Part shown: piece after piece, positions 1-64,000 of the stretch
How the letters are laid out: every line of letters begins with the position of its first letter
How positions within the stretch are numbered: the stretch's first letter is position 1
Origin: Bacteroidota bacterium
Lineage (GTDB): Bacteria > Bacteroidota > Bacteroidia > Palsa-965
Assembly: GCA_013298545.1 (NCBI GenBank)
Contig: JAAFIA010000006.1
Location: 1 to 64,000 of the forward strand
DNA: 64,000 bases
Reading direction: 5' to 3'
Position numbers and translations under genes: made by a program
The notes under the pieces: generated by a model
Database searches by the model: none
Seen by the model: the letters and a program-made list of their open reading frames with translations, nothing else
What the model was told of the DNA's origin: nothing

Positions 1-246
1 TTCATCAGTAGATTTCCTTGCTCCGTTCGTGTTTTATGAAACGAGGAGTAGAAGGCCGATGACAAAAATGTATTTTTAACTTAACGCGCATGCGATGCTT
101 CGGGACAAATTTTAAACAGGCTCTAAAGGATTTGATAAGTGGGGGAAATGGGTGTGATTTGGGGTGATATTTGTTTTATAACTACAGAAAAATATACTAT
201 TCTAAACTACCTTGCACCACAAATAAACCATTTTAATTGATTCGTC

Positions 247-714
247 ATGCACGCAAACGCGCAACTCATTACCGATTTTTACACGGCTTTTCAACGCAAA
301 GAAATTGCGTTTATGCAACAAGCGTACGCCGACCATGCAACTTTCAGCGATCCCGTATTTCAAAACTTGAATGCCCAAGAAGTACGCGCCATGTGGGAAA
401 TGCTTATCAGCTCTGGCAAAGACTTGGTGCTTGAATTTAAAGATATTAAAGCCGATGAAAAAATTGGTGAAGCCACTTGGATTGCAACGTACTCTTTTTC
501 AAAAACGGGGCGGCGCGTAACCAATCACATTCATGCAACATTTGCATTTGAAAATGGAAAAATTGTAAAACACATCGACCATTTCGATTTTTACCGATGG
601 AGCAAACAAGCCTTGGGTATTTCAGGATTGCTCTTGGGCTGGACAGGCTTTCTCCGCACGAAAGTACAAACAACAGCACGCGCAGGTTTGACGGAGTTCA
701 TGAAAGCTCGCTAG
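247..714 (+). CDS. SnoaL/NTF2-like nuclear transport factor 2 family protein
   Basis: 155-aa ORF; ITDFYTAFQRKE...YADHATFSDPVF...HIDHFDFYRW pattern typical of SnoaL-like folds. Confidence 0.75.
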   Translation: MHANAQLITDFYTAFQRKEIAFMQQAYADHATFSDPVFQNLNAQEVRAMWEMLISSGKDLVLEFKDIKADEKIGEATWIATYSFSKTGRRVTNHIHATFAFENGKIVKHIDHFDFYRWSKQALGISGLLLGWTGFLRTKVQTTARAGLTEFMKAR

Positions 715-803
715 AAAATCACACCTTTGCGCCATTCTAAAAAACTAAAAAACATGGAAGTTCGCGACAGCAACGGCACACTTTTAAACGACGGCGATAC
801 GAG

Positions 804-1075
804 AAGTTTCAAATTCCAGATTTCAAGTTCCAGATTCCAAGTTCCAAATTTCAAATTCCAGATTCCAAGTTCCAGATTTCAAGTTCCAGATTCCAAGTTC
901 CAGATTTCAAGTTCCAGATTCCAAGTTCCAGATTTCAAGTTCCAGATTCCAAGTTCCAAATTTCAAATTCCAGATTCCAGATTCCAAGTTCCAGATTCCA
1001 AATTTCAAGTTCCAAGTTCCAAATTCCAAGTTCCAAGTTCCAAACTAATTTCTTTGGGAGTTGGAACTTGGAGCT
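804..1075. repeat. Degenerate heptamer tandem array (consensus about ARRTTYC) ending with a short reverse-oriented copy
   Basis: AAGTTCC/AGATTCC/AAATTTC units at 804-1043; GGAGTTGGAACTTGGAGCTTG in opposite orientation at about 1057-1075. Confidence 0.9.
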
Positions 1076-1085
1076 TGCCCTGTCA

Positions 1086-3131
1086 TTACCAAATGTTCAC
1101 GCGCAAACTATCTGCGCGCCACATCGCATCGCCTTCTTTCACACTAAATGCCGCATAAAATTCAGGGATGTTGGCAAACGGTCCATTCACGCGCCATTTC
1201 GCAGGAGAATGCACATCTGACAATAAACGTTCGCTTAATTGCTTTTCTTTTTGATGGCCCAACCAACCCAAGGCGTACCCCATAAAGTAACGCTGCATAG
1301 GTGTATAACCACCAATTTTCTCATTTTTCTTGTATTGTTCTGTTTGCTTAAACGCATCGATTCCCAATAAAATTCCGCCATAATCCGCAATGTTTTCGCC
1401 GAGTGTAGCCTTACCGTTGATGAACATACCTTTGATCGGTTCGTAAGCGTTAAACTGATCAACCATCACTTGTGCGCGCGTCATGAATTTATTTTCGTCT
1501 TCGATCGTCCACCAACTTTGCAAATTTCCGGCAGCGTCAAATTGGCGGCCTTCATCGTCGAAGCCATGCGTAATTTCATGACCAATGGTTGACGCGGCAG
1601 CATAACCATAAACCATCGCATCATCCGCCAACGAATCGGGAACACCCGGAATGGTGAAAATGGCTGCGGGCAATACAATTTCATTGTTTGATGGATTGTA
1701 ATACGCATTGTACGTTTGCGGTGTCATGTCCCACTCCGTTCGATCAACTGGTTTTCCGTATTTCGCAAGTTGATCGGCAAAACTCCAACGGTTAGCATTC
1801 ATCATATTTTCGCAGAACGAATTGGTTGTAATTTTCAATGCCGAATAATCTTTCCATTTATCGGGATAACCTACTTTTTTACTCATGCGCGCCAATTTAT
1901 CGAGCGCTTTTTGTTTGGTGCTATCGCCCATCCACGCAAGTGTTTTGATGCGAGCCGCATACGCATTGCGAATGGCTTCAACCATATTGGTGTAACGGGC
2001 TTTAGCCGTTTCGTTGAAATATTCTTTCACAAATAATTTTCCAAGCACAAAACCCATTGCATCTTCTTCGGCATTCAAGACGCGCTTCCAACGTGGGCGC
2101 GGTTGTTCAATTCCACGCAATTTACGGCGGTAGAAATCAAAGTTCTCATTAAAAATTGGTGCTGAGAGGTATTCTGAAAATGACGACACCAGGTGAAAAC
2201 GCATGTAGTGTTTCAACGTATTAATGTCTGTCGTCTTCAATAAATTTTCAAGCGCTTTGAAAAACTCGGGTTGCCCCACAACAATTGAATCAACTTTGGT
2301 CATGCCAAAACTGGTAAACATCCAAGCCCAATCGATCGAAGGTGTTAAGTTTTTGGTAACATCAGCCGTTGTCATTTTATTGTAATTGGCTTCAGGATCG
2401 CGGAGTTCTTCTAATTTACGAGATGATTTGGCGAGGGCTGTTTCAAATTTCAAAATGTCTTCGCCAGCTTTTTTTGCTTCATTGCTTTCAACACCCGCAA
2501 GCACCAACATACGCGAAATATGTCCGGGATATTCTTCGCGTGCTTTCTTCGGATTTTCATCGTTGCTAAAATAGTAATCGCGATTAGGAAGTCCGAGACC
2601 GCCTTGCCAGAGCTGTGCCGAAATGAGTCCGCTATTTTTAGCATCTTGGCCTACACCAAAATAATAAAACATGCCCATTTGCAGCGATTCAAAACTAGCA
2701 TTGACCGCAACGAGTCCTTTCACGTCGGTAATGCCATTGATGCGATCGAGTTCTTTTTGAAGTGGTGCAATACCCAATTGATCTGCTTTGGCCGAATCCA
2801 TCGCTGCGATCCAGAAATCGCCAATTTTTTGGGTTTCGGTTCCTTCGGCTGCTTTTGCAGCAGCAGCATCTTCATTGATTTTACGAATTTTCTGTTTGAT
2901 CTCATCATCCACCAAATTGCCGATGCCCCAACCACTTTCAGAGCCTGGAATCGGATTGCGCTTAATCCATCCGCCATTGGCAAACTGGAAAAAATCTTGT
3001 GCGGGACTTACCGACGAATCGACGTTGGATGCGAGAAAATCGGGGCGGGCGGGTTCGTTTGTTGTTTTATCGTTTGAACAAGCCCAAACAGTTGCTGCAA
3101 CGAATGCGGCAGGAATCAGAATTTTTTTCAT
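1086..3131 (-). CDS. M13 family metallopeptidase (neprilysin/PepO-like), predicted lipoprotein
   Basis: 681 aa; HEITHGFDDEGRQFD zinc motif, GENIADYGG, N-terminal lipobox-like VWACSND. Confidence 0.93.
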   Translation of the reverse strand: MKKILIPAAFVAATVWACSNDKTTNEPARPDFLASNVDSSVSPAQDFFQFANGGWIKRNPIPGSESGWGIGNLVDDEIKQKIRKINEDAAAAKAAEGTETQKIGDFWIAAMDSAKADQLGIAPLQKELDRINGITDVKGLVAVNASFESLQMGMFYYFGVGQDAKNSGLISAQLWQGGLGLPNRDYYFSNDENPKKAREEYPGHISRMLVLAGVESNEAKKAGEDILKFETALAKSSRKLEELRDPEANYNKMTTADVTKNLTPSIDWAWMFTSFGMTKVDSIVVGQPEFFKALENLLKTTDINTLKHYMRFHLVSSFSEYLSAPIFNENFDFYRRKLRGIEQPRPRWKRVLNAEEDAMGFVLGKLFVKEYFNETAKARYTNMVEAIRNAYAARIKTLAWMGDSTKQKALDKLARMSKKVGYPDKWKDYSALKITTNSFCENMMNANRWSFADQLAKYGKPVDRTEWDMTPQTYNAYYNPSNNEIVLPAAIFTIPGVPDSLADDAMVYGYAAASTIGHEITHGFDDEGRQFDAAGNLQSWWTIEDENKFMTRAQVMVDQFNAYEPIKGMFINGKATLGENIADYGGILLGIDAFKQTEQYKKNEKIGGYTPMQRYFMGYALGWLGHQKEKQLSERLLSDVHSPAKWRVNGPFANIPEFYAAFSVKEGDAMWRADSLRVNIW

Positions 3132-3256
3132 AGGTATCGCTTAAAGCAGCCGAAAGATACAGCGAAACCCGATGAAAACAGCAATTTTTATCAGCCAAAA
3201 ATAACCGTCTAAACACACGTACTACCTTCTACCCCAAACCGAACAAAACAAAAAAA

Positions 3257-3288
3257 GCGACCATTTCCTTCGCAGCGGAAATGGTCGC
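3257..3288 (-). terminator. Rho-independent terminator for the 3312-4178 gene
   Basis: Perfect 12-bp inverted repeat gcgaccatttcc/ggaaatggtcgc followed on the minus strand by a T run. Confidence 0.8.
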
Positions 3289-3311
3289 GGGGTTGACGAA
3301 ACCGGAAGCAA

Positions 3312-4178
3312 TCAGTTTCCGTCGCCGTCTGTTGAAGCGGGCTGCTGTTGCGGGGCAGGCTCTTGCTTGGCACCATCTTCAATCACTTCGTCTTTATTCT
3401 CAATGCGTTTTCCTTCTTCGGCATCTTTCGCTTTTTTCTCTGCTGCTGCTTTTTCCGCAGCTGCTTCGTACATGGTTTGTTTTTGGGTTTGTCCGGTGTA
3501 AAAGCTTTTCGTAGTAATGATGATAATACCACCAGAAACATCGCCGTAAGAAGCTGGAATACCGCCAGACAAAATGCTCACCCGATCAATCGCCATGCCT
3601 GTTACATTCAAATTTCCGTAGAGTGCTTCGCCATCGACAAAAATTTTAGATGCCCCTTCGCGTGAGCCACGCATAACGAGTTGTCCGCCTTTGCCTTCGC
3701 TCACTTGTGAGTTGAAACCCGTAACCATACCCACAACATCGCCTTTAGCAGTAGCTACATTTTTAATGAGTTGCGGGTCGATGTTTTGAATGGTAGAGAA
3801 GTTTTTATCTACTGGTGAACGGTCGGCTTCAATCACAACAACATCGGAATCAGATGCCGCAACAATCATATCAAAATTGGCATACGCGGTTTGAGCCGCA
3901 TTAACTACGATATTTTTTTTGGTGTAGGCTTTGTAACCGATGTAACGCGCTTCTACGTCGTAATTTCCGGCAGGAAGACTACGGAAGTAAAAATTGCCGT
4001 CGAGGTTGGTAGCGCCGCCAGTAGTTGGTCCACCAGCGATGATGCGCACAATAGCGCCTGGAATGGGTTGTTTCTTTTCGTCGAGTACAGTAACTTTTAA
4101 ATCGCCGTTTGATTGGGCAAAACTTTGAAATCCGCAAAGGATAGCAGTAAGTGCGAAGAGGTTGCGTAAGGTTTTCAT
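3312..4178 (-). CDS. CarboxypepD_reg-like plus TonB plug-like domain protein lacking a beta-barrel
   Basis: 288 aa; signal peptide, VTVLDEKKQPIPGAIVRI...LPAGNYDVEARYIGY, plug-like VMRGSREGASKIFVDGE..SYGDVSGGIIIITTK, then charged/low-complexity tail. Confidence 0.8.
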   Translation of the reverse strand: MKTLRNLFALTAILCGFQSFAQSNGDLKVTVLDEKKQPIPGAIVRIIAGGPTTGGATNLDGNFYFRSLPAGNYDVEARYIGYKAYTKKNIVVNAAQTAYANFDMIVAASDSDVVVIEADRSPVDKNFSTIQNIDPQLIKNVATAKGDVVGMVTGFNSQVSEGKGGQLVMRGSREGASKIFVDGEALYGNLNVTGMAIDRVSILSGGIPASYGDVSGGIIIITTKSFYTGQTQKQTMYEAAAEKAAAEKKAKDAEEGKRIENKDEVIEDGAKQEPAPQQQPASTDGDGN

Positions 4179-4330
4179 AACTTATGTTTATTGAAGGTTA
4201 GTAATCTGCTTCTGTTGTGGATAAAACGCATGGCGCTGGGGGATTCCACACGGAAATGTATTTTTTCTCAAAAGCGGTTGATTTGGGGGGCGGGGTGGTT
4301 GATTTGCGTTGATAAGTGGCTTTTAAAATC

Positions 4331-4511
4331 AAGTTCCAGTTTCCAAGTTCCAGTTTCCAAGTTCCAAGTTCCAGTTTCCAAGTTCCAAGTTCCAGTTTCC
4401 AAGTTGCAGTTTCCAAGTTGCAGTTTCCAAGTTCCAAGATCCAGTTTCCAAGTTGCAAGTTCCAGTTTCCACGTTCCAGTTTCCACGTTTCATGCTCCAG
4501 TTTCTAAATCC
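4331..4511. repeat. Heptamer tandem array (AAGTTCC/AGTTTCC)
   Basis: About 25 consecutive 7-nt units; reverse-oriented copies at about 4567-4595. Confidence 0.9.
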
Positions 4512-4577
4512 TCAAAAGCATGATGCTGTTGTTTCTTAAGAGTGGGAATAGCGATCTTTTATTTTTGGAATTTGGAG

Positions 4578-4610
4578 TTTGGAAACTGGAAACTTTTCTG
4601 TGTACTTTTG
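4578..4610 (+). promoter_or_regulatory. Bacteroidota-type promoter for prfB
   Basis: TTTG 4578-4581, 21-nt spacer, TACTTTTG 4603-4610, 5 nt before ATG 4616. Confidence 0.6.
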
Positions 4611-4615
4611 CGCCC

Positions 4616-5732
4616 ATGATTACAATAGACCACATCAAGGAATTAGTGGATCGCAAGGATGCGTTGAGGAGGCATCTTTGACGTTGACGGGAAACTGAAA
4701 CGCATTGCCGAAGAAGAGGCAAAATCGCAAGCGCCCGGATTCTGGGACGATCCGAAAGCAGCCGAAGTGTTGCTGAAAGAAATCAAAAAGAAAAAAAACT
4801 GGACAGATGCCTTTGCTTCGCTTGAAGCAAGTGTTGATGACCTGCATGTGATTTACGAATTTTTCAAGGCTGGCGAAGCTTCTGAAGCAGATCTCGAAAC
4901 GCAATTTGCCGAATCGGTTAAGAAAATCGAGGATCTGGAGTTCCGCAACATGTTGAGCGGTAAAGAAGACCATTTGGCAGCCGTACTCACCATCAACGCT
5001 GGTGCTGGCGGCACAGAAAGTCAAGATTGGGCCGATATGATGATGCGGATGTACATCATGTGGGGCGAACAAAACGGATTTAAAGTACGCGAGGCCGATT
5101 TGCAACAGGGCGAAACCGCCGGTATTAAATCGTGCACGTTGGAATTTGAAGGCGAAAATGCGTTTGGCTATCTCAAAGGCGAGAATGGTGTTCACCGTTT
5201 AGTCCGTATTTCACCTTTCGATTCAAATGCGCGCCGCCACACTTCTTTTTCTTCAGTATATGTGTATCCGTTGATTGATGATACGATTGAGATTGAAGTC
5301 AATCCGTCGGAATGCGAATGGGAAACATTTCGTTCGGGCGGTGCAGGTGGACAAAACGTAAACAAAGTAGAAACTGCTGTTCGCTTGTACCACAAGCCTT
5401 CGGGCATTGTGATTAAAAATCAGGAATCGCGTTCGCAGCACGACAACCGTGAAAATGCGTTGCGTTTGTTGAAATCGCAATTGTATGAATTGGAAATGCG
5501 CAAACGCATGGAGTCGATGAATGCAATCAACAGCACAAAGAAAAAAATTGAGTGGGGTTCGCAAATTCGCAATTATGTTTTGCATCCGTACAAAATGGTA
5601 AAAGACTTGCGTACCGATTATGAAACGTCAAACGCGCAAGGTGTGCTCGATGGCGACTTAAATCCATTCATCAAAGCGTATTTGATGGAATATGGCGCGA
5701 GTTGGAATACCGAATTGATTGGCGATAAATAA
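4616..5732 (+). CDS. prfB: Peptide chain release factor 2, expressed via programmed +1 frameshift at about 4676-4682
   Basis: [21 protein letters not shown] then in-frame TGA (4679-4681); +1 shift gives [29 protein letters not shown] continuing into the 4767-5732 [20 protein letters not shown] (GGQ motif). Confidence 0.96.
4667..4682 (+). promoter_or_regulatory. prfB programmed frameshift signal
   Basis: AGGAGG CAT CTT TGA C: internal Shine-Dalgarno-like AGGAGG, CTT slip codon, TGA followed by C. Confidence 0.95.
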
Positions 5733-5740
5733 ACTGTGCG

Positions 5741-6103
5741 ATGACAAAGCAAAAACTTCCGGTCGTGATTTGGCACAATGCGCGCTGCTCAACTAGCCGC
5801 ACAGCCATGTGTGTGTTGGATGACCTGAAAGCGACTGCAACGGTTGTGAATTATTTAGAAGATGAAATTACGGAAGCAATGCTCGAAGATTTGTTGGCGA
5901 AGTTGGGCATTCCGGCGTTTGGTCTGGTACGAACAAAAGAACCTTTGTACAAGGAAAAATATGCGCACCGGAAATTGTCGGAGAAACAATGGATTAAAGT
6001 ATTGATTAAGCATCCGGTTTTGATTGAGCGTCCGGTGGTGGTGAAAGGGAATAAGGCGGTGATTGGGCGACCGATGGAACGGGTGGTGGAGTTATTGAAG
6101 TAA
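5741..6103 (+). CDS. ArsC/Spx family protein (arsenate reductase-like)
   Basis: IWHNARCSTSRTAMCVL...NYLEDEITEAMLEDLLAKLG...HPVLIERPVVVKGNKAVIGRP. Confidence 0.85.
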   Translation: MTKQKLPVVIWHNARCSTSRTAMCVLDDLKATATVVNYLEDEITEAMLEDLLAKLGIPAFGLVRTKEPLYKEKYAHRKLSEKQWIKVLIKHPVLIERPVVVKGNKAVIGRPMERVVELLK

Positions 6104-6128
6104 CTAAATAGATTCTTATCTTAGCCGT

Positions 6129-7349
6129 ATGAGTGAAAAGCAGCCTTTGTATTTGAAGCATGTTGTATTGGAGGACTATCGTTCTATCCAAAAAGTCGAT
6201 ATTGATTTTATGCCCGGATTGAATATTATCATTGGAGAAAATGGTAGTGGAAAGACTAATTTTTTGGATTTGTTGCGCTCTGCTATGTCAAATTCTTTTA
6301 CTAATGGTAAATCATTTGCAAGATGTCAATTAACGTTCAAAGGAAAAGCTGAATACACGTTTGACTCTGCACCAAATGATAATTTTGTTGCAGATTCTGA
6401 TGAAGGGCTAATGAATAATTATAAGTTGAATAGAATTATCAAAATCAAAACACCGCATAATGATGGCGGATTTGATAACGAAAGCAATATTTTCGATTTG
6501 CTTGACCATGTTTATGATCATGAAGGGAGATATTTAAAATCTGAGATCATTCGGCATGGACTTCCTATTCATTTACCAATATGGAATAATCCATTAAATG
6601 GCGAATTTCGTCTGAAGACGAGTTGGGATAAATCGCAAGTTGTGCTTCGTACTCGAAGTCTGAGTAGTGCATTTTCTTCGTCTATTCATAGTGGTGCAGA
6701 CAATAGTTCATTTATCAGAAAGCTTGCTCTAGAAATTGGGCAAAAAAGGGCTGAACCTATTGACACTACAAAAGATGTTGAAACTCATTTTCGGAAAAGT
6801 CTAAATAACATCTGTGAAATACTTCTTAATGATCTACGACTAATTACTAAAATTGAAGACATTCGATGCAGTAGCTTATTTAGTTTAGAATTTGACTCTG
6901 AACAGAAAGTTATTTCATTTAGAAACTTTTTCTGTGAGTTTAAGTTTGATGGTAAATGGCTAAATTTCGATCAACTTTCTGATGGGACGAAGCGTATTAT
7001 CTATCTAGTTTCGGAAACCATTAATTATCATGCTTTCATTTCTTCAGAAATTCTTTTTCTCGAAGAACCCGAACTCGGAATCCACCCTCATCAGTTGCAT
7101 AAATTAATGACATTTCTAAAAGAAGAGTCAGAAGACAAACAGATTATTCTCACAACGCATTCTCCGCAAGTATTGAATGTATTAGGCGTTGACGAACTTG
7201 ATCGGGTGCTTATTTGTGAATACGATGCCGAAAAAGGAACACAACTCCGCCACATGACTGATAAAGAGAAAAAAGAAGCGGCTACCTATATGGAAGAAGT
7301 TGGTTTTTTTAGTGATTATTGGTTACACGCAGACTTCAATAGAATATGA
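6129..7349 (+). CDS. AAA/ABC-type ATPase, RecF/OLD-like (AAA_15/AAA_21-like)
   Basis: Walker A GENGSGKTN, signature QLSDGTKRI, Walker B ILFLEEPELGIHP, H-loop TTHSPQVL. Confidence 0.88.
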   Translation: MSEKQPLYLKHVVLEDYRSIQKVDIDFMPGLNIIIGENGSGKTNFLDLLRSAMSNSFTNGKSFARCQLTFKGKAEYTFDSAPNDNFVADSDEGLMNNYKLNRIIKIKTPHNDGGFDNESNIFDLLDHVYDHEGRYLKSEIIRHGLPIHLPIWNNPLNGEFRLKTSWDKSQVVLRTRSLSSAFSSSIHSGADNSSFIRKLALEIGQKRAEPIDTTKDVETHFRKSLNNICEILLNDLRLITKIEDIRCSSLFSLEFDSEQKVISFRNFFCEFKFDGKWLNFDQLSDGTKRIIYLVSETINYHAFISSEILFLEEPELGIHPHQLHKLMTFLKEESEDKQIILTTHSPQVLNVLGVDELDRVLICEYDAEKGTQLRHMTDKEKKEAATYMEEVGFFSDYWLHADFNRI

Positions 7350-7353
7350 GCAG

Positions 7354-7956
7354 ATGAAAAAAGTACTGCTTTTTGGAGAAGCCCCAAATGACACTTCAAG
7401 CATTGCCTCTCTCATGCGATTGCGCTATGAGGAAGATGCTTCATTTGGTAATTTAGTTGAAGATATTAATCAAGAGCAGATTAAAAATGAATTTAAAGGT
7501 GGTGTGCTTTTAACAAAAGATAAGCCCTTGAAATCAAAATTACGCAGGTTAATTAACACGAGTTATCGCATAAAAAAACCCGACTTAATTATTTTTGTCA
7601 TCGACTTGGATTCGCTTGAAAATGATCGCGAAAAAAAAATTGGGCGACAAGAAATTTTCAATCGCTACAATACACAAGTTGAGGATAAAGGGATTTTATT
7701 GCTCAATATTTTTGAGTTAGAAGCATTGCTTTTAGCGGATATAAAAGTGGTGAATGACTTCTACAAAATTGAAATGACATACGACGGAGATCCAATGCTG
7801 CAAGTCGATCCCAAGGGCCACATTAAAAAATACTGCAAATACGAAGAGGCACATAGCCCCGAATTATTTAGTAAACTGAACTTTGACAACGTGATCAAAG
7901 TTCGCTACTTCCAAAAATTCATCACCGAGTTTGAACAAAAACTAAAATCAGCATAA
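7354..7956 (+). CDS. TOPRIM-fold DUF4276-like protein, partner of the upstream ATPase
   Basis: ATG 7354, 4 nt after the upstream stop; [12 protein letters not shown] (TOPRIM Glu motif), [10 protein letters not shown] (DxD), [14 protein letters not shown] (DUF4276-like E-x-E-A-x-L-L-A-D). Confidence 0.65.
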
Positions 7957-7966
7957 CATAAAAATC

Positions 7967-9367
7967 ATGTCAACTTACCGCATCGAAAAAGACACCATGG
8001 GCGAGGTACAAGTTCCCGCCGACAAATACTGGGGCGCGCAAACCGAACGTTCGCGCAACAATTTTCGCATTGGGCCAGAAGCGTCTATGCCGAAAGAAAT
8101 TATTTATGCGTTTGCATACCTCAAAAAAGCCGCCGCACACGCCAACCACGACCTCGGCGTGCTCCCCGCCGACAAGCGCGATTTAATCTCGCAAGTCTGC
8201 GACGAAATTCTTGCCGGTAAACTCGACGATCAATTTCCTCTCGTGATTTGGCAAACAGGCTCTGGTACACAGAGCAACATGAATGCCAACGAAGTTATTG
8301 CCTACCGCGCACACGTCATTTCTGGAGGCCAACTCACCGACGAGAAAAAAGTATTGAATCCGAATGATGATGTCAACAAATCGCAATCATCAAACGATAC
8401 TTATCCAACAGCGATGCACATTGCAGCATACAAACTGGCGGTAGAAACAACCTTGCCGAGCATGCAACAACTCCGCGATGCGCTTGCCAGAAAATCGGAT
8501 GCGTTTCAGAATATCGTTAAAACAGGTCGTACCCATTTTATGGATGCAACGCCACTTACATTTGGACAAGTGTTTGGTGGCTACGTGCAACAACTTGACA
8601 ACAGCATGCGCGCCATCAAAAACGCGTTGGAAATGGTTCGCGAATTGGCACTTGGTGGAACAGCCGTTGGTACAGGATTGAATACGCCTGCTGGATATGA
8701 TGTGCTAGTAGCCCAAAAAATTGCAGAATTTACGGGCCTTCCTTTTGTTACTGCACCAAATAAATTTGAAGCACTCGCCGCGCATGATGCGATGGTTGAA
8801 CTTTCTGGTGCCTTGCGCCGCGCGGCTGTTTCGTTGATGAAAATTGCCAACGATATTCGGATGCTCAGTTCTGGCCCACGCTCCGGCATTGGCGAATTGA
8901 TTATTCCTGACAACGAACCAGGCTCTTCCATCATGCCTGGAAAAGTAAATCCAACACAACCCGAAGCCTTAACAATGGTTTGCGCGCAAGTGATGGGCAA
9001 CGATGTGGCTGTTGGAATTGGCGGATCAAACGGTCATTTTGAATTGAATGTGTTCAAACCGCTTATTGCTTATAACGTTTTGCAAAGCGCGCGTTTGCTC
9101 GGCGATGCGTGTGTTTCGTTTACACTCAAATGTGCCAATGGCATTGAGCCAAACAACGCTATCATTCAACGCCACCTCGAAAACTCATTGATGTTGGTTA
9201 CCGCCCTCAATCCACATATTGGTTATTACAAATCGGCGGAGATTGCGAAGAAAGCGCATAAAGAAGGAACAACACTCAAACAAGCGGCCCTTGCCTTGAA
9301 TTATGTAACGGCTGAAGAATTTGATGCGTGGGTTCGTCCAGAAGATATGACGGGATCGTTGAAATAA
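7967..9367 (+). CDS. fumC: Class II fumarate hydratase
   Basis: 466 aa; [42 protein letters not shown] signature. Confidence 0.97.
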
Positions 9368-9383
9368 GACCAATTACCAATTG

Positions 9384-9422
9384 AAAAACGCCGGATGTGC
9401 ATCTGCTCTTCGGCGTTTTTTT
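9384..9422 (+). terminator. Rho-independent terminator after fumC
   Basis: aaaaacgccg ... cggcgttttt stem followed by T run. Confidence 0.8.
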
Positions 9423-9461
9423 TAGTAGTTTTACCTTTCATACAATCAATTCGTTTCGTTT

Positions 9462-10094
9462 ATGCGCTTTGCTGTGAAGCCATTTTATTCCGCTTTGTTT
9501 ACGCTGCTTTTTTTATGCGTTTGGACACCTGATGCGTTTGCGCAGGCCGATTCGACGTACAATCCCAAAGAGGAAATTGTTTTTCGCGATAAACGTTACC
9601 GGATTTGGAACAATTGGATGAGCGGGGGATTTGGTCCGGCCTTTCATACCAACAACCCGCACACACAAGTGGTTTTGGGAGTCAATTTCAACTTTCATAT
9701 CCGCACCCATTATTTTCGCCTGGGCGGCGCACTTTCGGGCGATCAGTTCTGGCGCAATTGGAACAATTACAATTTGCATGGAGCCTATATTTTCCGGCGC
9801 AAAGAAAACGAACGTTGGCACAAAGCCTTTATGGCGGGCCTCTCCTACTCTACGGGATATTATTTTCTTTATCCACCCGGCGTTTACGAGCTTGAACCGT
9901 ACAATCATCCCGGATTATATTTTGAAGCGCAGTTCATTCGTAAAGTCGAATACGATTATGGCGTTGGTTTGACTTGGTTTGCGGATGTCAATAAAAAGCA
10001 AACGATTACTGGCCTGAAAGTTGATATCTTCTTTTCAGGTGCTTACCGTGGTTACGTGAAAGGGAAAGCACCGAAAAAAATGATTCCGAATTAA
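9462..10094 (+). CDS. Hypothetical secreted/outer-membrane-associated protein
   Basis: 210 aa with signal peptide; aromatic-rich beta-strand pattern. Confidence 0.7.
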   Translation: MRFAVKPFYSALFTLLFLCVWTPDAFAQADSTYNPKEEIVFRDKRYRIWNNWMSGGFGPAFHTNNPHTQVVLGVNFNFHIRTHYFRLGGALSGDQFWRNWNNYNLHGAYIFRRKENERWHKAFMAGLSYSTGYYFLYPPGVYELEPYNHPGLYFEAQFIRKVEYDYGVGLTWFADVNKKQTITGLKVDIFFSGAYRGYVKGKAPKKMIPN

Positions 10095-10135
10095 TTTTCT
10101 CCATACCAGACTACTTGCTTTTTCGTTTACACATC

Positions 10136-11149
10136 ATGACCTCATTCCGCTCCATCTCGTTTCTCTTTTTATGTGTAGCCTTTTTTCTGATTTCGGGAAA
10201 ACGTTCGCCAGTTGATGACGCAAAGAAAAAAGCCATTGCTGATTATCAAACAAACTATGTCGAAACAACGTTAAACAAACCAGAAGATTTGGGCTGGACA
10301 GGTCTTGGTAAGCGTTGCAAAGCGGGAACACTTGCCCCAGCGACGTACGAAAAACTTTTAAAACGCATCAATTATTTTCGCCGCTTGGCAGGTGTTCCCG
10401 ATCAAGTTGTTTTGGATTCGGGATGGAATAAATTGGCGCAAGCTGCGGCATTGATTATGCATGCCAATCAACAACTCGATCATTCGCCGAGTGCAGCCAT
10501 GAAATGTTATTCGAAAGAAGGTTATGAAGGTGCTTCCACTTCAAACTTATCGCTTGTAACCGCACATTCCTTTCCGCGATTGCTTGCCGACCAGATGGAA
10601 GATCATGGCGGATCGAATAAAGCGTGTGGGCATCGGCGTTGGATTTTGCGGGCTGCATCAACACGCATGGGCATTGGCGTATGTTCGGAAGCCTATGCGT
10701 TGCGCGTGTTTACTTCGTATGAGGACAAGGATTATGATGCAAGTGTTTCAACCAAAAATCTCCCCGAATACTACGCTTATCCGTTTAAAGGTTATGTTCC
10801 GTTTCAATTGGTTTACCGACGTTGGACATTTTCTATTCCCAAGCAAGAAGGCAAAGAAATTGATTTTAAAGCAGCACGTGTTGCTGTGAAATCAGACAAT
10901 AATCCGATTGGTTGCATCATCGAATCGCGTGATGACAATATGGGCGATCCGAGCATTGTGTGGGCCATCAATGGCTTGAAAGAAGATTTTGATTACGCAT
11001 ACAATGATATGCCAACAAAAAAGGCGGCCTTCGCCAAAAAAGGATTGATGGACAAAACCATTACCGTTACGATTTCCAATGTAAAAGTTGATGGAGAAGT
11101 TAAAGAATACACCTATTATTTCATCTTATTTGATCCGAATGAAAAATAA
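10136..11149 (+). CDS. CAP (SCP-like) domain-containing protein, paralog 1
   Basis: RINYFRRLAGVPDQVVLD...AQAAALIMHANQQLDHSP...GSNKACGHRRWIL. Confidence 0.8.
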   Translation: MTSFRSISFLFLCVAFFLISGKRSPVDDAKKKAIADYQTNYVETTLNKPEDLGWTGLGKRCKAGTLAPATYEKLLKRINYFRRLAGVPDQVVLDSGWNKLAQAAALIMHANQQLDHSPSAAMKCYSKEGYEGASTSNLSLVTAHSFPRLLADQMEDHGGSNKACGHRRWILRAASTRMGIGVCSEAYALRVFTSYEDKDYDASVSTKNLPEYYAYPFKGYVPFQLVYRRWTFSIPKQEGKEIDFKAARVAVKSDNNPIGCIIESRDDNMGDPSIVWAINGLKEDFDYAYNDMPTKKAAFAKKGLMDKTITVTISNVKVDGEVKEYTYYFILFDPNEK

Positions 11150-12131
11150 GAAATCGATACGGCGACCAACTGCTCTACTTTTATTTTTTCTCTCGACACT
11201 ACTGTTGGTGAGCTTTTATCCTTCGCCCGAAATAGATGCCAAAAAACAAGCAGCAAAAAACTACCAAACCGAATTTCTAGGAACAACGATTCATACCGTT
11301 GAGGAATTGAAATGGACAGGTGATGTTCAATCTTGCAAAGCAGGAACACTAGCACCTGATGTTTATCAAAAGATCGTGCGACGTGCAAATTACTTCCGTG
11401 AACTTGCGGGTGTACACAATCAACTACAACTCGATTCTAACCACGCCACCGCACAAGCCGCCGCACTGTTGATGTTCGCCAACAACACCCTCACACATGA
11501 TCCAAGTCCCGACATGATCTGTTTTTCAAAACTCGCCGAATTGGGTGCTGGCTCAAATCTCTCTTTTGGTACGGTTATTTTTAAAGAATTTGTTGTAGAT
11601 CAAATTGCTGATGAAGGCGGCTCCAATCAATCCGTTGGCCATCGCCGTTGGATTTTAAATGCAGATGCGCGATTCCTGCGTTTTGGTGCCACGCCAAATA
11701 CATACGCGCTCGATGTGTTCAGCAATTATTCTTGGAACGCTCCTGTACTAACAATTCCGGAAACATACAGCTATCCCGGCAAAGGGTATATTCCATATCA
11801 ACTCATTTTCAAACGCTGGTCGTTTAGCATAAGTGGCGAAGGCAGTTTTTCTGATGCTACGATTACCGTCAAAAAAAATGGGCAAACGATTAGCGTTTCA
11901 AATGAAACATGGGACAATGCTTACGGCGATTGTAGCATTATCTGGGAAATGAACGATTTGTTTGACGAGGATGAATACGATGTTGCCGAAGCAAATAAAC
12001 GAGCTGTGTTCTCAAAACTTGGCTGGCTCAACACACCCATAACGATAACAATTGCGAATGTGGAAATTGGTGATGTAAAGAAAAACTTTACCTACAACAT
12101 CATTCCTTTTGATCCTGACGAAGTGAAATAA
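11139..12131 (+). CDS. CAP (SCP-like) domain-containing protein, paralog 2
   Basis: RRANYFRELAGVHNQLQLD...AQAAALLMFANNTLTHDPS...GSNQSVGHRRWIL; start overlaps upstream stop by 11 nt. Confidence 0.8.
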   Translation: MKNKKSIRRPTALLLFFLSTLLLVSFYPSPEIDAKKQAAKNYQTEFLGTTIHTVEELKWTGDVQSCKAGTLAPDVYQKIVRRANYFRELAGVHNQLQLDSNHATAQAAALLMFANNTLTHDPSPDMICFSKLAELGAGSNLSFGTVIFKEFVVDQIADEGGSNQSVGHRRWILNADARFLRFGATPNTYALDVFSNYSWNAPVLTIPETYSYPGKGYIPYQLIFKRWSFSISGEGSFSDATITVKKNGQTISVSNETWDNAYGDCSIIWEMNDLFDEDEYDVAEANKRAVFSKLGWLNTPITITIANVEIGDVKKNFTYNIIPFDPDEVK

Positions 12132-12152
12132 TAATTGATACAACAACTAAAA

Positions 12153-12187
12153 ATCTCGCTATCAATTGGTAGCGGGATATTTTTATT
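12153..12187 (+). terminator. Terminator between convergent genes
   Basis: atctcgcta..tagcgggat stem followed by T-rich tract. Confidence 0.6.
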
Positions 12188-12695
12188 TTGCTTTTTCGGG
12201 TTCCTCAACGCGGTTAAAAAACTGTGTTAGATTCCGTGATCCGTCTTTATTCATATTCCAGATTTTGCCGTCTTTGATGATGTATGTTCCGGTAACAACC
12301 ATACTAACCACATAAGGCAATTCGGGGGAATCTTTCATTTCTGGAAAAGTGGAGAGAAAAGGAACGAGTTTGGAATTGGGCAACTCATACATCTCAATCA
12401 CCGAGTCGTTTTTCATGCGCCATGCACCCAAGGCACAAATAATGGCCGTGCCCGGACACATTTCTTTATACGCTTTAAAGGTCATCATCGAATCGGGCCG
12501 CAAACGCAATTCGATTCGGTTTTGTTCCCACACAGTTGCGCCACGCCAAAAACCAATAGCATCGACATCATGACCCACTTCGTGCTTCCCGCTTTCGGCA
12601 GGTAACTCTTCATTAAAGACTTCGTAGCCAACAATAAAAAGTGAAATGACCAGCGCAAAGGCAATGGCTAATGTTGAGGTGCTCGCGGTTTTCAT
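12183..12695 (-). CDS. Hypothetical protein with N-terminal membrane/signal segment
   Basis: 170-aa ORF overlapping the upstream manC stop by 4 nt. Confidence 0.7.
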   Translation of the reverse strand: MKTASTSTLAIAFALVISLFIVGYEVFNEELPAESGKHEVGHDVDAIGFWRGATVWEQNRIELRLRPDSMMTFKAYKEMCPGTAIICALGAWRMKNDSVIEMYELPNSKLVPFLSTFPEMKDSPELPYVVSMVVTGTYIIKDGKIWNMNKDGSRNLTQFFNRVEEPEKAK

Positions 12696-13780
12696 ACAAA
12701 CTTATCTCCTTTGGCAACTTTTACATCGTTAACAAATGTGCGAATTTGCTGTTCGTCCTGTTTTTTGCAAATGAGCAAAATACCGTCAGACTCAGCAACA
12801 ATATAATCTTCGAGGCCCTCAATCACAACCAACTTATCTTTCGGAACGTGTACGATACAATCTTTAGAATCGTACATCATCACATTTTTACCAACAACAG
12901 CATTGCCGTTTTTCTCTTTTTGAATATGTGTATAAAGCGATCCCCAAGTGCCTAGATCAGACCAACCGATAATGGACGAGCGGACATACACATTTTTGGC
13001 TTTTTCCATGACGGCGTAGTCAATGGAAATATTTTTGCAGCGTGAATACGCATCGCGCAAAAATTCGGCTTCTTGTGGTGTATTCCAAACATCGTTGCCT
13101 TCGTGAAAAATGGCGGCCATATCGCCAATGTGTTCTTCAAACGCTTTGATGATGCTTTTAGAACTCCACATAAAAATGCCCGAATTCCACAAAAAGTCGC
13201 CGCTTTGCAAAAAGAAATTCGCCATATCGAGATCGGGTTTCTCGGTAAACGTTTTGACACGTTTGATGCGTTTGTCTTTTGCACTTTTATCATCTTCGAT
13301 AAATTGAATGTAGCCGTAACCCGTATCGGGTCGCGTTGGCTTGATGCCAATGGTCAGCAAACAATCTTCGGTTGCAGCACGATCAAGGCAAGATTTTACC
13401 GCTTTTTCAAACGTATCTTCTTTGATGATGAGGTGATCGGAAGGTTCAACAACCATCACCGCATTTGGATTTTTAGCATGGATTTTCCATGCCGCATAAG
13501 CCACACAGGGTGCGGTATTTTTACGCGCTGGTTCGCACAAGATATTTGCTTCGGGTAGTTTTGGCAATTGCTGCATCACCAACTCTTTATAACTCTCGTT
13601 GGTAACAACGTAGATATTTTCTATCGGGCAAATACTTTTAGAGCGATCGAACGTGGACTGCAACAAGGTGCGGCCCGTTCCCAACACATCAATAAATTGT
13701 TTGGGCTGTGCGGTACGGCTCATGGGCCAGAAACGTGTTCCGACACCACCCGCCATAATTACGCAATAACGATTTTTCAT
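12692..13780 (-). CDS. manC: Mannose-1-phosphate guanylyltransferase
   Basis: MAGGVGTRFWPMSRTAQPKQF, VVEPSDHLI, FTEKPDLDMA, WNSGIFMW. Confidence 0.95.
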   Translation of the reverse strand: MKNRYCVIMAGGVGTRFWPMSRTAQPKQFIDVLGTGRTLLQSTFDRSKSICPIENIYVVTNESYKELVMQQLPKLPEANILCEPARKNTAPCVAYAAWKIHAKNPNAVMVVEPSDHLIIKEDTFEKAVKSCLDRAATEDCLLTIGIKPTRPDTGYGYIQFIEDDKSAKDKRIKRVKTFTEKPDLDMANFFLQSGDFLWNSGIFMWSSKSIIKAFEEHIGDMAAIFHEGNDVWNTPQEAEFLRDAYSRCKNISIDYAVMEKAKNVYVRSSIIGWSDLGTWGSLYTHIQKEKNGNAVVGKNVMMYDSKDCIVHVPKDKLVVIEGLEDYIVAESDGILLICKKQDEQQIRTFVNDVKVAKGDKFV

Positions 13781-13781
13781 C

Positions 13782-15083
13782 TTAACTTAATTTTTGCAAA
13801 GCCGCTTCAAGGCTTGAAATGATGCGTTCTACATCTTCGAGTTTACACGTGCCAACCGAAAGGCGATACCAATTTGATTCGTGTGATGAACCAAACGCAT
13901 AAAATGGAACAATAGCCACTTTAGCTTCATCGAGAATGTAACGGGTTACATCTTTTGTAGTTGCCAGAACTTCGCCTGAAGCCGTTTTCTTACCGTGCAA
14001 CGCAAATTGTACCGTTAAGTAAATAGCGGCTTGTGGAGCAATGGAATTGACGTTATGACCTTGGGCGCGCAAACGTTGAATGCCTTTGTGAAAGCCTTCG
14101 AGGCGTGCATGAATTTGAGAACGAATCTCGGCAAGAAATGTATCGTATGCTTGCAAATCGCTCAAGAAACGTGCGGTTGCAACTTGCTCTGCTTTCGGTG
14201 CCCACGCGCCAACGTGCGAGAGAATAGATTTCATCTGATCAATGATCGGCTTTGGCCCCATCGCCCAGCCTACACGAACACCCGTTGCTGCAAGTGATTT
14301 AGAAATTCCATCAACAAAAATGGTGTACGGACGAATAGCAGGACGCAACGTTACAGGATCAACGTGTGTTGTTTCGCCAAATGTCAAGGCCCAATAAATC
14401 TGATCGTACATCAGATAAAGTGGTTTGCGGCCAGCGGCATTGCGTTTTGCATTTTCTTCGAGCACCAAATCACAAATCGATTCGAGTTGCGAAGCCGTAA
14501 ATGTTGTTCCTGTTGGATTGAGTGGCGAGCAGAGTGCCAACAAACTCACCTCTCCAATATGTGGGCGAAGTTCGTCGGCAGTAGGCATGAAATTATTTTC
14601 AGGTTTTGTTTCTACAAAAATCTGATTGGAATAATCGCCCGTAGTAAGGTGTGTATAATGGTTGTTGTTCCAAGACGGAACAGGAAAAAGCACTTTATCG
14701 CCTGGATCGATGATGGCGCGATAAATGGCATAGATCACAGGACGTGCGCCACCAGCAATTAGAAATTCGTTATCGGCGTAGTTTAAGCCTTGACGTTGTG
14801 CAATCAAATTGGCAACGGCTTTGCGTAAATCAGCCATCCCATCAGCAGCAGGATAGTTTGTTTCATCGTTTTGATAGGCTTCGATGATGGCTTGCTTGAG
14901 TTCTGCTGGAATTGGAAAAACCTTTGGATTAAAATCGCCGATGGTCAGGTTAAACACCTGTTCGCCATTGCGGATTTTCTCGTTGATTTCTGCTGCAAGT
15001 TTGATGATCTCGGAACCAATCAGGCTCTCGGCCATCTGAGCGATGCGCGGATGGGCTGAAGGTGTTGCGGTGTTGGCGCTCAT
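13782..15083 (-). CDS. Pyridoxal phosphate-dependent class I/II aminotransferase
   Basis: FNLTIGDFNPKVFPIP, YPAADGMADLRKAVA, LCSPLNPTGTTF, DGISKSLAATGVRVGWAMGP; preferred ATG at 15083. Confidence 0.92.
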   Translation of the reverse strand: MSANTATPSAHPRIAQMAESLIGSEIIKLAAEINEKIRNGEQVFNLTIGDFNPKVFPIPAELKQAIIEAYQNDETNYPAADGMADLRKAVANLIAQRQGLNYADNEFLIAGGARPVIYAIYRAIIDPGDKVLFPVPSWNNNHYTHLTTGDYSNQIFVETKPENNFMPTADELRPHIGEVSLLALCSPLNPTGTTFTASQLESICDLVLEENAKRNAAGRKPLYLMYDQIYWALTFGETTHVDPVTLRPAIRPYTIFVDGISKSLAATGVRVGWAMGPKPIIDQMKSILSHVGAWAPKAEQVATARFLSDLQAYDTFLAEIRSQIHARLEGFHKGIQRLRAQGHNVNSIAPQAAIYLTVQFALHGKKTASGEVLATTKDVTRYILDEAKVAIVPFYAFGSSHESNWYRLSVGTCKLEDVERIISSLEAALQKLS

Positions 15084-15209
15084 TCGGTTGAATGTGTGTG
15101 TGGTTTTCGGGCGCAAAGGTACGAAAAACAAAGCCCGTTTTGACACTCCGTTGCGAGAGAATATCAGGTCAGTAAAACACCTCCATAAGATATAAATAGC
15201 TTACTAATA

Positions 15210-15683
15210 CTACTTGGGAAGTGTTTCGGCCACAAACATTTTGTTAATGCGTTTGATGGGGCCGTGGCAAAAGTTTTCATGACACGAAACGCAGGCGCGA
15301 ACTGTTGCATTGAAGTATTTTACTTGATCGGCTTGTTGCATTCCGGCATGACTGAATTGTTCTGCTTGCGCCAAGTAAAAATCGGCCATGGATTTAAACA
15401 GCGCTTTATCAATGGTGGTATCGGTACGTTGTGCGGTGAGGAGCGTTTGAACATTTTCAGGCAAACGCATTTCTTCTGCTGTTAGTGCACGTTTCTCTAA
15501 TTTGGTTTTGAGTGAATCGTTCCAATTTGAGAGTTGACGCATGAGCAAAGCCAATTCGCTATCGCCGTTGGGATTGAGTGGTGTTTTGCACGAATCGGCA
15601 TTAGACGCATTTTTCCCATCGCCCGAACAAGCTACAAGCAATATTCCCAAAAGAAAGAGCAAAAGAAAAGAATAGTTCTTCAT
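15210..15683 (-). CDS. Predicted lipoprotein with a single c-type heme motif (cytochrome c-like)
   Basis: Lipobox-like LLVACSGD; CVSCH (CxxCH) near C-terminus. Confidence 0.65.
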   Translation of the reverse strand: MKNYSFLLLFLLGILLVACSGDGKNASNADSCKTPLNPNGDSELALLMRQLSNWNDSLKTKLEKRALTAEEMRLPENVQTLLTAQRTDTTIDKALFKSMADFYLAQAEQFSHAGMQQADQVKYFNATVRACVSCHENFCHGPIKRINKMFVAETLPK

Positions 15684-15687
15684 GTCT

Positions 15688-16158
15688 TTATTGGTTGCGA
15701 ATAATCACACCACGCGCTTCAAAATTGAGTTCGGTTTCGGGCGTTGTAATTTTCTCGATTTCTTCTTTGCTTTTTCCTTCATCTTCGGCAAAGTGGCGCA
15801 ATTCGGCAACACTCGTTGTATCAATACGCGCAAAGCCATCGAGTACAACATTTTTCCCACTACAATCTTTGGGAACAAAGAAGGCATAATCTTTAAAGGA
15901 AACGCGCATGGTTTTTTGGTTGCCCAAATCCAATTCCATCCAGCAGCCTTTCTTTTGGCATACGGATTGAATTTTACCTTCAATTTTCATCGGCATGCTA
16001 TCTGTTCCGGCCATTTTACTGACTACTTGAGCAACAGGAATGGCACCGTCGGCAGAAATAGAATCGCCAAAATATTGTGCCGTAGCTTTGGGTGCTTCGG
16101 TATTGCTGCAGCTGTACAACAATGCAAGCGTGAACAAAGGAAGAAGTAGCTTTTTCAT
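15688..16158 (-). CDS. DUF4920-like predicted lipoprotein
   Basis: ATG 16158; IEGKIQSVCQKKGCWMELDLG...MRVSFKDYAFFVPKDCSGKNVVLDGFA. Confidence 0.8.
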   Translation of the reverse strand: MKKLLLPLFTLALLYSCSNTEAPKATAQYFGDSISADGAIPVAQVVSKMAGTDSMPMKIEGKIQSVCQKKGCWMELDLGNQKTMRVSFKDYAFFVPKDCSGKNVVLDGFARIDTTSVAELRHFAEDEGKSKEEIEKITTPETELNFEARGVIIRNQ

Positions 16159-16199
16159 GATTTTAAATTTTCGGCAAGTTACATTGTTTTTTAAGACGG

Positions 16200-16745
16200 T
16201 TATTTTCGCCAAGAAAACAGATTTTTTTCGAGTATCCACTTATCATTTTTCCAACGATACACGGAGGCCCCGCCATTGCCGCAATTGACACCACATTGAA
16301 AACTTACATAGACAATTGCCGTTTTCCCATCTTTTGAAAAGATGGGTTTTGAGACTTCATAATACCCTGTTTTGTGGTTAGAAAAGTATTTCGTCCATTG
16401 TTTGGCCGCTTTTTTCTGTTTGAGCGAATTGGGTAATCCTTTTGATGAAATAACAACCGATCCGGCAATGCTGTCTTTGGTCCACGTTTGCTTTTTGGAT
16501 GCGCGTGCTTGTTGCAACATAAAATCAATATCGGCTGGAGTGATGTACGATTCGCTTTTCAATCCGGCAATGAGGATAGAATCGGATTCCCAGTCGGAAT
16601 AAAAATGTTGGAGTACGCTATCGCGCAATAAAAACGTATCGGGAGCAGTTGAGAATTTAACAGCGGCTTGGAGTAAGGAGCGGCGGTCTTGCGCGGTGGC
16701 GGAGAGAGAAATTGTAATAAGGAAAAGCGTGAAGATTTTTTTCAT
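16200..16745 (-). CDS. Hypothetical secreted protein
   Basis: 181 aa with signal peptide MKKIFTLFLITISLSATAQ. Confidence 0.7.
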   Translation of the reverse strand: MKKIFTLFLITISLSATAQDRRSLLQAAVKFSTAPDTFLLRDSVLQHFYSDWESDSILIAGLKSESYITPADIDFMLQQARASKKQTWTKDSIAGSVVISSKGLPNSLKQKKAAKQWTKYFSNHKTGYYEVSKPIFSKDGKTAIVYVSFQCGVNCGNGGASVYRWKNDKWILEKNLFSWRK

Positions 16746-16769
16746 GGGTGAGTTTTATAAATCAATCAT

Positions 16770-17450
16770 TTAATTGGCCGGAACAAACAAAGCAAAATCA
16801 ATACTTGAATGCTGACCTTCTGTGCTAATTCGCAAGAGAGAAATTTGGCCATCTTCAAAATTGACAGGCAATTGTTGCGTATGAAATCCGGTTGCATGTC
16901 GTTTATGTTGTTGTATTGCTATGTATGCATTTGCAAAGGAAATACGCGTTTGTTTAGCCTGCCTTTTTTCGATTTCAGCTATAAATTGCCCGAGCAAACG
17001 ATACCAATCATCGAATTTATCGATGTTCAAAATCTCTTTTTCGCTGGTCATTTTGAATACATAGTTGATGCGGTTGTTGTAAACAGTTTGTGTAATTTCA
17101 ACCGAATAGGCATCATCTATTTTGCCTTTTTCAACAGCAGTCGAATCGTCTTGCTGCTCGAATGAATAATCGTTGAAATTTTTGCCTTTCAACAATTTTT
17201 GAAGTCGCGGTTTGTTTTTGGGTGGCACAAGGCTTAGATACGGTTCTTCGGAAAGAACCGCAAACAAACGTAAACTATCCGAGCCACGGAAATTGCCCAC
17301 ATTGCGCTCCTCTTCGTACCTGAATAACGAAGTTTCGAGCGGCTTATACGTTATTGGCTTTTTATTGCATTGTGTAGCAATGGTAGCCACCAACGAAATG
17401 ACTGAAATTATAATAGAAAGAATATGGCCTACGCCTGGCGAATTGCTCAT
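16770..17450 (-). CDS. Hypothetical protein with N-terminal transmembrane segment
   Basis: 226-aa ORF; HILSIIISVISLVATIATQC. Confidence 0.65.
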   Translation of the reverse strand: MSNSPGVGHILSIIISVISLVATIATQCNKKPITYKPLETSLFRYEEERNVGNFRGSDSLRLFAVLSEEPYLSLVPPKNKPRLQKLLKGKNFNDYSFEQQDDSTAVEKGKIDDAYSVEITQTVYNNRINYVFKMTSEKEILNIDKFDDWYRLLGQFIAEIEKRQAKQTRISFANAYIAIQQHKRHATGFHTQQLPVNFEDGQISLLRISTEGQHSSIDFALFVPAN

Positions 17451-17482
17451 GAAATTAGTTGTTTACAGTTCTCAAAAACAGC

Positions 17483-20400
17483 TTACATATTTCTGCGATA
17501 CTGCCCACCAACTTCAAAAAGTGCAGCGGTAATTTGTCCCAAAGAACAATACTTTACCGCTTCCATCAATTCACCAAAGACGTTTCCGTTTTGAATGGCC
17601 AGTTGTTGCAAACGCTTCAACGATTCGGTTGCGCGTGTTTCGTTGGTCTTGTGCAGATTAACGAGCATGGCAATTTGGTATTCTTTTTCTTCTTTGGTCG
17701 CGCGAATCACTTCGGCAGGAACAACCGTTGGTGAGCCTTTGGACGAGAGGAACGTATTCACACCAATGAGTGGATATTCGCCGGTGTGTTTTTGCATTTC
17801 GTAATACAAACTTTCTTCTTGAATTTTTCCGCGCTGGTACATGGTTTCCATCGCGCCCAACACGCCACCACGCTCACTGATGCGATCAAACTCTGTCAAC
17901 ACCGCTTCTTCAACAAGATCGGTCAGTTCTTCGATGATGAATGAACCTTGAATTGGATTTTCGTTTTTCGCTAAACCCAGCTCGCGGTTGATGATGAGTT
18001 GGATAGCCATGGCACGACGCACCGATTCTTCGGTTGGTGTCGTGATGGCTTCGTCATACGCATTGGTGTGCAACGAATTGCAATTGTCGTAAATCGCATA
18101 CAACGCTTGTAGTGTCGTACGAATGTCGTTGAAGTCAATTTCCTGTGCGTGAAGCGAACGACCCGATGTTTGAATGTGGTATTTCAACATCTGCGAACGT
18201 TCGTTGCCACCATATTTCATCTTCATGGCTTTCGACCAAATGCGCCGCGCTACGCGACCGAGTACGGCATATTCTGGATCCATGCCGTTGGAGAAGAAGA
18301 ACGAGAGGTTTGGCGCAAAATCGTCGATGTGCATGCCGCGGCTCAAGTAATACTCCACAAACGTAAATCCGTTTGAAAGGGTGAGCGCCAATTGCGTGAT
18401 TGGATTTGCACCAGCCTCGGCAATGTGGTAACCAGAAATTGAAACGGAATAAAAATTCCGCACTTTCTGATCGATGAAATACTGTTGCACATCGCCCATC
18501 ACACGCAGCGAAAATTCGGTGGAGAAGATGCAGGTATTTTGTGCTTGGTCTTCTTTGAGAATATCGGCTTGTACGGTTCCACGAACTTGCGACAGCGTAT
18601 GTACTTTTATTTTTTCATAAACCTCTTTGGGCAACACTTGATCGCCAGAAGTGCCGAGCAGCATCAATCCTAGGCCATCGTTTCCTTTTGGCAGATCGCC
18701 TTGGTATGTTGGACGTTGAATGCCTTTGGCTTCCCATAAAGCATGCAGATTTTTTTCAACTTCTGCTTCTAATTGATGTTCGCGGATGTATTTTTCGCAT
18801 TGCTGATCGATGGCGGCATTCATAAAAAATGCAGCGAGAATAGCGGCTGGTCCGTTGATGGTCATGGACACAGACGTTTTCGGATCGGCGAGATCAAAAC
18901 CGGAATACAATTTTTTCGCATCGTCGAGGCAGCAGATACTTACACCGGAATTGCCAATTTTTCCATAAATATCTGGACGGTATTCTGGATCGCGGCCATA
19001 AAGTGTAACGGAGTCAAACGCCGTAGATAAGCGTTTGGCGGGCATTCCAAGCGAAACGTAGTGAAAACGTTTGTTGGTGCGTTCTGGACCACCTTCTCCG
19101 GCAAACATGCGCGTTGGGTCTTCGCCTTCGCGCTTGAATGGATAAATTCCTGACGTATATGGAAATTCACCCGGTACGTTTTCTTGCGAGAGCCACGATA
19201 ACAAATCGCCCCAAGCGGTGTAACGTGGTGTCGAAATTTTAGGTACTTGTGTATGCGAAAGCGATTCGTAATGCGTTTTTATTTTGATTTCTTTGTCGCG
19301 GACTTTAAAAATGTAATACTCGTTTTTATACTGTTGTGCAAGTGCATTCCAGTCGTTGATGAGTTTTAAATTTTTAGGATCGAGATCGAGTGCAACGCGG
19401 TTGTATTGCTCTTCGAGAGCCGCAATCAGGCTTTCGTTGTTTGCTTTTTTATCTTCTTGAATGGCTTCAATCGACGTGCGCAGGGCGTAGAGTTTTTGCG
19501 CAACGGCTGCTTGTTGCTTAACGCGTTTATCGTAACTGCGGTTATTTTCGGTAATCTCTGACAGGTAGCGGGTGCGGGCCGGAGGAATGATGTAAATTTT
19601 CTCCGACATTTCCTTGGTAATCTGAAAATTGGTTTTCAGATCGACACCTGTTTTTTCTACAATCTTCTCAATCACGGCACGGTACAACCGATTCATACCG
19701 GGATCGTTAAACTGCGAAGCAATGGTTCCGAATACAGGAAGCGACTCGTCGTCGGTTTCCCAGAGTTGGTGATTGCGTTTGTATTGTTTGCGCACATCGC
19801 GGATGGCATCGAGTGCGCCGCGTTTATCGAATTTATTGAGGGCGATGATGTCGGCAAAATCGAGCATATCAATTTTCTCCAATTGCGTTGCCGCTCCGTA
19901 TTCGGGAGTCATGACATACAAACTGGTATTGCTGTGTTCGATGATTTCGGTATCGCTTTGTCCGATTCCCGATGTTTCGAGAATAACGAGATCGAAATGA
20001 GCGGCTTTGAGCACATCGACGGCTTCTTGCACGTGGCGCGAGAGGGCGAGGTTGCTCTGGCGGGTGGCGAGGGAGCGCATATACACACGCCCGTTGTTGA
20101 TGGCATTCATGCGAATGCGATCGCCAAGCAATGCGCCGCCTGTTTTGCGTTTCGACGGATCGACAGAAATGAGTCCAATTGTTTTTTCAGGAAAATCGAT
20201 CAAGAAGCGGCGAACCAATTCATCTACGAGCGATGATTTTCCAGCACCGCCCGTTCCGGTAATGCCGAGGACAGGCGTTTTAGATTTTTTCGCCAATGCT
20301 TTGATTTCGATGAACGCGTTGGCATGTTCGTCGCCAAAATTTTCTGCGGCAGAAATTGTCCGCGCAATGGCATGATGATCGCGGCTAGAAAGTTTTTTGA

Positions 20401-20863
20401 CTTCGCCGTTGAGGTTTTGTCCGGTTGCAAAATCAGATTTCTCCAACAAATCGTTGATCATGCCTTGCAAACCCATCGAACGGCCATCGTCTGGGTGATA
20501 AATACGATCTATGCCATATTCTTGCAATTCGCGAATTTCTTCGGGAAGAATAGTTCCGCCACCGCCGCCAAAAATTTTGATGTGGCTACAATTGCGTTCC
20601 TTGAGCAAATCGTACATGTATTTAAAAAATTCAATGTGCCCGCCTTGGTAAGACGTAATGGCAATGGCATTGGCATCTTCTTGAATCGCACAATTCACGA
20701 TTTCGGCTACGCTACGGTCGTGTCCGAGGTGAATGACTTCTGCGCCACTGCTTTGAATGATGCGGCGCATGATGTTGATAGCGGCATCGTGCCCATCGAA
20801 AAGCGATGCGGCAGTAACGATGCGGATTTTGTGCTTGGGCTGGTATGGTTGTACTTCTTGCAT
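17483..20863 (-). CDS. icmF: Fused isobutyryl-CoA mutase (B12-binding domain, G-protein chaperone, mutase domain)
   Basis: Preferred ATG 20863 (1126 aa); [16 protein letters not shown]12 motif, [18 protein letters not shown]-loop, [16 protein letters not shown] mutase domain. Confidence 0.93.
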
Positions 20864-21005
20864 GTGCTGGAATGAATGAACGGTGGAGAAATTTCCAACG
20901 GCATTAAAAACGAACAAAAATACGTTGGATCGGGGGTTTTGACAAATCGAAAATGGGTCTGGCAAAATCACTTGTTTATGCTTAGTTTTGAAAAAACCAT
21001 TTCTC

Positions 21006-21923
21006 ATGACCAAACCTCGCCAAATTGCCCGTTATGCACTGTATTTCATCGTCGGTTATGCCTTATTTTTTGGCTTCCGCATTTGGTATAGTTATGGTCT
21101 CGACAAATTTGATAATGAGTCGAGTTTTCTTTCTGGCGAGTTTTTCAATCAACTGGACCTGAGTGGGCTGCGCAATATTGCGGGCGAAAAATATAAGCGG
21201 ACCAAGCAAACCAAATCAGACTTTGAGTATAACGCCCCTGTTAACGGCGGTTTTGAAGTCATTGAGCAGAAGTACGAGAAAACAGCAACGGTGCGTTCGC
21301 GTTCTTACGAGTTTGAAAAGGACGAGAAAAAATTGCGTGAGGAAGTGAAGCGCTTGGAGTCGGTGATTCAATTTGAGAAAAACGCGGGCGAAAAAGGTGA
21401 ACGCGAATTGCATTTGCTTGTAGGGGTAAAACCGGAACAGTTTGACACGTTTTATGACATTGCGCGAAAAATTGGTAAAGTAGGTTTTGCTGAAATCGAG
21501 AAGACGGACAAAACAAGTGAGTACAAAGATTTGAATGCGCGCCGCACCTCACTCGAAAATACGCGTAAAGCGTTGACCGAATTGAAGGCGAGAACTGGAA
21601 GCATTGGTGAATTTATCAATCTCGAAAACCGAATTCTAAACATTGATTCTTCGTTGCAAGAACTCGGTGTGCAGTTGGGCGATTTTTCGGAGGAGAATGA
21701 ATTTTGCACTATGAAAATTTCGTTGTTTGAGCGGCGTGCTCCTGTTCCAACATCGTTTATGCATCGGCTAAAAGTTTCGTTTGAATGGGCCACAACGTGG
21801 TATCCGCTATTTTTGATTGTGTTGGGATTGTGTTTTGGCGTTGGTTTTTTACTGGTTTTGTTGCTTCGGTTTTATCGGGGGAATACGGGTGGCGGAAGTT
21901 CTGATACGTCGGGTGTGGCTTGA
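21006..21923 (+). CDS. DUF4349-like membrane protein
   Basis: [18 protein letters not shown]...[26 protein letters not shown]...[18 protein letters not shown]...; C-terminal TM. Confidence 0.75.
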
Positions 21924-21935
21924 GGGTTGGGTTTT

Positions 21936-22133
21936 ATGAAATTTAGAAAATTTTATACTGATTTTGCAACGGCTTATGGCACTTGTTGGTTTATATTGAT
22001 GCTTCTAGCATTGATAACTCAACGTCATATCAATGCTGGCGTGTTTGGTTTTTGGGGATTTTTTATTGGGAGTTTGGTCTATGCGATTGTTCGCGCATTT
22101 ATTCGTAAAAAGCGAGAAACAATGGATTTTTAA
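21936..22133 (+). CDS. Small hypothetical membrane protein
   Basis: ATGAAATTT at 21936, about 65 aa, two hydrophobic segments. Confidence 0.5.
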   Translation: MKFRKFYTDFATAYGTCWFILMLLALITQRHINAGVFGFWGFFIGSLVYAIVRAFIRKKRETMDF

Positions 22134-22255
22134 TTCTGCTTTTTAATCGTTTTGTTGTTTCGGTTTATTTAGGAATGCGTGTTAGTAAAATTGCTTCTTT
22201 ATGTGATTTTTACTGGTGAGTTTAGTGATTAATTTCTTTAACCCATTGTAAAGTT

Positions 22256-22512
22256 CGCCTGCGGCGGGCTTGCGGTTAGTCCCAAGGCTTCGGGAGGAAA
22301 TGGAAGTTTTTATTTACTTTCTTTGCTTGCCCAAAGAAAGTAACAAAGAAAAGGCCCAACGAATACCAAATTGCAATAAAAAATGGCCTGACGATAACGG
22401 CCGGTTAGCCATTTTTTAAATGCAACTTCGCACTATTCGTTGACATCTTCCCGCGGATTTTCTTGATGTTTTTTTGTACGATTTTCCGCCTTTGGCGGGG
22501 CTTGTGGTTAGC
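22256..22512. repeat. Intergenic structured repeat element: two related direct repeats flanking two hairpins
   Basis: cgcctgcggcgggcttgcggttag (22256) and cgcctttggcggggcttgtggttag (22487) flank a perfect 12-bp IR (22314-22343) and a nested IR series (22357-22442). Confidence 0.75.
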
Positions 22513-22513
22513 G

Positions 22514-22546
22514 TTTGGGTTTTGAAATTTCTAACCCTTACCTTTG
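22514..22546 (+). promoter_or_regulatory. Bacteroidota-type promoter
   Basis: TTTG 22514-22517, 21-nt spacer, TACCTTTG 22539-22546, 5 nt before ATG 22552. Confidence 0.5.
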
Positions 22547-22551
22547 TCGCG

Positions 22552-23391
22552 ATGCGTCAGAAATTAATATTATCGGGATTGCGTGCGTATATGCAAACCT
22601 TGTTTTTATTGTCGTCGGAGCGTGGGGCGGAAAAAGTCTTGCATTTCTTTTCGAAGCCTTTGATTCGTAAAATCAGGAAACGTGACGCGGAGAGTTTGCA
22701 AACGGCGACGCAAAAATTAATGTCCATTGGAGAAGGGCGCGAAGTGATGACCTATCGGTGGGGAGCTGGTGCGCGTGGGGTTTTATGTGTGCATGGCTGG
22801 GAAAGCAATGCGGGAAATTTTGGCGGTTTTGTTGCGCCATTTATAGAAAAAGGATTTTCTGTTTTTGCTTTCGATGCTCCGGCACATGGTTATAGTCCGG
22901 GCAAAACGACCAATATCTTTCAATATAAAGATGCGATAGAAACATTATTACGCAATCATCCAGAGATTGACACCATTGTTTCGCATTCGTTTGGGAGTGC
23001 AGCTTCAATCTATGCGTTGACGGAATTAAAGGATCATCGGATAAAAAAATTGGCGATGTTGACGGTGCCAGATCGGATGCTCGATTTTTTGAATCAGTTT
23101 TTTATGATTTTGAACTTATCGGCGCGTCAGCAGGAATTGGTTTTAAAAAAATTCGAGTCGCGTTTTGGTTTCCCAATTTCGTATTTTTCGAGTGCGCGTG
23201 CGGTGGGCGAACTTTCGGTAGCGATTCAGGTTTTGCATGATCGTTATGAAAAGATATTGCCTTTTTCGGATTCGGAGCGTGTGGTGGCGGGAGCGCGGGA
23301 TGCGCGGCTGGAGGTATTAGAAAATGTGGGGCATTACCGCATGTTGTGGGAAGATGCGGTGGTGGGGAAAGTGGTAGCGTTTGTAATGTAA
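22552..23391 (+). CDS. Alpha/beta hydrolase
   Basis: VLCVHGWESNAGNFGGFV, FDAPAHGYSPG, IVSHSFGSAASIYAL (GxSxG-like nucleophile elbow). Confidence 0.85.
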   Translation: MRQKLILSGLRAYMQTLFLLSSERGAEKVLHFFSKPLIRKIRKRDAESLQTATQKLMSIGEGREVMTYRWGAGARGVLCVHGWESNAGNFGGFVAPFIEKGFSVFAFDAPAHGYSPGKTTNIFQYKDAIETLLRNHPEIDTIVSHSFGSAASIYALTELKDHRIKKLAMLTVPDRMLDFLNQFFMILNLSARQQELVLKKFESRFGFPISYFSSARAVGELSVAIQVLHDRYEKILPFSDSERVVAGARDARLEVLENVGHYRMLWEDAVVGKVVAFVM

Positions 23392-23392
23392 A

Positions 23393-23737
23393 TCACATCT
23401 TCAATGCTTCATTCGGATCCCAAAAGAGTTTTTTGAAATTTACCACACAATCTTTTTTTACTTGAATGCCTTCGCTTTCCAGTAATTCTTGCATCATGGT
23501 TGGCGTAGCAAAGTGATTTTTCCCCGTAAGCATGCCTTCGCGATTGACTACGCGGTGTGCGGGAACGGGCGAGTGGTGGCGGTGCGAGGAATTCATGGCC
23601 CAACCAACCATGCGCGACGATCCTTTGACGCCTAAATACTGTGCAATAGCGCCATAACTTGTTACACGACCATAAGGAACAAGCCGCACCACTTCGTACA
23701 CCATGTAGAAAAAATCGGAATCGGGGTGGGCTTTCAT
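23393..23737 (-). CDS. MGMT-family alkyltransferase-like protein lacking the catalytic Cys
   Basis: FFYMVYEVVRLVPYGRVTSYGAIAQYLG...RMVGWAMNSS...PVPAHRVVNREGMLTG; PCHR replaced by PAHR. Confidence 0.85.
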   Translation of the reverse strand: MKAHPDSDFFYMVYEVVRLVPYGRVTSYGAIAQYLGVKGSSRMVGWAMNSSHRHHSPVPAHRVVNREGMLTGKNHFATPTMMQELLESEGIQVKKDCVVNFKKLFWDPNEALKM

Positions 23738-23888
23738 AGGTTGAATTGTGAATGTGAAAGGTACAAAACCAGCCATCAAGTTGCGGCAATTACAAGAACT
23801 TAATGTTAACGTTTGATTGTCAATAATTCTTCTTTTTGAACGGTTGTTGAAAAAATTTGTTTGCCTGAAAACAGCTAAAAACAAGAAC

Positions 23889-23911
23889 TTATCCGTTTAC
23901 AAACGTTTGTA
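23889..23911. repeat. Copy 1 of 23-nt repeat containing palindrome TACAAACGTTTGTA
   Basis: TTATCCGTTTACAAACGTTTGTA. Confidence 0.85.
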
Positions 23912-24042
23912 TTCGTTTGTTACCGACTAATTCCAGAAAAGTGTTTTTCCTTTGTACCCTGAATTTAGTTTTGTTGATTTTTCACGATACAGTACCAGAA
24001 CAAGTTGATACGTTATGAATAGGTTGTTAGTTTTTACAGGTT

Positions 24043-24504
24043 ATGCAACAGGAAAGATATGCGCTCAAAGCATCGCCTGATTTTTATGTCTTTGCGTTTA
24101 CAAGCGAAGGCCCGCAAGGCGAAAAGAAAAAAATCATTCAATTTTCTGAAATGGAAGAAGCGGGTGTTTACAATCTCGCGTTTGGCGACTGGAATCCGGT
24201 TGCCCAAAAGTTGGATGATCTTGTGGTTAGCAACAATGGCGACAGGGAAAAGATTTTAGCAACGGTAGTGGCGGCTGTCTATTTGTTTACAAACTTAAAT
24301 CAGGGCTGTACATTGGTTTTTGCAGGAAGTACGCCTGTTAGAACGCGTTTGTACCGCATGGGTATTACAAAACATTTTGACCGTGCCATCCGCGACTTCG
24401 AGATTTTTGGGTTTGCGGGAGGTGTATGGGCTAAATTTGAGATAAATGTTAATTATACGTGTTTTTTAATCCGAAGAAGAGATGTACATTTGTTTAATGA
24501 ATGA
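24043..24504 (+). CDS. DUF6934-like protein
   Basis: YVFAFTSEGPQGEKKKIIQFS...VYNLAFGDWNP...DDLVVSNNGDREKILATVVAAVYLFT...GSTPVRTRLYRMGI. Confidence 0.65.
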   Translation: MQQERYALKASPDFYVFAFTSEGPQGEKKKIIQFSEMEEAGVYNLAFGDWNPVAQKLDDLVVSNNGDREKILATVVAAVYLFTNLNQGCTLVFAGSTPVRTRLYRMGITKHFDRAIRDFEIFGFAGGVWAKFEINVNYTCFLIRRRDVHLFNE

Positions 24505-24643
24505 TAAGAAGAAAAAAGCTGCGGCTATACTTCATGTTCTAATTGACCCTACGCTTGAGCGTTTTCAAAATCGGGTGCTTTCACCTGAAAAGCTCGAACA
24601 AGCAAATCGCGTTTTAGCGATTGCGGGTTTGCCCAAGAAATAA
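24497..24643 (+). CDS. Small (48 aa) ORF overlapping the DUF6934-like gene by 8 nt; absent from the ORF track
   Basis: Hand translation: MNDKKKKAAAILHVLIDPTLERFQNRVLSPEKLEQANRVLAIAGLPKK*. Confidence 0.5.
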   Translation: MNDKKKKAAAILHVLIDPTLERFQNRVLSPEKLEQANRVLAIAGLPKK

Positions 24644-24686
24644 TTTATTTCGGGCTTCTTTTCTGTATGTATTTGATGTGTTGATT

Positions 24687-24709
24687 TTATCCGTGTACAA
24701 ACGTTTGTA
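24687..24709. repeat. Copy 2 of the 23-nt repeat with palindrome (GTACAAACGTTTGTAC at 24695-24710)
   Basis: TTATCCGTGTACAAACGTTTGTA, 22/23 identical to copy 1. Confidence 0.85.
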
Positions 24710-24744
24710 CGCACTATTGTTTCATTTTTATTTTTTTCTTTTTT

Positions 24745-26019
24745 ATGACCGAGGAGTATTTGCATTACGTGTGGAAAACACGTCAGTTTAACCAGAATCA
24801 TTTATTTACGTCAGAGGGTGTACCCGTAGAAGTTCTTCGTCCAGGTGAACACAACACGAATTCGGGTCCCGATTTTTTCAATGCGCGAATTAGGTTGGGT
24901 GGCATGATTTGGGCTGGAAATATTGAAATTCATCTACGTACATCGGACTGGGATAGGCACGGCCATCGGTCTGATGAAGCGTATGACAATGTGATTTTGC
25001 ATGTTGTTTACGACGATGATTCGATTGTTCATTCGCCAGCACTTTTCTCGTTGCCAACCATCACACTTCGTTCGCGATTAGATGGTTCGCTTTATGAGCA
25101 ATACATCCATTTTCGCAACAGTAAGCGGTTGATTGCTTGCGAACATCGGTTGCCTCATGTTCCAGTATTGATAACAACAAACTGGCTGGGGCGATTGTTG
25201 GCGGAGCGTTTTGAGGAGAAAACAAATTTGCTTCGGGCGGAATTGCTGGAAACACAATCGGATTGGGACGAGGTATTTTACCGGCGATTGGCGCGGCATT
25301 TTGGCATGTTGGTCAATGCCGAGCCGTTTGGTTGGTTGACGCGTGCGTTGCCATACAAATTGCTTGCACGGCATCGGTCGTCGTTGTTGCAACTCGAAGC
25401 GTTATTATTTGGTCAGGCGGGTTTGTTGCCGGAAGTTCCATCGGATGATTACAGCAATTTGTTGTGCCGCGAGTATCGGGTGTTGGCGGTAAAATATCGG
25501 TTAACGCCCATGTCGGGTCATCTATGGAAATTTTCGCGTTTGCGGCCATCGAATTTCCCGACAATTCGAATTGCGCAGTTGGCGGCACTTTTGTTTGAGC
25601 GGGGGCATTTGTTTGATTCATTTTGCGCGGTTCGAGCGCCAGAGGAAATTTTTGCTTTGCTAGAGGTTAAAGCATCGTCGTATTGGGAAACGCATTACCG
25701 TTTTGGACATGAGGCGGAAGCAGCAATTAAAAGACTGGGGCGGCAAGCAGCGTTAACGGTTGTAATCAATACGGTGATTCCGATGTTATTTTTGCGTGGG
25801 CATGAGCGTGGGGAGGATTGGCGCTTGGAGCAGGCGCGGGTTTTGTTGGAGGGTTTGCCAGCGGAGCAAAATACACTTGTGGCGGCGTGGGCAGAGCGGG
25901 GGCTTGTGGCGCGGGATGCGGGGGAGGGCCAAGCTTTAATTCAACTCAAAAAAAAATATTGCGATAAAAAAAGATGCCTGCAATGCGGAATTGGGCAGCA
26001 TGTGTTGGAAAAAGCGTAA
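24745..26019 (+). CDS. DUF2851 family protein
   Basis: MTEEYLHYVWKTRQFNQNHLFTSEGVPVEVLRPGEHNTNSGPDFFNARIRLG...GNIEIHLRTSDWDRHGH. Confidence 0.88.
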   Translation: MTEEYLHYVWKTRQFNQNHLFTSEGVPVEVLRPGEHNTNSGPDFFNARIRLGGMIWAGNIEIHLRTSDWDRHGHRSDEAYDNVILHVVYDDDSIVHSPALFSLPTITLRSRLDGSLYEQYIHFRNSKRLIACEHRLPHVPVLITTNWLGRLLAERFEEKTNLLRAELLETQSDWDEVFYRRLARHFGMLVNAEPFGWLTRALPYKLLARHRSSLLQLEALLFGQAGLLPEVPSDDYSNLLCREYRVLAVKYRLTPMSGHLWKFSRLRPSNFPTIRIAQLAALLFERGHLFDSFCAVRAPEEIFALLEVKASSYWETHYRFGHEAEAAIKRLGRQAALTVVINTVIPMLFLRGHERGEDWRLEQARVLLEGLPAEQNTLVAAWAERGLVARDAGEGQALIQLKKKYCDKKRCLQCGIGQHVLEKA

Positions 26020-26043
26020 ATTAGCTTTCAAAGAACATGTGTT

Positions 26044-26289
26044 ATGACAGGCATCCGATTTCTTGACAACATTGTATTTTGGTTTGAGAAGCGGGCATTT
26101 GGTGTGTGCGCTTGGTTGGGCAAAAAGCTCGGTATTCGCGCTACGTCTATTCGTATGTATTTTATTTATCTGTCTTTTTTTACTGTTGGCTCACCTGTAA
26201 TATTGTATTTTTTGATGGCCTTTATTCTTGAACATAAAGACTACTTCAAGCCTCGTAAATCGCGCCGTACGAGCGTTTGGGAAATATAA
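26044..26289 (+). CDS. PspC-domain protein
   Basis: 81 aa; VCAWLGKKLGIRATSIRMYFIYLSFFTVGSPVILYFLMAFILE. Confidence 0.75.
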   Translation: MTGIRFLDNIVFWFEKRAFGVCAWLGKKLGIRATSIRMYFIYLSFFTVGSPVILYFLMAFILEHKDYFKPRKSRRTSVWEI

Positions 26290-26407
26290 TTCCCTTCTGT
26301 TTACAGTCTTATTTTTTAACACAAATACGGAAATTCATATTTCCGCGCCTATTCTTTTGCGGCTACTTTCGCGACAGAAAATTACATCCATATTCAAAAC
26401 TCATTTT

Positions 26408-27160
26408 ATGAAAAAGACAATTTCTGTTTTGTGTTATGTTACGCTTATTGCTTCGGTATTCGTTTATGGCTGCAAAGCCAAAACAATTGCCGCTCAGCCA
26501 CAACAACCCAAAGTGATTACCAATTCAACAACTGGAACTACAAATTCAACTACAGTAACTACCAATTCAGCCAATACGCTTGTTGATATTGAAGGGAATA
26601 CCTATAAAACGATAGAAATAGGCGGACGTGTTTGGATGGTGGAAAATCTTCGTACAACCAAATACAACGACGGTACACCCATTGCCACAAACCTTGACGA
26701 TAAAATCTGGACTAGCACAACAACGGGTGCTTATGCGTTATACAGTAACGATGCAACAAACAATGCCGCTTATGGTAAGCTATACAATTGGTATGCTGTC
26801 AATACGGGAAAATTGGCTCCGAAAGGTTGGCATATTCCTACGCGTGGCGAATGGTCAGCATTGGTTGAATCGCTAGGTGGTTCTTCTATTGCGGGTGGCA
26901 AAATGAAATCGACTTCTTCGTTGTGGATTGCGCCGAATGTAGGGGCAACAAATAGTTCGGGGTTCAACGGTCTTCCGGGCGGTTATCGCAGCCCAACTGG
27001 AGGCTTCTCTACACAAGGGCACACTGGTTTTTGGTGGGCTTCGAGCGAACGCAACAGCACACAAGGCGATTACATAAAACTGACTCAGAATTATGACGAT
27101 TCCTTTGCCAATGGTGCAACGAAACAGTTTGGCTATTCTATCCGCTGTGTGAAAGATTAA
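26408..27160 (+). CDS. FISUMP (Fibrobacter succinogenes major paralogous) domain lipoprotein
   Basis: DIEGNTYKTIEIGGRVWMVENLRTTKYNDGTPI...YGKLYNWYAVN...KGWHIPTRGEWSAL...FWWASSE...SIRCVKD; lipobox-like VYGCKAK. Confidence 0.9.
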   Translation: MKKTISVLCYVTLIASVFVYGCKAKTIAAQPQQPKVITNSTTGTTNSTTVTTNSANTLVDIEGNTYKTIEIGGRVWMVENLRTTKYNDGTPIATNLDDKIWTSTTTGAYALYSNDATNNAAYGKLYNWYAVNTGKLAPKGWHIPTRGEWSALVESLGGSSIAGGKMKSTSSLWIAPNVGATNSSGFNGLPGGYRSPTGGFSTQGHTGFWWASSERNSTQGDYIKLTQNYDDSFANGATKQFGYSIRCVKD

Positions 27161-27183
27161 CTCTTTTTTAAAAAATTTATATT

Positions 27184-27215
27184 AACGCCTCCGGTTTCAG
27201 GGGGCGTTTTTTTAT
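27184..27215 (+). terminator. Terminator after the FISUMP gene
   Basis: aacgcctccggtttcagggggcgttttttt hairpin plus T run. Confidence 0.65.
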
Positions 27216-27276
27216 GACTTATTGCTGACGTAGAAAACATGTGATTCAAATCGCAGGAACTGTTTACCTTTAACCT

Positions 27277-28296
27277 GTGTTTTCGTTCAAGCATTTCAAG
27301 AAGCTATATTACTCGGCGGGTTTGCTCCTACTCGTTATTTTGGTAGGCATCTCGGGCTATATGCTGCTCGAAAATTACTCGTTTCATGATGCGTTTTATA
27401 TGACCATCATTACGGTTGGGACTGTTGGTTTTCAAGAAGTTCATCCGCTTAGCCCTACGGGACAAATTTTTACTGCTTTTCTAATTATCACAGGTTTTGG
27501 TACTTTTGCGTATGCGATCTCTTCGGTAACGAGTTATGTGCTCGACGGTGAGTTTCGCGAATACTATAGAACCTACCGCAGCTTGAATGCAATCGAAAAA
27601 CTAGAAGGGCATGTGATTATTTGTGGCTATGGCCGCAATGGTCGGCAGGCCGCACATGTGCTCAAAAAGCACGACAAACGCTTTGTGGTGGTCGAAAATA
27701 AAAAAGATGTTGTTGATACGCTCACGCATAAATTTTCGGATCTCGTGTTGCAAGGCGATGCAACACAAGACGAGGTTTTGGAACAAGCCGGAATTAAAAA
27801 AGCCGCCGCGCTCATTACCACGCTTCCGATTGATGCCGATAATTTGTTCATTGTGCTTACTGCACGTTCACTCAATACGAAATTGACCATCATTAGCCGC
27901 GCGTCGGACGATAATTCGGACCGTAAATTAAAAACCGCTGGGGCAAACAATGTCATCATGCCCGATAAAATTGGGGGCGCACACATGGCGTCATTGGTCT
28001 TAAAACCCGATGTGATTGAGTTTCTCGATTTTATTACTGGGCAAGGTGGGGTTGACATCAACCTAGAAGAAATTACATTCGATAGTTTGCCGGAACATTT
28101 ACGAAACAAAACCATCCGCGATCTGGAAATCAGAAATAAATCAGGTGCCAATATTGTTGGTTTTAAAACTGCTGATGGCGAGTACATCATCAATCCTTCT
28201 GCCGATACACAATTGATTCCTGATGGAAAATTGTTTGTGTTGGGAACAGCGGATCAGATTGGGAAACTGCGCGGTATGTTTAGTGTGCAACATTGA
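27277..28296 (+). CDS. Potassium channel protein with ion-channel and TrkA-N/TrkA-C domains
   Basis: TIITVGTVGFQEVHPLSPTGQIF selectivity-filter region; VIICGYGRNGRQAAHVL NAD-binding; GTG start. Confidence 0.88.
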   Translation: MFSFKHFKKLYYSAGLLLLVILVGISGYMLLENYSFHDAFYMTIITVGTVGFQEVHPLSPTGQIFTAFLIITGFGTFAYAISSVTSYVLDGEFREYYRTYRSLNAIEKLEGHVIICGYGRNGRQAAHVLKKHDKRFVVVENKKDVVDTLTHKFSDLVLQGDATQDEVLEQAGIKKAAALITTLPIDADNLFIVLTARSLNTKLTIISRASDDNSDRKLKTAGANNVIMPDKIGGAHMASLVLKPDVIEFLDFITGQGGVDINLEEITFDSLPEHLRNKTIRDLEIRNKSGANIVGFKTADGEYIINPSADTQLIPDGKLFVLGTADQIGKLRGMFSVQH

Positions 28297-28311
28297 ATCA
28301 TTTCGTCATTC

Positions 28312-29247
28312 ATGAAAAAAATCCTCATCACCGGAAGCAACGGTCTTTTAGGTCAAAAGTTGATTTATGCCTTGCTCAAACGCAACCAAGAAAATACCAT
28401 CTGGGACATTCTAGCCACCTCACGCGGCGAAAACCGGATGCGCACACAAGCCGGTTATGCCTACCAACCGCTCGATTTGACGGATGCTCTGGCGGTCAAT
28501 GCTTGCATTGAAACTTTTCGCCCCGATGTTGTTATTCATACCGCAGCCATGACCAATGTCGATGCGTGTGAATTGGACCCTGCCGCTTGCCAATTGCAAA
28601 ATGTAACTGTGGTTGCCCATCAACTCAAGGCACTCGAAAAGTTAAAGACAACAACATACAATCCGCATTTCATTCACCTTTCTACCGATTTTGTTTTTGA
28701 TGGCGAAAACGGGCCATATCGCGAGACTGATCTCCCCAACCCGCTCAGTCATTACGCACAATCAAAACTTGATTCTGAAAAATTAGTCCTCGCCTCTTCC
28801 CTACGCACCGCCATCGCACGTACGATTATCGTTTATGGTATTGTCGATGGCATGAGCCGCTCAAACCTAATTCTTTGGGCAAAAGGTGCACTCGAAAAAG
28901 GACAGCAAATCAATGTAGTGGACGATCAGTTTCGCGCACCTACGCTTGCCGAAGATTTAGCCGAAGGGTGTTTGCTCATTGCGGAGAAAAATGCTACTGG
29001 AATTTTTCACCTTTCTGGAAAAGAAACCGCCAGCATTTTAGATTGGGTGTATCAAGTAGCCGATTTCTGGAAATTAGACAAATCGTTGATTACACCAGCT
29101 AAATCGGAAACCATCAAACAACCCGCCCGCCGCCCACCCCGCACAGGGTTCATCATCGACAAAGCCATGCACGAACTTGGCTACGCGCCCCACTCTTTTT
29201 CGGAAGGATTGGCCCTACTCGATCGGCAACTTAAACAAAACAGCTAA
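28312..29247 (+). CDS. SDR family NAD(P)-dependent sugar reductase (RmlD-like)
   Basis: KILITGSNGLLGQKLIYAL, VVIHTAAMTNVDACE, HLSTDFVFDGENGPYRETD, YAQSKLDSEKLV. Confidence 0.85.
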   Translation: MKKILITGSNGLLGQKLIYALLKRNQENTIWDILATSRGENRMRTQAGYAYQPLDLTDALAVNACIETFRPDVVIHTAAMTNVDACELDPAACQLQNVTVVAHQLKALEKLKTTTYNPHFIHLSTDFVFDGENGPYRETDLPNPLSHYAQSKLDSEKLVLASSLRTAIARTIIVYGIVDGMSRSNLILWAKGALEKGQQINVVDDQFRAPTLAEDLAEGCLLIAEKNATGIFHLSGKETASILDWVYQVADFWKLDKSLITPAKSETIKQPARRPPRTGFIIDKAMHELGYAPHSFSEGLALLDRQLKQNS

Positions 29248-29265
29248 TTCCTTGTTTTCTAAAGC

Positions 29266-29721
29266 ATGAGCGGCGAAAAAAATACCGAAGAGTTTATCAA
29301 TCCCATTGACCCAAAACACGTTGCCGAAAATCCGGGACTACTTCCGTATGCACACAATATCGGCAGCGCAATCATTCGTCCGCTCGACAAAGGCCGCACC
29401 AAAGGCGTTGCGATGACTGCCATGTACGAACAATCGGAACGGCAACTCGATCAGATTCGCAAACAGGTGGATTTATTGGTAGAACAAGCGCGCGCCATTC
29501 AGCAACGGGTCGAAATCTCGGAACAGATCTATCTTGCCGATATGAATTTTAAACCCATTGTTGCACACATTTATCACCTTTACACGAAGAAAGACGAAAC
29601 CCTTGTTTTGTCGATGGTTGCTCCCGATGAATGGGGAAAAAATCCGCCCTATATATGGAAAGCAACGGTCAAAATGATGGGCGACTACACTTGGGACGTT
29701 TTGGATTCGTTGGATCATTGA
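29266..29721 (+). CDS. DUF2452-like protein
   Basis: NPIDPKHVAENPGLLPYAHNIGSAIIRPLDKGRTKG...MYEQSERQLDQIRKQV...FKPIVAHIYHLY. Confidence 0.8.
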   Translation: MSGEKNTEEFINPIDPKHVAENPGLLPYAHNIGSAIIRPLDKGRTKGVAMTAMYEQSERQLDQIRKQVDLLVEQARAIQQRVEISEQIYLADMNFKPIVAHIYHLYTKKDETLVLSMVAPDEWGKNPPYIWKATVKMMGDYTWDVLDSLDH

Positions 29722-29744
29722 CCTCCTCTCCTTTTTAAAATTAG

Positions 29745-29772
29745 AAACAAGCATCGTTATGCTTGTTTTTTT
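29745..29772 (+). terminator. Rho-independent terminator
   Basis: aaacaagcat-cgtt-atgcttgttt perfect 10-bp stem plus T run. Confidence 0.8.
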
Positions 29773-29940
29773 TATGCCTTTTTGAAAACAAGGGCTTAAA
29801 AAAGCCAACTGAAAAACAAGGCTATAAAATTTATCACCCTGCAAATCAGGTAGTTATATAACTATTCAACATGATAGTAAACCTATTATAAATGTAATTG
29901 TTTATCTATGCACTAGAAGTAAATACATAATTTGTAAAAA

Positions 29941-30654
29941 ATGCCAACACTCCTTACCATTCCGCAAATTCGCATCGAAGTAGATTCGGGCTGTTATTTG
30001 CGCGATCCGCAAGCCACCGAAGTTGGTCGTAAATTGCTACAACAGGCTTTGTTATTGATTGATAAAACGGGAATTGAAGAATTTACATTTGCAAAACTTG
30101 CTAAGGCCATCGATTCTACGGAGGCTACGATATATCGCTATTTCGAGAACAAACATTGTTTGTTGAACTATCTGCTCTCGTGGTATTGGGCAAGTTTGAA
30201 TTTCCGAATTGCATTTGAAATTAATTCGCTTTCGCGTGTGAGTGAAAAGTTGGAAAATTTTCTACGCATTTTGGTTTATGCTGATTTGAATTATGCTTCA
30301 ACATCGTTTTTAGATATGGGGGTTCTTCATCATTTGGCTTTAACCGAGGCAGATAAAGTTTTTTTTACACACCGCGTCGATGAAGAAAATCAAGATCGTT
30401 ATTTCCGCCATTATAAAATGGTGTGTTCACAATTAACGTCGTTGATTGAGCAGCATAATCCGTCCTGTCAATGGCCAAAATCGATTGCCTGTATGCTAAT
30501 CGAGCAATCGCATCGACAGCTTTTTTTCTCCGACCATTTGCCTTCGCTTTCAGATGTGAGTCAAGGAAAAAAACAACGGGAAGAAATTTATAGTTACTTA
30601 TTATTTCTGTTACATTCAACTACGGAAAAATCAAAAACCAAAAGACAGCGATGA
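29941..30654 (+). CDS. TetR/AcrR family transcriptional regulator
   Basis: IEEFTFAKLAKAIDSTEATIYRYFENKHCLLNYLLSWYW HTH. Confidence 0.85.
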   Translation: MPTLLTIPQIRIEVDSGCYLRDPQATEVGRKLLQQALLLIDKTGIEEFTFAKLAKAIDSTEATIYRYFENKHCLLNYLLSWYWASLNFRIAFEINSLSRVSEKLENFLRILVYADLNYASTSFLDMGVLHHLALTEADKVFFTHRVDEENQDRYFRHYKMVCSQLTSLIEQHNPSCQWPKSIACMLIEQSHRQLFFSDHLPSLSDVSQGKKQREEIYSYLLFLLHSTTEKSKTKRQR

Positions 30655-32828
30655 ATAGACATCCTTACATACAAGTGCTGGCGCAGCTTTTGAAGACGTA
30701 TGAGATGGATGCGGAGACATTCATGCTCGGTGAAGAAGGACGTGTTCGACCAGCAATTCGTGAGCAAACTAGCGACGAGATCTGGGCCGGACTCAACACC
30801 GTTTCGACTAGAAACAATATTGTTTTGTTGCATCACACATTTAAAGCGGATGCATGGAAAGCACAATTTCAAGACGGCAATTATCCGCTCATTTTGCTCC
30901 GCAAAACAGAGGAGTCCACGGCGTTTTATGTCATGGGCTGGCCGAAAAAAGAAATGCGCGAAGTTTTTCGTATTGATGACGAGCAAGTCATTAGTGAAGG
31001 ATTTGTAACGGCTGATATATGTTGGGAAAATTTCTCCGATGCGGGAATGATAAAAATGTGTACGGGTTATCCCAACGAGCCTTTATTTGCATCGCAACAG
31101 ACGGAACTTTCAAATAAGCGATCTATTTTAAATCGATTAGGGGCGATGTTGCGTCAGGAACGCAAGGCCATCGGCTATATTTTTGTGTATGCGAGTATTG
31201 CTGGTCTAATTGGACTTTCTGTTCCGCTTGGTGTGCAAAGCATGGTGAGTTATATTGCGAGTGGACGAATGGTAACATCGGTTTTTATTCTGCTGTTTTT
31301 AATTGTTATGGGATTGTTAGTGGTTGGTGGCTTACAAATTATGCAGCTGTACCTCACCGAATATATTCAGCGGCGCTTGTTTGTACGTTCTGCATTTGCT
31401 TTTTCTGAACGTATTACCAAATTGCGTATTGAGTCTATTCGAAATTTATATCCACCCGAATTGGTCAATCGTTTTTTCGATATTGTTACGCTTCAAAAAG
31501 GAACTGCTACTATTTTGATGGAATTTTCTACGGCAGGATTACAGTTGGTATTTGGCTTATTGCTTCTTGCGATGTACCATCCTGTATTTATTATGATTGC
31601 TATTATTGTATTTACCGGAATTTGGTTTTTCATTCGCGTTACTGGGCCGTTGGCACTTGAAACAAGCATCAAAGAATCAAAATACAAATATCAGATTGCG
31701 GGCTGGCTCGAAGACTTGGCACGTTCTATTCTCACATTCAAGGTTGTTGGAAACAGCACCTTACATACAGATAAAACGAATCATTTGTTGCGCAACTACC
31801 TGCATGCACGGCGCAAGCATTTTGGTGTGTTGTTACGTCAATACATTGGTTTTGTCTTGTTTAAAACAGTTACAACGGGTTCGCTTTTACTCACGGGGTG
31901 TTTTTTGGTAATCAATGGCGAAATTAATCTTGGGCAATTTATTGCTGCCGAAATTGTGATTATTCTCCTGATGAATGCCGTTGAAAAAATTATCCTCAAA
32001 CTCGATTCCGTTTACGACATTTTAACCAGTATCGACAAACTTTCTCAGGTTACAGAAGTACCAATTGATGAGCAAAGTGCGGGTGGTTGGCTTTTACCAA
32101 ACAAAAGCGAAGGCATGGCCATAGCCATTCAAAACTTGAACTATCAGTTTGTTGATGGTAGTGCTCCTGTTTTAGATGGCTTATCGTTAAATGTTGATGC
32201 CAACGAGCGTGTTTGCATAGCTGGATATAATGGTTCAGGCAAAACAACATTGATGCATATTTTATTGGGCAGTTTAAATGATTGGACGGGACAGATTTTA
32301 TGCGATGGTTTATCGCTTCAGAATATAGATCGCAACAGTTATTATGCGCAAACAGGCGATCATATTGCAGGAGAGAAATTATTTACGGGAACGCTTTATG
32401 AAAATATCACATTGGGTCGAACCAATGTTTCGGAAGATGATGTCATGTATGCCGTTTCACTTGCTGGATTAGACAACTTCATTCGCAGTTTGCCCGAAGG
32501 TTTACAAACAACGGTAGTTGCAGATGCTGCTAATTTTTCTTCGGGCATTGTTCGAAAATTAATCCTAGCACGTTGTTTTGCTGGTAAGCCACGCCTCTTG
32601 TTACTCGACGATTTTCTATTGGGTGTTGAACGCCGCGAAAAAGAACGCATCATCGAAATTTTACTTGATGTAAAACGCAAATGGACTGTGATTTTAGCTT
32701 CAAACGATCCTTTTGTTTTAAAACGTTTTTCGCGTATTGTATTGCTTCGCGATGGTCGTTTTGTAACATCGGGCAACTGGAGTGAATTGCAACAAAACAG
32801 TGATTTCAACGAACTTATGCATACCTAA
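30651..32828 (+). CDS. ABC transporter permease/ATP-binding protein (type I secretion-like) with divergent NBD
   Basis: TM domain, Walker A GYNGSGKTT; start overlaps TetR stop (ATGA). Confidence 0.88.
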   Translation: MNRHPYIQVLAQLLKTYEMDAETFMLGEEGRVRPAIREQTSDEIWAGLNTVSTRNNIVLLHHTFKADAWKAQFQDGNYPLILLRKTEESTAFYVMGWPKKEMREVFRIDDEQVISEGFVTADICWENFSDAGMIKMCTGYPNEPLFASQQTELSNKRSILNRLGAMLRQERKAIGYIFVYASIAGLIGLSVPLGVQSMVSYIASGRMVTSVFILLFLIVMGLLVVGGLQIMQLYLTEYIQRRLFVRSAFAFSERITKLRIESIRNLYPPELVNRFFDIVTLQKGTATILMEFSTAGLQLVFGLLLLAMYHPVFIMIAIIVFTGIWFFIRVTGPLALETSIKESKYKYQIAGWLEDLARSILTFKVVGNSTLHTDKTNHLLRNYLHARRKHFGVLLRQYIGFVLFKTVTTGSLLLTGCFLVINGEINLGQFIAAEIVIILLMNAVEKIILKLDSVYDILTSIDKLSQVTEVPIDEQSAGGWLLPNKSEGMAIAIQNLNYQFVDGSAPVLDGLSLNVDANERVCIAGYNGSGKTTLMHILLGSLNDWTGQILCDGLSLQNIDRNSYYAQTGDHIAGEKLFTGTLYENITLGRTNVSEDDVMYAVSLAGLDNFIRSLPEGLQTTVVADAANFSSGIVRKLILARCFAGKPRLLLLDDFLLGVERREKERIIEILLDVKRKWTVILASNDPFVLKRFSRIVLLRDGRFVTSGNWSELQQNSDFNELMHT

Positions 32829-32831
32829 TTT

Positions 32832-34160
32832 ATGAAACGAGCTTCCTCATTTTACAAGCCAAAAGACTATGCCGAGCAATTGGTCTTTGATCCACTTCCG
32901 GGAAAGATGGTTACGCGTTGGTGCATTGGATTATTGATTGCGCTCATACTGGTACTTGCTTTGCCTTGGACGCAAACAGTTAACGCTTCGGGAAAACTCA
33001 CGACGCTTCGCCCACAAGATCGTCCACAAGAAATTCATTCCATTATTGCTGGTCGTATCGAAGAATGGTATGTTCAAGAGGGGCAATTTGTGAAACGTGG
33101 CGATACGATTGTACGACTTTCTGAAACGAAAGAAAAGTTTTTAGATACGGCATTGATTGAACGTATTCAAGAACAAGTTGCAGCAAAAGAAGGCTCGCAA
33201 TCTTCTATCACGTTGAAAGTAGAGGCGTTGAAACGTCAGATCGGGGCCTTACAAACCGCGCGTGGCCTGAGCATGAATAAAGCCGAAAATAAATTGCGCC
33301 AGGCGCAGTTCAAAATTGCAGCTGATAGTTCGGAGCTGGTGGCTGCCATGGTTGATTACGAAATTGCCTCGGCTCAATTGCTTCGTGCAGACTCACTCCT
33401 TCGCAAGGGTTTGATCTCGATGGTGGACCATGAACGCCGAAAACTGAAAGTGCAGGAATCAAATGCAAAACGTATTTCGCTCGAAAATAAATTGCTTGGC
33501 GCTCGCAATGAAATGTTAAACGCCTCGATTGAAATTAGTTCTATCGAAGCCGAATACCTCGATAAAGTATCGAAGGCCGAATCGGATATGAACAGTACGC
33601 TTTCATATTTGTACGAAACGGAAGGCGAATTATCGAAGATGAACAATGAGTATGTAAACATGCAATTGCGCCGTGGATTTTATATGGTTACTGCTCCGCA
33701 AGATGGCTATGTCGTGCAAGCGCGGGTGCAGGGTGTAGGCGAAACCGTCAAAGAAGGGGATGTAATTATTACTATTGTTCCAAACAAACCACAACTTGCC
33801 GTAGAATTGTATGTAGAGGCCATGGATATTCCATTATTGAAAGTAGGACAAAACGTACGTTTGCAATTTGATGGATGGCCCGCTTTAGTTTTCTCGGGAT
33901 GGCCGGGTACAAGTTTTGGTACATTCGGAGGACGTGTAGCCGTTATTGACAACATGGACACAAAGGGGCGTTACCGCATTCTTGTTGTTCCTGATACTGC
34001 TGACATCGTTTGGCCCGAACAAATTAGAATGGGATCGGGTGCGCGTGGTTGGCTGCTGCTCAAAGATGTGGCTGCTGGTTACGAAATTTGGCGGCAAATC
34101 AATGGATTCCCGCCTGAATACACAGGCGAAACTTCACCAAAAGAAATTAAAGAAAAATAA
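32832..34160 (+). CDS. HlyD-family membrane fusion protein
   Basis: IHSIIAGRIEEWYVQEGQFVKRGDTIVRLSETKEK; coiled coil; VTAPQDGYVVQARVQGVGETVKEGDVIITIVP. Confidence 0.92.
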   Translation: MKRASSFYKPKDYAEQLVFDPLPGKMVTRWCIGLLIALILVLALPWTQTVNASGKLTTLRPQDRPQEIHSIIAGRIEEWYVQEGQFVKRGDTIVRLSETKEKFLDTALIERIQEQVAAKEGSQSSITLKVEALKRQIGALQTARGLSMNKAENKLRQAQFKIAADSSELVAAMVDYEIASAQLLRADSLLRKGLISMVDHERRKLKVQESNAKRISLENKLLGARNEMLNASIEISSIEAEYLDKVSKAESDMNSTLSYLYETEGELSKMNNEYVNMQLRRGFYMVTAPQDGYVVQARVQGVGETVKEGDVIITIVPNKPQLAVELYVEAMDIPLLKVGQNVRLQFDGWPALVFSGWPGTSFGTFGGRVAVIDNMDTKGRYRILVVPDTADIVWPEQIRMGSGARGWLLLKDVAAGYEIWRQINGFPPEYTGETSPKEIKEK

Positions 34161-34161
34161 C

Positions 34162-35580
34162 ATGAAGTCGTTCCTATTCTTCTGTTGCTGTTTGTTTTTT
34201 GCTGGCAGTATGCTAGCCACTGATACGATTCCAACAATGACGTATTTCGATTTTGTACGCATGGTTACAACCAATCATCCGGTTGCAAAACAAGCTGCAT
34301 TGTTTTCCGAGTCGGCAAAGGCAGGTATGCTTGTTTCGCGTGGCCAGTTGGATCCAAAGCTTGAATCAAGTGCCGGTAGCAAAGAACTTGAAACCACATC
34401 GTACTATACCTATTGGAATAGCACACTCAAAGTTCCAATCTGGTTTGGCACCGATATTAAAGTAGGGTACGAACAAAACACAGGAATCAATGCAAATCCT
34501 ATTGATCGTACACCGGATGCAGGGTTGTGGTATGCTGGAATTTCTGTTCCGCTCGGTCAAGGACTTTTTATTGATGAACGTCGTGCAAGCATTCGTCAAG
34601 CGCAGTTAATGCCGATGATGGCCGAAGCCGATCAACTCAAAACAGTCAATGCGCTTTTGTTGCAAGCTACACAAGCCTACTGGAGTTGGTATGCCGCTTA
34701 TTACCGTTGGACACTTTTGGATCAAGCATGTGTGGTAGCCGAGCAACGATTTGAAGGTGTAAAAAATCGTGTGATACAAGGCGATCTTCCATCTATAGAT
34801 ACCGTAGAGGCTTATGTTGCTGTTTTGGACCGTCAAAACATGCGTACGCAGGCGCGATACGAATACGAAAAATCGATCTTGATGGCATCTGTTTTTTTGT
34901 GGCGCGATGATGCAACACCGCTTGAGTTGAGTACCGATATTCGACCAAACATAGGAGGCGCAGAAATTACGCCAATGCCTATTGATAGTATGAATCGCAT
35001 GCTTGATCAAGCGCAAAAATCGCATCCTGATTTGGCAAAATTGGCCATCAAGCAAGAGCAATTGGCCATAGATCGGCAACTGCAAGCAGATAAGCTAAAA
35101 CCAAAATTACAATTGGATTATAATTTATTGGCCAAATCGCCGGATGCGCCTTTTGATGGGTATGATGGGTATTATACCAACAACTATAAATTTGGTGCTA
35201 GTTTTAGTTATCCTCTTTTTTTACGCCAAGAGCGTGGCAAACTTGCACAGGTAGAAATCAAGCAAGATCAAAATGCGTTTGACCAGCAACAACGTTTGCG
35301 AGAGATTAACAATGAAATTTATGCTGCCTATCAAGGAAGGTTGGCTTATGAGAAACAGGTTCAACTTCAGGAGAAGCAAGTAGCTTATGCGCAGGCGCTG
35401 CGCGATGGCGAACAAACCCGTTTTGAAAATGGCGAAAGTTCTTTTTTCCTCGTCAACACCCGCGAAATGGCTCTGATCAATAGCCAAATTAAACTTTACG
35501 AGCTGCATGCCAAGTACGCTTTGAGCAAGGCCGAATTGCAATACTATGCTGGACAGCCTCTCGTTAAAGTAACAAACTAA
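34162..35580 (+). CDS. TolC family outer membrane efflux protein
   Basis: Signal peptide; repeated long helices with LNAQVKLYE-like features; starts 1 nt after HlyD stop. Confidence 0.88.
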   Translation: MKSFLFFCCCLFFAGSMLATDTIPTMTYFDFVRMVTTNHPVAKQAALFSESAKAGMLVSRGQLDPKLESSAGSKELETTSYYTYWNSTLKVPIWFGTDIKVGYEQNTGINANPIDRTPDAGLWYAGISVPLGQGLFIDERRASIRQAQLMPMMAEADQLKTVNALLLQATQAYWSWYAAYYRWTLLDQACVVAEQRFEGVKNRVIQGDLPSIDTVEAYVAVLDRQNMRTQARYEYEKSILMASVFLWRDDATPLELSTDIRPNIGGAEITPMPIDSMNRMLDQAQKSHPDLAKLAIKQEQLAIDRQLQADKLKPKLQLDYNLLAKSPDAPFDGYDGYYTNNYKFGASFSYPLFLRQERGKLAQVEIKQDQNAFDQQQRLREINNEIYAAYQGRLAYEKQVQLQEKQVAYAQALRDGEQTRFENGESSFFLVNTREMALINSQIKLYELHAKYALSKAELQYYAGQPLVKVTN

Positions 35581-35591
35581 TCGTGTTTACT

Positions 35592-36266
35592 TTATCTGGT
35601 GTGTTTCAATGCTTCTCGTTCACTGAGTGCTGAAAGTGTTGTTGTTGCAACAAATTTTCTAACGGCATTCGGATTTACGCGCGCGTATTGGCGCAAGGCC
35701 CAACCAATTCCTTTACGCACAAAAAAATCGGGATGATGTGCGGCTGCTTTTATAGTCGAAAACAAAACAGCTTCGTTTGTTTTTTCTTTCGCACCAAGTT
35801 GTACAATGATGGCCGAACGAATGAGCCATACATGATCGGATGCCAACCAGCGTTTTGTAACAAGTTCCAGTTGCGCTGGATATATAGAAAAATAAGCGGC
35901 ACACAATTTCGGCGCAAGCACATCTACCGTATCCCACCAAGCGTTTGTAACAATTAATTCTTCAAACAAAATTAAATCATCTTGATTGAAATGACGTTTG
36001 TAAAGCAACGCGATTTCGAGTGCGCAATAATGAAATTCGCGCTCCTTTTTTTTCCAAAGCAAACGCATCAACGCGTGTAAATTTTCTTTAGGCAGCAAAC
36101 CATTATCACGAATGAATGCAGCGAGTATTTTTCGGCGTTGCGGTGTTTGAATGCCGAGAAATAGAAATTGATCGCGCAAATATGCTTGGGAAGATGCTGC
36201 TATTTTTTTATTGGCAGCAGAGGCAAGTGTGGCACTTAATTTTTTCAGGTAAAGATCTGGTTGCAT
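35592..36266 (-). CDS. DNA alkylation repair protein (AlkD-like HEAT repeat)
   Basis: FLGIQTPQRRKILAAFIRDNG...WKKKEREFHYCALEIALLYKRHF...TNAWWDTVDVLAPKLCAAYF...DHVWLIRSAI...FVRKGIGWALRQYARVNP. Confidence 0.9.
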   Translation of the reverse strand: MQPDLYLKKLSATLASAANKKIAASSQAYLRDQFLFLGIQTPQRRKILAAFIRDNGLLPKENLHALMRLLWKKKEREFHYCALEIALLYKRHFNQDDLILFEELIVTNAWWDTVDVLAPKLCAAYFSIYPAQLELVTKRWLASDHVWLIRSAIIVQLGAKEKTNEAVLFSTIKAAAHHPDFFVRKGIGWALRQYARVNPNAVRKFVATTTLSALSEREALKHTR

Positions 36267-36273
36267 AAACGCA

Positions 36274-37554
36274 TTAATTCAACGCAATAAACACAAACGC
36301 ACCGGCAAAAAAACCAACTAGCGCGGGCAATGCCATTTTTTTCAAATACCAAATAAAATCAATACGCTCTAGCCCCATCACGGCAACACCTGCAGCCGAA
36401 CCAATAATTAAAATACTTCCACCCGTTCCGGCACAGTAAGCCAAAAATTTCCAGAAATAATGATCTATCGGAAAAACGTCGAGCGGATACATTCCTTGAG
36501 CCGCCGCTACAAGCGGAACATTATCAACCACCGCAGAAGCCAATCCTATTGACATGGTAATGGCGCTAATATTCCCAATACGATCATTCATCGCTTGTGC
36601 CAGTTCTTGCAACAATCCGGTGCTTTCTAAAGCACCAATGGCCAATAAAATTCCCAAGAAGAATAGAACACTCGGCGTATCGATCCGACGAAGCGCATGT
36701 GCCACCGAAAACACATCTTTCTCTTCGTCATTTTTTTTCTTGTGAATGATTTCGGTAACCACCCACAAAAGCCCTACGCCAAGCAATACCCCCATAAACG
36801 GCGGCAAATGCGTAATGGTTTTAAAAACCGGAACAAAAAGTAAAACCAAAACACCGACAACAAAAACCAACAAACGCTCCTTCGTTGTCGATTCGGCAAC
36901 CGTTGTTTTTGTTTGCGACAAGATTGGCCGTTCCACATTTCCTTTCAATTGAAGAAAGAGCCAGAGCATGGGAACAGCAAGGGCTACAAGCGAAGGCAAT
37001 ATCAGGCTTTTTACCAATGCCCAAGATGTCAAATTTCCACCCACCCACAGCATGGTCGTGGTAACATCGCCAATCGGACTCCATGCGCCACCCGCATTAG
37101 CGGCGATAATAACGACACCTGCATAGTACATGCGGTCTTTCGGATCGTTGATGAGTTTACGCAACACCGAAACCATCACAATAGCTGTCGTCAGATTGTC
37201 GAGTACCGCCGAAAGAAAAAAAGCGGTGATTCCAACAATTAATAGTAGTGTCCGTTTATTGGTGGTCTGTATTTTTCCGGTAATAAATTCAAATCCATCG
37301 TGTGCATCAATCAGTTCCACAATGGTCATTGCACCGAGTAGGAAAAATAAAATTCCAGCAATCTCACTCACATGCTCACTCAAATGCACCCCAACTTCGG
37401 CTGGCGCATGTCCTGATAAGGCATAAACAGTCCAACACGCAACACCGCATAAAAGGGCCGAAGCAGCCTTATTCAATCGAATGGTGTGTTCAAAAACAAT
37501 CGCCAGATAACCCAGAACGAAAAATACGATTAACAGCATGCGGTAAAAGTACAT
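36274..37554 (-). CDS. nhaD: Sodium:proton antiporter NhaD
   Basis: ILFFLLGAMTIVELIDAHDGFEFI...SAVLDNLTTAIVMVSVLRKL...AANAGGAWSPIGDVTTTMLWVGG...GLASAVVDNVPLVAAAQGMY. Confidence 0.92.
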   Translation of the reverse strand: MYFYRMLLIVFFVLGYLAIVFEHTIRLNKAASALLCGVACWTVYALSGHAPAEVGVHLSEHVSEIAGILFFLLGAMTIVELIDAHDGFEFITGKIQTTNKRTLLLIVGITAFFLSAVLDNLTTAIVMVSVLRKLINDPKDRMYYAGVVIIAANAGGAWSPIGDVTTTMLWVGGNLTSWALVKSLILPSLVALAVPMLWLFLQLKGNVERPILSQTKTTVAESTTKERLLVFVVGVLVLLFVPVFKTITHLPPFMGVLLGVGLLWVVTEIIHKKKNDEEKDVFSVAHALRRIDTPSVLFFLGILLAIGALESTGLLQELAQAMNDRIGNISAITMSIGLASAVVDNVPLVAAAQGMYPLDVFPIDHYFWKFLAYCAGTGGSILIIGSAAGVAVMGLERIDFIWYLKKMALPALVGFFAGAFVFIALN

Positions 37555-37640
37555 ATTTCAAATTGTGTTGATATTTTCGATTCTTGGCTATATTTGACAA
37601 TTCATCCATTTATACCAAACACTTTACTTATACCTCTACT

Positions 37641-39092
37641 ATGAGTCTTTTCAGAAAGAAAACACTAGAATCGCTTTTGGCGCAGGCCGCTGATTCGGAA
37701 AAAGGCCTCAAGCGAACGCTTGGTGCAGGCAGCCTCGTTGCTTTAGGAATTGGTGCCATTATTGGTGCTGGTTTATTTGTGCGAACGGCAGCAGCATCAG
37801 CAGATGCCTCTGGTTCTGCTGTAACGTTATCCTTCATTGTTGCAGCGGTTGGCTGTGCCTTTGCCGGACTATGTTATGCCGAATTTGCTTCCATGATCCC
37901 AATTGCCGGAAGTGCCTACACGTATGCATACGCTACCATGGGCGAACTCGTTGCATGGATTATTGGTTGGGCTTTGGTGCTCGAATACGCACTCGGCGCA
38001 GCGACCGTTTCCATTGCTTGGAGTGAATACTTAAACAATTTGCTCGGAGGTGCAATACCGTATGAGTGGTGTCATAGCCCGTTTGAATCTTTGGCTACCG
38101 GAGAACACGGCATTGTCAACCTTCCTGCATTAGGAATTTTGTTGGCACTCACCATGCTTTTGATCCGCGGAACACAAGCATCGGCCACGGTCAATGCCAT
38201 CATCGTTTTTGTAAAAGTTGCCATTGTACTCGCTTTCATTGCTATTGGTTGGCAGTTTATCAATCCAGAAAACCACACACCGTATATGATTCCAGAAGGC
38301 ACACCAGGCCACGAAGGATTTTTCGAGCATGGTTTTGGTGGTGTGTTAGGCGGTGCGGCTATTGTATTCTTTGCCTTTATTGGTTTCGATGCTGTTTCTA
38401 CGGCGGCACAAGAAGCAAAAAATCCGAAACGCGATATGCCAATCGGAATTTTAGGATCGTTGGCAGTTTGTACTGTTCTCTATATTCTCTTCGGTCACGT
38501 ACTCACAGGTGTTGCCAATTGGTCAGATTTTGCTGATCCAACAAAAGGAAAAGAAGCTTCCGTAGCTTATACCATCAAAACATATATGCACGGTTACCAA
38601 TGGCTCGAAACATCTGTAACGGTTGCGATTCTTGCTGGTTTCTCTTCGGTAATTTTGGTTATGCTCATGGGACAGAGCCGCGTATTTTTCTCCATGTCTA
38701 ACGACGGTTTATTGCCCAAAGTATTCTCCGAACTTCATCCAAAACACAAAACACCTTACAAATCAAATTGGATTTTGTTTGTGTTTGTTGGTCTGTTTGC
38801 GGCATTCATCCCAGGAAGTGTTGCTGGTGATTTGACCAGTATTGGTACACTCTTCGCGTTTGTTTTAGTGTGTATTGGTATTATTCTCATGCGCCGCAGC
38901 GATCCAAATGCTGTTCGTCCATTCAAAACACCGCTAGTGCCACTCGTTCCAATTTTGGGTGTCATTGTATGCGGTTTAATGATTGTATCACTCGATGGTG
39001 TAACCCAACTTAGTGCGTTAATCTGGATGGCTATTGGTCTTGTGATCTACTTCATGTATGGCAGCATCAACAGTAAATTAAAAAATAAATAA
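37641..39092 (+). CDS. APC-family amino acid permease (CAT/YfnA-like)
   Basis: LKRTLGAGSLVALGIGAIIGAGLFVRTAAAS...CYAEFASMIPIAGSAYTYAYATMGE. Confidence 0.92.
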   Translation: MSLFRKKTLESLLAQAADSEKGLKRTLGAGSLVALGIGAIIGAGLFVRTAAASADASGSAVTLSFIVAAVGCAFAGLCYAEFASMIPIAGSAYTYAYATMGELVAWIIGWALVLEYALGAATVSIAWSEYLNNLLGGAIPYEWCHSPFESLATGEHGIVNLPALGILLALTMLLIRGTQASATVNAIIVFVKVAIVLAFIAIGWQFINPENHTPYMIPEGTPGHEGFFEHGFGGVLGGAAIVFFAFIGFDAVSTAAQEAKNPKRDMPIGILGSLAVCTVLYILFGHVLTGVANWSDFADPTKGKEASVAYTIKTYMHGYQWLETSVTVAILAGFSSVILVMLMGQSRVFFSMSNDGLLPKVFSELHPKHKTPYKSNWILFVFVGLFAAFIPGSVAGDLTSIGTLFAFVLVCIGIILMRRSDPNAVRPFKTPLVPLVPILGVIVCGLMIVSLDGVTQLSALIWMAIGLVIYFMYGSINSKLKNK

Positions 39093-39107
39093 TCTGCTTG
39101 CTCACAC

Positions 39108-39150
39108 AAAACCGCCAGCCTACCACATCAGGTATGTTGGCGGTTTTTAA
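39108..39150 (+). terminator. Rho-independent terminator
   Basis: aaaaccgcca ... tggcggtttt stem plus T tract. Confidence 0.8.
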
Positions 39151-39162
39151 TTTTTGTACCAC

Positions 39163-40632
39163 ATGTCTGATTCTGGTTTAAAACGTAGTCTTGGTCTTCT
39201 CGATTCCACCATGCTCGTAGCGGGTTCGATGATTGGCTCAGGAATTTTTATTGTGAGTGCAGAAATGTCGCGCGATTTGGGATCGGCGGGATGGCTGCTT
39301 GTGGCTTGGCTCATTACCGGAATCATTACGGCGTTGGCTGCGCTCAGTTATGGCGAACTTGCCGCCATGATGCCTGATGCGGGTGGACAATATGTGTACA
39401 TCCGTCGCGCGTGGGGAAGAATGACCGCATTTTTATATGGCTGGACGGTTTTCGCTGTCATTCAAACAGGTGTAATTGCTGCGGTGGCTGTTGCTTTTGC
39501 AAAATTTACTGCGGTGTTTTTTCCTGTTCTCGCCGAGCCAATGATTTCCATTCCGATTGGCGATTCGCATCGGGTGATTAATTATGGTCAATTGCTTGCT
39601 GTTGGTAGTATTGTATTGTTGACCTTCATCAATGCGTATGGGTTGAAAAATGGTTCACTCATTCAGCGTGTATTTACATCGGCCAAACTCCTTGCACTTT
39701 TTGCACTCATTGTCATCGGTATCGGAAAGGGATTGAGCAGTGATGCGTTTTCTTTGAATTTTTCGGATGCATGGACCGCTACGTCAACAAAAGATGATGG
39801 CAACGGAAATTGGATTACAACGGCTTTAGCCGGAACGGCCTTGCTGGTCATGTTTGCAAAAACCATGATCAATTCGCTCTTTTCTGCCGATGCGTGGAAC
39901 AACGTAACGTATATTGCCGGCGAAATTCGTGAACCACATAAAAATATTCCACGAAGTTTAATTCTTGGTACTTGTATTGTAACCTTGCTTTATCTGCTTG
40001 CCAATGTGGCGTATCTGGGTTTGCTCCCTTTGCATGGATCGCCGACAGGAAGTGATGCTTGGTCGTTAGGCATTCAGTTTGCACAAAACGATCGTGTAGG
40101 AACAGCGGCAGCCACTCAGATTTTAGGCAATACGGCTGTAAGTATGATGGCGGTTCTGATTATGATCTCCACATTTGGTTGCAACAATGGATTGATCCTT
40201 GCTGGTTCGCGGTTATTTTATGCTATGGCCGGCGACAATTTATTTTTCAAAAAAGCGGCTCAATTAAATCGTACGTCTGTTCCGGCATTTGCGCTTTGGA
40301 TTCAATGCATTTGGGCGGGGCTGTTGTGCTTCACAGGAACGTATGGCGACCTGATTAAATTCGCCACATTTGCGTCGATGGTGTTTTACATTGTAACCAT
40401 TGCAGGTTTATTCCAATTGCGCAAAACCGAACCAGATACGCCACGCCCATACAAAGCATTGGGTTATCCATTTGTTCCTGTGCTATACATTTTGGCCGCT
40501 ATTGGCATTGTGGTGGTCTTGATTTTTACCGATAGTCAAAATTCGTTATTGAGTTTGGGCATCATTGCGTTAGGCATTCCAATCTATTTGTTGCGGCGCG
40601 GCAAAAACGAAACCGCTGCTGCTAAAGAATAA
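39163..40632 (+). CDS. APC-family amino acid permease (LAT-like)
   Basis: LKRSLGLLDSTMLVAGSMIGSGIFIVSAEMSRDLG...SYGELAAMMPDAGGQYVYIRRAWG. Confidence 0.92.
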   Translation: MSDSGLKRSLGLLDSTMLVAGSMIGSGIFIVSAEMSRDLGSAGWLLVAWLITGIITALAALSYGELAAMMPDAGGQYVYIRRAWGRMTAFLYGWTVFAVIQTGVIAAVAVAFAKFTAVFFPVLAEPMISIPIGDSHRVINYGQLLAVGSIVLLTFINAYGLKNGSLIQRVFTSAKLLALFALIVIGIGKGLSSDAFSLNFSDAWTATSTKDDGNGNWITTALAGTALLVMFAKTMINSLFSADAWNNVTYIAGEIREPHKNIPRSLILGTCIVTLLYLLANVAYLGLLPLHGSPTGSDAWSLGIQFAQNDRVGTAAATQILGNTAVSMMAVLIMISTFGCNNGLILAGSRLFYAMAGDNLFFKKAAQLNRTSVPAFALWIQCIWAGLLCFTGTYGDLIKFATFASMVFYIVTIAGLFQLRKTEPDTPRPYKALGYPFVPVLYILAAIGIVVVLIFTDSQNSLLSLGIIALGIPIYLLRRGKNETAAAKE

Positions 40633-40730
40633 AAAATATTTCGTCGGTTTTATCAGTTTTTTTTACAGCCAAACGCGGTTTGTTGTTGAGGCAATCGTTC
40701 ATCTTTAAGCCTCATCAACATTTTTTGTTT

Positions 40731-41660
40731 ATGGCAAACTTGCGCGATAGTTTTTCGTTTACCGACCGCGAGCGTTATGGCTTACTTGTTTTAGCACTAT
40801 TGATTTTGCTGAGTTGGGGCGGCATCTGGCTTCAAGGGAAATTCACCAAGCCACTCGAAACAAATTTTGCCGCTTTTGAACGTGATGTTCAAGCCATGCA
40901 AGCGGCTCAAAAAGTGCAACAATATTTACCGGAACAAAAAAACACCACAACCGATTTTAAAGACGAACAACAAGCGCCACGCTCCGTACTCGCAACGGGC
41001 GAACGTTTTTTCTTTAATCCAAATGGATTGCCCGAAGCAGATTGGATTCGTCTTGGCCTTTCGCCCAAACAAGCCAAAAGCATTAAAAAGTTTGAAGCCA
41101 AAGGCGGTCATTTCTACCGCAAAGAAGACGTTAAGAAAATGTTCGTGATCAGTAGTGAATTTTATACACGCATTGAAGAGTTTATTGTTATCCCTGAATC
41201 CAACACACCGGAAAACAAAACCGCTTCTACGCAGGAATGGCCTGAGAAAAAAACAAAAGAACACCGTAAGGTCGAACTCAATGCTGCAGATTCATCGGCA
41301 CTGGTCGAGGTAAATGGCATCGGGCCAGTCTTTGCGAAACGTATCGTTGCATATCGGAAACGCCTAGGTGGTTTTCATTCAACGGCGCAGTTGCTCGAAG
41401 TATTTGGATTTGACCAAGAACGCCTCGATCAGGTTTCAAATGCGTTTTCCGTTGATTCCTCATACATTCAGAAAATCAACATCAATACCGCTGCTGTGGC
41501 CGATTTTAAAAAGCATCCCTACATTACACCAGCAGTTGCCAACGCCTTGGTCAATTACCGGAAAATGCATGGGCCTTTTGACGCCGTTGAAGCAATTCAG
41601 AGCTGTGTTTTGGTCAATGCCGATTTATACCGTAAACTTGCGGTATATCTGACCATCTAG
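40731..41660 (+). CDS. Helix-hairpin-helix (ComEA-like) protein
   Basis: VELNAADSSALVEVNGIGPVFAKRIVAYRKRLGGFHSTAQLLEVFG; ININTAAVADFKKHPYITPAVANALVNYRK. Confidence 0.88.
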   Translation: MANLRDSFSFTDRERYGLLVLALLILLSWGGIWLQGKFTKPLETNFAAFERDVQAMQAAQKVQQYLPEQKNTTTDFKDEQQAPRSVLATGERFFFNPNGLPEADWIRLGLSPKQAKSIKKFEAKGGHFYRKEDVKKMFVISSEFYTRIEEFIVIPESNTPENKTASTQEWPEKKTKEHRKVELNAADSSALVEVNGIGPVFAKRIVAYRKRLGGFHSTAQLLEVFGFDQERLDQVSNAFSVDSSYIQKININTAAVADFKKHPYITPAVANALVNYRKMHGPFDAVEAIQSCVLVNADLYRKLAVYLTI

Positions 41661-42187
41661 TGAACACGATCCAATCCCTCATCCGCGATGTGCCTGATTT
41701 TCCAAAACCGGGCATTTTATTTAAAGACATTACGCCACTGCTGCAAGACGCAGCTGCCGGACGCGAAGTTGTAGCCGCTTTTAAAGCCTACGCTCAAAAA
41801 CTGAATATCGATGCGGTTGTTGGCATTGAGAGCCGTGGCTTTATGTTTGGCTATGCGTTGGCACTTGAACTAAATGTGCCGTTTATTCCGGTTCGCAAAT
41901 CGGGAAAATTGCCTTACCAAACCATTGGCGTTGAGTATGCACTCGAATACGGCACTGCTAAAATTGAGATGCATGTCGATGCGTTGAAGCCGGGCATGCG
42001 CGTGTTGGTACACGACGATTTACTGGCTACGGGTGGAACGGCGGCAGCAGCGGCCCAACTCATTGAAATGCAACAAGCCAAAGTCGAAGCTTTTACGTTT
42101 GTCGTAGAACTCGACTTTTTGAAGGGCCGCGACCCACTCAAAGCCTTTAGCAACGAGGTATATAGCCTTGTTCGCTATGCAGACTGA
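41660..42187 (+). CDS. apt: Adenine phosphoribosyltransferase
   Basis: IRDVPDFPKPGILFKDITPLL, VGIESRGFMFG, VLVHDDLLATGGTAAAA; GTG start overlapping upstream TAG. Confidence 0.95.
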   Translation: MNTIQSLIRDVPDFPKPGILFKDITPLLQDAAAGREVVAAFKAYAQKLNIDAVVGIESRGFMFGYALALELNVPFIPVRKSGKLPYQTIGVEYALEYGTAKIEMHVDALKPGMRVLVHDDLLATGGTAAAAAQLIEMQQAKVEAFTFVVELDFLKGRDPLKAFSNEVYSLVRYAD

Positions 42188-42283
42188 TTTTACTTGCTAG
42201 GTGCGCATCGGAATTTGCTTCTGATGATGTAAATTTGCACTCCGATTCTAAAAATCGGGGACAACGCAAATACACAACATACT

Positions 42284-43423
42284 ATGGATTTCACGCTGAA
42301 CGAAAACCAGCAGTTAATCGCCGAAATGATTCGCAAATTCGGCAACGATCATATTCGCCCAAAACTCATGGAGTGGGACGAATCGCAAGAATTTCCGATT
42401 GAGGTGATGAAAAAACTGGGCGAGCTTGGCTTGCTTGGTGTTTTGGTGCCACAAGAATATGGCGGTTCTGGATTTTCTTATACCGAATATGTAACGGCCA
42501 TTGTCGAACTCGGAAAAATCTGTGGTTCGATTGGTCTTTCGATGGCGGCGCACAACTCCCTTTGCACCGGACATATTTTGCAATTTGGCAACGAAGAACA
42601 AAAGAAAAAATACCTGCCAAAACTAGCTACTGGCGAATGGATTGGTGCGTGGGGATTGACCGAGCAAAATACGGGTTCAGATGCGGGCGGTATGTTGACT
42701 ACGGCTATCCCTGATGGTGATTATTATGTAATCAACGGTTCTAAAAATTTCATCACGCACGCCATCAGTGGCAATGTAGCCGTAGTGATTGTGCGTACAG
42801 GCGAAAAAGGCGATTCGCATGGCATGACGGCTTTTGTCATTGAGAAAGGAACACCCGGATTTTCATCTGGCAAGAAAGAAAATAAACTGGGCATGCGCGC
42901 CTCCGAAACAGCAGAATTAATTTTCGATAATTGCCGCGTTCACAAAGATCAGATTCTTGGAAAAGTGGGCGATGGTTTTGTACAAGCGATGAAAGTGCTT
43001 GACGGCGGACGCATTTCGATTGCGGCACTTTCCCTAGGCATTGCGCGTGGCGCGTATGAGTGTGCGCTTAAGTATTCGCAGGAGCGTCAACAATTCGGAA
43101 AACCAATTTCCCATTTCCAAGCCATTGCGTTTAAATTGGCCGATATGGCAACTGAAATTGAAGCTGCCGAATTGCTCACATTCCTAGCTGCCGATAAAAA
43201 GAATCGCGGCGAAAAAATGACGAAAGAAGGTGCTTTTGCCAAATACTATGCGTCAGAAGTTTCGTGTCGTGTCGCGAACGAAGCCGTTCAGATTTTTGGT
43301 GGCTACGGTTATACCAAAGATTTCCCTGCCGAAAAATACTACCGCGATTGTAAATTGTGTACGATTGGCGAAGGAACTTCTGAAATTCAAAAACTGGTTA
43401 TTTCGCGCGAAATTCTCAAGTAA
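42284..43423 (+). CDS. Acyl-CoA dehydrogenase
   Basis: 379 aa; GAWGLTEQNTGSDAGG, YALKYSQERQQFGKPISHFQA-like, QIFGGYGYTKDFPAEKYYRDCKLCTIGEGTSEIQKLVI. Confidence 0.95.
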   Translation: MDFTLNENQQLIAEMIRKFGNDHIRPKLMEWDESQEFPIEVMKKLGELGLLGVLVPQEYGGSGFSYTEYVTAIVELGKICGSIGLSMAAHNSLCTGHILQFGNEEQKKKYLPKLATGEWIGAWGLTEQNTGSDAGGMLTTAIPDGDYYVINGSKNFITHAISGNVAVVIVRTGEKGDSHGMTAFVIEKGTPGFSSGKKENKLGMRASETAELIFDNCRVHKDQILGKVGDGFVQAMKVLDGGRISIAALSLGIARGAYECALKYSQERQQFGKPISHFQAIAFKLADMATEIEAAELLTFLAADKKNRGEKMTKEGAFAKYYASEVSCRVANEAVQIFGGYGYTKDFPAEKYYRDCKLCTIGEGTSEIQKLVISREILK

Positions 43424-43440
43424 ATAAACTTTTCATTTTT

Positions 43441-43475
43441 GCAAGACCGCCTCTCAACTGCGGTCTTGCGCATTT
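43441..43475 (+). terminator. Rho-independent terminator
   Basis: gcaagaccgc..gcggtcttgc 10-bp stem plus T run. Confidence 0.8.
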
Positions 43476-43549
43476 TTAACAGATTACTAAAACAACATCA
43501 ATTGCGGTAAATTCCCGTATTTTTGATTGATTAAACATCCCAATTCAAC

Positions 43550-45157
43550 ATGAAAAAAATCATTCTGCTTGCAGCACTCGGCCTTGCCGGAATTAGTGCC
43601 TATCAGGTAACCGGAACTGATCCTGAAAAAGCACCTAAAAACTGGTTCAACTTATCTTACGAAAAAGATGGTATTCACGGCGTGGGCACAGAACGTACCT
43701 ACGAAGAACTCATCAAAAATCGCAAACCTGCCGATACGGTTATTGTTGCTGTCATCGATGGTGGTGTTGATTACATGCACGAAGATCTCAAAAACGTAAT
43801 GTGGCACAACCCAAAAGAAATTGCTGGAAATAAAATTGATGACGATAAGAATGGCTACGTTGACGATATCTACGGCTGGAATTTTATCGGTGGAAAAGAT
43901 GGGCGCAACGTGCAATACGACCAACTCGAAATGGTGCGTTTGTACAAACCGTTGAAAGAGAAATATGAAGGCAAAGACCCGAAAACTGTAACCAATAAAA
44001 AGGAGTATGCTACTTATACGCAATTGAAGACTTCGTATGAAAAAGCATACAACAGCTCCAAATCCAATCTGGATTTGTACACCAAGGTTCAGAACAAGAT
44101 GATTGGAATGATTAAAGAGGTGAAGAAGAAAAAAGATGTGGATAGCGTGATGTACAAACACCTTTCTGATTATACACCAAGCGACAATTACAAAGGAATT
44201 TATTTCATTGTAATGAGCAATTGCAAAACACAGGAAGATTGGGCTGGATTTCAAAAAGACATCAACGAAGGCGTAACACAGCTAGGCGAATCTATAGACT
44301 ACAACTTGAATTTAGATTACGATCCACGCAATATAGTAGGTGACAATTACACCGATGCCTCTGAAAAATATTATGGAAACCCAGACATCAAAGGACCTGA
44401 TGCTTTGCATGGCACACACGTTGCCGGAATCATTGCGGCGCAGCGCGACAACGATCTTGGTATCAAAGGTGTTGCGGCGGCTGTAAAAATCATGGGTGTT
44501 CGTGTTGTTCCAAACGGCGACGAGCGCGACAAAGACGTTGCCAATGGCATTCGTTATGCGGTGGACAATGGCGCAGACATCATCAACATGAGTTTCGGAA
44601 AATCGTATTCGTATGACAAAGGTGTTGTGGATGAAGCGGTGAAATATGCTGAAAGTAAAGGTGTATTACTCGTTCATGCTGCGGGCAACGATAGCAAGAA
44701 CAATGATAAAACCAATAATTTTCCACGCAACGAATACCAAGCGGGTGGCGCTTCTGCGGGATGGATTGAAGTTGGTGCGTTGAACTGGCGCATGCAACCC
44801 AAACTTACCGCATCCTTTAGCAACTACGGTCAAAAAGAAGTCGATGTGTTTGCGCCGGGTGTTGATTTGAACGCACCATTATCCAATGGTGGCTATATTG
44901 ATTTGAGTGGAACAAGTATGGCAAGCCCTGTTGTGGCTGGTGTTTGCGCCGTGCTGAAAAGTTATTTCCCTTCCCTCACGCCTGCCCAAATGCGCGAAAT
45001 TATCATGACTTCTTCCGATAAGTCTTTGGCGAAAACAAAAACCATTCGTCCGGGCGAGAAAAAGAAGAAAATGAAATTTGGTAAAATGAGCATTACTGGC
45101 GGCATGGTTGATTTGTATGCCGCATTCAAATTAGCTGAAACAAAAGCTGGAAAATAA
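43550..45157 (+). CDS. S8 family serine peptidase (subtilase)
   Basis: VIDGGVDYMHEDL (Asp), GTHVAGIIAAQ (His), GTSMASPVVAGVCA (Ser). Confidence 0.95.
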   Translation: MKKIILLAALGLAGISAYQVTGTDPEKAPKNWFNLSYEKDGIHGVGTERTYEELIKNRKPADTVIVAVIDGGVDYMHEDLKNVMWHNPKEIAGNKIDDDKNGYVDDIYGWNFIGGKDGRNVQYDQLEMVRLYKPLKEKYEGKDPKTVTNKKEYATYTQLKTSYEKAYNSSKSNLDLYTKVQNKMIGMIKEVKKKKDVDSVMYKHLSDYTPSDNYKGIYFIVMSNCKTQEDWAGFQKDINEGVTQLGESIDYNLNLDYDPRNIVGDNYTDASEKYYGNPDIKGPDALHGTHVAGIIAAQRDNDLGIKGVAAAVKIMGVRVVPNGDERDKDVANGIRYAVDNGADIINMSFGKSYSYDKGVVDEAVKYAESKGVLLVHAAGNDSKNNDKTNNFPRNEYQAGGASAGWIEVGALNWRMQPKLTASFSNYGQKEVDVFAPGVDLNAPLSNGGYIDLSGTSMASPVVAGVCAVLKSYFPSLTPAQMREIIMTSSDKSLAKTKTIRPGEKKKKMKFGKMSITGGMVDLYAAFKLAETKAGK

Positions 45158-45172
45158 TAACGTAATTTATAC

Positions 45173-45216
45173 AAACGAGGCGTGTCAACATCAATTGACA
45201 CGCCTCGTTTTTTTAT
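45173..45216. terminator. Strong bidirectional terminator
   Basis: aaacgaggcgtgtcaa / ttgacacgcctcgttt 16-bp perfect inverted repeat plus T run. Confidence 0.85.
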
Positions 45217-45227
45217 GTGTAATCGGC

Positions 45228-45908
45228 TTAAAACTCAAATTTATAACCAACACCTTTTACGGTTCGGATGTAATCTTCTCCAATTTTTTCGCGCAGTTTG
45301 CGAATGTGTACATCAATGGTACGATCGCCAACCACAACATCTTCGCCCCAAACACGGGAGAGGATTTCTTCGCGCGCAAATACTTTTCCGGGTTTCGACG
45401 CCAATAATGCGAGCAGTTCAAATTCTTTTCGAGGAAGATTCAACTCATTACCCTGATGTGTAACACTGTAACTCTCCCGATCAATGATGATACCACCTAA
45501 ATCTTGTACTTCCGAATCGTTTGACACGCTTGTGCGGCGAAGCAAGGCTTTAATCCGACTCAACAACACACGCGGTTTGATGGGTTTATTGATGTAATCA
45601 TCTGCCCCAGCTTCAAATCCCGCAATGTGTGAATAATCTTCGCTTCGTGCAGTCAGAAAAGCGATGATCACATCTTTCATCCCCGCCATTTGTCGCAATT
45701 CGCGGCACACCTCAATTCCGTCTAACCCAGGCATCATCACATCCAGCAAAACAAGATGTGGATTTTCTTTTTTAGCTGCCTTGAGCGCTTCTTCGCCATT
45801 TTCTGCGGTAGTTACATGATAGCCTTCTTTGCGCAAATTGTAGCTCAAAAATTCTAAAATATCTTGTTCGTCATCGACGAGTAATATGCGTTGTGAATTT
45901 GTTGTCAT
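45228..45908 (-). CDS. OmpR/PhoB-family response regulator (RR1, canonical receiver)
   Basis: ILLVDDEQD, LVLLDVMMPGLDG phosphoacceptor Asp, ADDYINKPIKP; winged helix VGDRTIDVHIRKLREKIGEDYIRTVKGVGYKF. Confidence 0.94.
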   Translation of the reverse strand: MTTNSQRILLVDDEQDILEFLSYNLRKEGYHVTTAENGEEALKAAKKENPHLVLLDVMMPGLDGIEVCRELRQMAGMKDVIIAFLTARSEDYSHIAGFEAGADDYINKPIKPRVLLSRIKALLRRTSVSNDSEVQDLGGIIIDRESYSVTHQGNELNLPRKEFELLALLASKPGKVFAREEILSRVWGEDVVVGDRTIDVHIRKLREKIGEDYIRTVKGVGYKFEF

Positions 45909-45954
45909 AGCAAAATTATCTGTGCACAAAATTAGTATTGCAAACGATTAACGG

Positions 45955-46007
45955 TGTTAAGGCCATGTTATGAGTAATTTTCAATGTTAAGCCAACATGA
46001 ACATGAC
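45955..46007. promoter_or_regulatory. Candidate PhoB-type direct-repeat sites between RR1 and the TonB receptor
   Basis: TGTTAAGGCCATGTTAT (11-nt spacing, 45955/45966) and TGTTAAGCCAACATGAAC (45985/45996). Confidence 0.45.
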
Positions 46008-46098
46008 TTTACACAAAATTCAAATTAGATCGTCTGATTTTACACCTTATTCATATTGCGGTTACGCGGAGAAAATCTAAAGGAATGACCTTTGCAAC

Positions 46099-49032
46099 AT
46101 GAAAATCATGCTCAAAGTTACGTCCTCATTCCGATCTATCGCATTGGTTTTAGGACTTTTATTTTCGCTTGCATCCGTTGCACAAACCGGAACGATTACG
46201 GGTTCAATTACCGATAAAGCAGATGGCTCTGCAATTATTGGTGCGGTCATTTCAATCGACACCCTGAATGTTGGTGTTGCTTCTGATTTCGACGGCAAAT
46301 ATCAGTTGCGCGTAAAACCGGGCACCTACACCGTAAAATGCCAGTTTAGTGGTTACCAAACATTGGTTATTGGACAAGTAAAGGTAGAAAATGGCAAGAA
46401 GACGCCACTCGATTTTCCGATTGCCACCAAATCATCTTTTGTCAATGGCGATTCTACGGGCGTAATTATTTATGGCGAACGTCCGACAAATACAACTGCA
46501 AAAGTGTTGGACGATATTAAAAACGGAAATGTTGTAGCTGACGGAATGCCGGAACAAGAAATTAAAAAACTACCTCCGGGTGGCGATGCGGGTCAAGTTG
46601 CGCGTCGTATTCCTGGCGTAACCTTGGTTGATAATCGCTTTATTATTGTTCGTGGTTTGAGTGAACGTTACAATGCGGTTTTGTTGAATAATGTTTTTGC
46701 GCCTTCGGTTGAATCGGATGTCAAATCGTTTTCATTTGATTTGATTCCAAGTGCCATGATTGATCGCTTTCTCGTTTTCAAATCGCCTTCTGCCGATTTA
46801 CCGGGCGAATTTTCTGGTGGCGCGGTTCGTATCTATACACGCAATATCCCCGATAAGACGAGCTTACAAGTAGGTTACGCAAGTGGTTACCGTTCTGAAA
46901 CAACATTCCAACAATTTAACCTAAACAAAGGCACTTCTTCGGATATGTTTGCTATGGGCGCTGCTTCACGTGCATTGCCTGCCGGCTTTGTAAGCAATGT
47001 CCGTAACCTCAGCAACGATCCTGAAGCGACAGTTGCTGCGGGGCAGTCGCTTCGTAACGATTGGGGATACAAAACATTTAATGCGCCCCTCGATCACCGA
47101 TTCAATATCAATTATGCACTTCGTCTTTCTGATGACAGCCTTGGACGTTGGCAGTTTGGAAACATTACATCCCTCAATTATTCAAACACCTACACCACCG
47201 TTGCATCCAATCGCCTCGATTACAATTCATACAACCCACAAACGGGCGAAAGCGATACGGTGTTTTATTACAATGATAATATTTATACAAATCGTGTTCG
47301 TTTAGCACTCGTTCAAAACAACGCCATTCGCTTTGGTAAAAACGGTTCGCAAAAAATTGAAATCAAAAACATCATCAATCAACTTGGTGATAACGAAACC
47401 ACTTTCCGCGGTGGACGTAACTTGGAACAAGGTGAATACCGCCAAGATTATTCGTACCGCTACACACAACGCACCATTTATTCTGGACAGGTTTTAGGTA
47501 CGCATGATTTTAATGAAGAACGCACCAAGTTTGATTGGACACTCGCCTACTCCTTTGCACGTCGTAAAGATCCCGATTGGCGCCGTGTACGCATGTCGAA
47601 ATCATTTTCAGCGCAGCCTGAAGATTCTTACCAGCTCTATTTGCCATTCAGTGCGCAACCGTTTTTCCTTGGACGTTTGTTTATGGAAATGAACGAAGAT
47701 CTTGTTGCTGGAAGCGGAAACTGGGAACAAAAAATTACACTCGGCGACAGCGCGAATGCGTATGAATTTTCGATCAAGTCTGGATTTTATGTAGAAGAAA
47801 AAACACGCCAATTCCAAGTTCGTAATTTAGGGTATGCGATTGCTAATGTTTCGCAATTTGACTGGAATTTATTGAATGCTCCCTTGTCCGAAGTTTTTGA
47901 TCCTAAAAACATCAACAGCACAAACGGTATTCGCATTGATGAAGACACCAAAAAAGCAGATTCGTATCGCGCATCTAATAGTTTGCAAGCTGGATATGTG
48001 ATGGCTGTTTTACCATTTGGTTCTTTCAAAGGAAAAACAGATGAAAAGAAACACGAGCGTGTGCGTTTAGCTGTCGGTGTTCGTGCTGAACATAACGTTC
48101 AACGGTTGAATGGAAACACGATTCCTGGCGATACGGTGATTGTGAACAACGATATTCTTTCTATTCTTCCATCAGGATCAGTAGTGTGGAATTTGACCGA
48201 CCGCACCTTGCTTCGCGCATCGTATGGCAAAACGGTTAACCGTCCTGAATTTCGTGAGATCGCACCGTTCTACTTTTACGACTTTAACTTCAACAGCATC
48301 AATAGCGGAAACGATTCGTTGAAAAACTGCACCGTTGACAATTTCGATTTCCGTTATGAGTTTTATCCACGTTCTGGCGAAAACATCACTGTTGGTTTAT
48401 TCTACAAAAAATTCACCAACCCCATCGAGATGTATTTTGTGCCAGGTGTTGGTTCTGGTGGAACACGCAGCTTTACTTGGGCCAATGCACCACAAGCAGA
48501 AAGTTGGGGTGCAGAAATTGAATTGCGTAAAAAATTCGATAACATCAATGTTCCAGTTATTCGCAATCTCGGTGTAACGGCAAATGCGGCATACATCTAC
48601 AGTTCGATTTCGCTTGACGCAGATAGCCTAAATTCAAAAACACAAACACGTCCCATGATGGGCCAATCGCCGTATGTGATCAATGGCGGATTATTTTGGC
48701 AGAACGATACTACTGGCTGGAGCATCAGCGCATTGTACAATGTTGTTGGCCCACGCGTTATCATTGCGGGCATTCCAGGCATTCCTGAAGTATATGAAAT
48801 GCCACGCCATCAGATTGATATTATGGTTGAAAAAACATTCGGTTTGCGTAAAAATATCGACTTGCGTTTTAGTGTAAGCGATTTGCTCAATCAAAACTTC
48901 ATGTTGCTTCAAGATGCGAATACCGATGGAAAGCTTGATCCAAAAGCAGATCAGCAAATGCAAACCTTCAAACGCGGAACCTATTTTATGGTTGGTTTGA
49001 ATATCCGCTTATTGGAAAAACGCTCGATCTAA
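46099..49032 (+). CDS. TonB-dependent receptor with N-terminal CarboxypepD_reg-like domain
   Basis: GTITGSITDKADGSAIIGAVISI...; plug VTLVDNRFIIVRGLSERYNAVLLNN; long beta-barrel ending YFMVGLNIRLLEKRSI. Confidence 0.94.
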   Translation: MKIMLKVTSSFRSIALVLGLLFSLASVAQTGTITGSITDKADGSAIIGAVISIDTLNVGVASDFDGKYQLRVKPGTYTVKCQFSGYQTLVIGQVKVENGKKTPLDFPIATKSSFVNGDSTGVIIYGERPTNTTAKVLDDIKNGNVVADGMPEQEIKKLPPGGDAGQVARRIPGVTLVDNRFIIVRGLSERYNAVLLNNVFAPSVESDVKSFSFDLIPSAMIDRFLVFKSPSADLPGEFSGGAVRIYTRNIPDKTSLQVGYASGYRSETTFQQFNLNKGTSSDMFAMGAASRALPAGFVSNVRNLSNDPEATVAAGQSLRNDWGYKTFNAPLDHRFNINYALRLSDDSLGRWQFGNITSLNYSNTYTTVASNRLDYNSYNPQTGESDTVFYYNDNIYTNRVRLALVQNNAIRFGKNGSQKIEIKNIINQLGDNETTFRGGRNLEQGEYRQDYSYRYTQRTIYSGQVLGTHDFNEERTKFDWTLAYSFARRKDPDWRRVRMSKSFSAQPEDSYQLYLPFSAQPFFLGRLFMEMNEDLVAGSGNWEQKITLGDSANAYEFSIKSGFYVEEKTRQFQVRNLGYAIANVSQFDWNLLNAPLSEVFDPKNINSTNGIRIDEDTKKADSYRASNSLQAGYVMAVLPFGSFKGKTDEKKHERVRLAVGVRAEHNVQRLNGNTIPGDTVIVNNDILSILPSGSVVWNLTDRTLLRASYGKTVNRPEFREIAPFYFYDFNFNSINSGNDSLKNCTVDNFDFRYEFYPRSGENITVGLFYKKFTNPIEMYFVPGVGSGGTRSFTWANAPQAESWGAEIELRKKFDNINVPVIRNLGVTANAAYIYSSISLDADSLNSKTQTRPMMGQSPYVINGGLFWQNDTTGWSISALYNVVGPRVIIAGIPGIPEVYEMPRHQIDIMVEKTFGLRKNIDLRFSVSDLLNQNFMLLQDANTDGKLDPKADQQMQTFKRGTYFMVGLNIRLLEKRSI

Positions 49033-49050
49033 CAAGAAAAGGAAGCCATA

Positions 49051-49088
49051 AAAAAGCGGTCACTCAAAAAATTGAATGACCGCTTTTT
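49051..49088. terminator. Bidirectional terminator between receptor and RR2
   Basis: aaaaagcggtca / tgaccgcttttt 12-bp perfect inverted repeat. Confidence 0.85.
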
Positions 49089-49104
49089 AGTTATGAATCT
49101 CCGT

Positions 49105-49812
49105 TTAAATCATTTTTAGTCCAAACGCATATCCAACGCCTTTGATTGTTTTGATGCAATCTTCGCCAACTTGCTCACGCAACATGCGAATATGCACATC
49201 AATCGTGCGGTTATCGGCGCTAAATTTTCCACCCCATACTTCGCGATAGATTTCCGTGCGTGAAAAAACTTTGCGCGGCGAGTGCATGAGTAAAGAAAGT
49301 AATTCAAATGCTTTTCGAGGCAGTACAATTTCTCTTCCTTCGCGAATAACCAAATAACGTTCGCGATCAAGTTGAATCGTACTCAATTGCAGGCCCGAAT
49401 GTTCCGATAAATGTTGGCGACGTTGCAACATAGAGCGAATGCGGGTAACAAGCACACGCTCGTTTTGTGGTTTGAGTAAATAATCATCCGCACCCGCTTC
49501 AAAAGCCGCTATTTGTGTATAATCTTCGGTTCTATCCGTATAAAAAACAATCAGTGGCGATACAGCGGCTAATTCTTTTTTAATTTCTACACACACCTCA
49601 ATACCATCTGTATCAGGCAAAACAACTTCCAGCAAAACTAAATCTGGTGTTTTGTTTTGAATATAATCTAAGGCCTCAATAGCCGATGCCGCAAAATGAA
49701 TTGGAAAATCGGTATTCCGAAATGCGTGAGCGATATTCTTCTGGTCTTGCTGATTTGGATCAACAACCAACAAGTGTTTTGGAACAGCAGTCGATCTGTT
49801 TTTCATCAGCAC
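49105..49812 (-). CDS. OmpR/PhoB-family response regulator-like protein (RR2, atypical receiver)
   Basis: HLLVVDPNQQD, LVLLEVVLPDTDG (Glu at phosphoacceptor position), ADDYLLKPQNE; winged helix ADNRTIDVHIRMLREQVGEDCIKTIKGVGYAF. Confidence 0.92.
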   Translation of the reverse strand: MLMKNRSTAVPKHLLVVDPNQQDQKNIAHAFRNTDFPIHFAASAIEALDYIQNKTPDLVLLEVVLPDTDGIEVCVEIKKELAAVSPLIVFYTDRTEDYTQIAAFEAGADDYLLKPQNERVLVTRIRSMLQRRQHLSEHSGLQLSTIQLDRERYLVIREGREIVLPRKAFELLSLLMHSPRKVFSRTEIYREVWGGKFSADNRTIDVHIRMLREQVGEDCIKTIKGVGYAFGLKMI

Positions 49813-49850
49813 GAAACTAGATGTAGCATATCAACAAGCCATCAAGCCAT

Positions 49851-49930
49851 TGTTAAATCTCTGCTGCATGAAGAAAAATTAAACGTTAAGCCAAAGCGCC
49901 ATTTGTAAATAGCTTAACACTTGCTTAAAC
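49851..49930. promoter_or_regulatory. Candidate PhoB-type repeat sites between RR2 and the T9SS gene
   Basis: GTTAAGCCAA at 49885 (same 10-mer as 45986) and CTTAACACTTGCTTAAAC (11-nt spacing, 49913/49924). Confidence 0.45.
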
Positions 49931-49995
49931 AAGACCTGTTCTATTCATAATACAGGCTTTATCTGGAACACATCTGTGCAATCTAGTTTTGCGAC

Positions 49996-52785
49996 ATGAA
50001 ATTATTACACACAGTAAAAACACAAATCATGTTGAAAAAAGCATTACTTACACTTTGTTTTGTTGTTGCAGGATTCATGATCAGCAATGCACAAATCATC
50101 AAATCGGGCAATATCGTTGCCAACGAAACGTGGACCAATAACAACATTTACTTGCTTAGTGGCTGGGTTTATGTTAAAGCTGGTGTTACACTAACCATTC
50201 AACCAGGAACAATCATCAAAGGCGATTTCGTTTCTAAAGGTACTTTAATCATTGAGCGCGATGCTAAAATCATTGCAAACGGAACAGTTGATCAGCCTAT
50301 TGTATTCACTTCACAAAAAGCTGTTGGCCAACGTAGTTATGGCGACTGGGGCGGGGTAATCATTTGCGGTCGTGCGAGTGTTAACCTTCCAGCAAACGTT
50401 GCAAATAACACGGTAGCTGGCGAAGGCATTATTGAAGGCGGTGTTGGTTCGTACTACGGTGGTGGTACAAATCCAAACGATGACGATAGCTCTGGCGTAT
50501 TGCGTTATGTGCGTATCGAATATCCGGGTGTTGCTTTTCAACCCAATAGCGAAATCAATGGTTTAACGATGGGTGGCGTTGGCCGCAAAACCGTTATTGA
50601 ACACATTCAGGTTTCATATTCAGGCGATGACTCCTACGAATTTTTCGGCGGTACCGTAAATGCTAAATGGTTGATCGCTTATCGCGGTTGGGATGATGAT
50701 TTCGATACGGATAATGGTTATCGTGGCAACATCCAATTTGGCGTATCTGTGCGCGACCCAAACATCGCTGACCAATCTGGATCAAATGGTTTTGAGTCTG
50801 ACAACGACGCAACAGGTACTGGTAATACACCAATCACACAACCTATTTTCTCAAACATGACATTGATTGGACCTTATGTCAACAATGGAACCATCAACAG
50901 CAATTATCGTCGCGCACTTCACTTGCGTCGCAATACACGTACGTGCACTTACAATTCGGTTTTCTGTGGTTACCCAACTGGTTTGTTGATTGAAAGTACA
51001 ACCACACAAACCAATGCAACCAATGGCGATTTGCAGTTCCGCAACTGTGTTTTAGCACAAATGCCAGATACGCTTGCGGCTACAACTGCTGCAAATCCAA
51101 ACAACGTAAACGGCGCTTTCAATATCAGTTCTTGGTTTGCTACGGGTGGATTTAACAACCAAACAGTTGCTACAACGAGTGCCTTGTTGTTTAACAACAC
51201 CAGTTTGGCGACACCAGATTTACGTTTGGGTGCTGGCTCACCTTTATTGAGTGGTGCTTCTTTTTCCAACACCAATTTGACCAATTCATTCTTTACGCCT
51301 ACTACCTACATCGGTGCTTTTGATGGAACAAACAACTGGACGGCTTGCTGGTCAGAATGGGATCCACAAAATCAGGCTTACAACGCCGCAATGAACAACT
51401 CGTTTACAGCAACAGCAACTGCACAAGGAACAACAACATTCTGTCAAGGTGGTTCTGTTGTGCTTGATGCGACTACTGTTGGTGCCGCTTCATACTTGTG
51501 GAGCAACAATGCGACAACCGCATCGATCACCGCGACTACAAGCGGAACATATAGCTGCGTTGTTACCAAAACAAATGGCTGTACAGCAACGAGTAATGCC
51601 ATTACGGTTACAGTGAATGCCCTTCCAACAGCACCCGTTGTTTCTGCAAACGGCCCTGTAACATTTTGTAATGGTGGAAACGTCATGTTGACATCAGACG
51701 TTACTTCTGGTATTGTTTGGAGCAATGCGGCAACAACTGCTTCAATCACGGTAAATGCTTCCGGTATTTATGATGTTACCGTAACAGACGGAAATGGTTG
51801 CAGCAGCACTTCTGCCAGCACAACGGTTGTGGTGAATGCAAATCCAGCAGCACCAACAGTTACAGTAAACGGAAGCACCACATTCTGTACTGGCGATAGC
51901 GTTGAATTGGTATCAAGCCAAGCTTCTGGAAACACATGGAGCACAACAGAAACAACATCAAGCATTTGGGTTGATGCAACTGGAAATTACACTGTAACTT
52001 ATACTGATGCCAATGGTTGCTCAGCAATCTCTAACAGCATTCAAGTTTCTGTAAGCAACTCGCCAGCTCCAACAGTGAGCATTACGGGCGCACTCGCATT
52101 GTGTCCTGGTGAAACAGTAACATTGACCGCATCGGCATCTGATTCGTACCTCTGGAGCAATGGCGATACGACACAAAGTATTATTGTGAGCCAAGCGGGT
52201 TCTTATTTTGTTACAGTTACAAACAGCGATCCGTGCAACGGTGTTGGACAATCTCAAGCGGTAACAGTAGTATTGAATCCAGCGCCAACCGCAGGTTTCA
52301 CGTTCCAAACACAAAACAACGTAGTTACATTTACCAACACGTCAACGGGTGGCACTTTGTATAGCTGGGATTTTGGCGATCAGACACTATCTTCTGGTCA
52401 AAACCCACAACACGTTTACATCAGTAGCAACAGCTATACCGTTACGTTGATTGTAACCAATGCTGATGGATGTACCGATACGATTACACAAGTTGTTCCA
52501 TTCTTTGTTGGTGTAGAAGAAGTATCTGCATTGAACAGCCTCACGCTTTATCCTAACCCTGCAAGTGAGCAAGCAAATTTGGTGATTGATCTCAACAGTG
52601 CATCGGATGTAAACGTTGTCATCTTCAATATGGCTGGTCAAGTATTGGTTTCAGAAAAACAAGAAATGAGCGCGGGTACACAAACCCTGAATTTTGAAAC
52701 GGCTTCTTGGAGTTCTGGAATTTATTTCATTCAAATTCAAACAGGTGCTTCAACCAATACCTTGAAACTGGTTGTTCGCAACTAA
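49996..52785 (+). CDS. T9SS type A sorting domain-containing secreted protein with Ig-like repeats and a PKD domain
   Basis: About four FCxGxSVxL...YLWSNxxTTxSI...GxYxVTVTxxNGC repeats, PKD YSWDFGDQTLSSGQNPQHVY, C-terminal LYPNPASEQANLVIDL...SGIYFIQIQTGASTNTLKLVVRN. Confidence 0.92.
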   Translation: MKLLHTVKTQIMLKKALLTLCFVVAGFMISNAQIIKSGNIVANETWTNNNIYLLSGWVYVKAGVTLTIQPGTIIKGDFVSKGTLIIERDAKIIANGTVDQPIVFTSQKAVGQRSYGDWGGVIICGRASVNLPANVANNTVAGEGIIEGGVGSYYGGGTNPNDDDSSGVLRYVRIEYPGVAFQPNSEINGLTMGGVGRKTVIEHIQVSYSGDDSYEFFGGTVNAKWLIAYRGWDDDFDTDNGYRGNIQFGVSVRDPNIADQSGSNGFESDNDATGTGNTPITQPIFSNMTLIGPYVNNGTINSNYRRALHLRRNTRTCTYNSVFCGYPTGLLIESTTTQTNATNGDLQFRNCVLAQMPDTLAATTAANPNNVNGAFNISSWFATGGFNNQTVATTSALLFNNTSLATPDLRLGAGSPLLSGASFSNTNLTNSFFTPTTYIGAFDGTNNWTACWSEWDPQNQAYNAAMNNSFTATATAQGTTTFCQGGSVVLDATTVGAASYLWSNNATTASITATTSGTYSCVVTKTNGCTATSNAITVTVNALPTAPVVSANGPVTFCNGGNVMLTSDVTSGIVWSNAATTASITVNASGIYDVTVTDGNGCSSTSASTTVVVNANPAAPTVTVNGSTTFCTGDSVELVSSQASGNTWSTTETTSSIWVDATGNYTVTYTDANGCSAISNSIQVSVSNSPAPTVSITGALALCPGETVTLTASASDSYLWSNGDTTQSIIVSQAGSYFVTVTNSDPCNGVGQSQAVTVVLNPAPTAGFTFQTQNNVVTFTNTSTGGTLYSWDFGDQTLSSGQNPQHVYISSNSYTVTLIVTNADGCTDTITQVVPFFVGVEEVSALNSLTLYPNPASEQANLVIDLNSASDVNVVIFNMAGQVLVSEKQEMSAGTQTLNFETASWSSGIYFIQIQTGASTNTLKLVVRN

Positions 52786-52808
52786 ATCTGATTTTCTTCT
52801 TATAAATA

Positions 52809-52842
52809 AAAAACGGTTGCTTCTCACAGCAACCGTTTTTTT
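52809..52842 (+). terminator. Rho-independent terminator
   Basis: aaaaacggttgc / gcaaccgttttt stem plus T run. Confidence 0.85.
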
Positions 52843-52968
52843 ATTTGATACGCAACCATTCATCGGCAAAAACTTACACTTCACCGATTTTAGAAGTGTC
52901 TTATTTGAAAATTACGATATTTGGCACACCTATTGAAATTTACTGACAAACTAAAAAACCACACCACT

Positions 52969-53439
52969 ATGAAACGTATGTTGATTGCATTCTTGATGCT
53001 TGCCTCTACAACACTTGCTTTTGCACAGGAAAAAGGCAAAGGACCAAAAACGCCTGAGCAACGCGCCGATGCGTATGCTGCGCGCATGGAAAAAAACCTA
53101 ACGCTCAACGCTGATCAAAAAACAAAAGTTCGTGATCTCGCACTAGCTCGTGCTAAGAAAATGGATGAATTGCGCGCACAATACAAAGGCCAAGACAAGA
53201 AAGTATGGCAAGCTGAACGTAAAAAAGCGCAACAAGATTTTCATGCAGGAATGAAATCGACACTTTCTCCTGAGCAATACACCAAATGGCTTGAACAAAA
53301 GAAAAAACAAGCTGCCAACAAAGCAAAAGGTAAAGGCAAGGGTAAAGGCAAAGGAAAAGGTGCTGCAACTACTGGAACAACCGGAACAACTGGCGATGAT
53401 AATGCTGAAGACAACGATCCTGAATTGGATGGCGAATAA
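52969..53439 (+). CDS. Secreted helical DUF4890/Spy-like protein with GK-rich tail
   Basis: Signal peptide MKRMLIAFLMLASTTLAFA; EQRADAYAARMEKNLTLNADQKTKVRDL...LSPEQYTKWLEQKKK; GKGKGKGKGKG. Confidence 0.7.
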   Translation: MKRMLIAFLMLASTTLAFAQEKGKGPKTPEQRADAYAARMEKNLTLNADQKTKVRDLALARAKKMDELRAQYKGQDKKVWQAERKKAQQDFHAGMKSTLSPEQYTKWLEQKKKQAANKAKGKGKGKGKGKGAATTGTTGTTGDDNAEDNDPELDGE

Positions 53440-53456
53440 TTAAAATCACAATATTA

Positions 53457-53491
53457 AAATGGCTGCTTATTCTAAATAGGCAGCCATTTTT
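53457..53491. terminator. Terminator between convergent genes
   Basis: aaaatggctgc / gcagccatttt stem. Confidence 0.75.
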
Positions 53492-53531
53492 GTTTTCGCA
53501 GTTGATTCAATCAAAACTAGAATTGATTAGA

Positions 53532-54170
53532 TCAAGCATTGCAGGGTTTACGAATATCAATAAACGTCAGGTACCAACTTCCATCAATCAACGAAAAATA
53601 ATAGCGATAATTTTCCGTATTGATTAATGTGCGACTAATCGTTTCGGCTGAAGCAGCTGCGGTTTTGGATTGTGCATCGGTAAGACCGGCATACTCCCAT
53701 ATTTTCTGTGTTTTAAACGTATTGGTGAGCTGTGTAAAACAACCCGATTTGCTCCAGAAATTTTTTGCATCGCAATTGATTTCTGGCAAAGCTTCATCGA
53801 GTGGTGTGCAAATCATTTTATCGCGGCTTATAGGATAAAAACTTTTCTCTTTCTTAAGCTCTTCTATTTTCTTAATGTTTTGCATTTGTGGCATTGCGCC
53901 CTCTGCACGAATGATCCAAAGCCCATGAACGGGATGAATAAATGCGTTAAACAATTCGTCTTTTTCGCCCGAAGCCGCACCCACAAATGCGCTATACATC
54001 CAATTAAACTGTTTGATTTCTGTTGACGGTTTAATATCCTCCGGAATGGATTGACGTGCTTGTGGAGAATCGCGAACAACTGAATCGGCTGTTTTTTGTG
54101 GTGGTTGATCGGAAGAGCAACTGCTCATCAAAAAAGCAATGGCGATAACGCTGGTAGAAAAACGGATCAT
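53532..54170 (-). CDS. Hypothetical predicted lipoprotein
   Basis: 212 aa; AIAFLMSSCSSDQ lipobox. Confidence 0.7.
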   Translation of the reverse strand: MIRFSTSVIAIAFLMSSCSSDQPPQKTADSVVRDSPQARQSIPEDIKPSTEIKQFNWMYSAFVGAASGEKDELFNAFIHPVHGLWIIRAEGAMPQMQNIKKIEELKKEKSFYPISRDKMICTPLDEALPEINCDAKNFWSKSGCFTQLTNTFKTQKIWEYAGLTDAQSKTAAASAETISRTLINTENYRYYFSLIDGSWYLTFIDIRKPCNA

Positions 54171-54236
54171 ATCAAGAGATTTACACCGCGAAAGATAAGA
54201 CCATTTTAGCTTTTTCGGGCAGTTTACGAATAGAGA

Positions 54237-54956
54237 TTGGTAATCGGACTTATTTTTATGGAATTTGCGATGTATTTGCGTTATTGGGATATGATACGCT
54301 TGTCTATTTTCCTCGTTTTTCTATGTGGCTCCGGGTTACTAGCGGCTACTGAGCTATACGATTCGCTCGGTCGTTTACACATTGATTCAAGCTACCGCAT
54401 TACCGCGCGCCAGCTTGCGCGTTGGAATCAAGTTGAATTGAAACTACAACAAGCCATCGAAAAAGATTTTCGTTACGCTGAAATAGCGCGCGAAAATGAA
54501 ATGGAAACCAAATTGCTACTCGCGCTTACGGTTGATACGGGTGGAAATATTATTGCTGTTTCAAGAGTTCTATTTGTTGACTCCAGTGCTGCACCGTTTA
54601 TAAATAACCACACATTTCAGCAAGCACAAAAAATCATCGCTTACACAAATTTGAAAGCCGAATTAAAATTCCGGCCTTTCCCAGGCAAATACACCCAAAC
54701 ATATTACTTACCGTTTTATGTTGCCGTTGTTAAAGAACAAACATCACGCTTATTTTATCGTGGCTGGATGTACCATCAAATCAAAGCAGATGAGCCAATA
54801 AATAAACTTGAAAGAGTAGTTTGTCATTTCCCCAGCACCACCAACCTGTATCGTTCGCCAAGTTCCAGAAACCAAACCGCTCCATTGGTGGCAACGGCTG
54901 TTTCAAAAAACACGAAACAGAAAGTCAACAGCCTGATTATCGGATTTTTACACTAA
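54237..54956 (+). CDS. Hypothetical secreted protein, possibly with TonB_C-like domain
   Basis: FRYAEIARENEMETKLLLALTVDTGGNIIAVSRVLFVDSS...LKFRPFPGKYTQTYYLPFYV resembles a TonB C-terminal fold; start codon uncertain. Confidence 0.55.
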   Translation: MVIGLIFMEFAMYLRYWDMIRLSIFLVFLCGSGLLAATELYDSLGRLHIDSSYRITARQLARWNQVELKLQQAIEKDFRYAEIARENEMETKLLLALTVDTGGNIIAVSRVLFVDSSAAPFINNHTFQQAQKIIAYTNLKAELKFRPFPGKYTQTYYLPFYVAVVKEQTSRLFYRGWMYHQIKADEPINKLERVVCHFPSTTNLYRSPSSRNQTAPLVATAVSKNTKQKVNSLIIGFLH

Positions 54957-55022
54957 AAAAGCCTTTGTTTTTATTTTTGGCATTAGTTTTGTCTTACCTT
55001 GAGTAACTAATACACAAAGAAC

Positions 55023-55295
55023 ATGAAAAAGTTAGGTCTTATGCTGGCCTTCACGGCCTTCTTCGCCATTGCTGCTTCTGCACAAGACGATAAAAAACTT
55101 GCTAAAAAGCCCGTTGCTAAACCCGCTCCGGCTCAAACTACCAAAGACGCACCTGCAACAACAACTACTGCGCCCGACGACAAGCCCAAAACAGTTGCCG
55201 CTCCTCGCAAAAAAATTGTTGCCAACAAACGCGTTGCTGTAAAAGCAAAACCCGCTCCTAAAAACGATAAGCCTCAGCTTACCGAATCGAAATAA
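55023..55295 (+). CDS. Small secreted Lys/Ala/Pro-rich protein
   Basis: Signal peptide MKKLGLMLAFTAFFAIAASAQ then KKPVAKPAPAQ...KKIVANKRVAVKAKPAPK. Confidence 0.65.
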   Translation: MKKLGLMLAFTAFFAIAASAQDDKKLAKKPVAKPAPAQTTKDAPATTTTAPDDKPKTVAAPRKKIVANKRVAVKAKPAPKNDKPQLTESK

Positions 55296-55378
55296 CCGAA
55301 CCGTGTGTTCGATCGGGGTTGTCCGGCGGTTTGTTGAACGACATACAGCAGGACAATCCTTCCCAATTGGGGAAAACT

Positions 55379-55418
55379 AAAAACGCATGCTTACACTCCG
55401 TAAGTGTGCGTTTTTTTA
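55379..55418. terminator. Terminator between convergent genes
   Basis: aaaacgcatgcttac ... gtaagtgtgcgttttttt imperfect stem plus T run. Confidence 0.7.
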
Positions 55419-56315
55419 TGGTGTAAGACGAAAGCCGCCAGTATGAATGGCTAATATTTTTTTGCCATCCCACATGCCCAACTTTATTTCTTCGAGCAAA
55501 CCGTAAATCATTTTTCCGGTGTAAACAGAATCGAGCGTTAATTGAAATTCTGTTTGCATACGCAACATAAACTGGAGCAATTCTTCAGTTGTTTTGGCAT
55601 AACCTCCACACATTCCAGCCGCACTCAACGACCAGTTTTTTTGTTCGCACCATGAACCGATATTTTTTTCAAGCGTCGGCAAATCATCTAAAACAGCAAA
55701 CCCGCGCACATGTTGCTGTGCGTGCATGCTACGTGCAATTCCCGCAAGCGTTGTCCCCGTTCCCACCGCACATGCCAACACGTCAAATTCGTTGCATTCC
55801 TCAGACAAAAGTTCTTCGCATCCTTTTACGCCAAGCGCATTTGCTCCACCTTCAGGAATGATAAAATGCGTAGGGAATTTTTTTTGCCAATTCATCATCC
55901 ATTTCAATTCATCACGCCTTGCGTATTCCGAACGACTGATAAAAATTAATTGCATGCCCTGAGCTTCGCAAAACAAAATCACATCGCTCGGTGTTGAAGC
56001 GCGCTCGCCACGCACAATGCCAATGGTTTCAAAACCATAAATTTTTCCAGCAGCAGCAGTTGCCGCTAAATGATTGGAATAGGCACCGCCAAAAGTCAAC
56101 ACCCCTTTTTGGGAATCGGCGCGCATCGCATCGATGTTGTATTTCAATTTAAATGGTTTATTTCCGTTTAGCTGCGGATGAAGCGGCTGCGGAAAGTAAA
56201 CCATCAATTCAACACCGTGCTGCTGACATGCAGGAAGTACGAGTCGGCGAGTTTCCAAAATTGCGTCCTTGAACCAATTTGTTTTTTTGTTCACGGTAAA
56301 AATACAGTTTAGCAA
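55416..56315 (-). CDS. PLP-dependent ACC deaminase/D-cysteine desulfhydrase family protein (start codon uncertain)
   Basis: NGNKPFKLKYNIDAM, GVLTFGGAYSNHLAATAAAG, PEGGANALGVKGCEEL, CAVGTGTTLAGIA. Confidence 0.9.
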   Translation of the reverse strand: MLNCIFTVNKKTNWFKDAILETRRLVLPACQQHGVELMVYFPQPLHPQLNGNKPFKLKYNIDAMRADSQKGVLTFGGAYSNHLAATAAAGKIYGFETIGIVRGERASTPSDVILFCEAQGMQLIFISRSEYARRDELKWMMNWQKKFPTHFIIPEGGANALGVKGCEELLSEECNEFDVLACAVGTGTTLAGIARSMHAQQHVRGFAVLDDLPTLEKNIGSWCEQKNWSLSAAGMCGGYAKTTEELLQFMLRMQTEFQLTLDSVYTGKMIYGLLEEIKLGMWDGKKILAIHTGGFRLTP

Positions 56316-56406
56316 ACAAAATCAAACCGATGCCGAAAACAGAAACATTTCTACATTACCCGTATTTTTATTAATTTAGTCTTTAAATCAATTAACCCCC
56401 AGTATC

Positions 56407-58044
56407 ATGTTTCCAAAAAAACACATCCTGCTACTAGGTTTGTTGTGCATTGCATTCTATGCACATACACAAATCTTGACCTCCTCCAATCTTCCGATCG
56501 TCGTCATCAACACCCTTAATAATCAACCCATTCTCGACGATCCGAAAATTATGGCCGATATGGGCATTATTTACAATGGCCCGAATATTCGAAACTACCT
56601 GACTGATCCGTTCAACGATTACAATGGAAAAATTGGAATTGAAATGCGCGGATCGAGTTCACAATATTTATTTCCCAAAAAATCGTATGGCTTTGAATGT
56701 TGGGACGCACTAGGAAATGAAATCGATCTACCCATACTCGGCATGCCCGCCGAAAGCGATTGGTGCTTAATTGCGAACTACGCGGACAAATCACTTAGTA
56801 ACAATACGCTCACCTATTCTACTTGGACGAAAATGGGCTGGTGGGGCCCGCGGAGCATGAGTGTGGAATTGATGCTCAATGGCGTGTATCAAGGCGTATA
56901 TCTTGTGGTAGAAAAAGTGAAACGCGGTGCAAATCGAATCGACATTGCCAACCTGCAACCAGCTGATACAACTGGCGATGATCTAACAGGCGGCTATGTG
57001 CTGAAAAAAGATCAACCTACCGGATCGCAGGATTGGGGATGGTATTCCAATTATCAATGCTATGGTATTTATGCTGTTGGCATATATCCGTATTACAACT
57101 GTATCGATCCCGGCATCAATTCGATACAACCGCAGCAAGAGGCCTACATCGCGGCGTATGTGGATAGTTTTGAAACGGCTTTACACAATCATAATTTCGA
57201 TCCGGTAACGGGCTGGCAGCATTTTGCAGACATTCATTCCTTTGTCGATTTTTTTATCCTGCAAGAGTTGGCCAAGAATGTGGACGGCTATCGCATCAGC
57301 ATGTATTTTTATAAAGATAAAAACAGCAATGGCGGAAAATTGACGATGGGCGTGGTCTGGGATTTTGATCTCGCTTGGCGCAACTGTTATGTGAATGATG
57401 CGCATATTGACACCGGATTTTATTGGCCCAATGGCGATTATTTTTGGAGCAACAATGCTTCACCTGCTTGGTGGAATCATTTGTGGCAAGACAGTCTTTT
57501 TACTTCTGCTTTGCGCTGCCGTTGGGACGAACTCAAAACCACAACACTCAGTATCGCCAGTTTACAAGCAGATGCAGATTCGATGTACAATCATTTGTAC
57601 GAAAGTCAACAACGAAATTTTTCTACTTGGCCAATACTCGGACAAACGGTTTGCCTTGAACCAACGCCTATACCCACAACTTATCTTGGAGAAATTGACG
57701 AACTTAAAAATTGGATGTCTGATCGCTGGGTTTGGCTGGATGCACATATCCCTGGTATTTGCAATCCTGCGAGCATCGCTGAAACAGATGCGACTAGCAG
57801 CATCAAAACTTGGCCCAATCCGTTTACCGATGAAGTGCAAGTACAAATGAATACAGCAAGTAATGAGCCTGTTACCATCACAATCACGGATTTGTCGGGA
57901 AGAATTGTGCAAACAGAAATTGCTAGACCTATCGGCGATGCAAAAATTGTTCGGTTAAATTTGGGTCATTTGGCTGCTGGGATGTATCAACTAACCGTCG
58001 AAGTAAATGGTATGAAAAATTGTACGTCTATCATCCGAAACTAG
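56407..58044 (+). CDS. CotH kinase-like secreted protein with T9SS sorting domain
   Basis: GIEMRGSSSQYLFPKKSYGFECWD, LIANYADKSLSNNTL, NGVYQGVYLVVEKVKRGANRIDI; C-terminal TWPNPFTDEVQVQMN...AAGMYQLTVEVNG. Confidence 0.9.
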   Translation: MFPKKHILLLGLLCIAFYAHTQILTSSNLPIVVINTLNNQPILDDPKIMADMGIIYNGPNIRNYLTDPFNDYNGKIGIEMRGSSSQYLFPKKSYGFECWDALGNEIDLPILGMPAESDWCLIANYADKSLSNNTLTYSTWTKMGWWGPRSMSVELMLNGVYQGVYLVVEKVKRGANRIDIANLQPADTTGDDLTGGYVLKKDQPTGSQDWGWYSNYQCYGIYAVGIYPYYNCIDPGINSIQPQQEAYIAAYVDSFETALHNHNFDPVTGWQHFADIHSFVDFFILQELAKNVDGYRISMYFYKDKNSNGGKLTMGVVWDFDLAWRNCYVNDAHIDTGFYWPNGDYFWSNNASPAWWNHLWQDSLFTSALRCRWDELKTTTLSIASLQADADSMYNHLYESQQRNFSTWPILGQTVCLEPTPIPTTYLGEIDELKNWMSDRWVWLDAHIPGICNPASIAETDATSSIKTWPNPFTDEVQVQMNTASNEPVTITITDLSGRIVQTEIARPIGDAKIVRLNLGHLAAGMYQLTVEVNGMKNCTSIIRN

Positions 58045-58171
58045 CAGGAATAAAGCTTGTAAAACATCAGCCTGTATTATTGTGATGGAGAAATAATTAA
58101 AACCGACAGCTTACCCCTCTGTTTTTTCATACCTTTCGTAAAAATTTCACACACACTAAAACTACTGACAC

Positions 58172-58618
58172 ATGTTTGAAAATCTGCTCAATCTCGTTAA
58201 GGAAAATGCTGGCGAAGCAATCGTCAACAATCCCGCAATTCCGAATGAACACAACGATGCTGCTATCGAAACAACCGGAAATTCGATTATGAATACCTTG
58301 AAATCGCAGGCATCGTCAGGCAATATGGATCAATTGATGAGTATGTTTAAAGGTGGTACACCTGACGCTTCTCACCCTGTTGTAAATAGTGTAAGTAGCA
58401 ATGTTGTAACCGATTTGATGGGCAAATTTGGAATCGATCAAAACGCTGCTTCTGGCATTGCCTCTAAAATTATTCCACAAGTCATGAGCAAATTCGTCAA
58501 CAAAACCAATGATCCAAACGATAGTAGTTTTGATATTGGCGGCATTATGAGTTCACTTACTGGTGGCGGTGGTGCTGCTGGCGGAATTGGTGGAATGATT
58601 TCAAATTTCTTAAAATAA
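58172..58618 (+). CDS. DUF937-like protein
   Basis: 148 aa; MFENLLNLVKENAGEAIVNNPAIPNEHNDAAIETTGNSIMNTL...ILPQVMSKF-like helices, GGGGAAGGIGGM tail. Confidence 0.6.
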   Translation: MFENLLNLVKENAGEAIVNNPAIPNEHNDAAIETTGNSIMNTLKSQASSGNMDQLMSMFKGGTPDASHPVVNSVSSNVVTDLMGKFGIDQNAASGIASKIIPQVMSKFVNKTNDPNDSSFDIGGIMSSLTGGGGAAGGIGGMISNFLK

Positions 58619-58635
58619 GCCTTATAGAACAAATG

Positions 58636-58668
58636 AAACAGCGAATCGGTTCGATTCGCTGTTTTTTT
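58636..58668 (+). terminator. Rho-independent terminator
   Basis: aaacagcgaatc / gattcgctgttt stem plus T run. Confidence 0.85.
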
Positions 58669-58712
58669 ATGTTTTAACAAGCCATCGCAAACAATTATCA
58701 CACCGCTTTCGG

Positions 58713-58720
58713 TACTTTTG
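58713..58720 (+). promoter_or_regulatory. -7 element TACTTTTG of a candidate promoter
   Basis: TAnnTTTG 6 nt before ATG 58727. Confidence 0.45.
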
Positions 58721-58726
58721 CAATCC

Positions 58727-58909
58727 ATGTCCAGACTCAACAACCTCGATCCTGACGAATACTACTACACCAACGAAGGGTACGTTGTATTCACCGAAAA
58801 GTACCTGCTCAAACGCGGGTATTGTTGTCAGAATGGTTGCCGCCATTGCCCTTATGGGTTCAATAAAAAAACAGGGCGATTTGAAGACAAAAAAGGAGAT
58901 GGTAAATAA
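58727..58909 (+). CDS. DUF5522-like small Cys-rich protein
   Basis: DEYYYTNEGYVVFTEKYLLKRGYCCQNGCRHCPYGF. Confidence 0.85.
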   Translation: MSRLNNLDPDEYYYTNEGYVVFTEKYLLKRGYCCQNGCRHCPYGFNKKTGRFEDKKGDGK

Positions 58910-60937
58910 ATGATATTTCCGATTGAAGCAATGACAACAAGCGAATTTCAACAACTTATTCTCGGCGGTATTCCCGATGAACTTCCAACGCTTCCGGCGT
59001 ACGATCCCTCACTCAATCATGCTCCAAAACGAAAGGATATTTTATCTCCGTCTGAAAAAAAATTAGCCATTCGCAATGCCTTGCGTTACTTTCCGGCAAA
59101 ACATCATGCCTTGCTTGCTAAAGAATTTGCAGCTGAATTGAAAACGTATGGACGCATTTACATGTATCGGTTACGTCCAGATTACCGCATGTATGCGCGA
59201 CCTATTCATGATTATCCGCATAAAAGCATTCAGGCCGCGGCTATCATGCACATGTTGAGCAATAACCTCGATCATGCGGTTGCGCAACATCCACACGAAT
59301 TGATTACGTATGGTGGAAATGGTGCGGTGTTTCAAAACTGGGCGCAGTATCGACTAACGATGAAATACCTTGCTGAAATGACCAATGAGCAAACGCTTGT
59401 TTTGTATTCTGGTCATCCGCTTGGTCTATTTCCTTCCCACGCCGATGCGCCGCGCGTTGTTGTTACCAATGGCATGATGATTCCGAATTATTCTAAACCC
59501 GACGACTGGGAAAAATTCAATGCGCTTGGTGTAACACAGTACGGACAAATGACTGCAGGTTCGTTCATGTACATTGGTCCACAAGGAATTGTTCACGGAA
59601 CAACCATTACAGTCATGAATGCGGCACGAAAAATTTCTGAATCGGAAGAAGGTCGTCGCGGAAAATTATTGGTTACCTGCGGACTTGGCGGAATGAGTGG
59701 CGCGCAGCCCAAAGCTGGAAAAATTGCTGGACTGGTTGCGGTTGTGGCCGAGATCAATCCGAAAGCAACCGAAACACGCCATTCGCAAAAATGGGTCGAT
59801 GAGGTTTATGCGTCCTTGGACGAATTGATTGCTCGCATCAAACAAGCACAAGCGGCGAAAGAGGCTGTGTCACTTGCTTATCAAGGCAATGTGGTGGATT
59901 TGTGGGAACGCCTTGTGCATGAAAATATGATGGTTGATATGGGTACTGATCAATCGTCGTTGCATAATCCGTGGGCTGGTGGGTATTATCCGGTTGGATT
60001 TACGCTTGACGAATCGAACCGGATGATGGCTGAAAATCCAGAACAGTTTAAAGCCGAAGTGCAAAAAACATTGTTGCGTCATGCGGCGGCGATCAATACT
60101 TTGACAGCCAAAGGCATGTACTTTTTCGATTATGGCAACGCGTTTTTGCTTGAGGCTTCGCGGGCGGGTGCTGATATTTTGCGGCCAGACGGAACATTCA
60201 AATACGCTTCGTATGTACAAGATATTCTTGGCCCGATGTGTTTTGATTATGGCTTTGGGCCGTTTCGTTGGGTTTGTACATCGGGCGATGCCACAGATTT
60301 AGCAACGACAGATCAACTGGCCTTGGATGTGTTGATGGATATGTATCAAACGGCACCCGTTGAAATCAAACAGCAATTAAACGACAACATCACATGGATT
60401 CGCGATGCGATGCAAAACAACTTGGTTGTGGGTTCGCAAGCGCGTATTTTGTATGCCGATAGTGAAGGACGCATTCGTATTGCTGAAGCGTTTAACAAAG
60501 CCATTCGCGAAGGAAAATTAAAAGCGCCTGTTGTATTGGGTCGCGATCATCATGACGTATCTGGAACAGATTCGCCGTATCGCGAAACATCAAATATCTA
60601 TGATGGTTCGCAATTTACAGCAGACATGGCGGTACAAAATTTTATTGGCGATGGATTCCGTGGCGCGACGTGGGTGTCGTTGCACAATGGCGGTGGCGTG
60701 GGTTGGGGCGAAGTCATCAATGGCGGATTTGGTCTCGTGCTCGATGGCACGGCTGATGCTGATCGTCGTTTGAAGAGCATGTTGTTTTGGGATGTCAACA
60801 ACGGTATTGCACGCCGCAGTTGGGCGCGCAACAAAGAAGCGCGCTTTGCCATTGAGCGCGAAATGAGCCGCGAACCGAATTTAAAAGTTACGCTTCCGAA
60901 TTTGGTGGATGAACGTTTATTGGAGGGATTGTTTTAG
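58910..60937 (+). CDS. hutU: Urocanate hydratase
   Basis: 675 aa; YGGNGAVFQNWAQYRLTM, LYSGHPLGLFPSH, VTNGMMIPNYS, VTCGLGGMSGAQPKA; alternative ATG at 58931. Confidence 0.95.
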   Translation: MIFPIEAMTTSEFQQLILGGIPDELPTLPAYDPSLNHAPKRKDILSPSEKKLAIRNALRYFPAKHHALLAKEFAAELKTYGRIYMYRLRPDYRMYARPIHDYPHKSIQAAAIMHMLSNNLDHAVAQHPHELITYGGNGAVFQNWAQYRLTMKYLAEMTNEQTLVLYSGHPLGLFPSHADAPRVVVTNGMMIPNYSKPDDWEKFNALGVTQYGQMTAGSFMYIGPQGIVHGTTITVMNAARKISESEEGRRGKLLVTCGLGGMSGAQPKAGKIAGLVAVVAEINPKATETRHSQKWVDEVYASLDELIARIKQAQAAKEAVSLAYQGNVVDLWERLVHENMMVDMGTDQSSLHNPWAGGYYPVGFTLDESNRMMAENPEQFKAEVQKTLLRHAAAINTLTAKGMYFFDYGNAFLLEASRAGADILRPDGTFKYASYVQDILGPMCFDYGFGPFRWVCTSGDATDLATTDQLALDVLMDMYQTAPVEIKQQLNDNITWIRDAMQNNLVVGSQARILYADSEGRIRIAEAFNKAIREGKLKAPVVLGRDHHDVSGTDSPYRETSNIYDGSQFTADMAVQNFIGDGFRGATWVSLHNGGGVGWGEVINGGFGLVLDGTADADRRLKSMLFWDVNNGIARRSWARNKEARFAIEREMSREPNLKVTLPNLVDERLLEGLF

Positions 60938-60953
60938 GGATAGTTGATGTATC

Positions 60954-60990
60954 AAATAAAACGCCTTCGATTCTCGAAGGCGTTTTATTT
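60954..60990. terminator. Bidirectional terminator
   Basis: 17-bp perfect inverted repeat aaataaaacgccttcga / tcgaaggcgttttattt. Confidence 0.9.
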
Positions 60991-61007
60991 GAGTGATTTA
61001 TTTTAAT

Positions 61008-61745
61008 CTAAAGCCATTCAAATCCTGCTATTTTAATGGTATCACAACCTGTTTTTTCAATCAAACTTGATCTTATCTCCTTCTGAACATTCACTTTCAG
61101 ATCATCGTATAAAGTACCCATTGCGCCCAATTCATTAGGCCCTTTTGAATAGCTTAAAGTGGGAGTCGATTGGGCCAAAAAACGATAGGAGCATACTATT
61201 TTTTTTGTTTCATAATTGACGATTGACAATCTTGCTAAAACATATCCCGCTTCAAACTCATTAGTATTTGCTTGAATCTCAGGTAGTGCTGAAGATATAG
61301 ACTGAACAAAAACAACATAAGGACTATTGATTTTTTTATTGTACTCAAGCCATTGACCTAAATAAGACATAGAAAAAAGATCATCGCCATAGTAACCTGG
61401 GGAATTGAATTTATCAGCAGCATATCCTTCAATCAAACGATCCAATGCATCAACGGGAGTCGTCGAATCCTTTTTGGGTTCAATGATTTTATACAATGTA
61501 AATGACAGTTTCTTTGGGTGTAAGTCTTTTATTTCGCAGATGCTATCATTCCATCCCGTAGTGTCCTTCTTAAGTAATTCGAGCAATTCCATAATTGTAA
61601 CTTTATGTTCAAAAGCTATTTTCGAATACATTGAATCTGCAGCTAATTGCTTTTTACCAAGAGCCTCATCCTCTGCTGTGTATGAATTACAGGCACTAAA
61701 AAAAATAAGGAGAAAAGGGATAGTTGAGTATAAAATACGTTTCAT
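61008..61745 (-). CDS. Predicted lipoprotein, tandem family member 1
   Basis: LIFFSACNSY lipobox; EAGYVLARLSIVNYETKKIVCSYRFLAQSTPTLSYS; TGCDTIKIAGFEWL. Confidence 0.8.
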   Translation of the reverse strand: MKRILYSTIPFLLIFFSACNSYTAEDEALGKKQLAADSMYSKIAFEHKVTIMELLELLKKDTTGWNDSICEIKDLHPKKLSFTLYKIIEPKKDSTTPVDALDRLIEGYAADKFNSPGYYGDDLFSMSYLGQWLEYNKKINSPYVVFVQSISSALPEIQANTNEFEAGYVLARLSIVNYETKKIVCSYRFLAQSTPTLSYSKGPNELGAMGTLYDDLKVNVQKEIRSSLIEKTGCDTIKIAGFEWL

Positions 61746-61891
61746 GTAATCTTTGGGTTTTTAAGATTTATAAAGATAACAAAATAGCATCAAACATAAT
61801 TTGGTGGATGAAAGTTTGTTGGAGAATTTATTTTAAAAGTAGTTGATAGATCAAATAAAAAAATTCTTCACTTAGGATGAAGGATTTTTTG

Positions 61892-62653
61892 TTATTGTAG
61901 TCTATTAAATTCATCAAGTCTATCGCATCCGGCAATTTTTATATCCGATACACCTGTTATGGATACAAGTTGAGCGCGGATTTCTTTTCCAATATTAGCA
62001 ATCAAATCCTTTGATAATTTATATTCTGCCCCTTCATAGTAGTTATTACTATTATAAGTATAGCTAACCGTATCGCTCGATTGCGCGTATAGATCAAATG
62101 CACACATTCGCTGGCCTGTCTCATAATTCATAACCAGTGCTCTGCCCGTAAAATATCCTGCCTTAAAACCACCTCTACTTCTGTCCTGTTTGGGCATGGC
62201 CGCATCGTAGGTCTGTATAAAAATGATATAAGGGCTTTTATTATGCTTATTAATATCAACCCATCCTCCTAATTCCCTCAACCCATCAGCCCAAGCTTTA
62301 TTATACCCAATGGTACTTATGTCTCGAATGTTTTGTAACACATCCAATTGGCTAGCCGGATTAGAAACAGAGCCCATGTATTCCGGCTTGCTTTTAAATT
62401 CTAAAATATAATAAACCATAAACGAAAGTTGACTGCGCGAAGAATCACTGATTCGACACAATGTATCATCCCATAATATTGAATCATTTCGCACAAGCTC
62501 TAGCAATGGTTTAATTTTCGCTTTATGTCTTTCAGCCGCAATAACACACATCGAATCAAAAAAATTTTTCTTTTTTACATAATTATCGTGCTCGTCCGAA
62601 GAACAAGAAATAAGAATAATAGCAGCCAAAAGTGTGTAAAGAAAACTTCTCAT
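61892..62653 (-). CDS. Predicted lipoprotein, tandem family member 2
   Basis: ILISCSSDEH lipobox; KAGYFTGRALVMNYETGQRMCAFDLYAQSSDTVSYT; TGVSDIKIAGCDRLDE. Confidence 0.8.
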   Translation of the reverse strand: MRSFLYTLLAAIILISCSSDEHDNYVKKKNFFDSMCVIAAERHKAKIKPLLELVRNDSILWDDTLCRISDSSRSQLSFMVYYILEFKSKPEYMGSVSNPASQLDVLQNIRDISTIGYNKAWADGLRELGGWVDINKHNKSPYIIFIQTYDAAMPKQDRSRGGFKAGYFTGRALVMNYETGQRMCAFDLYAQSSDTVSYTYNSNNYYEGAEYKLSKDLIANIGKEIRAQLVSITGVSDIKIAGCDRLDEFNRLQ

Positions 62654-62682
62654 TGTGGCAAAAGGGTTAACGTATTATGCCT

Positions 62683-63423
62683 TTATTCATACAAACCATC
62701 AAACCCTGCAATCATAATCTCGGGGCAACCTGTTTTAATTTTGATGCGGCTACGAATTTCAGCTTTAATATTCGTCATCATATCTTGTTGCAACTTGTAG
62801 GTTGCGTCTGTGCCATAAGTTCCTCCCGTGCGGTATTCAACCGTTTCGCTCGACTCGGCGAAAATACCAAATGAGCATACGGGCTGTTTCGTTTCATAAT
62901 TCAAAATATAGGCGCGGCCAATAAAATAACCTGCGTCAAACGAAGCTTTGTCTTCGCTCATTTTCGGCATGGCGGAAGCCAATGTTTGAACAAAAATGAT
63001 GTATGGGCTATTGTTCTTCTTGTTGTAACTGACCCAACGTCCCAATTCCGCTCTAGAATAAGTATCATCCGAAATATACCCTGGTGTTGTCAATTCACGC
63101 ATGCTTGACACTTCCAAAATTTTATCGAGTGCATCATCCGTATCGGTGGAATTCGTATCTAGATCAATCATATTAAAAATCGTAAACGAAAGTTTCAGCG
63201 GACTTTTAGTAGTGAAATCGCACACTGTATCCTCCCAAATGGTAGAATCGGTATTAACGAGATCATTGAGTTCCAAAATTAGGGCTTGATGCTCTGTGCC
63301 AATTTTTGAATGGAGTGAATCCTTCTTCGCTTGTTCTTTAAAATAGGCATCTGCTTCGGAATTCGAAGAAGAGCAGGAAGCAAGAAGCAGGAGGACGAAA
63401 CCAGATAGGATTAGGTTTTTCAT
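62683..63423 (-). CDS. Predicted lipoprotein, tandem family member 3
   Basis: LLASCSSSNS lipobox; DAGYFIGRAYILNYETKQPVCSFGIFAESSETVEYR; TGCPEIMIAGFDGLYE. Confidence 0.8.
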   Translation of the reverse strand: MKNLILSGFVLLLLASCSSSNSEADAYFKEQAKKDSLHSKIGTEHQALILELNDLVNTDSTIWEDTVCDFTTKSPLKLSFTIFNMIDLDTNSTDTDDALDKILEVSSMRELTTPGYISDDTYSRAELGRWVSYNKKNNSPYIIFVQTLASAMPKMSEDKASFDAGYFIGRAYILNYETKQPVCSFGIFAESSETVEYRTGGTYGTDATYKLQQDMMTNIKAEIRSRIKIKTGCPEIMIAGFDGLYE

Positions 63424-63441
63424 TGTTGTGGGATTATGATG

Positions 63442-64000
63442 TTAGTATAACGTAATGGCATCAATGCCACGTAAAATAACTTTTGAACAACCTGTCCTCT
63501 TTTTGAGTTCCTCGCGAAGAGTGTTTTCAAAATTATCTTTCATGTCTTTTTCTAATTTCCCTGCGGCATTAGAACCGAGTATTTTTCGTTTTTTAAACTC
63601 GACTGTTTCGCTCGACTCGGCCCAGAAAGGAAATGCACAAATTATTTTTTTGGCATCATAATCAAAGACATAAACCATACCTGTAAAATAACCCGCTTCA
63701 AACGAAGATTCGTCTTTGGCAAGCACGGGCATTTGTGCTTCTAGTTCTTCGATAACGAGCAAATAAGGACTAGCAAGTTCTTTGTTTTTACGAATGCTTT
63801 TTCCAATATCGGATTCGCTAAACGCGAGAGACTCGCTTCCGACAAAGGAATATCCCGTCGTGTTGATCCACGACCATTGCCCAGCATTGGTGTACAAAGA
63901 ATCAGATTCATGAAAAAACAAACGTGATTCGATGACGTTGAAGGCTATGCGTTCTTTTTTTGCTCCGCTCCAATTGCAAAGGGTATCGTAATCGCCAACG
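63442..64000 (-). CDS. Tandem family member 4, 5' end beyond the window
   Basis: EAGYFTGMVYVFDYDAKKIICAFPFWAESSETVEFK; TGCSKVILRGIDAITLY; reading frame continues upstream of the listed TTG as VGDYDTLCNWSGAKKERIAFNVIESRLFFHESD to the window edge. Confidence 0.8.
   Translation of the reverse strand, partial: VGDYDTLCNWSGAKKERIAFNVIESRLFFHESDSLYTNAGQWSWINTTGYSFVGSESLAFSESDIGKSIRKNKELASPYLLVIEELEAQMPVLAKDESSFEAGYFTGMVYVFDYDAKKIICAFPFWAESSETVEFKKRKILGSNAAGKLEKDMKDNFENTLREELKKRTGCSKVILRGIDAITLY

Follow-up and report, generated by a model that had tools for sequence, protein, structure and literature searches.

A divergent HEC-01-like ATPase-DUF4276 gene pair, a probable phage-defence module, within a housekeeping gene run of Bacteroidota

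Between an arsC-like gene and fumC, the 64,000-nt stretch of a Bacteroidota contig analyzed here (JAAFIA010000006.1; hereafter the window) carries an ABC ATPase gene followed by a gene for a small TOPRIM-like protein. We read this pair as a chromosomal, HEC-01-like two-gene immune module of the abortive kind, with phage defence as its probable role (probability about 0.6). Both genes are intact, their ATPase and TOPRIM-type residues are invariant across the family, the two are strictly linked and homologous to the components of HEC-01, their distribution is patchy, and the middle of the ATPase is hypervariable. A defence role is something we infer, since the literature searched contained no phage phenotype for HEC-01 or for the window clade and no defence paper naming HEC-01; nor was a paper naming DUF4276 found there.

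The initial annotation had described an ATPase and a TOPRIM/DUF4276-like protein encoded as a two-gene module with a 4-nt spacer, and an ORF check of the window bears this out, with both frames intact on the same strand (Table 1). Along that strand, prfB is followed after 8 nt by arsC, after 25 nt by the ATPase gene, after 4 nt by the small gene, and after 10 nt by fumC. The run looks like a single transcription unit, and no convincing promoter or terminator was found inside it. The opening codons of prfB lie in a different frame from its main ORF because of a programmed-frameshift site, the in-frame CTTTGA after AGGAGG (AGGAGG...CTTTGAC; window positions 4617-4770) being the classic one of RF2. 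Upstream of prfB, positions 4198-4600 hold short direct repeats with GGAACTTGGAAC-like units. A -7-like element had also been proposed for the pair and did not survive scrutiny: TATCTTAG, upstream of the ATPase gene, is one mismatch from TAnnTTTG, and a one-mismatch match in the 60-nt upstream stretch is at chance level, reached by 43% of shuffles. Among relatives, exact TAnnTTTG occurs in 11 of 36 against 2 expected, mostly 20-30 nt before the start.

Table 1. Coordinates in the window of the gene pair, its flanking genes and its conserved or variable segments
Feature	Coordinates	Strand	Basis or conservation
prfB (release factor 2), flank; ATG 4617; main frame 4767-5732	4617..5732	+	sequence; 83-85% identical in relatives
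arsC/Spx-like gene, upstream flank	5741..6103	+	sequence; G055 homologue is Pfam ArsC
RecF/SMC/OLD-type ABC ATPase, 406 aa	6129..7349	+	sequence, Pfam, PADLOC, AF2 model
Walker A GENGSGKT, residues 36-43	6234..6257	+	I35, G36, N38, G41, K42 invariant 41/41
Hypervariable middle of ATPase, residues 61-235, candidate sensor	6309..6833	+	identity across family
ABC signature LSDGT, residues 283-287	6975..6989	+	D285, G286, R289 invariant 41/41
Walker B and D-loop FLEEPELGIHP, residues 310-320	7056..7088	+	E312, E313, P314, E315, G317, H319, P320 invariant 41/41
H-loop TTHSPQVL, residues 342-349	7152..7175	+	H344, P346, L349 invariant 41/41
Conserved C-terminal tail, ends ...LSDYWLHSDLE-like; candidate partner-docking segment	7257..7346	+	48% mean identity in family; Y387, W398 invariant
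DUF4276/HEC-01B-like, TOPRIM-like putative nuclease, 200 aa, ATG at 7354	7354..7956	+	sequence, Pfam, PADLOC, AF2 model
GE, residues 8-9, end of strand 1, TOPRIM-type glutamate	7375..7380	+	invariant 40/40; strand 2-8 in AF2 model
DLD, residues 84-86, end of strand 3, TOPRIM-type DxD	7603..7611	+	D84, D86 invariant 40/40; strand 78-84 in AF2 model
DUF4276-type motif (10 protein letters not shown), residues 120-129	7711..7740	+	E123 invariant; E121 at least 90%
PK, residues 153-154	7810..7815	+	invariant 40/40
fumC (class II fumarase), downstream flank, begins 10 nt past pair	7967..9367	+	86-92% identical in relatives

The pair is AT-rich, as had been noted from the outset, with a G+C content of 35.1% against 43.0% for the window, a value equally low in only 0.3% of equal-sized stretches. 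The sole other stretch of the window that matches it in AT-richness, at 61008-63921, holds four tandem paralogous genes (~250 aa), at least three of them lipoprotein-like. Low G+C is a trait of the whole family: the pair falls below its own flanks at 40 of 40 testable loci, by a mean of 10 points, which may partly reflect GC-rich housekeeping neighbours. Because every testable locus shows it, low G+C is unfit as evidence of recent insertion, and we rejected that argument. What stands of the inserted cassette first proposed is the accessory nature of the pair, which relatives lack at the corresponding site; the case from composition falls away.

All the ATPase motifs quoted in the initial annotation are present, and the protein belongs to AAA_21/AAA_15 (Pfam AAA_21, 2.6e-25). 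PADLOC models of the defence ATPases HEC-01A (PDLC04175, 04177 and 04178), AriA, AbiLi, MAD3, PtuA and GajA each match 41 of 41 members of the family; the window protein scores 7.7e-28 to HEC-01A, in a match split into two separate stretches, and 7.9e-29 to AriA. The nearest solved structures to its AF2 model (pLDDT 83) are PtuA (Septu, retrons) and AriA (PARIS). Within the family, mean identity over residues 61-235 is just 16%, whereas the cores before and after this segment reach 43% and 50%, and the two ATPases that share the acnA locus have cores that are 77% and 65% identical and a middle at 18%. BLAST finds no similarity among the middles of the fumC-locus ATPases; the middle of the window protein weakly matches two Chryseobacterium copies and that of G007 matches Flavobacterium copies. 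This pattern fits a recognition domain in rapid change or exchange, and fast drift would be another admissible source of the variability.

The second protein likewise has the length, Glu, DxD and DUF4276-like motif ascribed to it, and eight of its residues (G8, E9, D13, D84, D86, E123, P153 and K154) are invariant in 40 of 40 sequences. Pfam DUF4276 matches 39 of 40 family members, at best with 6e-13, and the window protein with 3.6e-5, which is under the curated cut-off. The sole PADLOC match of the window protein is HEC-01B (1.4e-5), and the best HEC-01B model, PDLC04207, matches 28 of 40 members. Of the relatives suggested at the start, profile comparison with hhalign upheld DUF4276: the family aligns full-length with canonical DUF4276/HEC-01B proteins at a probability of 96.8%, the canonical members used scoring up to 3.9e-75 to HEC-01B. 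It did not uphold AriB/DUF4435 (probability 0.1%) or the RloB of AbiL (0.35%); no member has a DUF4435 or RloB match, and solved AriB chains show no similarity to the small protein.

In the TOPRIM arrangement, a Glu closes strand 1 and a DxD closes a later strand. The small protein has this order: in its AF2 model (pLDDT 85.5) the invariant Glu follows strand 1 and the invariant DxD follows strand 3, and these motifs together with the predicted secondary structure make a TOPRIM fold likely. We grade the fold no higher because Foldseek, run against PDB and BFVD, gave no hit with E <= 0.001 and no significant TOPRIM match. AriB of PARIS is a TOPRIM tRNase that loses its activity on E26A mutation (PMC12409363); it offers the best mechanistic precedent, as an analogue rather than a demonstrated relative.

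A survey of 84,980 species genomes with an alignment query found 42 loci; an earlier scan with a single-sequence query had found none. All 42 lie within Bacteroidota, Rhodothermota or Ignavibacteria, the genes are two separate ORFs throughout, and the ATPase is directly upstream of the small gene wherever enough upstream sequence is available. The distribution is rare and patchily inherited, with the pair in 10 of 395 class genomes, 9 of 396 phylum genomes (about 2%) and 4 of 12 genomes of the window's family. Phage, plasmid and viral-contig collections gave no family match. The pair is intact at most of the loci whose context is complete; a truncated or degraded copy adjoins a transposase-like gene in G122, and the copy at L101 is frameshifted.

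Presence and absence of the pair vary among close relatives, a comparison the initial annotation had called for. Four genomes of the window's family (G000, G004, G006 and G007) have the pair between arsC and fumC, and the congener G003 has the two genes with nothing between them, an empty site. In another congener, G001, a 23S_rRNA_IVP family gene fills the gap (L107, 8839-9258). In G002 and G005 prfB is followed by fumC, and in G146, from another family, the pair lies directly before fumC without arsC. The adjacency of arsC and fumC is an old arrangement: a count by hand, a lower bound, places the two genes less than 13 kb apart on the same contig and strand in at least 51 class genomes, the gap being up to 400 nt in 27 and occupied by larger, varied inserts in 24. 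Cargo of the gap in other Bacteroidia (L183-L196) includes TonB-type proteins, repeat proteins and, in L189, possible nucleases. Since the insert of G055 includes a bona fide HEC-01 pair, two different ATPase-DUF4276 clades have settled at the same junction. The fumC-locus ATPases are only 32-40% alike though fumC is 86-92% identical, a similarity no greater than that between random family members (median 35%). One clade for these copies is compatible with a tree test (AU p = 0.42), so that a single origin is not rejected by their sequences.

At other loci, neighbours were identified by eye and partly by Pfam, in an uncontrolled listing. Housekeeping neighbours comprise fumC, purB, acnA, pdhC and nuo; those identified by Pfam are aconitase, a PDH-type E2, a PurL-type FGAR-AT, methylmalonyl-CoA mutase and a TPP-enzyme subunit, and others include purB (three Flavobacterium loci), a fabG/fabH-like pair, Mrp, ileS, glyA, nuoM and recJ. 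No defence island, recombinase or own promoter was found for the window pair, and PADLOC matched 0 of the ten proteins flanking it. Clustering with defence genes or mobile elements was not seen for the family either, with the exception of L071, where an AAA_21 ATPase plus RloB pair (AbiL-like; 3508-5190) is directly upstream of the clade member. Canonical HEC-01 pairs likewise reside at housekeeping genes, one between korA and korB (L151, 4384-9235) and one between nuoH and nuoI (L154, 7515-10871). The window's own genome has two more ATPase and DUF4276 pairs, of this canonical type, L146 (8579-10346, contig C88) and L147 (8155-9989, contig C100), which adjoin rimO and miaB, genes for related methylthiotransferases, and whose small proteins match HEC-01B with 3e-57 and 2e-25, respectively.

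Copies that share a locus have ATPases that are 57-62% (purB), 46% (acnA), 59% (fabG-fabH), 67% (Mrp) and 53% (pdhC) identical, and their closest flanking genes are 75-91% identical. The pair diverges far faster than the neighbouring genes, and the neighbours differ between lineages. A broader reading, tentative and more doubtful than not, is that ATPase-DUF4276 pairs make up a group of immune modules that stand alone inside conserved Bacteroidota housekeeping operons instead of in defence islands (arsC|fumC, korA|korB, nuoH|nuoI, and beside acnA, purB, pdhC, miaB and rimO). Such modules might travel with their flanking genes by homologous recombination, and either the middle (recognition) domain or the entire allele might be replaced at the locus itself.

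We infer complex formation, nuclease activity, trigger, target and phage protection along the following lines. The ATPase would serve as sensor and regulator, its conserved ATP-binding cores joining two or more copies, its hypervariable middle meeting a phage-made or phage-induced trigger, and its conserved C-terminal tail probably holding the small protein. On encountering the trigger, ATP turnover would free or activate the small protein, a putative metal-dependent TOPRIM-type nuclease using E9, D84 and D86, which would then cut host or phage nucleic acid, either tRNA, as AriB does, or DNA. Infection would be stopped, in all likelihood with the loss of the infected cell.

Against a role in defence we count the housekeeping neighbourhood, the lack of phage, plasmid or viral matches, the failure of Foldseek to return a TOPRIM match and the missing profile link to AriB or RloB. 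Among the rival explanations, a toxin-antitoxin-like or selfish addiction cassette deserves the most attention, even if we think it unlikely. Here the ATPase would restrain a toxic nuclease and the pair would hitchhike in essential operons with no action against phages. The tight linkage of the two genes and a position at housekeeping genes, beside or between them, that makes loss costly agree with this idea, as does the Pfam description of AAA_21 as 'putative AbiEii toxin, Type IV TA system'. The gene order and size, with a 406-aa ATPase first, are nevertheless unlike small toxin-antitoxin pairs, and a hypervariable middle suits changing triggers better than plain neutralisation. Because toxin-antitoxin and abortive defence overlap, the two are hard to tell apart by sequence. 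It is distinctly improbable that the pair is a stress or physiology regulator of its host operon, whether by trimming mRNA or tRNA as a nuclease or by assisting repair in the manner of RecF. The same-strand run with prfB, arsC and fumC, with gaps of 25, 4 and 10 nt around the pair, and the frequent adjacency of central-metabolism genes speak for it, but the pair is in ~2% of genomes and its neighbours are far commoner (fumC in 226 of 247), vary among lineages and diverge much more slowly.

Very little weight falls on the idea that the pair is a decaying, now functionless remnant of a mobile element. The truncated copy beside a transposase-like gene and the frameshifted copy are what decay would leave, yet most full-context loci are intact and the catalytic positions are invariant across large divergence. 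The slimmest prospect is a PARIS variant with an AriA-like sensor and an AriB-like tRNase, membership in which is largely refuted: the ATPase does match AriA models and structures, and the order of Glu and DxD is similar, but the AriA match covers a generic AAA_21 span, and the effector lacks profile similarity to DUF4435/AriB or likeness to solved AriB chains.

The most interesting leads are the hypervariable ATPase middle and the residence in core operons. If the pair is defensive, the candidate family HEC-01 gains a divergent clade at the edge of detection by PADLOC models, and immune modules can reside within core operons, outside defence islands, beyond the reach of searches of island neighbourhoods. 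Set between conserved ATPase cores, the hypervariable middle provides a directly testable hypothesis for the site of infection sensing.

Several described systems resemble the pair in part. The initial annotation had suggested an OLD/PARIS-like anti-phage system; kinship to candidate anti-phage proteins holds, whereas identity with PARIS or a fused OLD does not. OLD and GajA of Gabija also couple an ABC ATPase to a TOPRIM, but in one chain, whereas the pair consists of two proteins, with another TOPRIM-like family; with two ORFs at all loci, it is in neither class 1 nor class 2 of OLD. PtuA of Septu and retrons is the top structural match of the ATPase model, yet its partner is the HNH nuclease PtuB, unlike the DUF4276-like partner here. 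AbiL (AbiLi with AbiLii/RloB) shares the layout, in which a small gene of TOPRIM type comes after that of an ATPase, but its effector is RloB, and membership was rejected (hhalign 0.35%, no RloB match). PARIS (AriA with AriB) resembles the pair in its separate ABC ATPase and TOPRIM-type effector and in the AriA-like ATPase model, though PtuA, GajA, AbiLi and MAD3 models or structures match that ATPase too; its effector is DUF4435, without profile similarity to the DUF4276-like protein, and membership was likewise rejected (AriB profile 0.1%).

Where the initial annotation had left the pair without a named system, the candidate system HEC-01A/HEC-01B fits best. HEC-01 (PADLOC 'Hma-embedded candidate 01'), an ATPase, HEC-01A, with a DUF4276 protein, HEC-01B, has its gene order, its ATPase family and probably also its DUF4276 family in common with the pair, and several HECs, including HEC-06, are active according to a 2026 paper (PMC12988326). 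True members score about 1e-134 and 1e-74, against 7.7e-28 and 1.4e-5 for the window pair; canonical members have D-x-[YF] where the window clade has a full DxD, and matches of the window clade are confined to Bacteroidota, Rhodothermota and Ignavibacteria. Taken together, these sequence comparisons suggest that the window pair is probably a divergent sister clade of HEC-01, the closest described system.
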